Assembly (NCBI GenBank): GCA_003955985.1
Contig: CP033784.1
Location: forward strand, 434,001 to 498,000
Direction: 5' to 3'
Length of the DNA: 64,000 nucleotides
Source: Corynebacterium jeikeium
GTDB lineage: Bacteria; Actinomycetota; Actinomycetes; Mycobacteriales; Mycobacteriaceae
Both the position numbers and the translations under genes were made by a program. The notes beneath the pieces were generated by a model, which had not been told where the DNA came from, ran no database searches, and saw only the letters and a program-made list of their open reading frames with translations. Position 1 is the first letter of the stretch. Each line of letters opens with the position of its first letter. Shown here in pieces: positions 1-64,000 of this stretch.

Positions 1-1
1 G

Positions 2-436
2 ACGCAGATTGCGTTGCTCGCGGTGATATTCGTGATGGGGCTACTCTTCTTTTACCTCAATGCCTGGTCGCTGACTGCATTCCGGATGGGCGATGACCGC
101 GCAAAAGCCCTTGGCGTAGACGTTGATCGACTGCGTGCGCTGACCCTTATCGTGGTGTCCTTTATGGCGGCAACCGCTGTGTCGATGGCCGGTACGATTG
201 GATTTATCGGTCTCGTCGGCCCACACGTTGCGCGCTTATTGGTAGGCGAAGATCAACGTTATTTTCTTACTGCTTCGACTTTGGTAGGGGCGCTGCTTCT
301 GGTTGCGGCATCGGCAGTGTCGAAGGTGATTCAACCGGGTGTAATTCTTCCCGTAGGCATTATTACCGCAATTGTAGGAGTGCCCGTATTTGTCGCGATT
401 ATCGCTGGCCAGAGGAGGAAAATGTGGGTTGGCTAA
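2..436 (+). CDS. FecCD-type ABC transporter permease, 3' part
   Basis: The C-terminal part of an iron/siderophore or haem importer permease; the 5' end lies outside the window. About 144 codons are visible. The segment contains several hydrophobic helices and the FecCD hallmark GTIGFIGLVGPHVARLLVG, the loop that touches the ATPase, followed by two more membrane spans. The end overlaps the start of the ATPase gene by 13 bp, so the two are translationally coupled subunits of one importer in the cytoplasmic membrane. The substrate cannot be read from this piece; the family carries ferric siderophores, haem or cobalamin. The binding-protein gene is probably upstream. Confidence 0.9.
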   Translation, partial: TQIALLAVIFVMGLLFFYLNAWSLTAFRMGDDRAKALGVDVDRLRALTLIVVSFMAATAVSMAGTIGFIGLVGPHVARLLVGEDQRYFLTASTLVGALLLVAASAVSKVIQPGVILPVGIITAIVGVPVFVAIIAGQRRKMWVG

Positions 437-1275
437 AGGCAAGTCGCTTTGTCGGGAACGACGCTGTACATGGTCATCACGACAGCCCCAGTAAACCTGA
501 CGGTAAACCCCTCGGCGAAACCCCTCCAGAATCGTCCGCTCTTAGCGCGCGAGGAGTGTCTTTTGCTTACGACGGCCATCATGTCCTGCACAATGTCGAC
601 GTTGGGCCTCTTCCGATGGGAAGCGTGACTGCGTTGGTCGGTCCCAACGGAGCTGGCAAATCGACACTGCTGAGGTGTTTGGCGGGCCTTGAAAACTGCT
701 CGGGGCAGGTACGTGCTGAAAGATCTCTATATTTGCCACAGGACCCTCCGCCGCTGAGCTCATTGACCGTGTACGAAAGCGTCCTGCTTGCCCGGCAACA
801 GTCGTTTTCTGGGTTTTCCGCACTGCGTGTCGGATCCACAGTGCGGGCAGAAGTGCAGGCCACCATTGAACGACTTGGGTTGGTTGCGTTGTCATCGCGG
901 CTGATGTCTGAGTTGTCTGGGGGACAGCGGCAGTTGGTGAGTTTTGCGCAGGCGGTTGTGCGACGACCTCGGGTATTGCTTCTCGACGAGCCCACCAGCG
1001 CACTCGACCTGCGTAACCAATTGATGCTTCTCGGGCAGGTACGCAAGTGTGCGCGGGAATTGCCCTGCGCGGTAGTGATGACACTTCATGACCTGGGGCA
1101 AGCGGCGCGCTTTTGCGAACATGTGGTTGTTCTAGCCGATGGTCGGGTCAGCAGTGCAGGGCCTCCGGCAGAGGTCATTAATGAAGCTATGCTGCGAGAG
1201 GTTTATCAGGTAGAAGGTGCGGTGCTCCCGACTCGCAATGGCGGGCTGGCGGTCGAAGCGTCGGAGGCACTCTAG
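424..1275 (+). CDS. Iron-type ABC transporter ATP-binding protein
   Basis: ATPase subunit of the importer whose permease precedes it. The 283-residue protein has Walker A GPNGAGKST at residues 73-81, a Q-loop at about 106, the signature LSGGQ at 164-168 and Walker B LLLDEP at 185-190. The first 40 residues form a polar, low-complexity extension not needed for the fold. The start is GTG, overlapping the permease stop by 13 bp; the GAGGAGG just upstream is a good ribosome site. It probably energises uptake of an iron chelate. It converges with menB, so the importer operon ends here. Confidence 0.93.
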   Translation: MGWLKASRFVGNDAVHGHHDSPSKPDGKPLGETPPESSALSARGVSFAYDGHHVLHNVDVGPLPMGSVTALVGPNGAGKSTLLRCLAGLENCSGQVRAERSLYLPQDPPPLSSLTVYESVLLARQQSFSGFSALRVGSTVRAEVQATIERLGLVALSSRLMSELSGGQRQLVSFAQAVVRRPRVLLLDEPTSALDLRNQLMLLGQVRKCARELPCAVVMTLHDLGQAARFCEHVVVLADGRVSSAGPPAEVINEAMLREVYQVEGAVLPTRNGGLAVEASEAL

Positions 1276-1382
1276 CGCAGACCCGTGACTGTAGCGCACG
1301 CTCTCGGCTGTTCTACAGCCACGAATGAGCGCTAAAGTGCAGGGCCCGACGAGCGCCCCAGCCGGCGCCCCCCTAACTGCCC

Positions 1383-2351
1383 CTAGTAGTAGAACGGGAA
1401 CTCGTCCCAGTTCGGGTCACGCTTTTCCAGGAACGCTTCCTTGCCCTCTACGGCCTCGTCGGTCATGTACGCCAGGCGAGTAGCCTCACCCGCGAAGACC
1501 TGCTGACCCATCAGGCCGTCATCGGTCAGGTTGAAGGCGAACTTCAGCATGCGCTGCGCTGTCGGGGACTTACCGTTGATCATGCGACCCCACTCGACCG
1601 CGACATCTTCCAGCTCAGCGTGGTCCGCGACCTCGTTGACAGCACCCATGCGGTGCATGGTCTCAGCGTCGTAGGAGCGGCCGAGGAAGAAAATTTCGCG
1701 GGCAAACTTCTGACCAACCTGCTTCGCCAGGTAGGCCGAGCCATAGCCGGCATCGAAAGATCCCACGTCAGCGTCGGTCTGCTTAAAGCGAGCCTCCTGG
1801 CGTGATGCCAGCGTCAGGTCACACACCACGTGCAGGGAGTGTCCGCCACCTGCGGCCCAGCCATTGACCACAGCAATAACAACCTTCGGCATAGTGCGAA
1901 TCAGGCGCTGCACCTCCAGGATGTGCAGGCGACCTCCCTCGACCTTGGCGCGCGCGGTATCGATGGTGGATGCGTCCGCGGTAGCGTCGTCATGCTCGTG
2001 GGACGTTGCGTACTGGTAGCCGGAACGACCGCGAATGCGCTGGTCACCACCCGAACAGAATGCCCAGCCACCGTCCTTGGTGCTCGGGCCGTTACCGGTC
2101 AGCAGCACTACGCCGACATCCGGGGTGCGGCGCGCGTGGTCGAGCGCGCGGTAGAGCTCGTCGACAGTGTGCGGACGGAACGCGTTACGAACCTCCGGGC
2201 GATCAAACGCAATACGCACAATGCCGTTCTCGCGGCCCTCGCCGACGTGGCGGTGGTAGGTGATGTCGGTCAAATCCTCAAAACCATCAACCGTCTTCCA
2301 CTGCTCGGGGCGGAAGGGGTTATCGGTCGAGTACTTCGCGGTATCAGTCAT
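1383..2351 (-). CDS. menB: 1,4-dihydroxy-2-naphthoyl-CoA synthase
   Basis: Crotonase-fold enzyme that cyclises o-succinylbenzoyl-CoA to DHNA-CoA in menaquinone synthesis. The 322-residue protein carries the family signatures FCSGGDQ, NGWAAGGGHSLH (oxyanion hole) and DAGYGSAYLA, and ends in the usual FPFYY-like tail. I chose ATG at 2349-2351 (MTDTAKY); an in-frame ATG at 2361-2363 would add four residues, and the frame stays open further into menC but without similarity. A TATGCT box sits 7 nt before the chosen ATG, which suggests a leaderless transcript. The start is only 25 bp from that of divergent menC. Confidence 0.95.
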   Translation of the reverse strand: MTDTAKYSTDNPFRPEQWKTVDGFEDLTDITYHRHVGEGRENGIVRIAFDRPEVRNAFRPHTVDELYRALDHARRTPDVGVVLLTGNGPSTKDGGWAFCSGGDQRIRGRSGYQYATSHEHDDATADASTIDTARAKVEGGRLHILEVQRLIRTMPKVVIAVVNGWAAGGGHSLHVVCDLTLASRQEARFKQTDADVGSFDAGYGSAYLAKQVGQKFAREIFFLGRSYDAETMHRMGAVNEVADHAELEDVAVEWGRMINGKSPTAQRMLKFAFNLTDDGLMGQQVFAGEATRLAYMTDEAVEGKEAFLEKRDPNWDEFPFYY

Positions 2352-2376
2352 GGCTTCCAGCATAAAGGTCTCTAGC

Positions 2377-3402
2377 ATGAGGGGTATGTCTGTGTCCGCT
2401 GCGCCCAACATCCAGCTTCCGCCCATCGATGACATCCTCGACCGCGCCCACGTCGTCGCGCTGCCCATGGCAGTGAAATTCCGTGGCGTCACCACCCGCG
2501 AGGCACTCCTCATCGACGGCCCCGTCACCTGGGGCGAGTTCGCTCCCTTCCTGGAATACGAGGCGTCCGAGGCCGCCGCGTGGCTGCGCTCGGCCATCGA
2601 ATGCGCCTACGTTGGCCTGCCCATCCCGAAGCGCGAGTTTGTCGAGGTCAACGCCACCATCCCCGCCGTCGCACCCGAGCAGGTGCCGGAGGTCGTGGCG
2701 CGCTACCCCGGGTGCCGCACGTTTAAGGTCAAGGTCGCAGAGAGCGGCCAATCGCTTAACGACGACATCGAGCGCGTAGCCGCCGTCCGCACCGCGGTGG
2801 CCGAAGCTTATGGCTATGAACCTGTCGTGCGGGTGGATGCGAATCGTGGCTGGACTGTGGAGCAGGCAATCCGCGCCGCTCATGAGTTGGGTCCGCTGGA
2901 GTACATGGAGCAGCCCGTTGCGACTGTCGCCGAGCTCCGCGCGGTCCGCGACGCAGTGGGGGAGTTTTGTTCGATTGCTGCCGATGAGTCGATTCGCAAA
3001 GCCGAGGATCCGTATTTGGTTGCGCGCGAACAGGCGGCGGACGTGGGCGTAATGAAGGTCGCGCCGCTTGGTGGACCACGCTGCTTGCTTCGGTTGGCCG
3101 AGGAGCTCGCGATGAAGGTGACGGTCGCCAGCGCCCTGGACACCGGTGTTGGCATGGCCGCCGGTTTGTTCACGGCGGCGGCCCTGCCTGCCACAGAGCT
3201 GCAGCCGGAGCCGAACGCGGCGGGTTTGGCCACGTCCTCGCTGTTTATCGAGGACGTCATCGAGCCCCGGCCACTTATCGATGGCCGACTGCCCGTCACC
3301 AACCCCGCTCCCGACCCTTCCCGCCTGGCCGAGCTCGCCGCGCCGGGCCCCCGCCGCGATTGGTGGTTCGACCGCCTCCGCGCGGCGTACACCCATCTAT
3401 AA
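2377..3402 (+). CDS. menC: o-succinylbenzoate synthase
   Basis: Enolase-superfamily enzyme that dehydrates SHCHC to o-succinylbenzoate, the step before MenE/MenB. The catalytic lysine pair lies in FKVKVAE, metal ligands in VRVDANRGW, YMEQPV and AADES, and the second lysine in GVMKVAPLGG. With ATG 2377 the protein has 341 residues, about the usual actinobacterial length; AAAGG lies 8 nt upstream. ATG 2386 is an alternative but GAGGGG is then too close. The gene diverges from menB and precedes menD, so the promoter must lie inside the menB 5' end. Confidence 0.93.
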   Translation: MRGMSVSAAPNIQLPPIDDILDRAHVVALPMAVKFRGVTTREALLIDGPVTWGEFAPFLEYEASEAAAWLRSAIECAYVGLPIPKREFVEVNATIPAVAPEQVPEVVARYPGCRTFKVKVAESGQSLNDDIERVAAVRTAVAEAYGYEPVVRVDANRGWTVEQAIRAAHELGPLEYMEQPVATVAELRAVRDAVGEFCSIAADESIRKAEDPYLVAREQAADVGVMKVAPLGGPRCLLRLAEELAMKVTVASALDTGVGMAAGLFTAAALPATELQPEPNAAGLATSSLFIEDVIEPRPLIDGRLPVTNPAPDPSRLAELAAPGPRRDWWFDRLRAAYTHL

Positions 3403-3413
3403 CGCCAAGAAAG

Positions 3414-3475
3414 TGACTAGGTTTATGACACTTTGAGCCCGAAAAACGGCTTCCAAACTGACATAAACCTAGTCA
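3414..3475. repeat. Nested palindromic intergenic repeat, copy 1
   Basis: A 62-bp near-perfect inverted repeat between menC and menD. The left arm starts TGACTAGGTTTATGACA and the right arm ends TGACATAAACCTAGTCA; an inner AGCC/GGCT stem flanks the loop CGAAAAAC. A second copy with the same core and loop lies at 12866-12930. The hairpin is followed by AGTAAC, not by a T-run, so it is not a standard intrinsic terminator. It could be a small mobile palindrome, an mRNA-stabilising hairpin or a protein site. Confidence 0.75.
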
Positions 3476-3497
3476 GTAACTTCCGGCAAGTAGCCTA

Positions 3498-5357
3498 TTG
3501 AGTGTGAACGACAACCAGGACACCTCCCATACCCCGGACACCTCGGTGAACGACAACGCCTCGGCAACCGACGCCACGTCCCATACCCCCGCAGCCCCCA
3601 CGGCCCCATCCGCAGTGGTAGCGGGCCTCATCGTCGATGAGCTGCTGCGTCTCGGCATGGTCGATGCCGTGGTGTGCCCGGGTTCCCGGTCCGCCCCGCT
3701 CGCCCGCGCTCTGGTCCAGGCCGCCGACGCGGCGAAGGTTCGCCTCCACGTACGTATCGATGAACGCTCCGCCGCCTTCCTCGCCCTCGGCCTGGCCTCG
3801 CGCACCCGCAAGGTGACCCCGGTAATTACAACGTCCGGCACAGCAGTGGCGAACCTCGTGCCCGCCATGGTGGAAGCCACCGCGTCGGGCATTCCGCTGC
3901 TGGCACTGACCGCCGACCGCCCCGCGCATTATCGAGGCACTGGCGCGAACCAGACCATCGTCCAGGACCGCCTGTTCGCTGATGCCTCCGTCGTCGAGTT
4001 CGATCTGGACGGCACCGCCCCGGTCACGAAGGCCACCGCCGCGCAGATCCGCGCCCGCATCGATCGCGTTGTCGCCGCCATGGCATCCGGCGCCGGCCAC
4101 CTTAACGTCCGTTTTGTCGAACCGCTCGTGCCTGACGACGACTCCGTCGCCGACATCCCCGAGGGCCGCGCCGACGGCGGCCCCTGGACCACGATTGCGC
4201 CTACCAACAGCAACAACGTCGCCGCGGCCGCCATCGCAGCCAACTCGGCCACCGCAACCGGCCCGGCCAACTCGGCTAGCACAGCCACAATTGACATTAG
4301 CCGCCGCACACTCGTGATTGCGGGTTCGAATGCCTCGCACCTGCCAGAACTGGAGGATCTGCCAACCATCGCTGAGCCGAATGCATATGCGCCGGCGCAC
4401 CCGGTTCACCCGCTCGCGGCGGGTACTTTTGCGCAGATTCTGCCGGAGCAGATTGTGTTAGTCGGCAGGCCGACGCTGCACCGAGGTATCTCTAAGCTGC
4501 TGGCCAATCCGGATATCGAGCTGACCGTTGTCTCCGAAGCGGAAAACCACGGTTTTGGGGTGGAGTTCCCGGATGTGACGGCGAACGCAAGGGCCGTCGT
4601 TAGGCATGTGCAGACTGTGGGGGAGCAGGACCCGCAGTGGACGAAAATCTGTGAGGCTGCCAGCGAATTGGCGGTGAAGTCCGTGCGAGAGACGCTTACC
4701 GAGTCGATTGAAGCGGAGGAACCGCTGACCGGATTTCATGTGGCGGCGGCGCTGACGGATAGCCTGCGCACGGGTGACAACGTGGTGCTGGGCGCGTCGA
4801 ACCCGGTGCGCGATGCGTCGTACACGGGCCTGCCTTTCCCGGGTGTGAACACGTATGCGGGACGAGGTGCCGCGGGCATCGACGGCACGGTGGCGACGGC
4901 AATCGGTATTGCGCTGGCGTCCGACCGTGAGCATGCCGACGAGATTCGCCCGCCGCGGACGATTGCACTTATGGGTGACCTGACGTTCCAGCACGACTCC
5001 GCAGCGTTGGCAATTGGGCCGCTGGAGCCGAGGCCGGAAAACCTCACCATCGTGGTGGCCAATGATGCCGGTGGCGGTATTTTCGAGACGCTGGAGGCGG
5101 GCAGCCCGGCTCTGCGGGGAAGCTTTGAGCGCATCTTCGGCACGCCGCAGGACGTGGACTTTGAGGGCATCTGCCAGGCTTACGGAGTCGAGCACGTGCG
5201 TGTCGACCGCCTCCCAGATCTGCTCGCGCAGCTGCACCCGGATACCGATGTCGACGGCATCCGCGTCATCGAGGTGGCGACCACACGTGCGACGCGTCGG
5301 CAGTTGCACCACAAGCTGGCATACAATGCGGAGATTGGGGTGCTGGACAAGCACTAG
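3498..5357 (+). CDS. menD: SEPHCHC synthase (menaquinone biosynthesis)
   Basis: Thiamine-diphosphate enzyme that joins isochorismate and 2-oxoglutarate to give SEPHCHC, the committed step to menaquinone. The 619-residue protein has the N-terminal substrate region CPGSRSAPLA, the catalytic Glu in RIDERSAAF, and the C-terminal ThDP/Mg site MGDLTFQHD...NDAGGGIF. Residues 1-35 are Asp/Thr/Ala-rich and variable, and an Ala/Asn-rich linker lies near residues 235-260. The start is TTG 3498 or GTG 3504; neither has a strong ribosome site. The gene opens the series menD - DUF3592 - mgtA - menG. Confidence 0.94.
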   Translation: MSVNDNQDTSHTPDTSVNDNASATDATSHTPAAPTAPSAVVAGLIVDELLRLGMVDAVVCPGSRSAPLARALVQAADAAKVRLHVRIDERSAAFLALGLASRTRKVTPVITTSGTAVANLVPAMVEATASGIPLLALTADRPAHYRGTGANQTIVQDRLFADASVVEFDLDGTAPVTKATAAQIRARIDRVVAAMASGAGHLNVRFVEPLVPDDDSVADIPEGRADGGPWTTIAPTNSNNVAAAAIAANSATATGPANSASTATIDISRRTLVIAGSNASHLPELEDLPTIAEPNAYAPAHPVHPLAAGTFAQILPEQIVLVGRPTLHRGISKLLANPDIELTVVSEAENHGFGVEFPDVTANARAVVRHVQTVGEQDPQWTKICEAASELAVKSVRETLTESIEAEEPLTGFHVAAALTDSLRTGDNVVLGASNPVRDASYTGLPFPGVNTYAGRGAAGIDGTVATAIGIALASDREHADEIRPPRTIALMGDLTFQHDSAALAIGPLEPRPENLTIVVANDAGGGIFETLEAGSPALRGSFERIFGTPQDVDFEGICQAYGVEHVRVDRLPDLLAQLHPDTDVDGIRVIEVATTRATRRQLHHKLAYNAEIGVLDKH

Positions 5358-5424
5358 CCGGCCGGCAGCATCCAATCAGAGCTGGAAACAATCAGGGACA
5401 GAAAAATAGGAGGTCGCGACCGCC

Positions 5425-5916
5425 ATGCAGTGGAAAACTGCCCTGGCCAATTGGCCGCGCTTCCTTCGTCAGGTACTGCTCTTTGTGATGATTTGCCTGT
5501 TGCTGTCGTGTCTGGCCATGGTGGTTGGCTGCTTCATTAATGACCGCAATATCGAGTCGAACATGGGGCAGTCCGTAGCCAATGTGCGCTCGGTCGAGCT
5601 CCTTCGCACCACGGTTGATTTCGTCGACGAGAATGGCGATTTTCAGTCGCCACCAACCGGTTTGCTCTATCCCGTTGGTCTGGAAGAGGGGCAGCGCGTC
5701 CGCGTCGAATACGACCGCACTGATCCCAATGTCGTCCGCGTCGCCGGGCGCACATGGACGCTGTCACTTCTCCCGGCGACCAGTATCGCTGTGGTTACAT
5801 TTCTCGTCGTCGCGCCGTTGTGGTGGTCGTCGTTGCGCGCAACCCGTCGTTTACAAAGAGATCCCCAAAAGGTAAACAGAGGGTCACTTTCGCTTTCCGA
5901 CGAGATGGAAAACTAG
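5425..5916 (+). CDS. DUF3592 family membrane protein
   Basis: A 163-residue protein with two membrane helices, at about residues 16-38 and 113-135. Between them lies an extracytoplasmic beta-rich segment that includes PVGLEEGQRVRVEYDRTDPNV in part, typical of DUF3592; no catalytic function is known for this family. An AGGAGG site lies 10 nt before the ATG. The gene sits between menD and the mannosyltransferase, as it does in other corynebacteria and mycobacteria (Rv0556 position), and stops 4 bp before the next start. A role linked to either quinone or glycolipid synthesis is only a guess. Confidence 0.85.
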   Translation: MQWKTALANWPRFLRQVLLFVMICLLLSCLAMVVGCFINDRNIESNMGQSVANVRSVELLRTTVDFVDENGDFQSPPTGLLYPVGLEEGQRVRVEYDRTDPNVVRVAGRTWTLSLLPATSIAVVTFLVVAPLWWSSLRATRRLQRDPQKVNRGSLSLSDEMEN

Positions 5917-5920
5917 CACC

Positions 5921-7129
5921 ATGCGCGTTGCCATCATTGCTGAAAGCTTCTTGCCCAACATCAATGGAGTGACAAACTCCGTGCTGCGGGTGTTGGAACA
6001 CTTACGCCGTGAAGGACACGAGGCGCTGGTGATTGCGCCGGGTGCTCGGGACTGGCAGGAAGAGGCAGAGTTCTACTGCGACTACCGCATTGAGCGTGTG
6101 CCCACTGTGATTGTGCCGTTGATTGATTCGCTACCGATTGGTGTGCCGAACCGTCGGGTAGCGTCGGCGCTGACGCAGTTTAAGCCGGATGTTGTCCACT
6201 TGGCTTCGCCATTTGTGCTCGGTGGTGCGGGCGCGCTGACTGCCAAGGCACTGGGCATCCCGGCTGTGGCCATCTATCAGACGGACGTTGCGGGTTTTGC
6301 CAAGAACTACAAGTTGGCGGGGCTCTCCACGGCCGCGTGGTTGTGGACGCGCGTGATTCACAACTCCTGCGCCCGAACGCTGGCGCCGTCCTCGCCGACT
6401 ATTGAGGACCTGCAGGATCACAAGATTCGTGATGTCTACCGCTGGGGCCGCGGTGTTGATGCGGTTCGCTTTACTCCGACAAAGCGTAGTGAAGAGCTCA
6501 GGAAGCAGTGGAGCCCGGAGGGCAAGCCGATTGTTGGTTATGTCGGCAGGCTCGCGGCGGAGAAGTCTGTGGAGCGGCTGGCAGCGCTGAACGGCCGCGA
6601 TGATATCCAGGTGGTCATTGTCGGCAATGGCCCGGAGCTGCAGAAGCTGCAGAAGCAGATGCCGAATGCCGTCTTTACCGGACAGCTCACCGGCGATAAG
6701 TTGGCAGCGGCATTCGCCAGTCTGGACGTGTTCGTCCACACTGGTGACTTTGAAACCTTCTGCCAGGCGGTACAGGAAGCCCACGCCTCCGGTGTGCCGG
6801 CCATCGCTCCGAACGCAGGCGGCCCGCGCGACCTGATTACCAACGACGTCAACGGCTACCTGCTGGAACCCAAGACTTTCACCCGCGATCTGTCTGAGGC
6901 GGTCGACAAGCTACTGCTCGTCGACGATGAGCTGGCACGCAAGCAGCTGCGCAACCGCTGCCGCGACACCGTGACCGAACGCACCTGGGAAGCACTGTGT
7001 GCAGACCTGGTTCGCCACTACGAGGAGGTTTCTGGGGTTTCCGCGGCCGAGACGTCAAGCAAGGTCGCAGCAGATGCGATTGATGCCTCCCGTGCAGGTG
7101 CTGCTACGCGTCAGAAGTCGGTCGCGTAA
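5921..7129 (+). CDS. mgtA: GT4 alpha-mannosyltransferase, MgtA-like
   Basis: Retaining GT-B glycosyltransferase of family GT4, 402 residues. The N-terminal domain begins [20 protein letters not shown], typical of mycobacterial PimB/MgtA enzymes; the C-terminal donor domain has [16 protein letters not shown] and the EX7E-type segment [20 protein letters not shown]. In Corynebacterium glutamicum and mycobacteria the enzyme in this position (between menD and menG; Rv0557) transfers mannose from GDP-mannose to a glucuronosyl-diacylglycerol, forming a lipomannan anchor. That assignment rests on family and gene order. The cytoplasmic enzyme acts at the inner membrane leaflet. Confidence 0.88.
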
Positions 7130-7139
7130 TCTGGACATC

Positions 7140-7832
7140 GTGTCTAGGGCTGATTTAACGAAAAATCCCAGCGAAGTCGCCTCGATGTTCGACGGCGTGG
7201 GGAAGAATTACGACATCACTAATACCGTGCTCACCGGTGGCATTGACCACTACTGGCGCGTGCGCACGGCAAAGCGCCTGAACCTGCAGCCTGGCCAGAA
7301 AGTCCTCGACCTGGCCGCCGGTACGGCTGTTTCATCAGTGGAGTTGGCAAAGTCTGGCGCATACGTCGTTGCCTGTGATTTCTCCCGAGGCATGCTCAAG
7401 GCCGGTGCACACCGCGATGTTCCCAAGGTCTGCGGTGACGGCATGAAGCTGCCATTCCCGGACAACACCTTCGACGCGGTGACCATCAGCTTCGGTCTGC
7501 GCAACATCGTGGACTACAAGGCGGGCCTCGCTGAGCTAGCTCGCGTGACCAAGCCCGGAGGCCAGCTAACAGTCTGCGAGTTCTCCACCCCCGTGATGCC
7601 GGTGTTCAGCACCTTCTACAAGGAATACCTGATGCGGGCACTGCCGCAGATTGCCAAGGTTGTCTCCTCGAACCCGGAGGCCTACGTGTACTTGGCGGAG
7701 TCGATTCGCGCCTGGCCAAACCAGCCGCAGCTTGCCCGCGACATCAATGCCTCTGGCTGGGAGGATGCCGGTTGGCAGAATCTCACCTTCGGTATCGCAG
7801 CGCTGCACTCGGCAACCAAGCCCGTGCAGTAG
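7140..7832 (+). CDS. menG: Demethylmenaquinone methyltransferase
   Basis: SAM-dependent C-methyltransferase that converts demethylmenaquinone to menaquinone. The 230-residue protein shows the UbiE/MenG pattern: [13 protein letters not shown] at the N-terminus, the SAM loop [16 protein letters not shown] and the family signature [17 protein letters not shown] 7140 is the first start that fits homologues; it lies 10 nt after the mannosyltransferase stop. The frame remains open upstream over that gene without similarity. It completes the menaquinone ring made by the MenB/C/D products, after prenylation by MenA, which is not in the window. Confidence 0.93.
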
Positions 7833-7855
7833 CTCGCTAGCTCTCAGTCGGGCTG

Positions 7856-7879
7856 GGTCGCAGGGTCCGTCGTAAAGCG
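7856..7879 (+). repeat. 24-bp dispersed intergenic motif, copy 1
   Basis: Core CGTCGTAAAGCG at 7868-7879, preceded by a weaker left half GGTCGCAGGGTC. It lies in the 51-bp gap between the convergent menG and menJ-like genes. Confidence 0.65.
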
Positions 7880-7883
7880 ATTC

Positions 7884-9236
7884 CTACTGCCAGGGCTGGC
7901 GTCCGAAGCACTTATCGGAGGCCAGCGCTGCTCTCCCCGAAGCGCGCCAGAGTCGCGCCACTACGTCGCGGTCGTGTTCCGTGACCAGGTTTCCCATCAG
8001 GCGTGCGGCAACACCCATGAGCTGGCTTCCCCACGGGGCGCCGATGGTCAGCGGGCCGACCGTGGGAAGGAAGCTCGGGTACGTCAGCGTCAGCGCCAAC
8101 TTGCGAGCCAGCGAGAAGCCGGTGCCGTAGTGCTCGCGAAGGAGGGCGGGCCAGGAGTGCGTCAGCCCATCGCGGCCCGCACCAATCGAACTAATCAGCT
8201 CCACTGCCAGTCGCGCCGACTCCATGCCGTAGTCAATGCCCTCACCGTTGAGCGGGTTGACTAAGCACGCAGCATCACCGAGCAACGCCCAGTTGGGCCC
8301 CGCCACATTCGATACAGCACCGCCCATCGGCAGCAGCGCCGACGTCACGTGCTCCGGCTCGCTCATCTGCCACTGATCGCGCACCTGTCCGTGGTACTCG
8401 CGCAGCAACTTCTTCACATTCGTGCGCGCCGGGCGTGCCGATGTCGCCAGCGCCCCACACCCCACATTCGCCCGGCCTTCTCCCAGCGGGAAAATCCAGC
8501 CATAGCCCGGGTGCGTCTGCCCATCGGAGCTGCGCAGTTCCAGGTGCGAGTGAATCCAGTCATCCGCTACGTCCGAGCTGTCGAAGCTGACATACGACCG
8601 CGCGGCCACGCCAAAGACGCTATCCCGATGCCACGCGCGCCCCAGCTGCTTGCCGACGGTACTGCGGACCCCATCGGCCACGAGCAACCAGCGGGCCGAG
8701 ATGGTGTGTGGCTTGCCCTCGCGGTCGGAAAGCTCCACCGCGCGCACACCGTGCCCTCGCGTGCCGCCAGTGTTCAGCGCTCCGAGAATTACCTTCCGCG
8801 CAGCGACCCCATCGAAGACCTGTGCACCGGCATCGGCGGCGGCATTGAGCAAGAAGGTGTCGAGCTCAACTCGCGGCATCGCGGATCCGACAGCGGGAAA
8901 AGTGCCGGAGGCATCATCTGGCCAAGGTGCGGTGATGGAGCCGCCGAAGCCGTGCAGCTTGAGTCCGCGGTTGCGGTTGCGGCGCAGGAGCTCGTCGTCA
9001 AGCCCTAGACGACGTAGCTCAGCGATGGCACGAGGAGTGAGCCCGTCGCCACAAGTTTTGTCGCGCGGGAAGCGCTGGGAGTCGACCACAGTGACCGAAA
9101 AACCGGCGCGGGCGGCGTGAATTGCGGCTGCGGAGCCGGTGGGGCCTGCGCCAACAATGAGCACGTCAGTGCTGCTGGGTAGAGCGACGGTGCCGTCGAA
9201 CGTGGGGGAAACTCGCGAAATCGGGCTTGAGGTCAT
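7884..9236 (-). CDS. menJ: Geranylgeranyl-reductase-family flavoprotein, MenJ-like
   Basis: FAD-dependent oxidoreductase of 450 residues. It has the dinucleotide fold VLIVGAGPTGSAAA at about residues 24-37, the CGDGLTPRA motif of geranylgeranyl reductases and the second FAD site WALLGDAACLVNPLNGEGIDYG. In mycobacteria the enzyme next to menG and the polyprenyl synthase (Rv0561c, MenJ) saturates one isoprene unit of menaquinone; the same neighbourhood here supports that role. I chose ATG 9234-9236 (MTSSPISR); the frame continues 18 codons further. TTATAC lies 9 nt before the ATG, so the transcript may be nearly leaderless. Confidence 0.85.
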   Translation of the reverse strand: MTSSPISRVSPTFDGTVALPSSTDVLIVGAGPTGSAAAIHAARAGFSVTVVDSQRFPRDKTCGDGLTPRAIAELRRLGLDDELLRRNRNRGLKLHGFGGSITAPWPDDASGTFPAVGSAMPRVELDTFLLNAAADAGAQVFDGVAARKVILGALNTGGTRGHGVRAVELSDREGKPHTISARWLLVADGVRSTVGKQLGRAWHRDSVFGVAARSYVSFDSSDVADDWIHSHLELRSSDGQTHPGYGWIFPLGEGRANVGCGALATSARPARTNVKKLLREYHGQVRDQWQMSEPEHVTSALLPMGGAVSNVAGPNWALLGDAACLVNPLNGEGIDYGMESARLAVELISSIGAGRDGLTHSWPALLREHYGTGFSLARKLALTLTYPSFLPTVGPLTIGAPWGSQLMGVAARLMGNLVTEHDRDVVARLWRASGRAALASDKCFGRQPWQ

Positions 9237-9354
9237 TGCCCCAGCGTATAACGACGTTGAAACAAATATGGGAACTGGTCTGCTAGCCACTATGCTCGTA
9301 AGGTAGTTTATTTAGCAGTTTCTTATCTTTTATCGTCAGTTAGGCAGGTCTCGA

Positions 9355-10410
9355 ATGCGTACTGGAGACTACTCCGGGCTTAGTTCCGGAAGTGCTCAGG
9401 GCACTGGTGAGCACACCGCCACTAGTTCTCACTTCGTTGATGAGGCGCTGGAAGCAACAATCACCGAGGGAATGCGCAAGAGCGAGGACCTCCTGATAAC
9501 CGAGCTGGGGCGCGGCGAGGACTTCCTAGTCGAACGGGTTTCCCACCTAGCTCACGCTGGTGGTAAGCGCTTCCGCCCGATGTTTACCATGCTGGCCGCG
9601 CAGTTCGGGGAGAACCCGGAGAGCGATAAGGTCATCACCGCCGCGACGGTGCTGGAGCTGACGCACCTGGCGACGCTCTACCACGACGACGTCATGGATG
9701 AAGCGGATAAGCGCCGCGGCGTGCCCTCCGCAAACTCGCGCTGGGACAACACCGTCGCCATTCTGGCCGGTGACTACCTCTTCGCTGCTGCGTCCCGCCT
9801 GCTGGCAGAGCTCGGCTCCGAGAGCGTGGCTCACTTCGCTGAGACCTTCGGTGTTCTTGTCACAGGCCAGATGCGCGAGTGCCTCAACGACTTGGACCTG
9901 CCGATTGAAGAGCGCATCGAGCGCTACCTGAAGGTCATTGCCGAAAAGACCGGTGTGCTCATCGCATCGGCCGGTTATCTCGGCGCCTATCACGCCGGTG
10001 CGTCGGCCGAGATTTCCAACGCACTGCGCCGCTATGGCGAACTAATCGGTATCGTTTTCCAGATTGTCGACGACATTATCGACATCTCCTCCAATACCGA
10101 TCAGTCCGGCAAGACTCCGGGCACTGACTTGCGCGAGGGCGTCTTCACACTGCCGGTTCTCTACGCGCTGCAGGAGGACACCCCAGCCGCTGACCGTCTC
10201 CGTGAGATTCTTGTCGGCCCAGTCTCCGACGACGCGCTTGTCGACGAGGCCCTCGAGCTCCTGGCTCAGACCAACGGTGTGGCTCGCGCGATGGAGAAGG
10301 TCAATGAACTGCTGGATGAGTCCGACCGCGTCATCGCTGACCTTCCTGACTGTGCGGCCAAGGAGTCCCTGCGTCACGTTGCTCGCTACACCGTGGAGCG
10401 CGTGGGGTAG
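9355..10410 (+). CDS. Long-chain polyprenyl diphosphate synthase
   Basis: Trans-isoprenyl diphosphate synthase, 351 residues, most likely making the octa- or nonaprenyl chain of menaquinone. The first Asp-rich motif DDVMD is at residues 111-115, followed by RRG, and the second DDIID at 239-243; GGKRFRP is the IPP-binding region. No bulky pair stands just before the first motif (LATLYHDD), in keeping with a long product. It diverges from the menJ-like gene. The AT-rich stretch 9296-9340 should contain the promoter. An hepT/ispB/grcC1 equivalent by position; chain length is not determined by the sequence. Confidence 0.9.
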   Translation: MRTGDYSGLSSGSAQGTGEHTATSSHFVDEALEATITEGMRKSEDLLITELGRGEDFLVERVSHLAHAGGKRFRPMFTMLAAQFGENPESDKVITAATVLELTHLATLYHDDVMDEADKRRGVPSANSRWDNTVAILAGDYLFAAASRLLAELGSESVAHFAETFGVLVTGQMRECLNDLDLPIEERIERYLKVIAEKTGVLIASAGYLGAYHAGASAEISNALRRYGELIGIVFQIVDDIIDISSNTDQSGKTPGTDLREGVFTLPVLYALQEDTPAADRLREILVGPVSDDALVDEALELLAQTNGVARAMEKVNELLDESDRVIADLPDCAAKESLRHVARYTVERVG

Positions 10411-10590
10411 TGGATTGAGCTCCATCGGCGAGATGGGCCTAGGGGTGAGCACTGCTCTGAGGTGAGCTCTGCTCTGGGGTGAGTTCTGCTGAGGGGTGAA
10501 TCCAGGTAGGGAAATATCCTCTCGACCTGCCGATTTGTGTAAATGACAGAGTAGTGGGTAGCATTCCATTCGCACCGTTTAAGAGTGCAC

Positions 10591-10672
10591 GCCAGATTGC
10601 CCGAGCGGCCAAAGGGAGCGGATTGTAAATCCGTCGGCATTGCCTTCGTTGGTTCGAATCCATCATCTGGCA
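10591..10672 (+). tRNA. tRNA-Tyr (GUA)
   Basis: Class II tRNA. The acceptor stem GCCAGAT (10591-10597) pairs with ATCTGGC (10665-10671), the anticodon loop TTGTAAA carries GTA, there is a long variable arm and a TTCGAAT T-loop. The 3' CCA is not encoded. Confidence 0.96.
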
Positions 10673-10679
10673 CAGTGAA

Positions 10680-10713
10680 ATCACCGCGAGATTTTTCTCG
10701 CGGTGATTTTTTT
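10680..10713 (+). terminator. Intrinsic terminator after tRNA-Tyr
   Basis: Perfect 12-bp stem ATCACCGCGAGA/TCTCGCGGTGAT with a short T loop, followed by a run of seven T. Confidence 0.93.
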
Positions 10714-10737
10714 GTAGGGCCCGTTGATGGGGATGCG

Positions 10738-12117
10738 GGGTTAAGTAAAGAAAAGTGTGTCTTTTCCGGGCGTGTTGCGGTTATTTGATCCAGCCTTTTT
10801 GGATGCCGAGGTTGTGTTGGTAGCTGGTGTCGATGGCGGTGTCGTATTCTGCTGGTGCACCGATGTCATTGGTAGTGGCTGTGGTGTTGTGGGTGATCAG
10901 GTCTGTTGCTGTGGAAAGTGCGTCTTGACCCCATCGTTGGTCCCTGGCGATCTTGACCGGATCGTCAGGGACTTCTGTATGTAGATACAGCCACCAATCC
11001 ATCACTGTGCGTTGATGCGGTAGTGATAGTCCGCGGTGTCTGCGGGCTAGTTCTTTTATGGGGGCGTTGATGCCACCTTCGAGGCTGTTTGTTGTTGCTG
11101 CAAGGTTGTCGGGGTCGATGGTTGTTGGTGGGGGTTGCAGGTAGGTAAACAGCAGGTCTCTGCGGTGCAGAGATAGCAATGATTGATAGGCCGCTCGGAC
11201 GCGTTGGTGGGTGTAGACCTTGGTGTAGGCGCCGGTAACGGGGTCTTTGATGGTGGTTTTCTCGTTCATCCATTCCCGGTAGGTGTGGTCGAATTCGTGC
11301 AGGTGGGCGACCCATGTGGATGCTTGGTCAAGGTCGGTGATGCGAGTGAGTTTCAGGGCTAGGCGGTAGAGGGTTTTGCCGGCATCGGTGCGGGGGTTGC
11401 TGGTGGTGTGGCGGCGGACTGTTCGTTGGGCGTGGACGAGGCAGCGTTGGATGCGTGTTGTTGGCCAGCAGTGGTGGATGGCTGATTGGGCACCTTGTCC
11501 GCCGTCTGTGACTGCGATTAGTGGTGCGGCAATGGGGCGTAGGAGTTCGGTGTAGGCGGCGGTGGTTTCGTGTCTGGCCCAGGTCCAGTTGATGACGTGG
11601 GTTTTACTGGCTGCGATCAGGAGGCATCCGGACTTTAGATAGGTCGCGTCGAGGAAGATTTGGTCATGGATGCGGAATGAGTCGATGGTGGGTGTGGGGA
11701 TGATCCACCAGCACCATCGGAATCGGTGGTGCATGGTTTGCCTGGTTACGCCATGGTGTGCGGCGAAGGTGGTTAGAGATTGGGTGCCGGTGGCCCATTG
11801 GATGAACAAAGCCATGGTGGCGGTGTTTTTGTTGTGGGTTTGGGTGTTGCGGGTAAAGGAGTGTCCGCAGTGGGTGCAGCGCCAACGGGTGGTTGATTTG
11901 CTGGTGGTGCCGTTTTTCTTTGTGTTGTTGCCGCATAGTGGGCAGCTGGGGCGGTTGGTGGTCATCCTTTAATCCAACCGGTGTGCGGTTAGCACAAATG
12001 TGGCCGGAGGTGCGGGATGGTGTGGGTAATAGCTTTCGGGGAGCTATTCTTTGGTGATTTGTGGTGTGTGGTCTGGGGTTATGGTGGCATGCGGACACAC
12101 TTTTCTTTACTTAACCC
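10738..12117 (-). mobile_element. IS1249-family insertion sequence, complete
   Basis: A 1380-bp element bounded by 24-bp perfect terminal inverted repeats, at 10738-10761 (starting GGGTTAAGTAAAG) and 12094-12117. It holds one transposase gene and 128 bp of non-coding sequence before the right end. The size agrees with IS1249 (about 1.4 kb) first described in Corynebacterium. No target-site duplication is visible: the flanks GGGATGCG and GGCTCTGG do not match. It sits between tRNA-Tyr and tRNA-Thr, which are close neighbours in related genomes. Confidence 0.92.
10781..11965 (-). CDS. IS1249-family transposase
   Basis: DDE transposase of 394 residues, intact. A zinc ribbon (CPLCG...CTHCG) at about residues 8-36 precedes a helix-turn-helix region (GVTRQTMHHRF). 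The catalytic triad is likely the Asp of FLDATYL, the Asp of VTDGGQG and the Glu of NSLEGG. The segment RCLVHAQRTVRRH is typical of IS256/IS1249 proteins. It catalyses cut or copy of the flanking 24-bp repeats. Since no stop or frameshift interrupts it, the element may still be active. Confidence 0.94.
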   Translation of the reverse strand: MTTNRPSCPLCGNNTKKNGTTSKSTTRWRCTHCGHSFTRNTQTHNKNTATMALFIQWATGTQSLTTFAAHHGVTRQTMHHRFRWCWWIIPTPTIDSFRIHDQIFLDATYLKSGCLLIAASKTHVINWTWARHETTAAYTELLRPIAAPLIAVTDGGQGAQSAIHHCWPTTRIQRCLVHAQRTVRRHTTSNPRTDAGKTLYRLALKLTRITDLDQASTWVAHLHEFDHTYREWMNEKTTIKDPVTGAYTKVYTHQRVRAAYQSLLSLHRRDLLFTYLQPPPTTIDPDNLAATTNSLEGGINAPIKELARRHRGLSLPHQRTVMDWWLYLHTEVPDDPVKIARDQRWGQDALSTATDLITHNTTATTNDIGAPAEYDTAIDTSYQHNLGIQKGWIK

Positions 12118-12142
12118 GGCTCTGGATTAAGCGGGGGGCAGG

Positions 12143-12247
12143 GGCTCGAGTTAGAGGCTCGAGTTAGAGGTCAGCCACTCATCGATGAGCTATTCACTTA
12201 TGGTTCCGCTGGGGCTCATCGATAAGTGAATAGATTATCCATAAGTG
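12143..12247. repeat. Short tandem and inverted repeats beside the IS element
   Basis: The 299-bp stretch 12118-12416 has no gene. It contains a 13-bp unit GGCTCGAGTTAGA in tandem (12143-12168), a palindrome CTCATCGATGAG (12178-12189), an inverted repeat CTATTCACTTAT / ATAAGTGAATAG (12190-12201 and 12222-12233) and a further CCATAAGTG (12239-12247). The rest is an AT-rich region that probably holds the promoter for the Thr/Met/Trp tRNAs. Confidence 0.6.
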
Positions 12248-12416
12248 CGCGCCAAATGTCTGCAAACGTGACAAGAAATACCACTGCCTACCTGCTGATT
12301 TGTGCTTAGTGGTGATTTCGGGTTAATCTTTGCAAGGCTTCACGGAGAGCACAGAGCGAAACGAAGCGGTCAACAATTGGCCACAGAGTTACGTGCTGGG
12401 TTTAACGGATGCTGAT

Positions 12417-12489
12417 GCCCCCTTAGCTCAGTCGGCAGAGCGTTTCCATGGTAAGGAAAAGGTCGACAGTTCGATTCTGTCAGGGGGCT
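12417..12489 (+). tRNA. tRNA-Thr (GGU)
   Basis: Acceptor GCCCCCT pairs with AGGGGGC (12482-12488). The anticodon stem TTTCC/GGAAA encloses ATGGTAA, giving anticodon GGT. D-loop TAGCTCAGTCGGCAGAGC and T-loop GTTCGATTC are standard. Confidence 0.96.
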
Positions 12490-12528
12490 CTGTTCTTTTA
12501 TACGGACTTATGTCCGGTAGAGAATAGG

Positions 12529-12602
12529 GGCGATGTAGCTCAGATGGTGAGAGCGCACGACTCATAATCGTGAGGTCGGGGGTTCGATCCCCCCCATCGC
12601 TA
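12529..12602 (+). tRNA. tRNA-Met (CAU), elongator type
   Basis: Acceptor GGCGATG pairs with CATCGCT with one G-U pair at the end; anticodon loop CTCATAA gives CAT. The paired first base and the lack of the GGG/CCC anticodon stem argue for the elongator rather than the initiator. Confidence 0.93.
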
Positions 12603-12705
12603 CTACGGACAGTGATGTTCGTCGAACCCCGCCTTGATTATGCAGCAATGCAGTAAGGTGGGACATTGTCAGCTAAGGACTGAAAAGTTCTTTCGCTGGT
12701 GGTGA

Positions 12706-12778
12706 AGGGGCGTGGCTCAATTGGTAGAGCAGCGGTCTCCAAAACCGCAGGTTGCAGGTTCGAGTCCTGTCGCCCCTG
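12706..12778 (+). tRNA. tRNA-Trp (CCA)
   Basis: Acceptor AGGGGCG pairs with CGCCCCT; anticodon stem CGGTC loop TCCAAAA gives CCA. It precedes secE, the usual corynebacterial order. Confidence 0.96.
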
Positions 12779-12783
12779 CAAGT

Positions 12784-12834
12784 ACCCGTCATCCAGGGCG
12801 TATGAAAATGCGTCTGGGTGGCGGGTTTTTCGTT
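12784..12834 (+). terminator. Intrinsic terminator after tRNA-Trp
   Basis: Arms ACCCGTCATCCAG and CTGGGTGGCGGGT form a long stem with a GU pair and mismatches, ending in TTTTTCGTTT. Confidence 0.85.
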
Positions 12835-12865
12835 TATGTTCGGTGGCGGTGGGGCAATGCGAGTT

Positions 12866-12930
12866 ACTGACTGCGTTTATGACAAAAACAGCCCGAAAAA
12901 TGGCTTGAAAGTGTCATAAACCCATACAGT
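12866..12930. repeat. Nested palindromic intergenic repeat, copy 2
   Basis: The core 12875-12921 matches copy 1: GTTTATGACA, then an inner AGCC, loop CGAAAAAT, GGCT, then TGTCATAAAC. The outer arms ACTGACTG and CATACAGT pair only partly. It lies in the gap between the tRNA-Trp terminator and the secE promoter. Confidence 0.72.
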
Positions 12931-13049
12931 TTCACATTTGCAGCCCCAAGTTCGCATCCCCGAGCGAGCGGCCGAAGCGAGCAGCCCGTGGCTCTTTGGG
13001 GTTGTCAGAATCGAATCTCGAAGCCTGCGGTTCCCACGAAGGGCATTTC

Positions 13050-13077
13050 TTCGATAGTGTGGATTATCGGCTAGAAT
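13050..13077 (+). promoter_or_regulatory. Candidate secE promoter
   Basis: TTCGAT (13050-13055), 16 bp, TAGAAT (13072-13077). Downstream there is a hairpin CTCCGG..CCGGAG at about 13120-13140 in the 140-nt leader before secE. Confidence 0.5.
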
Positions 13078-13221
13078 TTACGCACTGAACCAGACTTGCT
13101 CTGCACAGTGGGGGCTTGGCTCCGGAGAACTTCCCCGGAGTTTGCCCTTGAAGAATTCACGTTTGAGTTTCACTGTGCAGTATCTTTAGGTCTCATATGC
13201 ACGAAGTAGCGAAGGAGCATC

Positions 13222-13530
13222 GTGTCTGAGGAAAACCAGACTTTCCAGGCGGCGGCTCGCCCGTCCGGTAAGCGCCAGGCGACGGGCGCGCAGACCACCG
13301 TGGCGAAGAAGCCTGCGCGTGAGAAGGAGACCAACGAGCTTTCGACTCGTAACCCTTTGGTTTTCATCAAGCAGGTTGTTGACGAGCTGCGCAAGGTGAT
13401 TTGGCCGACCGGCCGCCAGATGGTCACCTACAGCATCATCGTGATTCTGTTCCTGATTGCCATGATCGCTCTCGTGTGGGGTGTGGACACGCTGGCCGGT
13501 CTGGGTGTCCGATCGGTGTTGGGCAAGTAA
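13222..13530 (+). CDS. secE: Preprotein translocase subunit SecE
   Basis: Small essential subunit of the SecYEG channel, 102 residues. An N-terminal polar extension of about 45 residues is followed by the conserved amphipathic segment FIKQVVDELRKVIWPTG and one membrane helix (about residues 70-92). GTG start with GAAGGAG 6 nt upstream. The gene lies before nusG as in most bacteria. Its partner secY is at 53448-54779. Confidence 0.94.
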   Translation: MSEENQTFQAAARPSGKRQATGAQTTVAKKPAREKETNELSTRNPLVFIKQVVDELRKVIWPTGRQMVTYSIIVILFLIAMIALVWGVDTLAGLGVRSVLGK

Positions 13531-13559
13531 TCGGTTATACTGTTTCGCAGTGATGCTTT

Positions 13560-13592
13560 TCATCCCGCCTCCGAGTTCCGGACGGCGGGATT
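13560..13592 (+). terminator. Hairpin between secE and nusG
   Basis: Arms ATCCCGCC(T)CCG and CGG(A)CGGCGGGAT make a strong stem followed by TATTCGTT, a weak T stretch. It may be a partial terminator or processing site that lowers read-through into nusG. Confidence 0.55.
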
Positions 13593-13721
13593 ATTCGTTA
13601 GCGCAGCTGGTGTCTGGCTGTGCGAAGTGATTGCGGATGGCATATTGGCTCTTAAGACTCTTTAGGCGAAGATGCCAATGTCGCGAACCGTTGATGTAGA
13701 TACAAGAGGGGTTAGCACGAC

Positions 13722-14609
13722 ATGAATGATGGTCAGAATATTTTCTCCGACGCCCAGTCCGCGGATGCTGCCGCAACTGAGCAGGATGCGCAGGGCGCAC
13801 CGGCTCAGGTAGAAGCTCCGGCCGAGGGTGCAGCCGACGCAGCCGCAGCCGACGCAGCCGCAGCCGACGCAGCCGCAGCTGACACTGCTGCAGCAGAAGC
13901 AGCGCCGGCAGAGGAGACTGCCGCTGACGCTGAGGCACAGGCAGCTGCTGACGCAGATGCCGAGTACCGTAAGCGCCTGCGCGAGTTCCAGCGTGAGCTC
14001 AAGCGTCGTCCGGGCGACTGGTACATCATCCAGTGCTACTCCGGCTACGAGAACAAGGTGAAGACCAACCTGGAAATGCGCGCCCAGACCATGGGTGTCG
14101 ATGAGCAGATCCACGAGGTCATCGTTCCGGTTGAGGAAGTCGAAGAGCGCAAGGACGACGGCAAGAAGAAGATCGTTAAGCGCAAGCTGCTGCCGGGCTA
14201 CGTTCTGGTTCGTATGAGCCTGGATGACCCGTCCTGGTCCGTCGTCCGCGACACCCCGGGTGTTACTTCCTTCGTCGGTAGCGAGGGCCAGCCGTCCAAG
14301 GTCAAGATTCGCGAGGTCGCTAAGTTCCTCATGCCGAAGGAGACCATCACCGCGGACGCCGCTGAAGAAGCTGCAAATGCCGACGGTGAGCTGGCTGTCG
14401 CAGCGGCGCCGCAGGCGGAGAAGAAGGCCGTCGCCATCGACTACGAGGTCGGCGAGTCCGTCACCATCCTGTCCGGTCCGTTCGCATCTGTGGCTGCGAC
14501 CATCTCCGAGATCGACCCGGACACCGGCCGCATGAAGGCTCTGGTTTCCATCTTCGGCCGTGAGACCCCGGTCGAGCTGGGCATCGATGAGGTCGAGAAG
14601 CTGAACTAG
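13722..14609 (+). CDS. nusG: Transcription termination/antitermination factor NusG
   Basis: Binds RNA polymerase and links it to ribosomes or Rho. The 295-residue protein has an acidic Ala/Asp/Glu-rich tail (about residues 1-85), an NGN domain starting [18 protein letters not shown] and ending near residue 205, an Ala-rich linker and a C-terminal KOW domain with [14 protein letters not shown]. Bacterial NusG without tail has about 180 residues, so the N-terminal extension is long even for an actinobacterium. Part of it is encoded by a 15-bp tandem repeat (13830-13874). ATG start; no strong ribosome site is visible, only GGGGTTAGCACGAC before it. Confidence 0.94.
13830..13874 (+). repeat. 15-bp tandem repeat inside nusG
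   Basis: GCAGCCGACGCAGCC repeated three times exactly and a fourth time with changes (to about 13889). It codes for an Ala-Asp-Ala-Ala-rich tail; the unit is a multiple of 3, so copy changes keep the frame. Confidence 0.9.
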
Positions 14610-14718
14610 GCCCGACCTCAAGCCAGGCGCAGAGCCAAGCGGAGAGCACCGCCAAGCCAAGCGCCGAGCAAGGCACCAGCTAGCTCGCTCGCGCAACCAA
14701 TCCGGTAACGGATTTTGA

Positions 14719-14761
14719 TGCACGCCATACGCTGCGGTAACGTAGCCAGGCGTGCATTTTT
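14719..14761 (+). terminator. Intrinsic terminator after nusG
   Basis: TGCACGCC and GGCGTGCA arms with a smaller inner stem, followed by TTTTT. The whole 338-bp gap 14610-14947 also holds a GC-rich tail after nusG and dispersed motif copy 2. Confidence 0.85.
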
Positions 14762-14849
14762 GTGCCTTGAGCACAGATGCGCCAAGTAATTCGTATCCCC
14801 GGTGGCTGGCACCAACTCAATGACCAGCGCCAGTGGCCATGATGGTCGA

Positions 14850-14873
14850 GGGCGCAAGGGTCGTCGTAAAGCG
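14850..14873 (+). repeat. 24-bp dispersed intergenic motif, copy 2
   Basis: Left half GGGCGCAAGGGT then core CGTCGTAAAGCG, 75 bp before rplK. Confidence 0.75.
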
Positions 14874-14947
14874 TCGGCATCCGGACGGGGTGAGTCGCCT
14901 TTTCATCGGGGCGGCGCGCCCCGGTAACTAGGAAGTAGGTTAATCCG

Positions 14948-15385
14948 ATGGCTCCGAAGAAGAAGCTTTCTGCGATTATTAAGCTGCAGATTCAGGCTGG
15001 TCAGGCTAACCCGGCTCCGCCGGTTGGTCCGGCACTGGGTGCTCATGGTGTCAACATCATGGAGTTCTGCAAGGCTTACAACGCAGCAACTGAGAACCAG
15101 CGTGGCAACGTTGTCCCGGTTGAAATTTCTGTCTACGAAGACCGCTCCTTCACCTTCGTTCTGAAGACCCCGCCGGCAGCTAAGCTGCTGCTGAAGGCCG
15201 CTGGCATTCAGAAGGGCTCTGGCGTTCCGCACACCAACAAGGTCGGTTCCGTGACCTGGGAGCAGTGCAAGGAAATCGCCGAGCTGAAGAAGCCGGACCT
15301 GAACGCTAACGACATCGAGATGGGTGCACGCATCATCGCCGGTACCGCTCGTTCCATGGGCATCACCGTCGAGGGCGCTAAGTAA
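14948..15385 (+). CDS. rplK: 50S ribosomal protein L11
   Basis: 145 residues, normal length. It binds the GTPase-associated region of 23S rRNA and is needed for RelA-type sensing of uncharged tRNA. The N-terminal [16 protein letters not shown] loop is the thiostrepton-site signature, and the C-terminal RNA-binding domain contains [18 protein letters not shown] lies before the ATG. It is transcribed with rplA, 101 bp downstream. Confidence 0.97.
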
Positions 15386-15486
15386 ACCGTCAGCGTTTAG
15401 CTGCACCTTCATCAAGTGGTAGGGCCAGCTTCGGCCCGCTACACACCACAATCCAACCATTTCACTTAATTGAGATTGGACTTTTC

Positions 15487-16191
15487 ATGAGCAAGAACTC
15501 TAAGGCATACCGCGCCGCCGCCGAGAAGATCGACGCCGGCCGCATCTACTCTCCGCTCGAGGCCGCTAACCTGGCCAAGGAGACCTCCTCCAAGAACTAC
15601 GACGCCACCATCGACGTCGCTATCCGCCTGGGCGTTGACCCGCGCAAGGCTGACCAGCTGGTTCGCGGCACTGTCTCCCTGCCGAACGGCACCGGTAAGA
15701 CCGTCCGCGTTGTTGTTTTCGCTGCTGGCGAGAACGCCACCAAGGCTGAAGAGGCCGGCGCTGACTTCGTTGGCTCCGAGGAGCTGATCGAGAAGATTCA
15801 GGGCGGCTGGACCGACTTCGACGCTGCCATCGCAACTCCGGACCAGATGGCCAAGGTTGGTCGCGTGGCTCGCATCCTCGGCCCGCGTGGTCTGATGCCG
15901 AACCCGAAGACCGGCACCGTTACCCCGGATGTCGCTAAGGCTGTCACCGAGATCAAGGGCGGTAAGATTTCCTTCCGCGTTGACAAGGCTGCAAACCTGC
16001 AGGCTGTTATCGGTAAGGCATCCTTCGACGCTGAGAAGCTGGCCGAGAACTACGGTGCGCTTATCGACGAGCTGATGCGCCTCAAGCCGTCCGCTGCTAA
16101 GGGTAAGTACCTGAAGAAGATCACCGTCTCCGCCACCAACGGCCCGGGCATCCCGGTTGACACCAGCGTGATCAAGGACTACACCGCCTAA
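15487..16191 (+). CDS. rplA: 50S ribosomal protein L1
   Basis: 234 residues, full length. L1-stalk protein that binds 23S rRNA and, in many bacteria, represses its own rplK-rplA mRNA. Conserved features: [26 protein letters not shown] and [17 protein letters not shown] segment. A GAGATTGGA stretch 8-16 nt before the ATG serves as ribosome site. A terminator follows. Confidence 0.97.
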
Positions 16192-16261
16192 ATCAGCATC
16201 AGCCGATAGGCGAGTGTGCTCTTCACGAGTCACTCGAGAGTGACTCTGAGCAAAGCTCTTT

Positions 16262-16314
16262 AAAACCGCCGCCGCGCGCACTTTCCCACAGTGTGTAAGG
16301 TGGCGGTTTTGCAT
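16262..16314 (+). terminator. Terminator after rplA
   Basis: AAAACCGCCGCC and GGTGGCGGTTTT arms at about 16262 and 16301, with a 27-nt loop. Confidence 0.8.
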
Positions 16315-16349
16315 TGGCATAAGGGGTATCGATAGCGCGGTGGGGGCTT

Positions 16350-16373
16350 GGGCGCGGTAGACGTCGTAAAGCG
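16350..16373 (+). repeat. 24-bp dispersed intergenic motif, copy 3
   Basis: Left half GGGCGCGGTAGA then core CGTCGTAAAGCG, between rplA and the unidentified gene downstream. Confidence 0.75.
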
Positions 16374-16445
16374 AATTGCTAATCCAAACAACTAATCCAG
16401 GCGAAATGGACTCACAGCCAAAGTTTGTTGCTTAAAATCGCGACT

Positions 16446-17078
16446 ATGACGTTAATTTTGGAACCCGAAGAAGGGCTGGAGGCGCTCGGCGAGATTAATC
16501 GCCTGGCGCAGCTCGACGACGGTTCCGGAATTATTGAACCGCAGCTCATCTCGTATCTCGACTCGTTGGGCGACGACGCCTATGACATGCCCTGCCTGCG
16601 CATCGCAGGACAGACTCTGCTGGGCGAGGTACTGACGGGGCTAGGGGAGGACGAGCGCGTAGCTGAGGTCCTTCGCCGCAATATCCAGGACTCTGTGGTG
16701 CTTCCGGGGATGAGTGAGGAGGAAGCTCTACAAGCTCGGGCGGCGCAGGTCGTGGTCGTGCGGCTGTTGCGCATCATTGCGCGGATGGAGGCCGTCGAGC
16801 TGCGCAATGTCGTGGCGCAGCAGTGTTTGGCATCGCAGATCCCGCCGGTTGTGCGCGTGGCACTGACACTCACCGTGGATATTCTCGACGCCGCCAGATT
16901 GGACGCACATCCCGACGACATGGTGCGCGTGGTGCTCGACTACGCCGACCAAGTGCTCTGGCTTGCCGACGACGACCTGAATGCGTACTTTGCCGAGCTC
17001 GAGATGATTGTCCAGCAACGTGAGAAGGACCTGGAGTTCGGCCGCTTCGGAGAGCCAGGTGCGGCGCGGTTTGGATAG
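16446..17078 (+). CDS. Hypothetical acidic, helical protein
   Basis: I do not recognise this 210-residue protein. It is acidic, has no signal peptide and no convincing membrane span, and reads as a series of amphipathic helices (for example EEEALQARAAQVVVVRLL and VLDYADQVLWLADDDL). ATG 16446 is the best start; the frame is open seven codons further to a TTG. It is inserted between rplA and rplJ, which are near neighbours in many genomes, and lies on the same strand with its own upstream gap of 254 bp. Codon use is typical of the chromosome but less biased than in the flanking ribosomal genes. Confidence 0.75.
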   Translation: MTLILEPEEGLEALGEINRLAQLDDGSGIIEPQLISYLDSLGDDAYDMPCLRIAGQTLLGEVLTGLGEDERVAEVLRRNIQDSVVLPGMSEEEALQARAAQVVVVRLLRIIARMEAVELRNVVAQQCLASQIPPVVRVALTLTVDILDAARLDAHPDDMVRVVLDYADQVLWLADDDLNAYFAELEMIVQQREKDLEFGRFGEPGAARFG

Positions 17079-17083
17079 GCGAT

Positions 17084-17111
17084 TTGGTTAATTGCCAGGG
17101 TCTGGTATAAA
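17084..17111 (+). promoter_or_regulatory. Candidate rplJ-rplL promoter
   Basis: TTGGTT (17084-17089), 16 bp, TATAAA (17106-17111). It starts right after the unidentified gene's stop, leaving a leader of about 350 nt before rplJ. Confidence 0.6.
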
Positions 17112-17117
17112 GTTTCT

Positions 17118-17465
17118 TCATGAAGTTTGACCGGCTTCCAATCGGTACCAACATCGAGTTGGGAAGATGGAGGTTGGTACTCAAGTTTCACCGAAGACCG
17201 TCGGTCATTCGCTTTGAAAGAAGCGGATTGAAGGTTTCATTGTAGAAATACAGTGAGCGGCCCACGCAGGAGGACTTGGAAGCGCTTGCGCAGTTTGACT
17301 TCACCTGCTGACCTTGGGGTCGGTGGAGTTGAAGTGGAACATGCCAAAAGAATTGTGCGCCCCATCCTTGTGCGAGGATTGGGGCGTTTGTTGTATTTGC
17401 GCAAAAGAATCCTTCACTTGGCCGAGCGGAAAATTGCAAAGACCAGGAAGGAGGCGAGAGTACAC
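17118..17465 (+). ncRNA. Candidate L10 leader with attenuator hairpin
   Basis: The 387-bp gap 17079-17465 has no gene but a structured 5' leader for rplJ. It ends in a strong hairpin, CGCCCCATCCT / AGGATTGGGGCG (17358-17386), followed by TTTGTTGTATTT, placed 80 nt before the rplJ start. rplJ leaders that bind L10-(L12)4 and control the operon are known in many bacteria; that this one does so is inferred from position and the hairpin. Confidence 0.6.
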
Positions 17466-17978
17466 ATGGCAGCAAATGCTGAGAAGATTGCAGCTGTTGC
17501 AGCGCTGAAGCAGGACGTTGAAGAGTCCAACGCTATCGTGCTGACTGAGTACCGCGGCCTGTCCGTTGCGGAAATCACGGAACTGCGTCGCGCCCTCGGT
17601 GCTGATGTTAAGTACTCCGTCGCCAAGAACACCATGATCAAGATCGCTGCCGACGAGGCAGGGATTGAGGGTCTTGATGAGCACCTGAACGGCCCGACTG
17701 CAGTCGCCTTCATCAAGGGCGAGGCTGTGGATGCGGCTAAGGCGATTAAGAAGTTCGCCGGTGACAACAAGAACCTCGTGATCAAGGGCGGCTACATGGA
17801 CGGTGCTGCAATGGATGCAGCACAGTTTGAGGCTCTTGCGGATATGGATAACCGTGAGACCACGCTGGCAAAGCTGGCTGGTGCCTTCAACGGCGTTCTG
17901 GCGAACGTCGCTGGCCTGCTCGACGCTCCGACCTCCTCGGTTGCCCGCCTTGCTGCGGCACTCGAGGAAAAGAAGTAA
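17466..17978 (+). CDS. rplJ: 50S ribosomal protein L10
   Basis: 170 residues; base of the L7/L12 stalk. The N-terminal rRNA-binding domain has [19 protein letters not shown] and [10 protein letters not shown]; the C-terminal helix binding L12 dimers follows [18 protein letters not shown] 17466 has AAGGAGG 11 nt upstream; an open frame continues 71 codons further into the leader but without similarity to L10. Gap to rplL is 124 bp. Confidence 0.96.
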
Positions 17979-18102
17979 TCCCGAGCGGCTCGCGATCTAC
18001 GCGAACTAAATCACGCGAAAAACTTTTCAATATCACTTTGACGGCTTCGACCCCAGGGATCTCTGAGGGGAGCGGCCGCACCACACTCATAGGAGAATAT
18101 CC

Positions 18103-18486
<384 letters not shown>

Positions 18487-18534
18487 TTCAATTACTTGCC
18501 TCGGCCCCGGTAGTGGCCTAAAGCTACCAATTCT

Positions 18535-18580
18535 GACCGCCAATTCTGGGCTTCGTGCCCGGGGTTGGCGGTTCTTTTGT
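18535..18580 (+). terminator. Intrinsic terminator after rplL
   Basis: GACCGCCAA-TTCTGGGC, tetraloop TTCG-like, then GCCCGGGG-TTGGCGGTTC and TTTTG. Confidence 0.88.
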
Positions 18581-18675
18581 TCCTGGGGCCTTTGCTAACC
18601 CACCTGACCCGGGCAAAACCTCACTAATCTCACCCGTCACAGGGAGTTGAGGCAAAAACCAGCCCACTCATTGTC

Positions 18676-18702
18676 TTGATTACCCTTATTGGCCTGTAAA
18701 GT
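18676..18702 (+). promoter_or_regulatory. Candidate promoter of the DUF3068 gene
   Basis: TTGATT (18676-18681), 15 bp, TAAAGT (18697-18702); the ATG follows 7 nt later, so the mRNA should be leaderless. Confidence 0.5.
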
Positions 18703-18709
18703 ATCTAAC

Positions 18710-19675
18710 ATGCTCTCACGGCCGAGAATTCTGTCTATCCTTCTGTTGGGTCTAGGCACCGCACTGCTTGCTGCTGGCATTTTGCTGCCCAAAGTGCTCA
18801 ATGTTGATCCCAAAATGCCGCTTGACCTGCCGCCGGTGTCGTATACCCTGCGGGCGGAAGACGGCGTATCCACCAGGATTAACGAAGAGGGCAAGCGGGA
18901 AGAAGTGCACTCGCCGCTGCAGCGACAGCTTCACGGCGTGCTCATCGAACCCGCGGATGCGGACAAGGTTTCGCTCCGTGTCGGCGTGACTGAAATGCGT
19001 GAGCTTCCCCCTGAGGTTATCGGCACCGACCCGCTGACGGAGCTTATCGAGGCCAATATCTGGACGGTGACCATCGACCGACTCACCGGCGAGGCGCTGG
19101 CTCCTGCGACGCTTGTCGACCGCATGGCGGGCGTTCCACGGTCAGTGGCTTTCGAGGGGAACTGGGTGAAGCTCCCGGCCGACACGGAGGAAAAGGAATA
19201 CCTGATCTTTGATGATCTCCTCCACGATTCCTTGCCGGCAAAGTTTGTCGGGGAAGAGGAGCGCGGTGGTAACCGTGTCCTGCATTTCCGTCAGGACATT
19301 GAGAAGACGAATCTCGCCCAGAAGTACCGTTCTTACGTCTCTCAGCTAACCCAGGATGACAAGTCCGGCTTCCTCCAGTACCAGGGCACCCGTGATTTGT
19401 GGGTTGAGCCCAAGTCTGGCTCGGTCATCGATATGGCCGAGGACATCCACCTTTGGTGGGAGACCCGCGATGGCGAGCCGATCATGGACTACCTGCGCTT
19501 CAACGGCAAGATGGACGAAGGCCTTTCCAATCAGCTTCTCTTTGGCGCAATACAGAATTTCCAGCGCCCAGCTCTAGAGCCGTGGTCAATCGGCCTCATT
19601 GCGTCCGGTTCGATTCTGGTATTCATCGCAATCGTGGGTATCGTGCGTCCTTCGACCCGTCGTAAAACAGAGTAA
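18710..19675 (+). CDS. DUF3068 membrane-anchored protein
   Basis: 321 residues with a membrane helix at about 7-29, a large extracytoplasmic domain and a second helix near 292-312, then a short basic tail. The arrangement and segments such as DLWVEPKSGSVIDMAEDIH and FNGKMDEGLSN fit DUF3068, a family of Actinobacteria with mycolic-acid-type envelopes whose function is not established; some databases name it a PorA family, but it is unrelated in size to the small porins of C. glutamicum. ATG 18710 lies just after a -10 box. A dispersed motif copy begins at the base after the stop. Confidence 0.8.
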   Translation: MLSRPRILSILLLGLGTALLAAGILLPKVLNVDPKMPLDLPPVSYTLRAEDGVSTRINEEGKREEVHSPLQRQLHGVLIEPADADKVSLRVGVTEMRELPPEVIGTDPLTELIEANIWTVTIDRLTGEALAPATLVDRMAGVPRSVAFEGNWVKLPADTEEKEYLIFDDLLHDSLPAKFVGEEERGGNRVLHFRQDIEKTNLAQKYRSYVSQLTQDDKSGFLQYQGTRDLWVEPKSGSVIDMAEDIHLWWETRDGEPIMDYLRFNGKMDEGLSNQLLFGAIQNFQRPALEPWSIGLIASGSILVFIAIVGIVRPSTRRKTE

Positions 19676-19699
19676 CGCTTTACGACGGCCATAGCGCCC
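19676..19699 (-). repeat. 24-bp dispersed intergenic motif, copy 4
   Basis: On the minus strand: GGGCGCTATGGC then CGTCGTAAAGCG, the best match to both halves. It begins immediately after the stop codon of the DUF3068 gene. Confidence 0.78.
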
Positions 19700-19759
19700 A
19701 GGCCTCATCGTTATATCGGTAACGGGTGAATGCGACACGCCCGATTTGTCAAGTTGTAC

Positions 19760-19788
19760 TAGACAACTGCCAGTTTTTGATATAGGCT
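19760..19788 (+). promoter_or_regulatory. Candidate rpoB-rpoC promoter
   Basis: TAGACA (19760-19765), 17 bp, TAGGCT (19783-19788). It overlaps a small palindrome GTTGT-N5-ACAAC (19753-19767). A second -10-like TATAGT lies at 19831-19836. The 450-bp gap 19676-20125 is otherwise gene-free and includes a hairpin (20068-20097, GGAGCGCACCACCGG and its complement) without a T-run just before rpoB. Confidence 0.5.
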
Positions 19789-20125
19789 AAATCGTTGCGC
19801 TGGAATTAGTGTATCTGTCGCCAGCTCTTTTATAGTTTGCGCTCGGAGCGCGGGGCTATTATGTAGCACCGTTTTTCGTGCATCTAGCTGTTAAAGGAGT
19901 TGCTGCGACGCCGCCGTTAGGGCTCGGGGCTCGCCTTTAAAGGCTGGTCTTGGAGGCCAAGTGGCGGGGGAATCACTTTCGTGTGTGACCAAAGGTTAGA
20001 CGCAAAGTATCCCGGTGCGCAACAGAAATAATTCCTGCAACTTGAATCGCGTATAAACCAAGCGGGCGGAGCGCACCACCGGTTGCCGGTGTGCTCCACC
20101 GCGTGAGGTGCTGGAAGGACGCATC

Positions 20126-23100
20126 TTGGCAGTCTCCCGCCAGACCAAGGCAGTAACCGGTATTCCCGGAGCTTCGAAGAGGTACTCGTTTGCAAAGATT
20201 CAGGAGCCGATTGCGGTTCCTGGTCTGCTCGACCTGCAGCGTGAGTCTTTCGCATGGCTCATTGGCACGCCTGAGTGGCGTGCTCGTCGCCAGGAGGAGC
20301 TCGGAGAAGACGCTCGGGTTACCAGCGGTCTCGAAGATATTCTAGAAGAGCTCTCTCCGATCGAGGACTACTCCCAGAAGATGTCCCTGACGCTGTCGGA
20401 CCCATGGTTCGACTCCGTCAAGAACACCGTGGATGAGTCCAAGGATAAGGACATCAACTACTCGGCTCCCCTCTACGTCACCGCGGAGTTCACCAACCGC
20501 GAGACCGGTGAGATCAAGAGCCAGACCGTCTTCATCGGTGACTTCCCGATGATGACGGACAAGGGTACGTTCATCGTCAACGGAACTGAGCGTGTCGTTG
20601 TTTCTCAGCTGGTGCGCTCTCCGGGCGTCTACTTCGATGAGACCATCGACAAGTCCACCGAGCGCCCGCTGCACTCGGTGAAGATTATTCCGTCGCGCGG
20701 TGCGTGGCTGGAGTTCGACGTCGACAAGCGGGACACCGTCGGCGTTCGTATTGACCGTAAGCGTCGCCAGCCGGTCACGGTTCTGCTGAAGGCTTTCGGC
20801 TGGACCACCGAGGAGATCAAGGAGCGCTTCGGCTTCTCTGAGATCATGATGGCCACCCTGGAGAAGGACGGTGTTGCAAACACCGACGAGGCCCTGCTGG
20901 AGATTTACCGCAAGCAGCGCCCGGGTGAGCCGCCGACGCGCGAGTCCGCGCTGGCTCTGCTGGAGAACAACTTCTTCAAACCGAAGCGCTACGACCTGGC
21001 TAAGGTCGGTCGCTACAAGGTCAACCGCAAGCTGGGCCTGGGCGCTGATGCCTCCGGCGAGATGGTTCTGACCGAGCAGGATATTGCTACCACCATCGAA
21101 TACCTCGTGCGTCTGCACGACGGCGAGAATGTTATGACCTCGCCGGAAGGCGTCGAAATCCCGGTTGAGACCGACGATATCGACCACTTCGGTAACCGTC
21201 GTCTGCGTACCGTAGGCGAGCTGATTCAGAACCAGGTCCGCGTGGGTCTGTCCCGCATGGAACGCGTGGTTCGTGAGCGCATGACCACTCAGGACGTGGA
21301 GTCGATCCAGCCGACCACCCTGATTAACGTGCGCCCGGTTTCCGCGGCTATCCGTGAGTTCTTCGGTACTTCCCAGCTGTCCCAGTTCATGGACCAGAAC
21401 AACTCGCTGTCGGGCCTGACCCACAAGCGTCGTCTGTCCGCACTGGGCCCGGGTGGTCTGACCCGTGACCGTGCTGGCCTTGAGGTTCGAGACGTTCACC
21501 CGTCCCACTACGGTCGCATGTGTCCAATTGAGACCCCAGAGGGTCCGAACATTGGCCTGATTGGTTTGCTGTCCTGCTACGCACGCGTGAACCCGTTCGG
21601 TTTCATTGAGACTCCGTACCGTCGCGTCCGCGATGGTGTCATCACCGACGAGGTCGACTACCTCACCGCTGATGAGGAAGACCGCTACGTCGTCGCGCAG
21701 GCCAACACCCCGATCGACGAGAACGGCCACTTCGTTCAGGAGACCCTGTCTGTTCGTAAGAAGGGTGGTGACGTCGAGTCCGTCCGCGCCGATGAGGTCG
21801 ACTACCTCGATGTTTCCCCGCGTCAGATGGTCTCCGTGGCTACCGCCATGATTCCGTTCCTCGAGCACGACGACGCTAACCGTGCCCTGATGGGTGCGAA
21901 CATGCAGCGTCAGGCTGTGCCGCTGCTGCGTTCGGAGGCTCCGTTCGTCGGTACCGGTATGGAGCAGCGTGCTGCTTACGACGCCGGCGATGTCATTGTC
22001 GCTTCGGTCACCGGTGTGGTCGAGACGGTGTCGGCAGACTTCATCACCATCATGGACGATGAGGGCCAGCGCCACACCTACCTGCTGCGCAAGTTCGAAC
22101 GCACCAACCAGGGCACCTGCTACAACCAGAAGCCACTGGTTGACGAAGGCCAGCGTGTTGAGGCCGGCCAGGTCATCGCTGATGGTCCGGGTACCGACAA
22201 CGGTGAGATGGCACTTGGTAAGAACCTGCTCGTGGCATTCATGCCGTGGGAAGGACACAACTACGAGGACGCCATCATCCTGAACCAGCGCATGGTTGAG
22301 GAGGACATCCTGACCTCGATTCACATCGAGGAGCATGAGATTGATGCCCGCGACACCAAGCTGGGTCCGGAGGAAATCACCCGTGACATCCCGAACGCAT
22401 CCGAGGAGATGCTGAAGGATCTGGATGACCGCGGTATCGTCCGCATCGGTGCCGACGTTCGCGACGGTGACATCCTGGTCGCTAAGACCACCCCGAAGGG
22501 TGAGACTGAGCTGACTCCGGAGGAGCGCCTGCTGCGCGCTATCTTCGGCGAGAAGTCCCGCGAGGTCCGTGACACCTCCATGCGTGTCCCGCACGGTGAG
22601 TCCGGCAAGGTCATCGGCGTCCGCGTCTTCTCCCGTGAAGACGATGACGACCTGGCACCGGGTGTCAACGAGATGGTCCGCGTCTACGTTGCGCAGAAGC
22701 GCAAGATCCAGGACGGCGACAAGATGGCAGGTCGCCACGGTAACAAGGGTGTTATCGGCAAGATCCTGCCGCAGGAGGACATGCCGTTCCTGCCGGACGG
22801 CACCCCGGTCGACATCATTCTGAACACCCACGGTGTTCCGCGTCGTATGAACATCGGCCAGGTCCTCGAGGTTCACCTCGGCTGGCTGGCGAAGGCCGGC
22901 TGGAGCATTGAGGGCGACCCGGATTGGGCTAAGCGTCTTCCGGCAGACCTGCACGACGTTCCGTCCGACTCCCTGGTCGCAACCCCAGTGTTCGACGGTG
23001 CTGAGAACGAGGAGCTCGCTGGTCTGCTCGCGTCGTCCCGCCCGAACCGTGACGGCGAGGTGCTGGTCAACGCTGACGGTAAGGCCACGCTGTTCGACGG

Positions 23101-23596
23101 CCGCTCTGGCGAGAAGTTCCCGTTCCCGGTTTCGGTGGGCTACATGTACATGCTGAAGCTGCACCACCTGGTCGACGAGAAGATTCACGCTCGTTCCACC
23201 GGTCCGTACTCCATGATTACCCAGCAGCCGCTGGGTGGTAAGGCTCAGTTCGGTGGTCAGCGCTTCGGTGAGATGGAGGTGTGGGCAATGCAGGCATACG
23301 GCGCTGCCTACACCCTGCAGGAGCTGCTCACTATCAAGTCCGATGACGTGGTTGGCCGCGTCAAGGTCTACGAGGCAATCGTGAAGGGCGACAACATTCC
23401 GGATCCGGGTATTCCGGAGTCGTTCAAGGTGCTTCTGAAGGAACTGCAGTCGCTCTGCCTGAACGTTGAGGTCCTTTCGGCCGACGGCGTTCCGGTTGAG
23501 TTGGGCTCCTCCGACGATGAGGAACTCGACCACGCGACCGCTTCCCTCGGCATTAACCTGTCCCGCGATGAGCGTTCCGACGCTGACTCCGCATAG
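20126..23596 (+). CDS. rpoB: RNA polymerase subunit beta
   Basis: 1156 residues from TTG 20126, which has GGAAGGA 8 nt upstream and gives MAVSRQTK, the mycobacterial-type start; GTG 20108 would add six residues. The rifampicin-binding stretch (about 21360-21465) reads [17 protein letters not shown] then [14 protein letters not shown], with the Asp, His and Ser at the classic resistance positions unchanged. Other signatures: [16 protein letters not shown] and [13 protein letters not shown]. Forms the catalytic core with rpoC, 148 bp downstream. Confidence 0.97.
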
Positions 23597-23744
23597 TTTC
23601 TCGCTTAACGACGAAACATTGCGTGAGTATCAGGGTCGGGAAGCCCTAACTCGCGAATAACCCAACACAGACGACAACGTACAAAAACCTCCGCAGAGAA
23701 TTTGGTTTCCGCATTACTTCGATGCGGAGGGAAAGGGAAAACAG

Positions 23745-26700
23745 GTGCTCGACGTCAACAACTTTGACGAGCTCCGGATTGGGCTCGCTACCGCCGACGA
23801 CATCCGCCGCTGGTCTCGCGGTGAGGTCAAGAAGCCCGAGACGATTAACTACCGTACGCTGAAGCCGGAAAAGGATGGCCTTTTCTGTGAGCGTATCTTT
23901 GGCCCGACCCGTGACTGGGAGTGTGCTTGTGGTAAGTACAAGCGCGTTCGCTTCAAGGGCATCATCTGTGAACGCTGTGGCGTTGAGGTGACCAAGTCGA
24001 AGGTTCGCCGTGAGCGCATGGGCCACATTGAGCTGGCCGCTCCGGTCACTCACATCTGGTACTTCAAGGGTGTGCCGTCCCGCCTCGGCTACCTGCTCGA
24101 TTTGGCTCCGAAGGATCTGGAAAAGATCATCTACTTCGCTGCCAACATCATCACTTCTGTGGATGAAGAGGCTCGCCACAACGACCAGGAAACCCTCGAA
24201 GCAGACATGCTCGTGGACAAGAAGCTGGTTGAGGACGACCGCGACCAGGAGCTGGCCGAGCGCGCCCAGACCCTGGAAGAGGATCTGGCTGAGCTCGAGG
24301 CAGCCGGTGCCAAGGCTGACGCCCGCAAGAAGGTTCAGTCTGCAGCCGAGCGCGAGATGCGCCACATCCGTGAGCGCGCCCAGCGCGAGCTGGATCGTCT
24401 CGATGAGATTTGGAACACCTTCATCAAGCTCGAGCCGAAGCAGATGATTATCGACGAGGGTATTTACACCGAGCTCGTCGACCGCTACGAGGACTACTTC
24501 ACCGGTGGTATGGGTGCTGAGGCTATTCAGACCCTGATCCGCAACTTCGACCTGGCCAAGGAGGCCGAGGAGCTGCGCGAGATTATTCGCGACGGCAAGG
24601 GTCAGAAGAAGATGCGCGCCCTCAAGCGCCTGAAGGTTGTCACTGCATTCCTGCAGTCCGGCAACGACCCAGCCGCTATGGTGCTCGACTGCATCCCGGT
24701 GATTCCGCCGGAGCTGCGCCCGATGGTGCAGCTCGACGGTGGCCGCTTTGCGACCTCGGACTTGAACGACCTCTACCGTCGTGTCATCAACCGCAACAAC
24801 CGCCTGAAGCGCATGATCGACCTCGGCGCTCCGGAGATCATCGTCAACAACGAGAAGCGCATGCTTCAGGAATCCGTTGACGCACTGTTCGACAATGGAC
24901 GTCGCGGCCGCCCGGTCACTGGTCCGGGTAACCGCCCGCTGAAGTCCCTGAGCGACCTGCTCAAGGGTAAGCAGGGTCGTTTCCGTCAGAACCTGCTGGG
25001 TAAGCGTGTTGACTACTCCGGCCGTTCGGTTATTATCGTCGGCCCGCAGCTGAAGCTGCACCAGTGTGGTCTGCCGAAGCTGATGGCACTTGAGCTGTTC
25101 AAGCCGTTCGTGATGAAGGAGCTCGTGGCCAAGAGCTACGCGCAGAACATCAAGAGCGCGAAGCGCATGGTTGAGCGTCAGCGCCCAGAGGTGTGGGACG
25201 TCCTCGAAGATGTCATTACCGGACACCCGGTCCTGCTGAACCGTGCACCTACGCTGCACCGCCTGGGTATTCAGGCTTTCGAGCCGGTCCTGGTTGAGGG
25301 TAAGGCAATTCAGCTGCACCCACTGGCATGTGAGGCTTTCAACGCCGACTTCGACGGTGACCAGATGGCAGTCCACCTGCCGCTGTCCGCTGAAGCACAG
25401 GCCGAGGCTCGCGTCCTGATGCTGTCCTCGAACAACATTCTGTCGCCGGCTTCCGGTAAGCCGCTGGCTATGCCGCGTCTGGATATGGTCACTGGCCTGT
25501 ACTTCCTGACGCTGGAGAAGCCGGAGCTGCCGGGTGGCCACCAGGATGCCACCGAGGACGCACCGGAGCAGGGTATTTACACCAGCCCGGCCGAGGCCAT
25601 CATGGCTTACGACCGCGGTGCAATTGGTCTGCAGAGCCCGATTAAGGTGCGCATCAGCCACCTGCGTCCGCCGGCCGAGATTGAGGCCGAGCAGTTCCCA
25701 GACGGTTGGAACAAGGGCGATACCTGGCTGGCTTCGACCACGCTGGGCCGCGTTATGTTCAACGACCTGCTGCCGTGGAACTACCCATACGTCGAAGGCG
25801 TTATGGCTAAGAAGCCGCAGGCTGCGATCATCAACGACTTGGCTGCCAAGTACCCGATGATCACGGTCGCTCAGACCGTCGACAAGCTCAAGGATGCTGG
25901 CTTCTACTGGGCTACCCGTTCTGGTGTCACCATTGCTATGTCTGACGTGCTGGTTCTCCCGAACAAGCGGGAGATCCTAAACGGCTACGAAGAGAAGGCC
26001 GCCACGGTGGAGAAGAAGTTCCGCCGCGGTAAGCTCTCGGCTGCTGAGCGTCACGAGTCGCTGGTTAACCTGTGGAAGGCTGCGACGGCTGAGGTCGGTG
26101 AAAAGGTCGAGGCTCTGTACCCGGATGACAATCCGATTCCGATGATCGTGAAGTCGGGTGCTGCCGGTAACATGGGCCAGATTCACTCGCTGGCCGGCAT
26201 GAAGGGTATGGTTACGAACCCGCGTGGTGAATACATCACCCGTCCGATTAAGACCTCCTTCCGCGAAGGCCTGTCGGTTCTCGAGTACTTCAACAACTCG
26301 CACGGTTCCCGTAAGGGTCTGGCCGATACCGCGCTTCGTACCGCTGACTCGGGTTACCTGACCCGTCGTCTGGTCGACGTTGCGCAGGACGTCATCGTTC
26401 GCGAAGAGGACTGTGGCACCCACGATGGTGTCATTGTCGAGATCGGCGAGGATGTTCTGGACGCAGCCGGCAACCCGACCGGCGAGATCCGTCGTGCGAA
26501 GTATGTCGAGACCGCCGCGATTGCTCGTGTGCTGGCAGCCGATGTCACCGACGCTGAGGGCAATGTCCTTATCGCGGCTGACACCGACCTGAACGACGAC
26601 CACATCACCCTGGCTCTCAGCCACGGTGTCAAGGAAGTCAAGGTCCGCTCGGTTCTGACCTGTTCCACCGCAACCGGTGTCTGTGCCAAGTGCTACGGTC

Positions 26701-27716
26701 GCTCGATGGCAACCGGCAAGCTGGTCGACATCGGAGAGGCTGTCGGTATTGTTGCTGCGCAGTCCATTGGTGAGCCGGGTACCCAGCTGACCATGCGTAC
26801 GTTCCACCAGGGTGGTGTCGGTGGCGACATTACCGGTGGTCTGCCGCGTGTCCAGGAGCTGTTTGAGGCCCGCGTGCCGAAGAACAAGGCTCCGCTGGTC
26901 CGCGAAAACGGTCGCGTGCGCCTGGAGGAGGACGAGCACTTCTACACGCTCACCCTCATCCCGGATGCCAACAGCGAAGACGAGGTTGTTTACGACAAGC
27001 TGTCCAAGCGTCAGGGCCTGGCTGAAATCACTGTCGATGGCCGTCGTCGCGCCATCCGCGATGGTGACCATGTGGTCAAGGGTCAGCAGCTGCTCAAGGG
27101 CGCTGCCGATCCGCACGAGGTCCTCGAGGTTCTGGGCCGCCGAGGCGTCCAGCGCCACCTCATCGAGGAAGTCCAGTCGGTCTACCGTGATCAGGGTGTG
27201 GCCATTCACGACAAGCACATCGAGGTTATCGTCAGCCAGATGCTGCGCCGCGTGATTGTGTCTAAGCCAGGTGACTCCGAACTGCTGCCAGGTGCACTGG
27301 TCGAGCGCTCCACGGTCATGGCGAAGAACCGCGAGATTGTCGCCTCCGGTGGCAGCGTCATCGAAGGCCGTCGCGTGCTGATGGGTATTACCAAGGCATC
27401 GCTGGCCACCGAGTCCTGGCTGTCCGCCGCCTCCTTCCAGGAGACGACGCGCGTGCTTACCGACGCCGCTATCAACAAGCGCTCGGATAAGCTCATCGGC
27501 CTGAAGGAGAACGTGATCATCGGTAAGCTGATCCCGGCTGGTACGGGTATCTCGCGCTACCGCAACATCACGGTTGAGCCGACTGAGGAAGCTGCCCGCC
27601 AGGCAGCCGCCCCGTTCGCTTCCTTCGGCGAGGGCTTCTACGGTGCCGAGGACACCTACGGCATCGACCAGGTCGGTTCCGCAGTTCCGCTGGATGACAT
27701 CGGAACCTTCGAGTAA
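23745..27716 (+). CDS. rpoC: RNA polymerase subunit beta'
   Basis: 1323 residues from a GTG start with GGAGGGAAAGGG upstream. The N-terminal zinc site is [20 protein letters not shown] (about residues 60-80) and the catalytic Mg site NADFDGDQ begins at residue 533. The second zinc cluster includes [13 protein letters not shown], and the trigger-loop/bridge region holds [20 protein letters not shown] in part. The subunit is the actinobacterial type, with the coiled insertion at about 140-220. Strong terminator downstream. Confidence 0.97.
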
Positions 27717-27790
27717 AAATCAATAGCTTTGCGGCAGCGGCTGGGGGGAGCGGGAGAATTCCCTCGGTCACTGTCTGGCAAAGCACCTCG

Positions 27791-27824
27791 CCTGACAGTT
27801 GGGGCTTCGTGCGCTAACTGTTAG
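27791..27824 (+). other. Hairpin downstream of rpoC
   Basis: CCTGACAGTT and AACTGTTAGG arms with a 14-nt loop and an outer CACCT/AGGTG pairing. It precedes the main terminator and may stabilise the 3' end. Confidence 0.5.
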
Positions 27825-27835
27825 GTGGCAACCGG

Positions 27836-27908
27836 AAAAATCCTCCGGCACAGTTGTGGCTTACTAGCGGATTGCTAGTTCGTCACGGTCGTGCCGGAGG
27901 ATTTTTCT
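27836..27908. terminator. Bidirectional terminator after rpoC
   Basis: AAAAATCCTCCGGCAC and GTGCCGGAGGATTTTT form a perfect 16-bp stem with A-tract and T-tract, enclosing a smaller ACTAGC/GCTAGT hairpin. It ends rpoBC and probably also the convergent oxidoreductase gene. The rest of the 305-bp gap 27717-28021 holds no gene. Confidence 0.93.
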
Positions 27909-28021
27909 TTGTCGAGGCAACCCAACTGGAAAACTCGGCTGGAGACTGAAGAAAGGCGATAGGAACAGAGGCAAGGGGCAGGGGAGGAAGGGCCTAGGGG
28001 TTCCGTCCCGACCTCCCTCCT

Positions 28022-28669
28022 CTACATCTTGAAAGCCTCTGCAATCGGGGTGTTGCCCTCGTTGAAGTTAATCATGCGACCAACGGTAGCCTCGTTGAAC
28101 ACGGCCTGCGCGATGACATTGGCAACGGTCGCACGAGCGACCTCGCCTGCCTTGTCCGCCGTGGTGTCGATGGAATCCTGGCCCTCGTTGAGCGTGAGCG
28201 CACTCGGGCCGAGAATGGTCCATTCCAGGTTTGAAGCGCGCAGCGCTTCGTCGGCTGCAGCCTTGGACTCGGCATAGGCAAAGAAGCTGTGATCCTCTGG
28301 AACGCCATGGTCGTGGCCCGCACCAAAGTAAGAGACCATCACGTAGCGCTTAACGCCAGCCTGCTCGGCTGCGGCAATCGAAGTAATAGCTGCGTCGCGG
28401 TCGATCGCGTACGTCCGTTCTGGTGAACCTCCACCAGCGCCGGCGGACCAAATCACAGCGTCGTGCGCGCTGAGAAGGTCCGCAAACTGTTCGGTCGAGA
28501 GACTGGCGATGTCGTAAACGGCTGGTGTGGCGCCGAGAGCCTCGATATCCGGAACCTGGTCGGGGTTGCGAATAACAGACGTGACCTCGTAGCCATCGTC
28601 GATAAGTAGGGGAGTAGAGATTTGGGCCACCTTGCCGTGGCCGCCAATGACAATAACCTTCTTAGACAT
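28022..28669 (-). CDS. NAD(P)-binding oxidoreductase of the atypical SDR type
   Basis: 215 residues with the Rossmann start KVIVIGGHGKVAQIS, the segment AVIWSAGAGGG, and YAESKAAADEAL in place of the classical YxxxK site, as in NAD(P)H-binding YwnB/YtfG-like proteins. These act as quinone or flavin reductases or as non-catalytic NAD sensors; the substrate here is unknown. The start ATG 28667-28669 follows a promoter by 7 nt, so the transcript is probably leaderless. It converges with rpoC and diverges from rpsL. Confidence 0.85.
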   Translation of the reverse strand: MSKKVIVIGGHGKVAQISTPLLIDDGYEVTSVIRNPDQVPDIEALGATPAVYDIASLSTEQFADLLSAHDAVIWSAGAGGGSPERTYAIDRDAAITSIAAAEQAGVKRYVMVSYFGAGHDHGVPEDHSFFAYAESKAAADEALRASNLEWTILGPSALTLNEGQDSIDTTADKAGEVARATVANVIAQAVFNEATVGRMINFNEGNTPIAEAFKM

Positions 28670-28676
28670 GTCCCCA

Positions 28677-28705
28677 CCTATACGCTGCCAGTACACTGCT
28701 GGCAA
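28677..28705 (-). promoter_or_regulatory. Promoter of the NAD(P)-binding oxidoreductase
   Basis: On the minus strand TTGCCA (28705-28700), 17 bp, TATAGG (28682-28677), then 7 nt to the ATG: a textbook leaderless arrangement. Confidence 0.7.
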
Positions 28706-29211
28706 TGAAGAAGGCATTCGCCTGTGGTGAACATGGCGATTAAGTTTCTCCAGCGCTGATGCAGGACAGTACTATGGGCAAACCGAACGGACGGCAGAAT
28801 TGGCCGAGTTATCAATTCAAACCGGCATAGTAACGTCTGCGTCTTTTGGGGCGAGGCGCGCCGTGCTGAACACCCAAAAATTTGATCACCAAGCCCACAA
28901 GCGCTCAAAGTGCTTGAAATTTATAGGCCATTACCAGGGTGTTTGGACTAAACCCGCAGCTCGCGTACTGTTATACAACGATCCCAGAAAAGAATTGGGA
29001 ACTTGAGACATTACCCAGTAGGCCAGCGAGAGCGGCTGACTGGGTTTCGCACGTTCAAAATCCCTCCATTTCTTGCGTTCAACCGATGGGCTCACCACTG
29101 GATGAGTAATAACTTTTCTTGTGATGCATTCACACGGAAGGTGGTTACTCCGCTGCGGTTGGCATCGGTCGTGAGAATGTCCAGCGAGGATTGAAAACAG
29201 AAAGAGGCTTC
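28706..29211. other. Gene-free region upstream of rpsL
   Basis: About 500 bp with lower GC than its surroundings. It must contain the rpsL-rpsG promoter; TATACA at 28972-28977 is a possible -10 box but no well-spaced -35 hexamer is seen. No conserved short gene or clear leader structure was recognised. Confidence 0.4.
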
Positions 29212-29583
29212 ATGCCCACTATTCAGCAGCTGGTCCGCAAGGGCCGCCATGACAAGAAGGCTAAGGTTGCAACCGCAGCTCTGAAGGGTTCCCCTCAGCG
29301 CCGCGGCGTTTGCACCCGTGTTTACACCACCACCCCGAAGAAGCCGAACTCGGCTCTTCGTAAGGTCGCTCGTGTTCGCCTGACCTCCGGTGTCGAGGTT
29401 TCGGCTTACATTCCGGGTGAGGGCCACAACCTGCAGGAGCACTCCATGGTGCTCGTTCGCGGTGGTCGTGTTAAGGACCTCCCGGGTGTCCGCTACAAGA
29501 TCGTCCGTGGTTCCCTTGACACCCAGGGCGTCAAGGACCGCAAGCAGGCTCGTTCCCGCTACGGCGCAAAGAAGGAGAAGTAA
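29212..29583 (+). CDS. rpsL: 30S ribosomal protein S12
   Basis: 123 residues; decoding-site protein. [11 protein letters not shown] and [14 protein letters not shown] are intact; Lys43 and Lys88, the positions altered in streptomycin resistance, are both lysine. The ATG 29212 follows AAAGAGG. rpsG begins 3 bp after the stop, so the pair is one transcript. Confidence 0.97.
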
Positions 29584-29586
29584 GCC

Positions 29587-30057
29587 ATGCCACGTAAGGG
29601 CCCAGTACAGAAGCGTCCTGTCGTCAACGACCCGGTCTACGGCTCCCCTCTGGTGTCGCAGCTGGTCAACAAGGTTCTGATCGACGGTAAGAAGTCGACT
29701 GCAGAGCGCATCGTCTACGGTGCACTTGAGATGTGCGAAGAGAAGACCGGTACTGATCCGGTGCTGACTCTGAAGCGCGCAATCGAGAACGTCAAGCCGG
29801 CTCTTGAGGTTCGTTCCCGCCGTGTTGGTGGCGCCACCTACCAGGTCCCGGTCGAGGTTCGTCCGGGCCGTGGCACCACGCTGGCACTGCGCTGGCTGCT
29901 GATGTTCTCCCGTCAGCGCCGTGAGAACACCATGACCGAGCGTCTCGCTAACGAGATTCTCGATGCATCCAACGGCCTGGGTGCATCCGTCAAGCGTCGT
30001 GAGGACACTCACAAGATGGCGGAAGCAAACCGCGCATTCGCTCACTACCGCTGGTAA
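29587..30057 (+). CDS. rpsG: 30S ribosomal protein S7
   Basis: 156 residues; primary binder of the 3' domain of 16S rRNA. Signatures [34 protein letters not shown] and the C-terminal [14 protein letters not shown] are all present. Three bases separate it from rpsL. In other bacteria S7 regulates the str operon; fusA is here 299 bp away rather than adjacent. Confidence 0.97.
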
Positions 30058-30076
30058 TCGCTTATCGACGGAGGCC

Positions 30077-30100
30077 GCGAGTGGTCACCGTCGTAAAGCA
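30077..30100 (+). repeat. Dispersed intergenic motif, copy 5
   Basis: Core CGTCGTAAAGCA at 30089-30100; the left half is poorly conserved. It lies 31 bp after rpsG. Confidence 0.6.
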
Positions 30101-30191
30101 GCTGCCGGTATGTCAACGGCGCGCGTCGGTCGAGGTCCACAGATCTTTAAGGGTCACTCAATAGGGGCCAGCCCGGCGCTTACACCCGATG

Positions 30192-30210
30192 TCTTGCGTA
30201 GAATTTACGC
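30192..30210. promoter_or_regulatory. Palindrome in the rpsG-fusA gap
   Basis: TTGCGTA-GAATT-TACGCAA, a perfect 7-bp inverted repeat that contains a TAGAAT -10-like box. A second hairpin GGCGCGACTTCGCGCC follows at about 30227-30242 and TATAGAT at about 30255. These suggest a separate, possibly regulated, fusA promoter and leader. Confidence 0.45.
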
Positions 30211-30356
30211 AATAGGTGTACGTCACGGCGCGACTTCGCGCCAAGACGGTGGCATTATAGATAAAGCAAACCCGACCGACGGCGGATTTGACGGCCAATT
30301 GCAATCCCGTGATTGAGTCTCACCGCCAAACCGATTTGAAACGAGTGGGGAATCAA

Positions 30357-32489
30357 GTGGCTGAAGGTGCACTTCCCGTAAAGAAGGACCTCCACAAGGT
30401 CCGCAACATCGGCATCATGGCGCACATCGATGCTGGTAAGACGACTACGACCGAGCGCATCCTGTACTACACGGGTATTAACCGCAAGGTCGGCGAGACT
30501 CACGATGGTGCGTCCACAACCGACTGGATGGAGCAGGAGAAGGAGCGCGGTATCACCATTACCTCCGCTGCTGTGACCTGTTTCTGGAACGACAACCAGA
30601 TCAACATCATCGATACCCCGGGCCACGTCGACTTCACCGTTGAGGTTGAGCGTTCCCTGCGTGTGCTCGACGGTGCCGTCGCAGTCTTCGACGGTAAGGA
30701 AGGTGTCGAGCCGCAGTCTGAGCAGGTTTGGCGTCAGGCTCAGAAGTACGATGTCCCGCGTATTTGCTTCGTCAACAAGATGGACAAGCTGGGCGCTGAC
30801 TTCTACTACACCGTTGGCACCATCGTTGACCGCCTCGGTGCTAAGCCGTTGGTTATGCAGCTGCCGATTGGCGCTGAGGATGACTTCGACGGCGTTGTTG
30901 ACCTGCTGGAGATGAAGGCCCTCATGTGGCCGGGCAAGGTTGAGATCGGTACTCCTGCGCAGGTCGAGGAGATTCCGGCGGACATGGTCGACAAGGCTAA
31001 CGAGTACCGTGAGAAGCTCATTGAGACCGTCGCTGAGTCCGACGAGGAGCTCATGGAGAAGTACTTCGGTGGCGAAGAGCTGACCATGGACGAGATCAAG
31101 GGCGCCATCCGCAAGATGGTTATCAACTCTGAGGTCTACCCGGTCTACTGTGGTACCGCGTACAAGAACAAGGGTGTTGAGCCGCTGCTCGACGCTGTCA
31201 TTGACTTCCTGCCGAATCCGCTGGACATCGGTGAGGTTCACGGCCACCAGATGGGCGACGAGGACGTCGATATGGTCCGTAAGCCGTCTAAGGATGAGCC
31301 GTTCTCCGCTCTCGCATTCAAGATTGCTGCTCACCCGTTCTTCGGCAAGCTGACCTTCGTCCGCGTTTACTCCGGTCGTGTGGAGCCTGGCCAGCAGGTC
31401 CTGAACTCCACCAAGGACAAGAAGGAGCGCGTCGGTAAGCTGTTCCAGATGCACGCCAACAAGGAGAACCCTGTTGACGAGGCAGTGGCAGGTAACATCT
31501 ACGCCTTCATTGGTCTGAAGGACACCACCACCGGTGACACCCTGTGTGCACAGGATGCTCCGATCGTTCTGGAGTCCATGTCCTTCCCTGATCCGGTTAT
31601 CTCCGTTGCTATTGAGCCAAAGTCCAAGGCTGACCAGGAGAAGCTGGGTACCGCTATTCAGCGTCTGGCTGAAGAGGACCCGACCTTCACCGTTCACCTG
31701 GATGAGGAAACCGGCCAGACCGTTATCGGCGGTATGGGCGAGCTCCACCTCGACGTCCTGGTTGACCGCATGAAGCGCGAGTTCAAGGTCGAAGCAAACA
31801 TCGGTAACCCGCAGGTTGCTTACCGCGAGACCATCCGCAAGCCGGTCGAGAAGTTCGAGTACACCCACAAGAAGCAGACCGGTGGTTCGGGTCAGTTCGC
31901 CCGCGTCATCATTGCTCTGGAGCCGTACTCCCCGTCCGCTGAAGAGGTGGAAGAAGGCGAGTCCACAACTTACCTCTTCGCAAACGAGGTCACCGGTGGC
32001 CGCGTTCCGAAGGAGTACATCCCGTCTGTCGACGCTGGTATCCAGGATGCAATGCAGTACGGTACCCTCGCCGGCTACCCGCTGGTGAACATCAAGGCAA
32101 CCCTGCTCGACGGTGCTTACCACGAGGTTGACTCCTCCGAAATGGCCTTCAAGATCGCTGGTCAGCAGGCTCTGAAGGAAGCTGTTCAGAAGGCTAAGCC
32201 GGTCCTGCTCGAGCCGATGATGGCCGTTGAGGTCATTACTCCGGAAGAGTACATGGGTGAGGTCATCGGTGACATCAACTCCCGTCGTGGCCAGGTCAAC
32301 TCCATGGAAGACCGCACCGGCGTCAAGGCTGTCAAGGCTCTGGTTCCGCTGTCCGAGATGTTCGGCTACGTTGGTGACCTGCGTTCCAAGACCCAGGGTC
32401 GCGCTAACTACACCATGATCTTCGACTCCTACGCTGAGGTTCCGTCCTCCGTGGCCGAGGAGATCATTGCAGCTCGTACCGGCGCTTAA
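30357..32489 (+). CDS. fusA: Elongation factor G
   Basis: 710-residue ribosomal translocase. G1 is [14 protein letters not shown]2 [10 protein letters not shown]3 DTPGHVDF and G4 NKMDKLGAD. Domains II-V follow at normal length, with [12 protein letters not shown] and the [20 protein letters not shown] end typical of the canonical, not the recycling, EF-G. GTG 30357 with GAGTGGGG upstream gives [17 protein letters not shown]; the frame is open 23 codons further without similarity. Confidence 0.97.
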
Positions 32490-32797
32490 ATCACGCCGGT
32501 AGGGTGGGGCACTCAATCAGAGTTGACCCCATCCCTGCACGCACTGCACTGTCACTCTTTTAGAGAACGCAGTGCGAGGGTCTGCAGCTTTAGTAGATTC
32601 CCTCTAGCTTTGACTGTGCTGAGACATCGTCAGACTGTTGGCGTGTGTTAGCACAGGCAAGCTCTAGGGGGTAGCTGCTCGCAATTCATATCGTTGGCCG
32701 ATTTTAGATCGCAGCTCAAATATCTAGCATTTATGCAGGTAAATGACGATGTGAGTTGCTGGCCGTTACCCACCCTTAACTAGGGGGTTGGTCTGGT
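32490..32797. other. Gene-free region between fusA and tuf
   Basis: Most of a 502-bp gap (32490-32991). No gene or strong terminator is visible after fusA; the stretch is AT-richer than its surroundings. The tuf promoter lies at its right end. Confidence 0.4.
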
Positions 32798-32827
32798 TTG
32801 GAAAACTCCAGTATCCTGCCCTAGTAT
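32798..32827 (+). promoter_or_regulatory. Candidate tuf promoter
   Basis: TTGGAA (32798-32803), 18 bp, TAGTAT (32822-32827). The leader to tuf is about 155 nt. Confidence 0.6.
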
Positions 32828-32991
32828 CGAGTAACTGGCACAGTGAAAGAATAGTGCTCTTTTGCGCGCGCACGTTCCGAAGTCGGAAGCGAACAGCTTC
32901 AAGGCTTCTGATGCTTGTGAAGGCGGATTGAGTGACCACAAAATTGTGGCTGCGAGAGTCGTGGCCACCTAGACCTCCAGGAGGACTAAAA

Positions 32992-34182
32992 GTGGCAAAG
33001 GCGAAGTTCGAGCGTACGAAGCCGCACGTCAACATCGGTACCATTGGTCACGTTGACCACGGTAAGACCACCACTACCGCCGCTATCACCAAGGTTCTGG
33101 CTGACAAGTTCCCGGACCTGAACGAGTCGTTCGCTTACGATGCCATCGATAAGGCACCGGAAGAGAAGGAACGTGGCATTACCATCAACGTTTCCCACGT
33201 TGAGTACCAGACGGAGAAGCGCCACTACGCTCACGTCGATGCCCCGGGCCACGCCGACTACATCAAGAACATGATTACCGGTGCTGCTCAGATGGACGGC
33301 GCAATCCTGGTTGTCGCTGCTACTGACGGCCCGATGCCGCAGACCCGCGAGCACGTTCTGCTGGCTCGCCAGGTTGGCGTTCCGTACATCCTCGTTGCAC
33401 TGAACAAGTGCGACATGGTCGACGACGAAGAGATCATCGAGCTCGTCGAGATGGAGGTCCGCGAGCTGCTGGCTGAGCAGGACTACGACGAGGAAGCTCC
33501 GATCGTCCACATCTCCGCTCTGAAGGCTCTTGAGGGCGAAGAGAAGTGGGTCAACTCCATCCTCGAGCTGATGGAAGCTTGCGACGAGAACATCCCGGAT
33601 CCGGTTCGCGAGACCGACAAGCCGTTCCTGATGCCGATTGAGGACATCTTCACCATTACCGGTCGCGGCACCGTTGCTACCGGTCGTGTTGAGCGCGGCG
33701 TTCTGAACGTTAACGACGAGGTCGAGATTCTGGGCATCAAGGAGAAGTCCCAGAAGACCACCGTTACCGGTATCGAGATGTTCCGCAAGCTGCTGGATTC
33801 CGCTGAGGCTGGCGACAACTGTGGTCTGCTGCTCCGCGGTACCAAGCGTGAGGACATCGAGCGCGGTCAGATCGTTGCTAAGCCGGGCGCTTACACCCCG
33901 CACACCGAGTTCGAGGGTTCCGTCTACATCCTGTCCAAGGATGAGGGCGGCCGTCACACCCCGTTCTTCGACAACTACCGTCCGCAGTTCTACTTCCGCA
34001 CCACCGACGTCACCGGCGTTGTTTCCCTGCCGGAAGGTGTCGAGATGGTCATGCCGGGCGACAACGTTGACATGTCTGTCAAGCTGATTCAGCCGGTCGC
34101 AATGGACGAGGGCCTGCGCTTCGCTATCCGCGAGGGTGGCCGCACCGTCGGCGCTGGCCGCGTTACCAAGATCGTTAAGTAA
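32992..34182 (+). CDS. tuf: Elongation factor Tu
   Basis: 396 residues; delivers aminoacyl-tRNA to the ribosome. G1 [13 protein letters not shown], switch [14 protein letters not shown]3 [13 protein letters not shown]4 NKCDMVDD and the domain II-III elements are intact. GTG 32992 has AGGAGGA 9 nt upstream; upstream in-frame codons lack similarity. Codon use is strongly biased, as expected of a very highly expressed gene. A terminator follows, so tuf is transcribed alone. Confidence 0.98.
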
Positions 34183-34226
34183 GTCTTTTCCCCATAGGGG
34201 AAATGCTTTAACTTAAGTCTTAGAAG

Positions 34227-34264
34227 AATCCCGACTCCGCGTAAGCGGAAGTCGGGATTTTTTG
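34227..34264 (+). terminator. Intrinsic terminator after tuf
   Basis: AATCCCGACTTCC-type stem (AATCCCGACTCCGC / GCGGAAGTCGGGATT) closed by GTAA and followed by seven T. Confidence 0.93.
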
Positions 34265-34298
34265 TATCTGTACATAGCCGACACTAGACCGGGCGGGG

Positions 34299-34322
34299 CG
34301 GCGCAATAGCCGTCGTCAAGCA
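34299..34322 (+). repeat. 24-bp dispersed intergenic motif, copy 6
   Basis: Left half CGGCGCAATAGC then core CGTCGTCAAGCA, after the tuf terminator. Confidence 0.7.
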
Positions 34323-34350
34323 GACTGTGCCGTAATGGGTGTGATGTACG

Positions 34351-34378
34351 TTGCACTTTGGAATCGTGATTTTACATT
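34351..34378 (+). promoter_or_regulatory. Candidate S10 operon promoter
   Basis: TTGCAC (34351-34356), 16 bp, TACATT (34373-34378). This leaves a leader of about 465 nt before rpsJ. Confidence 0.5.
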
Positions 34379-34385
34379 CGTAGCC

Positions 34386-34851
34386 CGGACGTGCTTTAAT
34401 ACGGAGGTTGCTTTAACAAAGGCGTTCGCGCCAATTGTTGTATCAGGCCCAGCTGGGAACCAGTACGAAATTGGACATAGCGCCTATGGTAAGGCGAGCA
34501 TGACCACGTAGGGAAGTTTCTTCCCAATCGTGCCTCACGGAGAAAACGGGCGACACGCCCGACCGCGGGGGTCGGAGGTGGCATGGCAAATTAACAGCGG
34601 CAGTAGGCAAATGAAGAGCCCCACGAGGGGGACTTGTTTTCCACTGGGATTTGAGTGCAAGGCGTTATTCGTCCGCTCGGGTCATGGCCATAAGTTAATT
34701 TGCCATGACGATCGAAGACGAAATCGCTTTGAAGTAATGCACAACCCAGTTTTGATTTCTGGCGCTGGCCATAGTTGCTGACGGCGTCGAGAAACATTGA
34801 CAGGGTCGACGCCCCTTTAATTGGGGCGCGCCGACCGAGGAGAGGACAAGC
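34386..34851 (+). ncRNA. Structured leader of the S10 operon
   Basis: Part of the 669-bp gene-free gap 34183-34851. It contains 14-bp perfect inverted arms CATGGCAAATTAAC (34582-34595) and GTTAATTTGCCATG (34694-34707) about 100 nt apart, several local hairpins, and just before rpsJ a stem CGCCCC-tttaatt-GGGGCG (34810-34828) extended by GTCG/CGAC. In other bacteria L4 controls this operon through its leader; whether this leader does so is unknown. Confidence 0.5.
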
Positions 34852-35157
34852 GTGGCCGGACAGAAGATCCGCATCAGGCTCAAGGCCTACGACCACGAGG
34901 CTATCGACGCTTCTGCGCGAAAGATCGTGGAGACCGTTACCCGTACGGGTGCACGCGTCGTTGGCCCGGTGCCGTTGCCAACCGAAAAGAACGTTTACTG
35001 CGTTATCCGTTCGCCGCACAAGTACAAGGACTCGCGCGAGCACTTCGAGATGCGCACTCACAAGCGTCTGATCGACATTCTCGATCCAACGCCGAAGACA
35101 GTCGATGCACTTATGCGCATTGACCTTCCGGCAAGTGTCGATGTGAACATTCAGTGA
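34852..35157 (+). CDS. rpsJ: 30S ribosomal protein S10
   Basis: 101 residues, full length; also NusE of antitermination complexes. [20 protein letters not shown] and the loop [20 protein letters not shown] are conserved. GTG start with GAGGAGAGG 7 nt upstream. First gene of the S10 operon rpsJ-rplC-rplD-rplW-rplB-rpsS-rplV-rpsC-rplP-rpmC-rpsQ. Confidence 0.97.
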
Positions 35158-35188
35158 TCCTGGACTTTTGGTAGCGGAGACAAGATAA

Positions 35189-35845
35189 ATGAGTGAAAAC
35201 GAGATCAAGGGCATCCTGGGCACGAAGCTCGGTATGACTCAGATCTTCGACGAGGAGAACCGCGTTGTTCCGGTTACCGTCGTTGAGGCTGGGCCGTGCG
35301 TAGTGACTCAGGTGCGCACTAAGGAAACCGACGGCTACGACGCCGTCCAGATTGCATACGGCGAAATTGACCCGCGAAAGGTCAACAAGCCGGAGGCCGG
35401 CCACTTCAAGAAGGCCGGTGTGACCCCGCGTCGCCACAGCGTTGAGATTCGCACCCCGGACGCTTCCTCTTACGAGGTCGGCCAGTCCGTTGGTGTCGAC
35501 ATCTTCGGCGAAATTGAGTACGTCGACGTCACTGGTACCTCTAAGGGCCACGGCTTCGCCGGTGGTATGAAGCGCCACGGCTTTGCTGGCCAGGGTGCCG
35601 CTCACGGTAACCAGGCTGCTCACCGTCGTGTTGGTGGCATTGGCGCTTGCGCCACGCCAGGACGCGTCTTCAAGGGCAAGCGCATGGCAGGCCGCATGGG
35701 TAACGACCGGGTCACGACCCAGAACCTGAAGATCCAGAAGGTTGACGCTGACGCGAACCTGCTGCTCATCAAGGGCGCAGTTCCGGGTGCACGCGGCGGC
35801 CTGCTGGTTGTTAAGACTGCCACGAAGGGTGGTGCTCACGCATGA
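35189..35845 (+). CDS. rplC: 50S ribosomal protein L3
   Basis: 218 residues. Early assembly protein reaching the peptidyl transferase centre. [12 protein letters not shown] at the N-terminus and the central [21 protein letters not shown] loop (in part) are conserved; the tryptophan-finger region is [17 protein letters not shown]. The stop overlaps the rplD start (ATGA). Confidence 0.97.
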
Positions 35846-36489
35846 CCAACCTCAAGCTAGACGTACACACCGCTGAAGGCGGCGTGAACGGTTCGGTTGA
35901 GCTTCCTGCTTCCGTGTTCGACGCGGAGGTGTCCATCGCCCTGATGCACCAGGTTGTTGTCGCGCAGCGTGCAGCAGCTCGCCAGGGCACCCACAAGGTC
36001 AAGACCCGCGGTGAGGTTCGCGGCGGTGGCCGCAAGCCGTGGCGCCAGAAGGGTACCGGTCGCGCTCGTCAGGGTTCGATCCGTGCTCCGCACTGGACCG
36101 GCGGTGGCGTTGTCCACGGCCCGGTGCCGCGCGATTACAGCCAGCGCACCCCGAAGAAGATGATTGCAGCTGCTCTGCGCGGCGCACTCTCTGACCGTGC
36201 TCGCCACGACCGCATCCACGTTGTCGAGGAACTGGTCCCAGGCCAGACCCCGTCCACCAAGGCAGCTCGTACTTTCGTCGAGCGTCTGACTGAGCGCCGC
36301 AACGTGCTCGTCGTTCTGCCGCGCGAGGACGTCAACTCGTGGAAGTCGGTTCGTAACCTGCCAGGTGTCCACATCCTGTCTGAGGATCAGCTGAACACCT
36401 ACGACGTTCTGAAGGCCGATGACGTCATCTTCGCCGTTCAGGCACTCAATGACTTCATCACTCGCACCGCCGGTAAGGAGGAGAAGTAA
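35842..36489 (+). CDS. rplD: 50S ribosomal protein L4
   Basis: 215 residues. The exit-tunnel loop [19 protein letters not shown] and the globular Rossmann-like domain are present. ATG overlaps rplC by 4 bp. L4 is the autogenous regulator of the S10 operon in enterobacteria; no test of that is possible here. Confidence 0.97.
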
Positions 36490-36794
36490 TGGCTACCATC
36501 GCAGATCCCCGCGACATCATTGTTGCACCGGTAGTGTCTGAGAAGTCCTACGGACTTATGGAGCAGGGCGTTTACACGTTCCTGGTTCACACCGACGCTA
36601 ACAAGACCCAGATCAAGATCGCGGTCCAGGAGATTTTCGGTGCCAAGGTCGCTTCCGTCAACACCCTCAACCGTGAGGGCAAGCGCAAGCGTTCCCGCAC
36701 CGGCTACGGCAAGCGCAAGAACACCAAGCGCGCCTACGTGACTCTCGCGGCCGGCAGCGATCCCATCGACATCTTCGGCGGTTCGGCAGCCTAG
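36489..36794 (+). CDS. rplW: 50S ribosomal protein L23
   Basis: 101 residues. Sits at the tunnel exit and docks SRP and trigger factor. [18 protein letters not shown] and [20 protein letters not shown] are characteristic. Its ATG shares one base with the rplD stop. Confidence 0.97.
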
Positions 36795-36831
36795 CCGCTA
36801 GCCGACGAGGAAGTTAAGGAAGAGCAAAAGT

Positions 36832-37674
36832 ATGGCTATTCGTAAGTACAAGCCGACTACGCCGGGTCGCCGCCAGAGCTCCGTCTCCGAGTTCAGCGAG
36901 GTTACTCGCTCGACTCCTGAGAAGTCTCTGCTGCGCCCGCTGTCGAAGACTGGTGGCCGTAACGTACACGGTCACATCACCACTCGCCACAAGGGTGGCG
37001 GACACAAGCGCCAGTACCGCGTCATCGACTTCCGTCGTAATGACAAGGACGGCATTCCGGCAAAGGTCGCTCACATCGAGTACGACCCGAACCGTACCGC
37101 CAACATCGCACTGCTGCACTACGCAGACGGTGAGAAGCGCTACATCATCGCTCCGAAGAACCTGAAGCAGGGTGCCATCGTTGAGTCCGGCGCTAACGCC
37201 GACATCAAGGTTGGTAACAACCTGCCGCTGCGTAACATCCCGACCGGTTCCACCATTCACTGCGTGGAGCTCAAGCCGGGTGCCGGTGCACAGCTGGCAC
37301 GTTCTGCTGGTGCTTCTATTCAGCTTCTCGGTAAGGAAGGCAAGTACGCAGTTCTGCGTATGCCGTCCTCTGAGATCCGTCGCGTCGACGCTCGTTGCCG
37401 TGCAACCGTCGGTGAGGTCGGAAACCAGGATCAGATCAACATTCGTTGGGGCAAGGCCGGCCGTATGCGCTGGAAGGGCTGGCGCCCGACTGTCCGCGGT
37501 GTTGTCATGAACCCGGTTGACCACCCGCACGGTGGTGGTGAGGGTAAGACCTCCGGTGGTCGCCACCCGGTTTCCCCGTGGGGCCAGAAGGAAGGCCGCA
37601 CCCGTAAGCCGAACCGTCCGAGCGACCAGCTGATCGTTCGTCGCCGTCGTACCAACAAGAATAAGAAGCGCTAA
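36832..37674 (+). CDS. rplB: 50S ribosomal protein L2
   Basis: 280 residues. Needed for subunit joining and peptidyl transfer. The C-terminal [15 protein letters not shown] with its invariant His, and the N-terminal [12 protein letters not shown], are intact. GGAAGTTAAGGAAGAG precedes the ATG. rpsS follows after 14 bp. Confidence 0.97.
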
Positions 37675-37688
37675 GGAGGGAACTGAGA

Positions 37689-37967
37689 ATGCCACGCAGC
37701 CTTAAGAAGGGCCCGTTCGTCGATGAGCACCTCCTCGCGAAGGTCGATGCACAGAACGAGAAGGGCACCAAGCAGGTCATTAAGACCTGGTCTCGCCGCT
37801 CCACGATTCTCCCCGATTTCATCGGCCACACCTTCGCCGTTCACGACGGTCGCAAGCACGTGCCGGTGTTCGTGGATGACTCTATGGTCGGCCACAAGCT
37901 GGGCGAATTCGCCCCGACCAAGACCTTCAAGGGTCACGTCAAGGATGACAAGAAGGGACGTCGATAA
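37689..37967 (+). CDS. rpsS: 30S ribosomal protein S19
   Basis: 92 residues; head of the small subunit. [16 protein letters not shown] at the N-terminus and [16 protein letters not shown] near the C-terminus are conserved. GGAGGG lies 9 nt upstream; the gene is 3 bp from rplV. Confidence 0.97.
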
Positions 37968-37970
37968 GCC

Positions 37971-38333
37971 ATGAGCAACGACATTACTTCTGCACGCGCA
38001 ACTGCGCGCTTCGTCCGCGTTACTCCGATGAAGGCACGTCGCGTCCTGGACACCGTTCGCGGTAAGTCCGTCGACGAGGCATTGAACATCCTGGAGTACG
38101 CTCCGCAGGGTGCTGCTGATCCGGTCGCCAAGGTTGTTGCGTCTGCAGCTGCAAACGCTGAGAACAACTTCGGCCTGGACCGTCGTACTCTGGTCATCTC
38201 CGAGGCTTACGCCAACGAGGGACCGACCATGAAGCGCTTCCGCCCGCGTGCGCAGGGCCGTGCTTTCCACGTCCGCAAGCGCACCAGCCACATCACCGTG
38301 GTCGTCGAGAGCCAGAAGGAAGGTGACCGATAG
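37971..38333 (+). CDS. rplV: 50S ribosomal protein L22
   Basis: 120 residues. Its long beta hairpin lines the exit tunnel; [20 protein letters not shown] is the hairpin and tail signature. The stop codon shares its last G with the rpsC GTG start, so translation is coupled. Confidence 0.97.
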
Positions 38334-39073
38334 TGGGACAGAAGATCCATCCACACGGTCTTCGCCTCGGTATTTCCAGCGACTGGAAGTCCCGCTGGTA
38401 CGCCGACAAGCAGTACGCTGACTACCTGGCCGAGGACATCAAGATCCGCGATCTGCTGTCCACCGGTCTTGAGCGCGCCGGCATCTCCGATGTCGTTATC
38501 GAGCGCACCCGTGACCGCGTGCGTGTGGACATCCACACCGCACGCCCGGGCATTGTTATCGGTCGTCGTGGCTCCGAGGCTGACCGCATCCGCGGCCAGC
38601 TCGAGAAGCTCACCGGCAAGCAGGTTCAGCTGAACATCCTCGAGGTCAAGAACATTGACGCGGATGCGAAGCTGGTCGCTCAGTCCATCGCTGAGCAGCT
38701 CGCCAACCGTGTCGCTTTCCGTCGTGCAATGCGCAAGGCTATCCAGTCTGCAATGCGTCAGCCGCACGTCAAGGGCATCAAGGTTGTCTGCTCCGGTCGT
38801 CTCGGCGGTGCCGAGATGGGCCGCACCGAGCGCTACCACGAGGGTCGCGTTCCGCTGCACACCCTGCGTGCGGAGATCGACTACGGCACCCACGAGGCTC
38901 ACACCACCTTCGGCCGCATTGGCGTCAAGGTGTGGATCTACAAGGGTGACGTGATCGGTGGCCGTCGCGAGTCCGAGATCAACGCCGGCAACGACCGCCA
39001 GCGTCGCGGCAACGACCGTCCGCGTCGTGGTGGCAAGCGTCGTCAGCGTGCATCTGAGAAGAAGGAGGGCTAA
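38333..39073 (+). CDS. rpsC: 30S ribosomal protein S3
   Basis: 246 residues; KH domain with [12 protein letters not shown] at the mRNA entry. [20 protein letters not shown] starts the protein after GTG. The C-terminus has a basic Arg/Asn tail ([16 protein letters not shown]) typical of Actinobacteria. Confidence 0.97.
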
Positions 39074-39076
39074 TTC

Positions 39077-39493
39077 ATGCTCATCCCGAAGCGCGTTAAG
39101 TTCCGTCGCCAGCACCGCCCGACCCGTTCTGGTATGTCCAAGGGCGGCAACAAGGTGACTTTCGGTGACTACGGTCTCCAGGCTCTCGAGCCGGCCTACA
39201 TCACCAACCGTCAGATTGAGGCAGCGCGTATTGCCATCAACCGCCACGTCAAGCGTGGTGGTAAGGTCTGGATCCAGATTTTCCCGGACCGTCCGCTGAC
39301 CCAGAAGCCACTGGGTGTTCGTATGGGTTCCGGTAAGGGCCCGGTCGAGAAGTGGGTTGCAAACGTCAAGCCGGGTCGCATCATGTTCGAGATGTCCTAC
39401 CCGGACGAGGCAACTGCTGTCGAGGCACTGAAGCGCGCAGGCGCTAAGCTGCCGATTAAGACCCGAATCGTTCGGAAGGAGGATCAGTACTGA
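39077..39493 (+). CDS. rplP: 50S ribosomal protein L16
   Basis: 138 residues; organises the A-site of the large subunit. [15 protein letters not shown] and [19 protein letters not shown] are hallmarks. AAGGAGGGC lies before the ATG. The rpmC start overlaps the stop by one base. Confidence 0.97.
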
Positions 39494-39729
39494 TGTCGAA
39501 CGGCATTCCCGCCCACGAGCTTCGCTCGCTGGATAACGATGACCTGGTTGCCAAGCTCAAGGAGTCTAAGGAGGAGCTGTTCAACCTCCGTTTCCAGAGC
39601 GCTACCGGTCAGCTGACCAACAACCGCCGTCTCCGCACTGTCCGCAAGGATATTGCTCGCATTTACACCGTTATGCGTGAGCGCGAGCTCGGCCTGTCTG
39701 CTGCACCAACCGATGGTGATGCAGCATGA
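39493..39729 (+). CDS. rpmC: 50S ribosomal protein L29
   Basis: 78 residues. Two-helix protein near the tunnel exit: [20 protein letters not shown] and [15 protein letters not shown]. It overlaps rplP by one base and rpsQ by four. Confidence 0.96.
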
Positions 39730-40004
39730 GTGAGGAAAACATGAACACCACCGAGGCTGGCGCACGCAAGGTGCGCACCGGTTACGTCGTGTCCGACAAG
39801 ATGCAGAAGACCATCGTCGTCGAGCTCGAGGACCGCAAGCAGCACGCCCTGTACGGCAAGATCATGCGCACGAACTCTAAGGTCAAGGCGCATGACGAGA
39901 ACGAAGAGGCTGGCGTGGGCGACCGCGTCCGCATCGAAGAGTGCCGTCCGCTCTCCAAGGACAAGCACTACCGCCTGATCGAGATCATCGAGAAGGCTAA
40001 GTAA
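39726..40004 (+). CDS. rpsQ: 30S ribosomal protein S17
   Basis: 92 residues, last gene of the S10 operon. The OB-fold signature [20 protein letters not shown] and [15 protein letters not shown] are conserved; the first 15 residues are an extension. ATGA overlap with rpmC. A strong terminator separates it from mgtE. Confidence 0.97.
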
Positions 40005-40030
40005 GACCCGTCAGCTGAGCAATCAGCTTG

Positions 40031-40042
40031 GGCTTTACGACG
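40031..40042 (-). repeat. Dispersed intergenic motif core, copy 7
   Basis: Minus-strand CGTCGTAAAGCC, 26 bp after rpsQ and just before its terminator. The left half is not conserved. Confidence 0.55.
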
Positions 40043-40044
40043 AG

Positions 40045-40098
40045 AACCCCGCCGCGGGAAACACGAAAGTGTTTTCTGTGGCGGGGTTTTGTTTTTTT
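40045..40098 (+). terminator. Terminator of the S10 operon
   Basis: AACCCCGCC(G)C and G(T)GGCGGGGTT outer stem with an inner AACAC/GTGTT hairpin, followed by TTGTTTTTTT. Confidence 0.92.
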
Positions 40099-40205
40099 AG
40101 AAAGCCATGTTCCTTCGTATTTCTAGTCCTCTCAGTCCAGGTTTGATGGGTTTTTATCTCTGATAGCATTGGCCAGGATTTGTGCTTTGTGAGGGGAGAA
40201 GTTCG

Positions 40206-41555
40206 GTGACTACTGACGTGACCAGGATTGATGATCGAGACCTGGAGTCCGCACTTCGCTCACACGACGTGGCGACGTTGTCGCGGCTCTTAACTGATAT
40301 TGAGCCCAAGGCTGCCGCTCGAAAGATGCGCCGCCTCAGCCATGGGGAACGTGCGCTGTTCTACCGCACACTGCCGAAAGACACGGCGGTTGAAACCTTC
40401 GATGAGCTGAACTCGGCTCTGCAGGCGCACCTGATTGACAGTCTCCGTGATCCTGAAGTCACCGCAGTTTTCGCGGAGATGGAACCGGACGATCGAGCAG
40501 AGCTGCTCGACGAGCTTCCTGCGTCTGTCGCTGCAAAACTGCTTGCCGATCTGCCGGATGACGAGCGAGAGCTAACCAACATCGTCCTCGGTTACCCCGA
40601 TGGTTCCATTGGGCGTCGGATGAGCCCGGAGCTGGTGTCGCTTCACGACGATATGACGGTGGGGGAGGCTCTGGAGACCGTCTACAAGCATCTGGATGAT
40701 GCCGAATCCATCTACACGCTGCCGGTGTCGAACCGGAATCGCCGCCTGGTGGGCGTGGTCAGCCTTCGTGATTTGATGCGCGCCAGCAGTGATATCCATG
40801 TTGCGGCGATTTTGCGGAAGGCAGACTACGCAGAGGCCACCGAGTCTGAAGAGAAGGTGGCTCGCATGTGCGCTGATCGTAAGCGCCTAGCTCTGCCGAT
40901 TGTCGACAGCGAGCAGCGTGTTATCGGTCTGCTCACGGTGGACGACGCACTCCGGATTCTGGAGGAGGCAGACTCCGAGGACCAAGCTCGTATTTCCGGT
41001 TCTGAGCCTCTGCGCTTGCCGTACCTTGCTACGCCAATCTTTGAGATTGTTCGCTCTCGTGTGGTCTGGTTGCTCGTGCTGGCAATCGGTGCGACATTGA
41101 CTGTGCAAGTCCTGGAAACCTTCGAAGAGACGCTGTCTCAGATGGTGGTTCTTTCGGTGTTCGTGCCGCTGCTGATTGGTACAGGTGGCAATACCGGTAA
41201 CCAGGCTGCAACTACGATTACGCGTGCGTTGGCGCTGGGGGATGTCCAACCCCGCGATATATTCAAAGTCATTCTCCGAGAGGTGAGGGTCGGCGCGTTC
41301 CTCGGTCTATTGCTTGGCACTCTCGGCCTGCTGCTAGCTGGCTTGGTTTACGGTTGGGACATCGGCCTAGTGATTGGCCTTACGCTGCTGGGTATTTGTA
41401 CTCTCGCGGCAACCGTCGGTGGCATTATGCCGCTGATTGGTAAGAAGTTTGGCATTGACCCAGCAGTCTTCGCTAACCCGTTCATTACGACGCTTGTCGA
41501 CGCCTCCGGTCTGATCATCTACTTCCTGATTGCTAAGTCGGTACTGGGGATTTAG
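40206..41555 (+). CDS. mgtE: Magnesium transporter MgtE
   Basis: 449-residue Mg2+ channel. A cytoplasmic N-domain of helical repeats (to about residue 125) and two CBS domains (about 130-255) gate five C-terminal membrane helices (about 285-449) that contain the family motif IGTGGNTGNQAATT. GTG 40206 has GAGGGGAG 7 nt upstream. First of five non-ribosomal genes between rpsQ and rplN. Only about 100 nt precede it and no Mg-sensing riboswitch fold was recognised. Confidence 0.93.
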   Translation: MTTDVTRIDDRDLESALRSHDVATLSRLLTDIEPKAAARKMRRLSHGERALFYRTLPKDTAVETFDELNSALQAHLIDSLRDPEVTAVFAEMEPDDRAELLDELPASVAAKLLADLPDDERELTNIVLGYPDGSIGRRMSPELVSLHDDMTVGEALETVYKHLDDAESIYTLPVSNRNRRLVGVVSLRDLMRASSDIHVAAILRKADYAEATESEEKVARMCADRKRLALPIVDSEQRVIGLLTVDDALRILEEADSEDQARISGSEPLRLPYLATPIFEIVRSRVVWLLVLAIGATLTVQVLETFEETLSQMVVLSVFVPLLIGTGGNTGNQAATTITRALALGDVQPRDIFKVILREVRVGAFLGLLLGTLGLLLAGLVYGWDIGLVIGLTLLGICTLAATVGGIMPLIGKKFGIDPAVFANPFITTLVDASGLIIYFLIAKSVLGI

Positions 41556-41617
41556 ACCCCACGGTGCGCAGCTGCACCGATACATAAAAAGTGTCCAGCT
41601 GCGCCATAATGGTGGCC

Positions 41618-42265
41618 ATGAGCAATGGCACCCACAATCACCGCACTTGGAAAGAAATTATCGCTGCCGATCCGCAGCATTCCCGGCGCTACGCCAACCG
41701 GTGGCGGGGGTTCGTTCGCGAGGGCCGCGATATCGATGGTGAGGCGCGGCTGGTGGATGCGATGGCGCCACGCCACGCTCGAATTCTAGATGCCGGTTGT
41801 GGTCAAGGACGCGTGGGCGGTTACTTGGCGAAGGCTGGACACCAGGTCGTTGGTGTCGACGTCGACCCCTATCTCATCGATGAGGCAAAGCGCCAGTTCC
41901 CGGACGCGACGTGGTTGGTAGGGGACTTGGCGCAATTGCCCCACGTGCTTGACGACGGCCTAGAGAACACACCCCACGGTGACACGGCATCCGCCTTCGA
42001 TGTCATCATTTGCCCCGGCAATGTCCTGACCTTCGTAGCGCCAGAAGACCGCACGAAGGTACTGCAGGTCTTCGCAGCGGCACTGAATCCGGAGGGCGGT
42101 CGTGCCATCATCGGCTTCGGTGCCGGCCGTGGATGGGACTTTGCGGATTTTGAAACCATTGCGCAGGAGGCGGGGCTCACCGTGATTCAGCGTTATTCGA
42201 CGTGGGATCTTCGTCCGTTTGAGGATGAGTCTCAGTTCCTGGTTGCAGTGCTTGAACGGGGGTAG
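41618..42265 (+). CDS. SAM-dependent methyltransferase, class I
   Basis: 215 residues. The SAM-binding motif ILDAGCGQGRVGGYLA, motif II GVDVDPYLIDEAK and the acidic post-motif stretch AFDVIICPGNVLTFV indicate a methyltransferase-11/25-type fold; the substrate is unknown. I chose ATG 41618 because CATAAT (41605-41610) lies 7 nt before it, the spacing of a leaderless transcript; ATG 41609 and TTG 41591 are alternatives. Own promoter, so not an operon with mgtE. Confidence 0.85.
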   Translation: MSNGTHNHRTWKEIIAADPQHSRRYANRWRGFVREGRDIDGEARLVDAMAPRHARILDAGCGQGRVGGYLAKAGHQVVGVDVDPYLIDEAKRQFPDATWLVGDLAQLPHVLDDGLENTPHGDTASAFDVIICPGNVLTFVAPEDRTKVLQVFAAALNPEGGRAIIGFGAGRGWDFADFETIAQEAGLTVIQRYSTWDLRPFEDESQFLVAVLERG

Positions 42266-42288
42266 GGAGCTGTGATCGTCGTAAAGCG
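42265..42288 (+). repeat. 24-bp dispersed intergenic motif, copy 8
   Basis: Left half GGGAGCTGTGAT then core CGTCGTAAAGCG; its first base is the last base of the methyltransferase stop codon. Confidence 0.72.
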
Positions 42289-42323
42289 GTTGCGATTCCG
42301 TGCCGGACTGTCGTTATTCTTTT

Positions 42324-43151
42324 ATGCGAATAACTGCAATTAACGGCACGCAGGGAAAGGCTTCGGCGGTGACGCTATACGAAACGCTGGATACGGCTGG
42401 TGACAAAAAACAGGAACTGATGACGCAGGACTACGGACGTTTTGCGGTTCGAGCGGTCCTGGCGGGCATGTATCTGACGTTGGGAACGGCCTTTGCAGCG
42501 GTAGCTGGCCAAGTGGCCGAAGGTATTGCTCCGGGCACTGGGGGACTGGTCTTTGCGTGCCTGTTCGGGCTTGGACTGTTCGCCATTGTGGTGCTCGGTG
42601 CAGAGCTGGCGACTGGCAGCATGATGTTTGTGTCCTGGTCCGCTGCACGCGGTCGCATGTCGTGGGGAGTGGCCCTTCGGATGGTGGCCGTCGCCACGTT
42701 CTACAACTTCATCGGTGCCGCGATTGTGGCGCTGGTGCTCAGCCAGAGTGCCAAGCTCGGTGGGATTGATGACACACATCTGATTTCCACCTTGACTGAG
42801 GGGAAGCTGGCCAAGTCGTTCTTCGGTGCTTTCGTAGAGGCAATGGGCGCGAATTTCGTGGTCAATATGGCTGTCTTAGGTGCACTACAAGCCAAGGAAA
42901 TCATTTCGAAGTTCGTTGTGATTCTGCCGATCATTGCGGTGTTCGTCGGGCTCGGGCTTGAGCACGTGATTGCGAACTTCTCTCTGTTTTCCCTGGCCTT
43001 TTTCGCAGACCCGCAGCCCGTGGGCTTCGACGGCCTGCACATTACAGGCAACTGGGTGGCCGTGTGGCTGGGCAACTTCGTAGGCGGTGGCCTGGGAATT
43101 GGCGCGGTCTACGCCTGGTTGAACCAGACGAAGACCAGCTATGTTGATTAG
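42324..43151 (+). CDS. Formate/nitrite channel family protein
   Basis: 275 residues with six membrane helices, as in FocA/NirC pentameric channels. Recognisable elements are AGMYLTLGTAFAAVAG, GAELATGSMMFVSWSA, FYNFIGAAIVALVLSQ and NFVVNMAVLGALQAKE. It probably conducts a small anion such as formate, nitrite or hydrosulfide; the sequence does not decide which. ATG 42324 is the chosen start; the preceding 30 bp hold dispersed motif copy 8 and an AT-rich stretch that may be the -10. Confidence 0.88.
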   Translation: MRITAINGTQGKASAVTLYETLDTAGDKKQELMTQDYGRFAVRAVLAGMYLTLGTAFAAVAGQVAEGIAPGTGGLVFACLFGLGLFAIVVLGAELATGSMMFVSWSAARGRMSWGVALRMVAVATFYNFIGAAIVALVLSQSAKLGGIDDTHLISTLTEGKLAKSFFGAFVEAMGANFVVNMAVLGALQAKEIISKFVVILPIIAVFVGLGLEHVIANFSLFSLAFFADPQPVGFDGLHITGNWVAVWLGNFVGGGLGIGAVYAWLNQTKTSYVD

Positions 43152-43195
43152 CTTTTGAGCTTTGCCGGAGCCTATCCGACGGCCTATCTCAAGGG

Positions 43196-43912
43196 CTATC
43201 CGACGGCCTGCCCGAAGAGCAGGCCGACGAAGTAGGACACAATCAAACCGAGCGCGCCACCGATGACCAGACGTAGCGCAGCCTTGCCGGAGTGCGTGGA
43301 GCTGAGCTTGGCGCTGATGTAGCCGGTCAAGGCCAACGTCACGATGGTGACAACGGTGACCGCAATCGCGCCGGAGGTGGGGCCGGTGAACACCAGAGCC
43401 GCAATCATCGGCAGGATGGCGCCGAGTAGGAACGACAGTGCCGAAGAACCAGCAGCCGCCCAGGGGTTGGTAAGTTCCTCGCCGTCAATGCCCAATTCCA
43501 GCTTCAGGTGAGCTGCTAGAGGGTCATTCTGTGCGATGCCGTGGGCGGCATCTTCGGCGATCTGTTCTGGGATGCCGTAGCCAGAGAGAATCCCCACGAG
43601 CTCCTTATGCTCTTCATCTGGAAAGTCTTTGAGCTCGGCCTTTTCTTTGGCAATCAGCGCTCGCTCAGTATCGCGCTGGGTTGAAACCGAGACGTATTCA
43701 CCCAGAGCCATCGAGATAGCACCAGCGATAACGGCGGCGGCACCAGCAGTCAGAATGGCTTCGCGAGAGGAACCTGCTGCAATCACGCTGAGCAAGATTA
43801 GAGCAGTGGAGACGATGCCGTCGTTGGCTCCGAGGACTCCGGCGCGAAGCCAGTTGAGCTTCGACGTCTCAGAAGACTTATGCGGTTCATGAGGATGCGC
43901 GTACGTGGTCAT
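43196..43912 (-). CDS. VIT/CCC1 family transporter
   Basis: 238 residues. RAGVLGANDGIVSTALILL, GAISMALGEYVSVSTQRDTE and a C-terminal set of three helices identify the VIT1/CCC1 family, which carries Fe2+ or Mn2+ out of the cytoplasm. The loop with EHKELVGIL...LKLELGI is the cytosolic metal-binding region. ATG 43910-43912 has AAAGGTCC just upstream. It is convergent with the channel gene and downstream of the MFS gene on the same strand, 132 bp apart. Confidence 0.9.
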   Translation of the reverse strand: MTTYAHPHEPHKSSETSKLNWLRAGVLGANDGIVSTALILLSVIAAGSSREAILTAGAAAVIAGAISMALGEYVSVSTQRDTERALIAKEKAELKDFPDEEHKELVGILSGYGIPEQIAEDAAHGIAQNDPLAAHLKLELGIDGEELTNPWAAAGSSALSFLLGAILPMIAALVFTGPTSGAIAVTVVTIVTLALTGYISAKLSSTHSGKAALRLVIGGALGLIVSYFVGLLFGQAVG

Positions 43913-44044
43913 GGCAGGACCTTTCTCCCATGTCAGCCCCATGCCTACGGGTGGTACGAGGCCTCACCATCGATTTAATGCCGATTCGGGCACATTCTCA
44001 ACCAGTGAAGTGAAACGCGGGGAGTCCTCTCGCGCGCGTAGCTC

Positions 44045-45286
44045 TTATGTCAGTCGGTGTGAGCGTTTGTGGAGGCCGGCGCGCGTCAATGTCAACACCG
44101 CGGTCAGCGCAATCAATGCACAGGTCAACATCGAAATAGCCATCGAGAGGGGCAGATTGGAACCAAGCCCCACCAGCGGGGAAACCGTGGCGGCCGCGAG
44201 GAACTGTGTGAAGCCCATGAGACCGGAACCTGAGCCAATTCCGATATCTCGAACCTCCTCAATTCCGAGTGCCGTGGCATTGGCGAAGATTAGCGGCATC
44301 ATCGGTACCGTAATGAACAGCAACAGCCAAGTAGTGAAGAAAGTAATCCCGACGGTGGCATTAATAATCAGGCCTATCGACGTCACGAGCATGACCGTAA
44401 GGGCAATTAAAATGCCCTTGCGGGGATGAATCCGGTTGATCATCTTGCCGTTAAGGATTGACACAAATGTCAACATCGCTGCATTGGATGCGAATACGAG
44501 AGAAAACTGAGTAGGGGTTAGCCCCAGCAGCTCCTGGAAGATAAAGGGTGACGCAGCGATATAGGAAAACATCACCGAGAAGCCACCAGCGAAAGCCAAC
44601 AAGTAGCCGACAAATACTGGCCGCCGCAGCAGCCTGCCAATATTGGGCAGGAGATTGCGCAGAGCGCCTGTGGAGCGTCGCTCAGGCGGCAGGGTTTCCG
44701 GAACCATCAGGATCACAATCGCGACCATCGCGACGTTGATGGCTGCGAGAAACCAGAACACGCTGCGCCAGCCGAATGCGGGGCCTAGAAAACCGCCCAC
44801 AAGGAGAGCGATTGCCGGGGCGATGGAGGAAATGCCCATCAGCGTGGAGAAAGCTCTCGCTGATGCCTTGCCCGTCAAGAGGTCTGGTACTACAGAACGA
44901 GCCAGAACAACTGTGGAGCCACCAGCTAACCCCTGGAACAGGCGCATTGCAATAAGCGTGCCAATATTCGGTGCTACTGCACAGAGGATTGACGAGCCCA
45001 AGAACACCAAAGTCGCAATGAGAAGCAGCTTCTTGCGGCCCAAACTATCGGAGAGAGCGCCAATGACGAGCTGTCCAGCAGCCATGCCAATCATGAAGGT
45101 TGTCAGCGTGAGCTGAACCATCGACTCGGTCGTGGAGAACTCGCGTGCAATCTCCACGAAGGATGCCAGATATGTATCTGCGCCGAACGGGGCGGCGGCG
45201 GATAATAAGGCCAAGCCGGCAAGTAGCGATACCGGCAGCGTCTGTGCTGGCTGTGTCTGAGCGCTCCCGGAATGTTGATTTGTCAC
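44045..45286 (-). CDS. MFS drug exporter, Bcr/CflA type
   Basis: 413 residues, twelve membrane helices. Motif A GALSDSLGRKKLLL between helices 2 and 3 and RLFQGLAGGSTVVLARSVVPDL fit drug:H+ antiporters of the Bcr/CflA group (DHA1). Substrate unknown. GTG 45284-45286 is taken as start because minus-strand TATACT (45298-45293) ends 6 nt before it; the frame is open eight codons further. Probably transcribed as a leaderless mRNA. Confidence 0.88.
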   Translation of the reverse strand: MTNQHSGSAQTQPAQTLPVSLLAGLALLSAAAPFGADTYLASFVEIAREFSTTESMVQLTLTTFMIGMAAGQLVIGALSDSLGRKKLLLIATLVFLGSSILCAVAPNIGTLIAMRLFQGLAGGSTVVLARSVVPDLLTGKASARAFSTLMGISSIAPAIALLVGGFLGPAFGWRSVFWFLAAINVAMVAIVILMVPETLPPERRSTGALRNLLPNIGRLLRRPVFVGYLLAFAGGFSVMFSYIAASPFIFQELLGLTPTQFSLVFASNAAMLTFVSILNGKMINRIHPRKGILIALTVMLVTSIGLIINATVGITFFTTWLLLFITVPMMPLIFANATALGIEEVRDIGIGSGSGLMGFTQFLAAATVSPLVGLGSNLPLSMAISMLTCALIALTAVLTLTRAGLHKRSHRLT

Positions 45287-45292
45287 TGTCTC

Positions 45293-45298
45293 AGTATA
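45293..45298 (-). promoter_or_regulatory. -10 box of the MFS gene
   Basis: TATACT on the minus strand, 6 nt before the GTG start codon. Confidence 0.55.
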
Positions 45299-45349
45299 GG
45301 GTTGCCGCACAAGGCATAAACCATGTTGGGGGCATGAAACTAAGGGATT

Positions 45350-45377
45350 TTGTTGTCCCGCACGAACGTGCCATAAT
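45350..45377 (+). promoter_or_regulatory. Candidate rplN-rplX-rplE promoter
   Basis: TTGTTG (45350-45355), 16 bp, CATAAT (45372-45377), 190 bp before rplN. Confidence 0.55.
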
Positions 45378-45478
45378 ACACAGGTTGCGCGAAGCGACTG
45401 CGTGCTGCTCTCAACGGTCTAGAACCGTAGTAAGCACGAGGTCAAAGCGATAGGAAAGCTACCTCTAGCAGGTGCTTC

Positions 45479-45490
45479 CGTCGTAAAGCG
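45479..45490 (+). repeat. Dispersed intergenic motif core, copy 9
   Basis: CGTCGTAAAGCG in the leader of rplN, 77 bp before the start codon. Its left half is not conserved. Confidence 0.6.
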
Positions 45491-45567
45491 TAAACGCAAG
45501 ACATAAAGACCGCGTGCGTTTAGGACGGAAATCTGACGCACAATGCAACCAGGTCAGGAGAAACGCA

Positions 45568-45936
45568 GTGATTCAGCAGGAATCCCGTCTGCGCGTTGCC
45601 GACAACACTGGTGCACGTGAAATCCAGTGCATCCGCGTTCTCGGTGGCTCGACCCGACGCTTCGCTGGCATTGGCGACACCATCGTCGCTACTGTCAAGG
45701 AAGCTGCTCCGGGCGGAAACGTCAAGGCAGGCGAAATCGTTAAGGCAGTTATCGTCCGCACGAAGAAGGAGACCCGTCGTCCGGACGGTTCCTACATCTC
45801 GTTCGACGAGAATGCAGCTGTCATCATCAAGGCCGACGGCGAGCCGAAGGGCACCCGTATTTTCGGCCCGGTCGCGCGTGAGCTGCGTGACAAGAAGTTC
45901 ATGAAGATTGTCTCGCTCGCACCGGAGGTGATTTAA
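45568..45936 (+). CDS. rplN: 50S ribosomal protein L14
   Basis: 122 residues, normal length. Begins [19 protein letters not shown] from GTG 45568 with AGGAG 7 nt upstream; the open frame upstream has no similarity. The protein contacts 16S rRNA helix 14 across the subunit interface. It stands at the head of a short rplN-rplX-rplE operon. Confidence 0.97.
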
Positions 45937-46251
45937 GTGAAGATCCGTAAGGGCGATACCGTGCTGGTTATCTCCGGTCCGGACAAGGGTGCTCAGGGCA
46001 AGGTCATCGAGGCCTACCCGAAGCGCGACAAGGTCCTGGTCGAGGGCGTTAACCGTATCAAGAAGCACGTTGCAAACTCCGCTGCGGAACGCGGCGCATC
46101 CTCGGGTGGCATTGTCACTCAGGAGGCTCCGATTCACGTGTCGAACGTCATGCTGGTCGACGAAGATGGTACCCCGACTCGCGTCGGCTACCGCTTCGAT
46201 GAGGACGGCAAGAAGGTTCGCATCTCCCGCCGTACCGGGAAGGACATCTAA
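45937..46251 (+). CDS. rplX: 50S ribosomal protein L24
   Basis: 104 residues; assembly initiator with a KOW motif ([20 protein letters not shown]). GTG start directly after the rplN stop, and 2 bp before rplE. Confidence 0.97.
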
Positions 46252-46253
46252 GC

Positions 46254-46808
46254 ATGAGCGAAAATTACACCCCTCGTCTGAAGGCCCGTTACCGCGATGA
46301 GATTCGCGGCAAGATGCAGGAAGAGTTCTCCTACGAGAACGTCATGCAGATTCCGGGCGTCACCAAGGTCGTCGTCAACATGGGCGTCGGCGCTGCTGCT
46401 CAGGACAAGAAGCAGATCAACGGTGCTATCAACGACCTGACTCTGATCACCGGTCAGAAGCCGGAGACCCGTCGTGCTCGCAAGTCGATCGCTAACTTCA
46501 AGCTCCGTGAAGGCGATGCCATCGGCGCTCGCGTCACCCTGCGTGGCGACCGTATGTGGGAGTTCCTGGATCGTCTGCTGACCGTGGCTCTGCCGCGAAT
46601 CCGCGACTTCCGCGGTCTGTCTGATCAGCAGTTCGATGGTCACGGTAACTACACCTTCGGCCTGTCTGAGCAGACCATGTTCTACGAGATCGACGTTGAC
46701 AAGATCGACCGCCCGCGCGGTATGGACATCACCGTCGTGACCACCGCTACCAACAACGAGGAAGGCCGCGCGCTGCTGCGCGAGCTGGGCTTCCCGTTTA
46801 AGAAGTAG
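46254..46808 (+). CDS. rplE: 50S ribosomal protein L5
   Basis: 184 residues; binds 5S rRNA and P-site tRNA. Signatures [36 protein letters not shown] and the C-terminal [15 protein letters not shown]. In many bacteria rpsN and rpsH follow directly; here a terminator and a secreted-hydrolase gene intervene and no rpsN is present. Confidence 0.97.
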
Positions 46809-46835
46809 TTTTGCCTCTTCGGTAGCTTCTATCTG

Positions 46836-46870
46836 AAGCCCCGGATGCCGCTTGGCGTCCGGGGCTTTTT
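46836..46870 (+). terminator. Intrinsic terminator after rplE
   Basis: AAGCCCCGGA(T)GCC and GGC(G)TCCGGGGCTT stem followed by TTTTT. Confidence 0.93.
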
Positions 46871-47190
46871 GCTGCTCTGTTAACTGCTTATGTTCGTGGG
46901 GGAGTGAGGTCACTGTGCGGGGCCTGCGTAAAAGTTACCAGTGTTGCCGGTGTGAAAGTTGGCCCTTTTTGGGGGTTGAAAATTAGTAAAGTCACAAGCT
47001 TTCTTAGATGAAAGTTAGGCGTTCGTGATGATTTCGTTGTAAACTGCCATTCGTCATAGTGACGGCCGCCAAAATGCATTGTGGTCGTTATCAATTTGGG
47101 CAAGATTTAAGTGACTTCAGCTTCTGTGTGGTTGAGCCAGTGGTTCTACACAGAGCGGTCCTTAAGTTAAAACGCAAAGGGATTAACTAC
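46871..47190 (+). promoter_or_regulatory. Upstream region of the SGNH hydrolase gene
   Basis: A 320-bp gene-free stretch after the rplE terminator. The sequence GAAAGTT recurs (TGTGAAAGTTGG near 46951 and GATGAAAGTTAGG near 47007, plus AAAAGTTACC near 46930), possibly a regulator site. No convincing promoter pair was found. Confidence 0.35.
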
Positions 47191-48087
47191 ATGAAGAACT
47201 TCTCCGTGGCCGTCCGCTCGGCTGCTATTGCAACTGTTGCGGCTCTGGGTCTGAGCTTGGGCGCCGGTGCTGCCAACGCACAGCCGGCACTGCCGGAAAT
47301 GCCGAACATTCCGATTCCGGGTATCGGCGACACCGGCCCGAAGGGCGTCAAGCAGATTGTCACCTTCGGTGACTCCTTCACCGCTAATGCCGGTAAGGGT
47401 GGCCCGCGTGGCCTGGCGCCGGGGCAGAACGTGCTGGTCGCTAACTGTGCCACCGACATGGAAAACTGGCCGAAGATTGCAGCGTCGAAGCTGAACAAGT
47501 CCCTGGGTGACTGGTCCTGTAACGGTCTTGGTGGCTTCCCAGGTCAGCTCCTCGCATACCTGGAAGCTTCCATCCAGTACGGCGACATCGGAGAGGGCAC
47601 TGAGAAGGTTGTCCTGATGTACGGCGGCATGGACTGGGTCCAGTGGGTTGACGTGGCAGGCGAGCTTGTCGCAAAGCCGGACCCCAAGGCTCCGTCGTTG
47701 TTTAAGCAGACGCTGCGTCAGTTCACTGACCGCGTTCACCAGGTTGCTCCGGGCGCTCAGGTCGTCCTGGCTTCGTACCCTGAGTACGCCACTGATGACC
47801 AGCTGTGCCTGGTGAACACCCCGAACCAGACCTTCCCGATCCCGGCACCGGGTGCCAGCGAGGTTCAGGGTGCATTCCGTGACAGCATTCGCTCCGCATC
47901 TCAGCACGTAGGTGCCGGCTTCATTGACGTCTACGAGGCAACCCTCGGCCACGGTACCTGCAACCCAAACCCGGATGAGCGCTTCGTCGCTGGTTTCGCA
48001 GATCCGGTGATGGGCCCGATGACCAATCACCCGACGGTGGCTGGCGAAAAGGCTATGGGTAACATCATCGCCGACCAGCTCTACTAA
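47191..48087 (+). CDS. Secreted SGNH/GDSL-type hydrolase
   Basis: 298 residues. A Sec signal peptide (positive start, hydrophobic 10-27) probably ends at ANA|Q near residue 30. GDSF puts the nucleophile at Ser62; block III is GGMDW in place of the usual GxND, and the C-terminal DPVMGPMTNHPT supplies the Asp-x2-His-like pair. The mature enzyme is exported and may be an esterase or lipase acting on lipids or envelope esters. Four cysteines could form two disulfides. ATG 47191 has AAAGG 9 nt upstream. It stands alone between rplE and rpsH with terminators on both sides. Confidence 0.87.
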   Translation: MKNFSVAVRSAAIATVAALGLSLGAGAANAQPALPEMPNIPIPGIGDTGPKGVKQIVTFGDSFTANAGKGGPRGLAPGQNVLVANCATDMENWPKIAASKLNKSLGDWSCNGLGGFPGQLLAYLEASIQYGDIGEGTEKVVLMYGGMDWVQWVDVAGELVAKPDPKAPSLFKQTLRQFTDRVHQVAPGAQVVLASYPEYATDDQLCLVNTPNQTFPIPAPGASEVQGAFRDSIRSASQHVGAGFIDVYEATLGHGTCNPNPDERFVAGFADPVMGPMTNHPTVAGEKAMGNIIADQLY

Positions 48088-48149
48088 TTTTCTGCAGCCG
48101 TCGTCACGTCGGCTAGGAATTGAGTTCCACTGCTAATTGGTGGGGCCTC

Positions 48150-48188
48150 ACGCCGCGAGCGGACTAACGTCCGTCTGCGGCGTTTTTG
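48150..48188 (+). terminator. Intrinsic terminator after the SGNH hydrolase
   Basis: ACGCCGC(GA)GCGGAC and GTCCGTCTGCGGCGT arms followed by TTTTTG. Confidence 0.9.
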
Positions 48189-48490
48189 CATTTCGGTCGG
48201 TATTTGTTAGTATCACCAGGTCTGCCCTCTATAAGAGGTGCGGCAGTAAAAATGTAAGAACTTTGCTGTAGGCCCCTCGCCTCGCATCGTCTCTGGCGTC
48301 ACCTGGGTGGCGAGCTGACTCGGCTATTGAACCGAGTTGGCGAACAGTAGCCCTTAAATCGCCGGAATCACGATATTGGTAATCGCTCCATCATAAGCTT
48401 TTGCCGTGTGACAGTTGCTGTTTGCGCGGTCATTGGAGTTAGCCACGAGGTGGGAAGGAACCGCAGCGAGAAAGGAAGCGGTCACTAACC
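48189..48490 (+). promoter_or_regulatory. rpsH upstream region
   Basis: Right part of a 403-bp gap (48088-48490). TTGTTA (48204-48209) and TCTATA (48228-48233), 18 bp apart, form a candidate promoter for rpsH-rplO, with a leader of about 250 nt. No gene was seen. Confidence 0.4.
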
Positions 48491-48889
48491 ATGACCATGA
48501 CTGACCCAATCGCCGACATGCTGTCGCGCGTGCGCAACGCTAACAACGCGTACCACGACTCTGTCTCGATGCCGTCGTCCAAGCTGAAGGCTAACATCGC
48601 CGAGATCCTCAAGTCTGAGGGGTACATTGCGGACTACGCAGTCGAGGATGCCAAGGTCGGCAAGACCCTGACCCTGAACCTGAAGTACGGCCCGTCCCGC
48701 GAGCGTTCGATCGCTGGCGTGCGTCGCGTCTCCAAGCCGGGTCTGCGTGTTTACGCAAAGTCCACTAACCTGCCGAAGGTCCTCGGTGGCCTGGGCGTGG
48801 CTATCATCTCCACGTCTCAGGGCCTGCTGACTGACCGTCAGGCTTACGAGAAGAAGGTTGGCGGGGAAGTCCTCGCTTACGTCTGGTAA
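48491..48889 (+). CDS. rpsH: 30S ribosomal protein S8
   Basis: 132 residues. Central-domain 16S rRNA binder and spc operon regulator in E. coli. [15 protein letters not shown] at the N-terminus and [17 protein letters not shown] at the C-terminus are conserved. AGAAAGGAAG lies upstream. First gene of rpsH-rplF-rplR-rpsE-rpmD-rplO. Confidence 0.97.
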
Positions 48890-48904
48890 AGGGGGAACTA
48901 CACA

Positions 48905-49441
48905 ATGTCTCGTATTGGTAAGAACCCTGTCGTTGTCCCGGCAAACGTTACTGCCCAGGTCAACGGCCAGGACGTTTCCGTCAAGGGCCCGAAGGGCGAG
49001 CTGTCTGTCTCCATCCCGGCTCCAATTACCGTTGAGCTGAAGGACAATGAGATTGCGGTCAACCGTCCGGATGACCACCGCAAGAGCCGCTCCCTGCACG
49101 GCCTGTCCCGTTCGCTGATTAACAATATGGTTGTCGGTGTGACCGAGGGCTACACCATCAAGATGGAAATCTTCGGTGTCGGTTACCGTGTCGCCAAGAA
49201 GGGCAAGGACCTCGAGTTCTCCCTGGGCTACTCGCACCCAGTCCTGATCGAAGCACCGGAAGGTATCACCTTCGATGTCGACGGCACCACCAAGCTGTCG
49301 ATCACAGGTATTGATAAGCAGCAGGTCGGACAGCTCGCAGCTAACATCCGTCGTCTGCGTAAGGATGATCCTTACAAGGGCAAGGGCATTCGTTACGATG
49401 GCGAGCAGATCCGTCGCAAGATCGGAAAGACGGGTAAGTAA
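48905..49441 (+). CDS. rplF: 50S ribosomal protein L6
   Basis: 178 residues; two similar domains near the factor-binding site. [14 protein letters not shown] and the C-terminal [18 protein letters not shown] signature ([18 protein letters not shown]) are present. GGGGGAACTACACA precedes the ATG. It overlaps rplR by one base. Confidence 0.97.
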
Positions 49442-49839
49442 TGAGCAACACCAACGAAAAGCGCCTCCCGGTAGGCAAGGACATCTCGACTCGTCGTCGT
49501 GTCGCCCGCGCCCGCCGTCACGCACGCTTGCGCAAGAACGTCCGCGGCACCTCCGAGGCACCGCGCCTCGTCGTGCACCGCTCTTCCCGCCACATCACCG
49601 CTCAGGTTATCGACGACTCCATCGGTCGTACCCTGGCCGCTGCTTCCACTCTGGACGCAGATCTCCGTGGCTTCGAGGGCGACAAGAAGGCCAAGAGCGC
49701 CAAGGTCGGCGAGTTGATTGCTGCTCGCGCTAAGGATGCTGGCATCGAGAAGGTCGTTTTCGACCGCGGTGGCTACCAGTACCACGGCCGCGTTGCTGCT
49801 CTGGCCGAGGCTGCCCGTGAAGGTGGTCTGAAGTTCTAA
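49441..49839 (+). CDS. rplR: 50S ribosomal protein L18
   Basis: 132 residues; 5S rRNA-binding protein. [20 protein letters not shown] and [20 protein letters not shown] are hallmarks. ATG starts on the last base of the rplF stop. Confidence 0.97.
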
Positions 49840-49873
49840 TGCGCACTTACAAGTCCAACGGAAGGAATGCGTG

Positions 49874-50491
49874 ATGTCGGAACGCGATAAGCGCGAAGGC
49901 GGACGTAACTCCGCTGACAACAAGAACAACAACCGTCGTGGTGGCCGCGGTAACGACCGTCGCCAGCAGGACGAGCGTTCGCAGTACATCGAGCGCGTAG
50001 TAACTATTAACCGAGTTTCCAAGGTCGTCAAGGGCGGTCGTCGCTTCAGCTTCACCGCTCTGGTCATCGTCGGTGACGGCGAGGGCATGGTCGGCGTCGG
50101 CTACGGCAAGGCCAAGGAAGTACCGGCAGCTATCCAGAAGGGTGCTGAAGAGGCTCGTAAGAACTTCTTCCGCGTCCCGATGATTGCTGGCACCATCACC
50201 CACCCGGTTCAGGGTGAGACCGCTGCTGGCATCGTGCTGCTGCGCCCGGCTGCTCCGGGTACCGGTCTGATTGCCGGCGGCGCTGTCCGCCCGGTTCTCG
50301 AGTGCGCCGGTGTTCAGGATGTTCTGTCCAAGTCGCTGGGTACCAACAACTCCATCAACGTTGTTCACGCAACCGTTGATGCTCTCAAGCAGCTGGTTCG
50401 CCCTGAAGAGGTCGCCGCACGTCGTGGCAAGTCCCTCGAAGAGGTCACCCCAGCACGTATGCTGCGCGCACGCGCAGGTCAGGGAGCGTGA
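49874..50491 (+). CDS. rpsE: 30S ribosomal protein S5
   Basis: 205 residues. A hydrophilic N-terminal extension (about 40 residues, Arg/Asn/Asp-rich) precedes the dsRBD-like domain [20 protein letters not shown] and the [19 protein letters not shown] loop. S5 contributes to mRNA entry and accuracy. ATG 49874 with GGAAGGA 7 nt upstream is preferred to GTG 49871. Confidence 0.97.
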
Positions 50492-50496
50492 TTTCC

Positions 50497-50682
50497 ATGG
50501 CACTGAAGATTACCCAGGTCCGTGGTACCGCTGGTACCAAGCAGAAGCAGAAGGATTCGCTGCGCACCCTCGGCCTGAAGCGCATCAACGATTCCGTCGT
50601 CCGCCCGGATTCTCCGGCTGTGCGCGGTCTCGTGAACGTTGTGCGTCACCTGGTCGAGGTTGAAGAAGTAGCGGGGGAGTAG
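50497..50682 (+). CDS. rpmD: 50S ribosomal protein L30
   Basis: 61 residues: [16 protein letters not shown], then [19 protein letters not shown], the full small L30. ATG 50497 lies 5 bp after the rpsE stop with AGGGAG upstream; a GTG at 50488 would add three residues. Confidence 0.96.
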
Positions 50683-50689
50683 GTAAACC

Positions 50690-51136
50690 ATGAGCGAACC
50701 AATTAAGCTCCACGACTTGGCCCCGGCTCCGGGTGCTAAGAAGAAGAAGACTCGCGTCGGCCGTGGTGAGGCTTCCAAGGGTAAGACCGCTGGTCGCGGC
50801 ACCAAGGGCACCAAGGCCCGCAAGCAGGTTTCGGCAGCATTCGAGGGTGGCCAGATGCCACTTCACATGCGTCTGCCGAAGTTGAAGGGCTTCAAGAACC
50901 CGGCGAAGGTCACCTTCCAGGTGGTCAACGTTTCGGATTTGGAGCGTCTGTTCCCGAACGGTGGCGACATCACCATCGCCGACCTGGTTGCAAAGGGCGC
51001 CGTCCGCGCTAACCAGCCGGTGAAGGTCCTCGGCGACGGCGACATCAACGTCTCCGTCAACGTCACCGCAACCAAGTTCTCGGGCTCCGCAAAGTCCAAG
51101 ATCGAGGCTGCAGGCGGCTCTGTCACTGAGGCTTAA
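50690..51136 (+). CDS. rplO: 50S ribosomal protein L15
   Basis: 148 residues; late assembly protein. The Gly/Lys-rich start [20 protein letters not shown] and the central [18 protein letters not shown] are diagnostic. Seven bases after rpmD. secY, its usual neighbour, is 2.3 kb away because the bioWF gene intervenes. Confidence 0.97.
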
Positions 51137-51155
51137 AGCATTTAAGCTTTAACAA

Positions 51156-51188
51156 GAGAGCTCTTAACCCGCGTGGTTAGGAGCTCTC
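51156..51188. terminator. Terminator after rplO
   Basis: GAGAGCTC(T)TAACC and GGTTA(G)GAGCTCTC stem, CGCGT loop, then GTTGTATT. It lies between convergent rplO and bioWF and probably serves both. Confidence 0.8.
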
Positions 51189-51233
51189 GTTGTATTAAGA
51201 GGGGAAGGGGAGAGAGCAGCGCGAACCGCTGGC

Positions 51234-53114
51234 TTACAGCAGGCCGGTATTGCGCAGAGCCCGCTCCAGTTGGTCGATGTCAGCGTCCGTATGGAGCGCG
51301 GTAATGGTCAATCGCAACATTGCCTCACCACGGGGGACCGTCGGAAAGCGAATTGCAGGTATGAACACGCCTAGCTCCGCTAACTGTGCTGAGGTGTCCA
51401 TCGCTACGGTCTCGTCCCCGACGGGCAGCGGGATGATTGCAGATGCGGGGTCTGACTGCGCGCCAACCAGGGAGCGGACGCGCGCAATATTACGTTGCAA
51501 TCGCTTGACGACGTCCCCAACCTCCAACTGCTTCAACGCTGCGCGGATAGCTGCGACAGAACCAGCGTTCATGGACGTTGAGTACACGAAGCTGCGGGCT
51601 TGATTGCGTAGTAGTTCGCCAACTGGTGCCGAGCAGAGAACGTATCCTCCTTCGACACCGAGAGCCTTGCTCGCGGTGCCGACCACAATGTCCGGGCGGA
51701 TGCCCAGGTGCGCTGCAGTGCCACGACCTTGTTCTCCGATAACGCCGACGCCGTGGGCGTCGTCAAGCATCAGCCATGCGTTGCGACGGTGACAGGTGCG
51801 CTCGAGTGCCGGGCCGTCGATGACCTCGCCTGACATAGAGAACACGGAGTCGGAGATGACAAGTTTGTGGCGGGCGCTGGATGTTGCGAGGAGACGGTCG
51901 AGCGTCTGATAGTCAGCGTGCGGAAAGACCGTGACTTTAGCCCGGGCATTGCGGCATCCGTCAATGATGGAAGCATGGTTGGCGGCGTCGGAGAAGATTT
52001 CAACGTCGGCGGTGGCGATGGCTGCGATGGTTGAGTGGTTCGCCTGGTAGCCAGTCGCAAAGAGAACGGCATCGTCGAAACCGAAGAACTGCGCGAGTTC
52101 ACTTTCAAGTGCGCTGTGGATGCTCGTGCCGGTGGTCAGGCGAGAGCCGCCGGACCCGGTGCCGAAATGCCCAATTGCCTCGATGGCAGCTGAGACGAGT
52201 TCAGGGTGCGTGGACAGGCCGAGGTAGTCCGAAGAAGAAAACAATAGATAGTCGGCTCCGTCAATTCGGCTGTGCGGTAGTTGTGCAGTTTCGAAAGTGC
52301 GCAGTGTGCGGGCTAGTCCTGCACCGGCCCAGGCCGTGTTCCTTTGGGCGGCGATTGCTGAGAGGTCGCTGCTGAGGCCGGTGGTGTCCGTCGAGGAGCA
52401 GGCGTCAGCTGGGAGCTCGATATAGACCGGCGTGTTCTCCAGGTAATCGATCAACTCGGGGATATCGGTGCCGGGTTCAACGATAAAAATGCGAGTACCG
52501 AGAGTGCTGCCGTGGTCCTTGATATTGGGGATACGGTGAAAGATTCCGTCCAGTGCGAGATAGCCACGCGTGTAAAAGGGATCGTCGGAGAGGCAGATTT
52601 CTGCGACGATGCCCGGGGCGCTGTGAACCTTGGATGCGAGGATGAGCGCCTCGTGAAAATGGTCCTTGGCACAGTCCTTGCTGGGGTGTGAGATGGCATC
52701 AAAAGTGGAAACCCGTACACCGCGGGCTGGGTTTGGGTCGAGCCGCTCACCGGAGGAGGCATCGATAAGAGCGGCGCCGCGAAGACCCGTGAGTGAATAG
52801 GCCATCTCGACGGCGATATCGGCGGCCTCTATACCTGCAGCGTGTAGGCGTTGAGTAATGAGCTTGCGGGCGTCCCCAGGGCTGGAGTTCGACTCTAGAA
52901 AGGGGACTAACGCCGGCACGGTGCTGATGGTCGACTCTTCGATCTTGTCCACAGTGATGTGAATTGTGTCGGCTCGACCCTTGTCGTGGTGAAGTGCACG
53001 GCTAGTCATTGCAGAAGCCAGCTGAGGTAGTTCGACAACCGGTGCAAGACGCTCAGCGCCAGAGATATGGCAGCCATCGGCGCTGGATCGCATGCGGATA
53101 CTGTAGGTACTCAC
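51234..53114 (-). CDS. Bifunctional pimeloyl-CoA synthetase / 8-amino-7-oxononanoate synthase (BioW-BioF fusion)
   Basis: 626 residues with two enzymes in one chain. Residues 1-235 match BioW (6-carboxyhexanoate-CoA ligase): [41 protein letters not shown], and ASKV...[15 protein letters not shown]. Residues about 250-626 match Bio[45 protein letters not shown] and the PLP lysine in GTASKALG (about Lys483). Together they would turn pimelate, CoA, ATP and alanine into KAPA, the first two steps of the pimelate route to biotin. GTG 53112-53114 fits the BioW start. A BioQ-like operator overlaps the promoter. The gene is inserted between rplO and secY; no other bio gene is nearby. Confidence 0.9.
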
Positions 53115-53125
53115 AGAGCAAAACT

Positions 53126-53138
53126 TTAACACTGTTCA
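53126..53138 (-). promoter_or_regulatory. BioQ-like operator over the bioWF promoter
   Basis: Minus strand TGAAC-AGT-GTTAA, one base different from the TGAAC-N3-GTTAC consensus reported for the corynebacterial biotin repressor BioQ. It overlaps the -10-like TAAAGT (53128-53123), which ends 8 nt before the GTG start. Binding would block transcription when biotin is plentiful. Confidence 0.65.
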
Positions 53139-53447
53139 AGTTTTGTCTGGGAAAATTGGGTGGAGCACAGTGAGGGGCGTGGGCTCAGAGGGGAGGGGGC
53201 GCTGGGATCGTCGTCAAGCGAAAAGAGGTGATTGGCGGGGCGCTGTACTAACGGTGATATGGAGGTGTATTGCGACGATGTGGAGAAACGCTGGTAGACT
53301 CACTACGTCAAATACTGTCAATTAAAGGTTTGAGGAATACGTCATCCGCGTTGCTTAACTAAAACGGGAGACTACTGGCGGATAAGCGGGTAAGTCTTTC
53401 GGGAAAAGCGTGGGAGAAGCGGATTTCTTGACCTCGGGAGGATGCAC
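53139..53447 (+). promoter_or_regulatory. secY upstream region
   Basis: Gene-free stretch of about 310 bp between bioWF and secY. It holds dispersed motif copy 10 and a weak promoter candidate TTGCGA (53270-53275), 19 bp, TAGACT (53295-53300). No conserved short protein was found. Confidence 0.4.
53197..53220 (+). repeat. 24-bp dispersed intergenic motif, copy 10
   Basis: Left half GGGCGCTGGGAT then core CGTCGTCAAGCG, between bioWF and secY. Confidence 0.72.
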
Positions 53448-54779
53448 GTGGCTTCCGGTCTCATTGCGGCGTTGCGCGATCCCGATTTGCGTAAGAAGAT
53501 CTTCTTCACTCTGACGATGATCATTCTGTACCGAATCGGCTCGCAGATTCCAAGCCCTGGTATCGACTACCAGTTGGTCAACGCGCAGCTCGAGCAGATT
53601 TCGAAAGATCAGTCCAGCGTTTACTCGCTGATCAACCTGTTCTCAGGTGGCGCTCTGCTGCAGATGGCGATTTTCGGCATCGGCATTATGCCGTACATTA
53701 CGGCCTCGATTATCGTCCAGCTGCTCACGGTGGTGATTCCACACTTCGAGCAGTTGAAGAAGGAAGGGCAGTCGGGTCAGACGAAGATGACCCAGTACAC
53801 CCGCTACCTCACAGTAGCGTTGGCGTTGCTGCAGTCTGCGGGCATTGTGGCCATGGCAGACCGTGGCGCCCTGCTGGGTGGCTCGCAGTCGCTGCTGGTC
53901 AAGGATGCGGGTGTCTTTGACCTCGTGGTGATGGTCGTTGTGATGACCGCCGGTGCCGTGCTGGTCATGTGGATGGGTGAGCTCATCACTGACCGAGGGG
54001 TCGGCAACGGTATGTCGTTGCTGATTTTCGCTGGTATCGCCGCTGGTATGCCAGCGCAGGGAGCGAACATTCTGCGCTCCACTACCGGTGTCGTGTTCGC
54101 CACCGTGATTGTTGCGGTGCTGATTCTCATCATTGGCGTTATTTTCATCGAGCAGGGGCAGCGCCGTATTCCGGTGCAGTACGCGAAGCGTATGGTTGGT
54201 CGTCGCCAGTACGGCGGATCTTCCACCTACCTGCCGCTGAAGGTGAACCAGGCCGGTGTTATCCCGGTCATCTTCGCATCCTCGCTGATTTACGTGCCGG
54301 TTCTGATCACCCAAATCGTTCAGTCCGGTCAGTCGAATCCGAACATGGACAACTGGTGGCAGCGCAATGTCATTCAGTACCTGCTGGCACCGTCCAGTTG
54401 GCAGTACATTCTGCTGTTCTTCCTGATGATCATCTTCTTCTCCTTCTTCTACACCTCTGTGCAGTATGACCCGCACGAGCAGGCGGAGAACATGAAGAAG
54501 TACGGCGGATTCATTCCGGGCTTCCGCCCAGGGCGTCCGACTGCTGAATACCTGTCCTACGTCCTGATTCGCCTGCTGACTGTCGGCTCGCTGTACCTGG
54601 CGCTGATTGCCGTTCTGCCAAATGTCGCTCTTGATATGGGGCTTGGCGACGCGAACGCCGGTACAGGCGGTATGTTTGGAGGTACAGCCCTGCTGATTCT
54701 GGTCAGTGTTGCGCTGACGACGGTCAAGCAGGTTGAAAGCCAAATGATGCAACGTAACTACGAAGGGTTCTTGAAGTAA
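53448..54779 (+). CDS. secY: Preprotein translocase subunit SecY
   Basis: 443 residues, ten membrane helices; the protein-conducting channel. [32 protein letters not shown] and [16 protein letters not shown] are signatures, and the plug region follows helix 1. GTG 53448 is preferred because GGGAGG lies 6 nt upstream; ATG 53442 directly abuts that site. The stop overlaps the adk start (TAATG). Confidence 0.96.
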
Positions 54780-55330
54780 TGCGACTCGTACTTGTAGGTC
54801 CTCCCGGTGCAGGTAAGGGCACTCAGGCAGCTATCCTCTCGGAGAAGCTCGGTGTCCCACACATCTCCACCGGTGACCTGTTTCGCGCAAACATCGGTGA
54901 AGGCACTCCGCTCGGCATTGAGGCGAAGTCCTACATCGACGCCGGCAACCTTGTTCCGGACGACGTGACTGTGCGTATGGTCGAGTCCCGTCTGAACGAG
55001 GACGACGCCGCCAAGGGGTTCTTGTTGGATGGCTTCCCGCGCACCGTTGGTCAGGCAGAAGAGCTGAAGCGTCTGCTGTCCAATCTCGGTACCGAGCTGG
55101 ATGCGGTCGTACAGTTCGACGTTTCTGAGGATGTCGTAGTCGAGCGCATGCTGGCCCGTGGTCGCGCAGACGACACTGAAGAGGTCATCCGCAACCGCAT
55201 GCATGTGTACACCAATGAGACCGCTCCTTTGCTGGATTACTACTCGGAAAAGATCATCAAGATTGCCGCTGAGGGATCCGTTGAGGAGATTAACGAGCGC
55301 ACGATGGCTGAGCTGGAGAAGCTGAACTAG
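54779..55330 (+). CDS. adk: Adenylate kinase
   Basis: 183 residues, a short-LID form without the zinc lid (E. coli has 214). P-loop GPPGAGKGT at 7-15, [10 protein letters not shown] site, [13 protein letters not shown] and the arginines of [14 protein letters not shown]. Interconverts ATP, ADP and AMP. Translationally coupled to secY, as in most bacteria; map is separated from it by a lipoprotein gene on the other strand. Confidence 0.96.
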
Positions 55331-55414
55331 GCTCCTGGCACACCGGGTAACTAGACGCTCTAGCTTTTTCGCTGGCTGGGGCCGATGGGTTTGCCGGTTG
55401 TAGATGGTTGTTGA

Positions 55415-55456
55415 AGCCGCCCTTTCGAACCGTTGAGGTTTGGAAGGGCGGCTTTT
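55415..55456. terminator. Terminator after adk
   Basis: AGCCGCCCTTTC and GGAAGGGCGGCT arms followed by TTTTG; between convergent adk and the lipoprotein gene. Confidence 0.87.
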
Positions 55457-55501
55457 GTGTGTGGCTGTTGGGGCTGGGGTGGGGGCAGCCGATAGTGAGG
55501 G

Positions 55502-56083
55502 CTACTGGAAGTCTTGAATGATTTCGTCGATAAGTGGCTGTGCAGCCTCGGCGCCAATATTCGCGAAAACGAACTCTTGGTAGATGCGGTTATCCTCGTC
55601 GATAACCATAACGAAAGGGGACCCCTTGCTGATGCCGCTAAATGCGTGCTTGCCGGGTAGCTCGTATGGCGTGTAGCTCTCGACGGACTCAGCCTTTTCG
55701 TTAATGCGCTCGACAGTGGCCGGGTCCTCGGCCGTACTGAGCATTGCGGTGCCACCGTCGCCAACCGCCATTACGCAGGTGAAGCCATGTACGCTCTCGC
55801 TGCCAAAAATGACGGGTTTAGAGTCATCCGACTCGACGCAGCTGCCAATCGCCTCCTTAATTGCATCAGGTGTGAAGTTTTGGAGCGACTCAGGCAGTGC
55901 AGAGGTGCCCATGAAACCCGAGGTGCTTCCAGGGGCCTCCGGCGATTCTGCGGCAGGGGAAGTGGAGGGGACAGTCGGCGCCGGCGACGGCTCGGGGTTG
56001 CTTGAGCATGCGCCAACCAGGAAAAGCGAGCTGGCAGCAATAACAACGCCCGCAGTCTGCGCGGACTTCAACAGTGAATGCAT
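55502..56083 (-). CDS. Putative lipoprotein
   Basis: 193 residues. A lipoprotein signal peptide with LVGAC lipobox (Cys about residue 26) is followed by a Pro/Ser/Glu linker to about residue 60 and a soluble domain of about 130 residues with two cysteines (GSCVES, GFTCVM). I do not recognise the domain. The cysteine would be acylated and hold the protein outside the membrane. ATG 56081-56083; minus-strand TACGAT lies 7 nt upstream, so a leaderless mRNA is likely. It breaks the usual adk-map order. Confidence 0.82.
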   Translation of the reverse strand: MHSLLKSAQTAGVVIAASSLFLVGACSSNPEPSPAPTVPSTSPAAESPEAPGSTSGFMGTSALPESLQNFTPDAIKEAIGSCVESDDSKPVIFGSESVHGFTCVMAVGDGGTAMLSTAEDPATVERINEKAESVESYTPYELPGKHAFSGISKGSPFVMVIDEDNRIYQEFVFANIGAEAAQPLIDEIIQDFQ

Positions 56084-56203
56084 GCCAGTTATCGTAGGGC
56101 AGCTCATCTTTGGGTGTAAATTTCTCGGAAGTGGCAGCGATCCGAGCGGCGCCCTCGTAGGTGGCGGGGTACAGCTAGCCGGTGGTTCCCTTCTGGGGCA
56201 GAG

Positions 56204-56209
56204 TAGACT
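56204..56209 (+). promoter_or_regulatory. -10 box of map
   Basis: TAGACT, 8 nt before GTG 56218; points to a leaderless map transcript. Confidence 0.5.
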
Positions 56210-56217
56210 CAACCAGC

Positions 56218-57021
56218 GTGATGAGTTTTCGACGCCGCCGCAAAGTAGTTCCTGCCCGCACCGAGGGAGAATTGGATGCGATGCAAGCGGCCGGCGAGAT
56301 CGTCGGTCGTGCATTGCTAGCCTGCCGAGACGCCGCTAAGCCAGGGGTCACCACGGCAGATCTCAATGAGATTGCGCACCAGGTCATTATCGATGCTGGC
56401 GCAACGCCGTCCTTCCTTGGCTACGAAGGCTTCCCGGCATCTGTCTGCGCATCAGTGAACGAAGTAATTGTCCACGGCATTCCGTCTTCGTCTACGGTTC
56501 TCGCCGATGGTGATTTAGTCTCAATTGACTGTGGCGCAATCCTGGATGGCTGGCACGGCGATTCGGCACTTACTTTCGGCGTCGGAAAGCTGAGTGACGA
56601 TGTCGAAAAGCTGAACATTGCGACATCAGAGGTCCTCGCCGAAGGTATTAAGGCCATGGTGCCGGGCGCTCGCCTCACCGATATTTCGTATGCGCTTGAA
56701 ATGGCCACCCGTGAGGCTGAACTGCGCCACGATATTGAACTCGGCATCGTCGATGGATACGGCGGGCACGGCATTGGGCGCGAGATGCACATGGATCCCT
56801 TCCTTCCCAACGAAGGCAAAGCAGGAAAGGGGCCCCGCATCGTCGAAGGCTCCGTTTTGGCCATTGAACCGATGCTCATTCTCGGCGGCGAGTGGGGTAG
56901 TGATGAGCTTGACGACGGCTGGACGGTCGTCAGCGCCGATAGAATGCCGGCCTCCCATTGGGAGCACACAGTTGCCGCCACAGCGGACGGCCCCCGTATT
57001 TTGACTCCTCGATATGAATAA
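56218..57021 (+). CDS. map: Methionine aminopeptidase, type I
   Basis: 267 residues. Removes the N-terminal methionine of new proteins. Metal ligands are the Asp of VSIDCGA, the Asp of HGDSALTF, the His of [12 protein letters not shown] and the Glu residues of AIEPM and SHWEHTVA; the substrate His is in VIVHGIPS. There is no N-terminal zinc-finger/SH3 extension. GTG 56218 or ATG 56221 start; the -10 box 8 nt upstream favours the GTG. Confidence 0.93.
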
Positions 57022-57140
57022 CTAGTGCGTGAGAGGCCACGCGAAAGGTCAGAATGTTGCCATAAAAGCTGCGATGAATTCTGAGCGCGTGGAGCGCACC
57101 CGCCTGCCGTCGCTTGCAACCGGTCCCATAGTGGTCGTAT

Positions 57141-57169
57141 TTGGTAAAAACGCAGGTCGCGTGTAAAGT
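57141..57169 (+). promoter_or_regulatory. infA promoter
   Basis: TTGGTA (57141-57146), 17 bp, TAAAGT (57164-57169), with a leader of about 130 nt. Confidence 0.65.
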
Positions 57170-57305
57170 TGGGCGATGGTGTGGGCGCAGTGTCGCTGCA
57201 GTGATGATTATCCCTGCACGGAACTGCTAAAACACCAGGCAGAGTAGAGATTTCCCAACTGGTGCCGGGATTGTCCCGGGTATCCGCCAGAGAGACGTGG
57301 AGGAC

Positions 57306-57527
57306 ATGGCTAAAAAGGAAGGCGCAATTGAGGTTGAGGGTCGCGTCGTCGAACCCTTGCCGAACGCGATGTTCCGAGTGGAGCTGGACAACGGGCACAA
57401 GGTGCTCGCCCATATCAGTGGCAAGATGCGCCAGCACTACATCCGTATTCTCCCGGAAGACCGAGTCGTAGTGGAGCTTTCTCCGTACGATCTCGAGCGT
57501 GGGCGAATCGTCTACCGCTACAAGTAA
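57306..57527 (+). CDS. infA: Translation initiation factor IF-1
   Basis: 73 residues, nearly identical in pattern to mycobacterial IF-1: [43 protein letters not shown]. Binds the A-site of the 30S subunit. ATG 57306 matches the family; GTG 57297 would add MED. GGAGG stands close before the ATG. rpmJ, often next, is not found before rpsM. Confidence 0.96.
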
Positions 57528-57823
57528 ATCGACCTGACCACTGTTGGTAGTGGTTATGGGCTTATTTACTAACTAGACAGAAACTCCACCGTCCTAGCTG
57601 CTTCTGGTGACGGCCGCGTGATGTTGAGACCGGGTGTCTCAGCAGATTAGCGCGGCGGTTCTTTATGAAAGCTTTTCCACAGAAGTAAGCGAGAATACCT
57701 CCGGCAACGGTGGCTGGAGCCTTTCTATAACACTTGCGCGACTCGGCGTCCGACCGAGTAAGCCGGGTCTGGGAAGGATGGCAGTGGAGTAAACCACCGC
57801 ATCAACCGGAAGGAAATTGCCGT
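57528..57823 (+). other. Gap between infA and rpsM
   Basis: 296 bp without a gene. A small hairpin ACCACT/AGTGGT follows infA (57536-57553) and GTTGAGAC/GTCTCAGC lies near 57622-57642. No L36 gene is present. A promoter for rpsM is likely but was not pinned down; TATAAC near 57725 is one -10 candidate. Confidence 0.35.
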
Positions 57824-58192
57824 ATGGCACGCCTTGCTGGAGTTGACCTGCCACGCAACAAGCGTATGGAGGTCGCTCTTACCTACATCTATGGCATCGG
57901 CCCCGCCCGTGCCAATGAGCTGCTGGAGAAGACCGGCATCTCTCCGGATCTGCGCACCGACGCTCTCACCGATGAGCAGGTTGCTGCGCTGCGTGACGTG
58001 ATTGAAGCTACCTGGAAGGTCGAGGGTGACCTCCGCCGCCAGGTTCAGGCTGATATCCGCCGCAAGATTGAGATTGGTTCCTACCAGGGTCTGCGCCACC
58101 GTCGTGGCCTGCCAGTCCGTGGTCAGCGCACCAAGACCAACGCTCGTACGCGTAAGGGTCCGAAGAAGACGATCGCCGGAAAGAAGAAGTAA
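57824..58192 (+). CDS. rpsM: 30S ribosomal protein S13
   Basis: 122 residues. [20 protein letters not shown] and the basic end [20 protein letters not shown] are standard; it contacts P-site tRNA and 50S. ATG 57824 has GGAAGGA upstream. First gene of rpsM-rpsK-rpsD-rpoA-rplQ. Confidence 0.97.
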
Positions 58193-58195
58193 AAC

Positions 58196-58600
58196 ATGGC
58201 AGCTCCGAAGTCCGCACGCGGCCGTCGTACCGGCCGTCGCGTTGTAAAGAAGAACGTGGCTCAGGGCCACGCATACATCAAGTCCACCTTCAACAACACC
58301 ATCGTGTCCATCACGGACCCGAAGGGCGCTGTTATCTCGTGGGCCTCCTCTGGTCACGTCGGTTTCAAGGGCTCTCGTAAGTCCACTCCGTTCGCTGCTC
58401 AGATGGCCGCCGAGAACGCTGCTCGTAAGGCCATGGAGCACGGTATGAAGAAGGTTGACGTTTTCGTTAAGGGTCCGGGTTCGGGCCGCGAAACCGCCAT
58501 CCGTTCCCTCCAGGCCGCTGGCCTTGAGGTGTCCTCGATCTCGGATGTGACCCCTCAGCCGCACAACGGCTGCCGTCCGCCGAAGCGTCGTCGCGTCTAG
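58196..58600 (+). CDS. rpsK: 30S ribosomal protein S11
   Basis: 134 residues; platform protein near the E-site m[23 protein letters not shown] and [18 protein letters not shown] are diagnostic. It starts 3 bp after rpsM. Confidence 0.97.
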
Positions 58601-58624
58601 GAATAGGGTAAGGAGAGAACAGAA

Positions 58625-59230
58625 ATGGCCCGTTATACCGGTCCCGCAACCCGTAAGTCCCGTCGTCTCCGCGTCGACCTCGTCGGTGGCGACATGAACT
58701 TTGAGCGTCGTCCCTACCCTCCGGGGCAGGCTGGCCGCGCTCGTATCAAGGAGTCGGAGTACCTGCTCCAGCTCCAGGAGAAGCAGAAGGCACGTTTCAC
58801 CTACGGCGTGATGGAGAAGCAGTTCCGTCGCTACTACGCCGAGGCTCACCGTCGTCCGGGCAAGACTGGCGATAACCTCGTCGTCCTGCTGGAGTCGCGT
58901 CTCGACAACGTTGTCTACCGCGCTGGTCTGGCTCGTACCCGTCGCCAGGCTCGTCAGCTGGTTTCCCACGGCCACTTCACCGTTAACGGTAAGAAGATCA
59001 ACGTGCCGTCCTTCCAGGTAAGCCAGTACGACATCATCGACGTGCGCCCGAAGTCGCAGAAGATGATTTGGTTCGAAGAGGCACAGGAGAACCTGGTCGA
59101 CGCTGTCGTCCCGGCATGGCTTCAGGTTGTTCCTGAGTCCCTGCGCATCCTCGTGCACCAGACCCCGGAACGCGCACAGATCGACATTCCGCTTCAGGAA
59201 CAGCTGATCGTCGAGTTCTACTCGAAGTAA
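58625..59230 (+). CDS. rpsD: 30S ribosomal protein S4
   Basis: 201 residues; 16S 5'-domain assembly protein with an S4 RNA-binding fold (ESRLDNVVYRAGLARTRRQA, HGHFTVNGKKINVPS). It is the form without the N-terminal zinc cysteines. AAGGAGAG lies upstream. Confidence 0.97.
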   Translation: MARYTGPATRKSRRLRVDLVGGDMNFERRPYPPGQAGRARIKESEYLLQLQEKQKARFTYGVMEKQFRRYYAEAHRRPGKTGDNLVVLLESRLDNVVYRAGLARTRRQARQLVSHGHFTVNGKKINVPSFQVSQYDIIDVRPKSQKMIWFEEAQENLVDAVVPAWLQVVPESLRILVHQTPERAQIDIPLQEQLIVEFYSK

Positions 59231-59303
59231 TAACCAACTTCGCTTGCATCCATTCATTCCCTATGGCGTCATATAGCGGTCGCCACCTGGAGGATTTTCG
59301 AAA

Positions 59304-60329
59304 ATGCTCATTTCCCAGCGCCCAACGCTGACTGAGGACTACATTGATTCCTCTCGCTCCCGGTTCGTTATCGAGCCGCTGGAGCCGGGTTTCGGTTACA
59401 CCCTCGGTAACTCCCTTCGTCGTACGTTGCTGTCGTCCATTCCGGGCGCTGCAGTCACCAGCATCCGCATTGACGGTGTGCTGCACGAGTTCACCACTAT
59501 CCCGGGCGTGAAGGAAGATGTCTCCGATATCATCCTGAACATCAAGGGTCTGGTGCTCTCGAGCGAGTTCGATGAGCCGGCTACCGTTTACCTGCGTCGC
59601 GAAGGTGCAGGCGCGGTGACCGCTGCAGACATTGAGTGCCCAGCAGGTGTGGAGATTCATAACCCGGACCACCACATCGCTACTCTCAATGATTCCGGTC
59701 GCTTGGATATTGAGATGATCGTTGAGCGTGGTCGTGGCTACGTGCCGGCGACCCCGAACTCCGGTGGCGAAATCGGCCGCATTCCGATGGACCAGATTTA
59801 CTCGCCAGTTCTGAAGGTCAGCTACAAGGTGGAGGCTACTCGTGTTGAGCAGCGCACCGACTTTGACAAGCTGATCATCGATGTCGAGACCAAGAACTCG
59901 ATCACCGCCCGCGACGCGATGGCGTCGGCAGGCAAGACTCTGGTTGAGCTGTTCGGTCTGGCACGTGAGCTGAACGAGGCTGCTGAGGGCATCGAGATTG
60001 GCCCGAGCCCGCGCGAGGCTGAGGATGTCGCTGCGTACCAGACTCCGATTGAGGATCTGGACTTCTCTATGCGCTCCTACAACTGCCTCAAGCGTGAGGA
60101 GATCCACACTGTCGGTGAGCTCGCTGCTCGTACCGAGTCGGATCTGCTGGATATCCGCAACTTCGGTGACAAGTCCATCAATGAGGTCAAGGAGAAGCTC
60201 GCTGAGCTTGGCCTCGCTCTGAAGGATTCCCCGAACAACTTCGACCCGGCTGCTGTCGCTGATTTGGACGCTGCCTCGGGTGATGACGCTGACTGGACTG
60301 ATGGCGCAAGCGCTGGCTACGACGAGTAG
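59304..60329 (+). CDS. rpoA: RNA polymerase subunit alpha
   Basis: 341 residues. N-terminal dimerisation domain with [20 protein letters not shown], linker, and C-terminal domain (about 255-320) with [20 protein letters not shown] and the DNA/activator-binding [14 protein letters not shown]. An acidic tail follows. TGGAGG lies 10 nt before the ATG. Confidence 0.97.
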
Positions 60330-60366
60330 TTCACCGACGCGACTTCATTAAAACGAGGAGATACCT

Positions 60367-60837
60367 ATGCCTACCCCTAAGCAGGGTTCCCGTCTCGGCG
60401 GCTCCGCTTCGCACCAGAAGAAGATTCTGGCCAACCTCGCGAAGCAGCTCATCGAGCACGGCAAGATTAAGACCACCGACACCAAGGCCAAGCTGCTGCG
60501 TCCGTACGTTGAGAAGCTGATCACCAAGGCAAAGCGCGGCACTCTCGCAGATCGCCGCAACGTTGCAAAGCTGCTTAACGACAACTACGCAGTTAAGAAG
60601 CTGTTCGACGAGATTGGTCCGCAGTTCGCTGATCGCGACGGCGGCTACACCCGCATCATCAAGCTGGGTAACCGCAAGGGCGACAATGCCCCGATCTCTC
60701 TGATTGCTCTGGTTGAGGAAGAGACCGCAACTGCTGAGGCAACTCGCGCAACTCGCGCTGCTGCTTCCAAGCAGGCTGAAGAGGCAAAGGCCGAAGAGGC
60801 TGAGGCTACTGAGGCTGAGGCTGCAGAGGAGGAGTAA
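60367..60837 (+). CDS. rplQ: 50S ribosomal protein L17
   Basis: 156 residues. The core (1-118) has [20 protein letters not shown] and [18 protein letters not shown]. The last 38 residues are an Ala/Glu/Thr-rich tail; many L17 proteins end near residue 120, but tails like this are common in Actinobacteria. ACGAGGAGA precedes the ATG. Last gene of the rpoA operon. Confidence 0.97.
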
Positions 60838-60873
60838 TTCCCCTCGCTGACGGCTTCTGACCGTCACAGCTTT

Positions 60874-60923
60874 GAACCCCCGTTGAGCAGTTCATATCTG
60901 AACGCTCTTCCGGGGGTTCTTTG
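60874..60923 (+). terminator. Terminator after rplQ
   Basis: GAACCCCCG and CGGGGGTTC outer arms around a GAGCAGTTCA/TGAACGCTC inner stem, then TTTG. Confidence 0.88.
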
Positions 60924-60948
60924 TGCTTGACGACGGTGCATAGCGCCC
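60924..60948 (-). repeat. Dispersed intergenic motif, copy 11
   Basis: Minus strand: GGGCGCTATGCAC then core CGTCGTCAAGCA; the left half has one extra base. It abuts the rplQ terminator. Confidence 0.7.
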
Positions 60949-61070
60949 GACTCCAGTTCTGCCTCCGGTTACACCGACGGATTACGCACCAACATTGAGA
61001 GCAATACGGAGACCCTGCGGTGGAAACTGCTGATTATCTAATCCGGGGTCCCGGCTACAATCTGTTAACC

Positions 61071-62021
61071 GTGACATCACTTACTCCAACGACTCCGGAT
61101 ACCCCGTGCGATTCTCCCGATCGAGCCGCTATGGGGAGCACCGACTCCGACCTGGTTCGGTTGCGTTTTGACATTGCCTATGACGGGACCGATTTCCATG
61201 GTTGGGCTGCTCAGCGCGATAAGCCTACTGGAGAACCGGTGCGGACTGTGCAGGCGACGTTGGAATCCACTTTGGAGAAGGTGTTGCGCACTCCCGTGCA
61301 ACTGACTGTGGCCGGTCGTACAGATGCCGGTGTTCATGCCTCCGGGCAGGTGGCTCACGCAGATGTTCCTGTCTCCTGTTTAGACACACGTTCTATCGCA
61401 GGGGACCCGAGTAATTTGGTTCGTCGTGTAGCGCGACTATTGCCCGCGGACGTGACGCTTCGGGGCACCTCGTTTGCGCCCCCGGGTTTCGATGCCCGCT
61501 TTTCCGCGTTACGTCGGCACTATGTCTATCGCGTCACTAGTTGCGTCAGTGGCCCGCTTCCTACCCGTGCTCGCGATACGGCCCACTGGCGGCGGTCAGT
61601 GGACATCAACCGCATGCAGGTGGCGGCTGATGCCCTACTGGGGCTCAATGACTTTGCCGCTTTTTGTCGACACAAGCCACATGCGACGACCACTAGAGAT
61701 CTACAGCGGTTCCAGTGGTTCGACGTATCTACGCGGGAAGAACCAGAGCTGTACGAGGCCCATGTGACTGCCGACGCGTTCTGCTGGTCTATGGTGCGCT
61801 CACTGGTTGGGGCCTGCCTTAGTGTCGGTGAGGGGCGACGTGCGGTTGGATTCACTGAACAGTTGTTGAGTGAAGAGAAGCGTTCCCCGTTGGTCCCGGT
61901 GGCAGAGGCGCGTGGGCTCAGCCTGGTAGGTGTTGATTACCCCGGCGATGCTGATTTGGCGGCCAGGGCGGAGCAGACCCGCGAGCGTCGTGATGCCCGG
62001 ACAGATGGGGACGAGGCTTAA
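61071..62021 (+). CDS. truA: tRNA pseudouridine(38-40) synthase
   Basis: 316 residues. Makes pseudouridine in the anticodon arm. The catalytic Asp is in AGRTDAGVHA (about Asp85), with YDGTDFHGWA before it and FSALRRHYVYR after. GTG 61071 is chosen because TACAAT (61056-61061) lies 9 nt upstream; GTG 61020 and ATG 61131 are alternatives. The C-terminal 20 residues are a charged tail. It follows rplQ as in many bacteria, but behind a terminator. Confidence 0.93.
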   Translation: MTSLTPTTPDTPCDSPDRAAMGSTDSDLVRLRFDIAYDGTDFHGWAAQRDKPTGEPVRTVQATLESTLEKVLRTPVQLTVAGRTDAGVHASGQVAHADVPVSCLDTRSIAGDPSNLVRRVARLLPADVTLRGTSFAPPGFDARFSALRRHYVYRVTSCVSGPLPTRARDTAHWRRSVDINRMQVAADALLGLNDFAAFCRHKPHATTTRDLQRFQWFDVSTREEPELYEAHVTADAFCWSMVRSLVGACLSVGEGRRAVGFTEQLLSEEKRSPLVPVAEARGLSLVGVDYPGDADLAARAEQTRERRDARTDGDEA

Positions 62022-62080
62022 ATGTGCAAGCTCTCGGTAATATTCCCTGAAGAAAGTGACCGTAGGAGGAGTGTTCGGTA

Positions 62081-64000
62081 GTGGTGTGGGCAATTGTTAG
62101 CTTGGTTGCGCTGCTCGTAATCCCCGGCGCTGTTGTAGTGAGAGCCAGCGGCGTTCGTACTCCGTGGGCGCTGGCCCTCGGTCCTGCGGTGACGTTTGGT
62201 ATCGCAGGCACCGCAGGGTGGGCGCTCGGCGCTATCGATGTGCGCTTCACCTTGGTCAGTGCGTCTATCTGCTGGGCCGTGACACTACTTCTCGCGCTTT
62301 GCTGGAGTGGCGGCAGCGCTTTGATTCGGCGGCGGCGCGGTAGTGTCGGTCGCTCGGTGTCGGCCGAGGCGCAGCCGCTCGCCTCAGGTCGATGGCGCGA
62401 GTTGGGCTATGGGCTAATCGCAAGTATCGGGGTCATCATCGCAGCGGCGGTTCTCACGTGGAGCGCTATCGGTCGCATCGCTTCAATGTCCGAGGGGATG
62501 GCGACCATCCAGCAAGGCTGGGACACACTCTGGCATGCAAGTGTGCTCCGTTCGATTACGGAAGACGGCATGGCCTCGGCCACTAGGATGGGCGAGATCC
62601 AGAATGTGGAAACTCAGGCGGTGTCCTACTATCCCGCCGCATGGCATGCGTTCGGTGCGCTTTGGATACTGATTGTCCGTCTACCAATCACCGAGGCAGT
62701 CAATTACCTCGGCATTATCATTCCGGCCGTGACCATACCCACGGCGGCTGCGGCGCTCACCTGGAGAATTATTGATCGCCGAAAGCTGTCCACCGCCGTT
62801 GCCGCGGGGGTTGCAGCGCTTGTTTCCGCAGCGCTTCCGGTATTGATGCCCGTCGGGGTCTTCGTGGGGGCCTGGCCGTACCAGGTCTCGATTGCACTAG
62901 CGATTACCGTTTTTGCCTTTGTTACGTCGCTCCCGCACGCACCTCAGCGCATCTTGAGCGCCGCGCTTTCGATAATCGGTATCGGAGAGCTCCATCCGGC
63001 ATCGGTGCCTACAGTCGTTATGCTCGGTGCAATCTGGTGGTTGTGCTACCGCCTGCCGCGTCCCGCGCATCCTGAACTGGGTGCGGTTCGCGCCAGGCTT
63101 TACGACGTCGCGGTGATTGCAGCCGCCTTCGTGCCAGCAGTGGCAGTTCTCCTGCCGCAGTGGCTTACGGGAACTTCTCAGACCGAGGATGTGCGCGCGG
63201 TTAGTGCTGAAGTAGACGACCTCGATCGTTTCGATGCGTGGTATCGAGGCGCCACAATGCTGACTCGCCACACTGAGGAATTCCGGCCGTTCTGGCCAAT
63301 TATCATCCTTGGGTTCATCGGGATGGCGTTTTTGGTTTTCGCAGATACTTCGCGCCGACGGGTGTGGGTAGTACCGGCCTGGTTTGTTTCGGTGTTAATG
63401 ACGACCCACGCGCTCAATCATTTTGGTGGCGTGCCGGGCGATATTCTCGCGCTGTATACGGATCTTCACTATTCGACACCTCACCGGTTGGTGATGGTCA
63501 CCGCGTACCTGTATTCCGCGTTTGCGGGTATCGCCGTTGCGTGGGGCTGCGCGTGGGCGGCTCGAATTAGTGAGTCAAAGGTGCCATCGACGGGGCGGGT
63601 TCTGGGGTTGAGCTTAGCGACGGTGAGCTCTGCTGTACTTGTGGTCTATGGAGTGGCGTCTAATGCTAGCGCTGCGGATTTCGCCTACAAGAGCCCTAGG
63701 GAATGGCAAATCATTTCCAAGGCTGACTTGAAGGCATTTGATTGGTTGGCCGAGCAGCCGGAGGCACATAAGTACCGCACGTTTACCAATCCGCCGGAGG
63801 GGTCCAGCTGGGTGTACGCTCGCAATGACTTGCCGGTAGTGTTCCCGCACTATGACTGGCCAGTGGCGAATAAGTGGACTGCTACCTCAATGCTGTACTG
63901 GCACGCTGATTACCTCGGTTTTCCAGACCCCGACCGGCCGGATGGGGTGAACGATGTCGATCGCTCAGCCCGAAAGCTGAACGTGGGATTCATCTATTTG
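62081..64000 (+). CDS. Large polytopic membrane protein, DUF6541-like, 5' part
   Basis: 640 codons are open from GTG 62081 to the end of the window with no stop, so the gene continues beyond it. AGGAGGA lies 10 nt before the GTG. The protein has many membrane helices; a polar loop after helix 3 or 4 contains GWDTLWHASVLRSI and YYPAAWHAF, and later SPREWQIIS and NPPEGSSWVYA. This layout resembles DUF6541 proteins of corynebacteria and, more loosely, GT-C glycosyltransferases, which keep acidic and His residues in the first large outer loop. A cell-envelope role is plausible but not shown. Gap to truA is 59 bp. Confidence 0.8.
   Translation, partial: MVWAIVSLVALLVIPGAVVVRASGVRTPWALALGPAVTFGIAGTAGWALGAIDVRFTLVSASICWAVTLLLALCWSGGSALIRRRRGSVGRSVSAEAQPLASGRWRELGYGLIASIGVIIAAAVLTWSAIGRIASMSEGMATIQQGWDTLWHASVLRSITEDGMASATRMGEIQNVETQAVSYYPAAWHAFGALWILIVRLPITEAVNYLGIIIPAVTIPTAAAALTWRIIDRRKLSTAVAAGVAALVSAALPVLMPVGVFVGAWPYQVSIALAITVFAFVTSLPHAPQRILSAALSIIGIGELHPASVPTVVMLGAIWWLCYRLPRPAHPELGAVRARLYDVAVIAAAFVPAVAVLLPQWLTGTSQTEDVRAVSAEVDDLDRFDAWYRGATMLTRHTEEFRPFWPIIILGFIGMAFLVFADTSRRRVWVVPAWFVSVLMTTHALNHFGGVPGDILALYTDLHYSTPHRLVMVTAYLYSAFAGIAVAWGCAWAARISESKVPSTGRVLGLSLATVSSAVLVVYGVASNASAADFAYKSPREWQIISKADLKAFDWLAEQPEAHKYRTFTNPPEGSSWVYARNDLPVVFPHYDWPVANKWTATSMLYWHADYLGFPDPDRPDGVNDVDRSARKLNVGFIYL

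Follow-up and report, generated by a model that had tools for sequence, protein, structure and literature searches.

The locus raises the question of what a single long reading frame with motifs of two biotin enzymes does within a ribosomal gene cluster, and from where it could obtain its substrate. In the window (the whole stretch of 64,000 nucleotides analysed), an earlier note, made from the sequence, had seen one 626-codon frame with a BioW part followed by a BioF part between rplO and secY, and had left undecided whether such an architecture had been described. Frame reading and Pfam bear out the frame and its two parts, the flanking genes confirm its position, and the architecture was described and assayed in 2022 (PMC9544090; cited throughout, like PMC3398298, PMC8733736 and PMC12915131, from the part of the text available). 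The gene is therefore real but largely known, and what is new here would be comparative points on its putative BioQ switch, its evolution and its likely reliance on external pimelate. The features of the locus are collected below.

Features of the bioWF locus, in window positions
Feature	Position	Strand	Basis and remarks
bioWF coding sequence	51234..53114	-	one unbroken frame of 626 codons + TAA stop, GTG start; frame, match to active CaBioWF construct, conservation
BioW (pimeloyl-CoA synthetase) domain	52401..53114	-	residues 1-238 of 626; Pfam BioW, alignment with 5flg and 5tv5
Linker	52350..52400	-	17 residues between the aligned domains
BioF (8-amino-7-oxononanoate synthase) domain	51237..52349	-	PLP lysine Lys483; Pfam, NCBIfam, solved relatives, alignment
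BioQ-type operator TGAACAGTGTTAA	53126..53138	-	one mismatch to TGAAC-N3-GTTCA; its end lies 11 nt upstream of the GTG start
Putative -10 hexamer TAAAGT	53123..53128	-	overlaps the operator; by eye; transcript possibly leaderless
Terminator-like hairpin	51156..51188	+	between convergent rplO and bioWF; folding z -5.07 for 51134-51215

No frameshift or stop separates the two halves, and the frame is intact in its relatives. Both halves exceed the Pfam gathering thresholds, BioW (PF03744) with 230.8 bits against 25 over residues 10-238 and Aminotran_1_2 with 179.4 bits over residues 294-625, both counted in a 632-residue reading. In NCBIfam, bioF TIGR00858 is the top model in the library with 383.6 bits over residues 274-626, below its cut-off of 426.45, and the bioW models NF002360 (217.7 bits, cut-off 226) and TIGR01204 (148.8 bits, cut-off 193.55) are likewise matched below their cut-offs. 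The nearest solved structures are AON synthases for the BioF half and 5flg and 5tv5 for the BioW half; the window protein keeps the BioW residues that its relatives conserve, and the PLP lysine Lys483, which is Lys484 in the numbering of PMC9544090, is present in 44/44 alignment rows. The assayed orthologue CaBioWF is 95% identical to the window protein in the BioW domain and 97% in the BioF domain.

The frame is open upstream to a GTG at 53132, which gives the 632-residue reading and falls within the BioQ-type operator. The annotated CaBioWF gene yielded a BioW half that was inactive until the seven residues MSTYSIR were added (PMC9544090). The GTG at 53114 gives V-STYSIR, matching the N-terminus of that active construct, and the equivalent position holds GTG in all seven genomes with bioWF between rplO and secY and ATG in G041, G062 and G119. 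The construct and the GTG/ATG conservation both support the start at GTG 53114.

The gene order rplO - bioWF - secY is common to the window's genome (G000), G098, G101 (strain SK46), G034, G153, G001 and G056. Around the locus, the DNA matches that of SK46 at 97.5% identity along 8.8 kb and that of G098 at 97.1% along 8.9 kb, and the window therefore derives from a close sister species of C. amycolatum. As the architecture is intact and in the same place in six other genomes, bioWF is not a sequencing artefact. None of 20 other Corynebacterium genomes checked carries bioWF within 1.5 kb around rplO, secY following 238-1098 nt after in 10 of them and lying beyond the stretch taken in the other 10. 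Fused genes outside this group have serA-like and leuB-like neighbours in G191 and G155, pantoate ligase and PorA genes in G170, and two-component and LuxS genes in G013. Between rplO and bioWF, the hairpin is brought out by its folding score, and a hairpin pattern scan alone was non-significant (one found, 1.6 in shuffles). The ribosomal cluster of the window also holds, at 47059-48087 between L5-like and S8-like genes, a frame that by eye resembles a GDSL-type secreted hydrolase. In addition, a record titled C. vitaeruminis 1285_CVIT (L003) shows a C. amycolatum-type rplO-bioWF-secY order with a bioWF 85% identical to the window's, and its species label may merit a second look. A plasmid origin of bioWF was also considered and rejected, since the 702 matching records hold no close relative, all being below 60% identity.

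Based on these findings, we propose that the gene almost certainly encodes a bifunctional BioWF, orthologous to the characterised CaBioWF and with its reactions. First, the N-terminal BioW domain would convert pimelate, ATP and CoA to pimeloyl-CoA; then the C-terminal, PLP-dependent BioF domain would condense pimeloyl-CoA with alanine to 8-amino-7-oxononanoate, which would proceed to biotin via bioA, bioD and bioB, located elsewhere in the genome. These three genes are all recognised over their cut-offs, bioA with 534 bits, bioB with 354 bits and bioD with 94.5 bits over 83.3, and so is BioY with 106 bits. An ABC ATPase gene and a CbiQ-like gene adjoin bioY, the ATPase reaching 187.6 bits, below the NCBIfam ECF cut-off of 315.

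With respect to the source of pimelate, the genome holds seven BioC matches, all below the cut-off, and no cytochrome P450, and hence no BioI (the control search found the P450 family in 7/14 genomes). BioZ carries a FabH-type domain, and the genome has no match to that domain, ACP_syn_III_C, which the control search found in 11/14 genomes. Contrary to the earlier note, which had the fusion restore the early pathway, that pathway is not restored as a whole, as bioWF only uses pimelate and neither a BioC over cut-off nor a P450 nor a FabH-type domain accompanies it. PMC8733736 reports no FAS-II genes in any of the Corynebacterium strains that it examined, and therefore a FAS-II-based pimelate route does not fit. 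Because no recognised pimelate-making route was found, we infer that bioWF salvages pimelate, and its substrate would probably be pimelate or a related diacid taken from the surroundings. Alternatively, an endogenous route of an unrecognised kind could supply pimelate and make the organism a full biotin prototroph, and the retention of bioA, bioB, bioD and bioWF with similar boxes upstream would suit such a de novo pathway; however, with BioC below cut-off, P450 and ACP_syn_III_C absent and FAS-II lacking in the strains of PMC8733736, this alternative appears unlikely, if still worth keeping in mind beside salvage.

A second question is how strictly the enzyme would select its acid. In BsBioW, Tyr199, Tyr211 and Arg213 hold the far carboxylate (PMC9544090). 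In our alignment with 5flg, Phe192 of the window protein falls opposite Tyr211, the second tyrosine, while Tyr181 and the Arg two residues after Phe192 are retained; PMC9544090 is itself discrepant here, its figure legend equating the Phe with Tyr211 and its text with Tyr199. The Phe is said there to relax specificity, and the same residue occurs in the active, broad-scope CaBioWF, whose BioW step in vitro accepted C6-C10 mono- and C6-C9 di-acids, an unexpectedly broad range, and whose BioF step accepted Ala, Ser and Gly (PMC9544090). Across the 44-row alignment, Phe192 occurs in 7/7 members of the rplO-secY clade and in 0/37 other bioF-linked BioW proteins, all 37 of which have Tyr, including eight fused proteins and 26/26 aligned separate pairs. 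Since Tyr192 is found in eight fused proteins outside the clade, relaxed specificity is predicted to be a trait of the rplO-secY clade rather than of fusion.

Outside that alignment, the fused bioWF of G096 and G166 is immediately preceded by a standalone bioW (L143:5993-6637 and L142:5856-6500, both on the minus strand). These paralogues also have Phe at 192, which runs counter to the simple story, and in them Phe occupies both the BsBioW Tyr199 and Tyr211 equivalents, Ala replaces a cysteine found in 44/44 aligned rows, and no BioQ box with up to two mismatches lies in the 150 nt upstream; they may activate other acids.

The in vitro scope of CaBioWF, with the Phe192 shared by 7/7 clade members, could also be read to mean that BioWF is mainly a broad acyl-CoA/alpha-oxoamine synthase whose products are aminoketones different from AON, biotin synthesis being secondary. 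However, all seven members retain the BioQ box despite diverging flanks, bioA, bioD and bioB are present in the genome, bioWF is the sole match to its own protein there, and the neighbours are ribosomal and secY-region genes, so that a main role outside biotin synthesis is improbable.

The sequence TGAAC-N3-GTTCA is the predicted BioQ site (PMC3398298). The earlier note had proposed a BioQ-like box over the -10 region, and the box lies exactly where it was placed, over a putative -10 hexamer, with further support from cross-genome comparison. When 150 nt upstream were examined, a box with at most one mismatch was present in 35/46 Corynebacterium bioW-bearing loci, exact in 15 of them, and absent in 11/46, the latter including the fused loci of G191, G155, G166, G096, G013, G122 and G076; after single-base shuffling of the upstream stretches, 50 times for each of 48 loci, the rate was 0.58%. 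Within the rplO-secY clade, the overlapping hexamer is TAAAGT in 6/7 members and TACAGT in the seventh, and a sigma-70 consensus scan of 51000-53500 returned no promoter. The candidate operator is thus significant by cross-genome comparison and non-significant on the window alone, where three sites with at most one mismatch compare with 1.71 expected and 26/100 shuffles reach three. A chance origin of the 13-bp box, with bioWF constitutive or otherwise regulated, could draw on this chance-level frequency in the window and on an uninformative whole-genome scan with a loose pattern (337 matches, 173 forward and 164 reverse, where the reversed pattern used as control gave 250), but is scarcely credible given 35/46 loci against 0.58% expected and a box at -24 to -22 in 7/7 clade members, identical in 6/7 while the flanks diverge.

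Because the loose scan was uninformative, the upstream regions of known bio genes were examined instead. In the same genome, TGAACAGTGCTCA precedes bioY and CGAACGGCGTTCA precedes bioA, the start codons of these two genes being presumptive and hence the box-to-start distances too, and two further boxes, TGAACCCTGTTCG and, with two mismatches, AAAACAGTGTTCA, fall between bioB and the TetR gene that diverges from it. Another one-mismatch box, TGAACAGTGTTCC (L128:1999-2011), precedes a frame of 249 codons whose product resembles, by eye, a secreted proline/aspartate-rich protein. The TetR protein encoded beside bioB (L126:1937-2632) has 5yej, 5xs9 and 5yek as its best solved relatives, with 108-109 bits against 67 for the next; the structure table labels these three only as TetR family transcriptional regulators, and we take them to be Mycobacterium smegmatis BioQ. 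NCBIfam gave no BioQ model match for this protein. The genome thus has bioA, bioB and bioD together with a BioQ-like TetR gene. In the proposed control, a TetR-type BioQ would repress bioWF when biotin is ample by sitting on the box over the -10 hexamer of a probably leaderless promoter, and this BioQ step is, judging from the comparisons above, very likely.

How the fusion arose was followed in 201 genomes, an even sample from a larger group, of which 87 gave any match and 48 were read at the sequence level. Among the 48 loci, 15 are fused, 27 have separate frames, four share a frame interrupted by a single stop (G159 among them being partial and broken) and two show BioF only in the stretch taken. 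Linkers across the 15 fused loci range from 27 to 114 nt. In the related genomes G041, G062 and G119 (L136, L137, L138), bioW and bioF share a frame with a single TAG between them, and the codon after the TAG, the presumptive bioF start, is GTG in G041, ATG in G062 and GTG in G119. The joint tree has 44 rows, G159, G165, G066 and G092 being omitted since they lacked either a complete W or a single F segment. Changes of the fused state number four on the BioF tree, five on the BioW tree (in which G092_W1 represents a portion of an interrupted bioW rather than a standalone paralogue) and four on the joint tree, where the fused rows are spread over four groups: the seven rplO-secY members; G191 and G155; G170, G166 and G096; and G013, G122 and G076. 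A topology with all 15 fused rows in a single clade was rejected (AU p 0.0021), and with it a single ancestral fusion in that form. The change counts would fit fusion and splitting alike; a single fusion with several later splits may also account for the pattern, and several branches are long.

Two further variants were seen among these loci. The fused frame is longer in G013, G122 and G076, at about 720 codons (L144:3752-5911), with no BioQ box of up to three mismatches in the 150 nt upstream. In G092 (L165:685-2826), about 1.4 kb of other sequence interrupts bioW; the close relative G051 has the gene in one piece.

Taken together, a tentative and speculative picture may be drawn for Corynebacterium without FAS-II: biotin synthesis could be an import-fed, BioQ-switched salvage whose entry enzyme was fused more than once, after which the rplO-secY BioW could have lost its far-carboxylate tyrosine and relaxed its specificity apart from the fusion, possibly for host-surface diacids other than pimelate. 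The work settles what an unusual gene within the ribosomal cluster is and saves others from discovering it anew, and predicts that these bacteria need external pimelate. Within a single genus, naturally occurring pairs and fusions offer material for testing what fusion does, and a single residue, position 192, may separate fusion from promiscuity. What the earlier note observed is correct and its interpretation is largely so, but the system is already known, and the additions made here would be comparative.

Among known systems, the closest counterpart is CaBioWF (C. amycolatum SK46, UniProt E2MUP3), also mentioned in PMC12915131, which was purified as a homodimer and assayed, forming pimeloyl-CoA with a KM of 58.6 uM and a kcat of 0.21 s-1 and giving an AON product detected by mass spectrometry, so that both activities and their coupling were demonstrated (PMC9544090). 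A structural model in that paper has a possible tunnel and suggests channelling of pimeloyl-CoA. The window BioWF shares with it the locus, the start, Phe192 and 96% protein identity, and differs in coming from a sister species and in the residues behind the two domain identities given above. The available text of PMC9544090 holds no description of the locus or the regulation of CaBioWF, and the open-licence literature searched yielded no treatment of BioQ control of bioWF, multiple fusion or the spread of Phe192. Compared with the separate bioW-bioF pairs of Corynebacterium, the fused gene has the same two domains, gene order and, mostly, BioQ box, whereas the pairs encode two polypeptides in different frames and have Tyr at 192. 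C. glutamicum ATCC 13032 is reported to lack BioF (PMC3398298). Desulfosporosinus orientis belongs to a phylum other than that of Corynebacterium. Its BioWF, from the Cronan group, is cited in PMC9544090 as an earlier BioW-BioF fusion that was reported to complement a bioF mutant of E. coli supplied with pimelic acid. With regard to regulation, the BioQ regulon of actinobacteria has the same TGAAC-N3-GTTCA box and the same placement of a TetR gene beside bioB, as in Nocardia, Rhodococcus, Propionibacterium and Mycobacterium (PMC3398298). However, bioQ is unclustered with bio genes in four Corynebacterium genomes according to that paper, whereas the TetR gene in the window's genome stands divergent from bioB.
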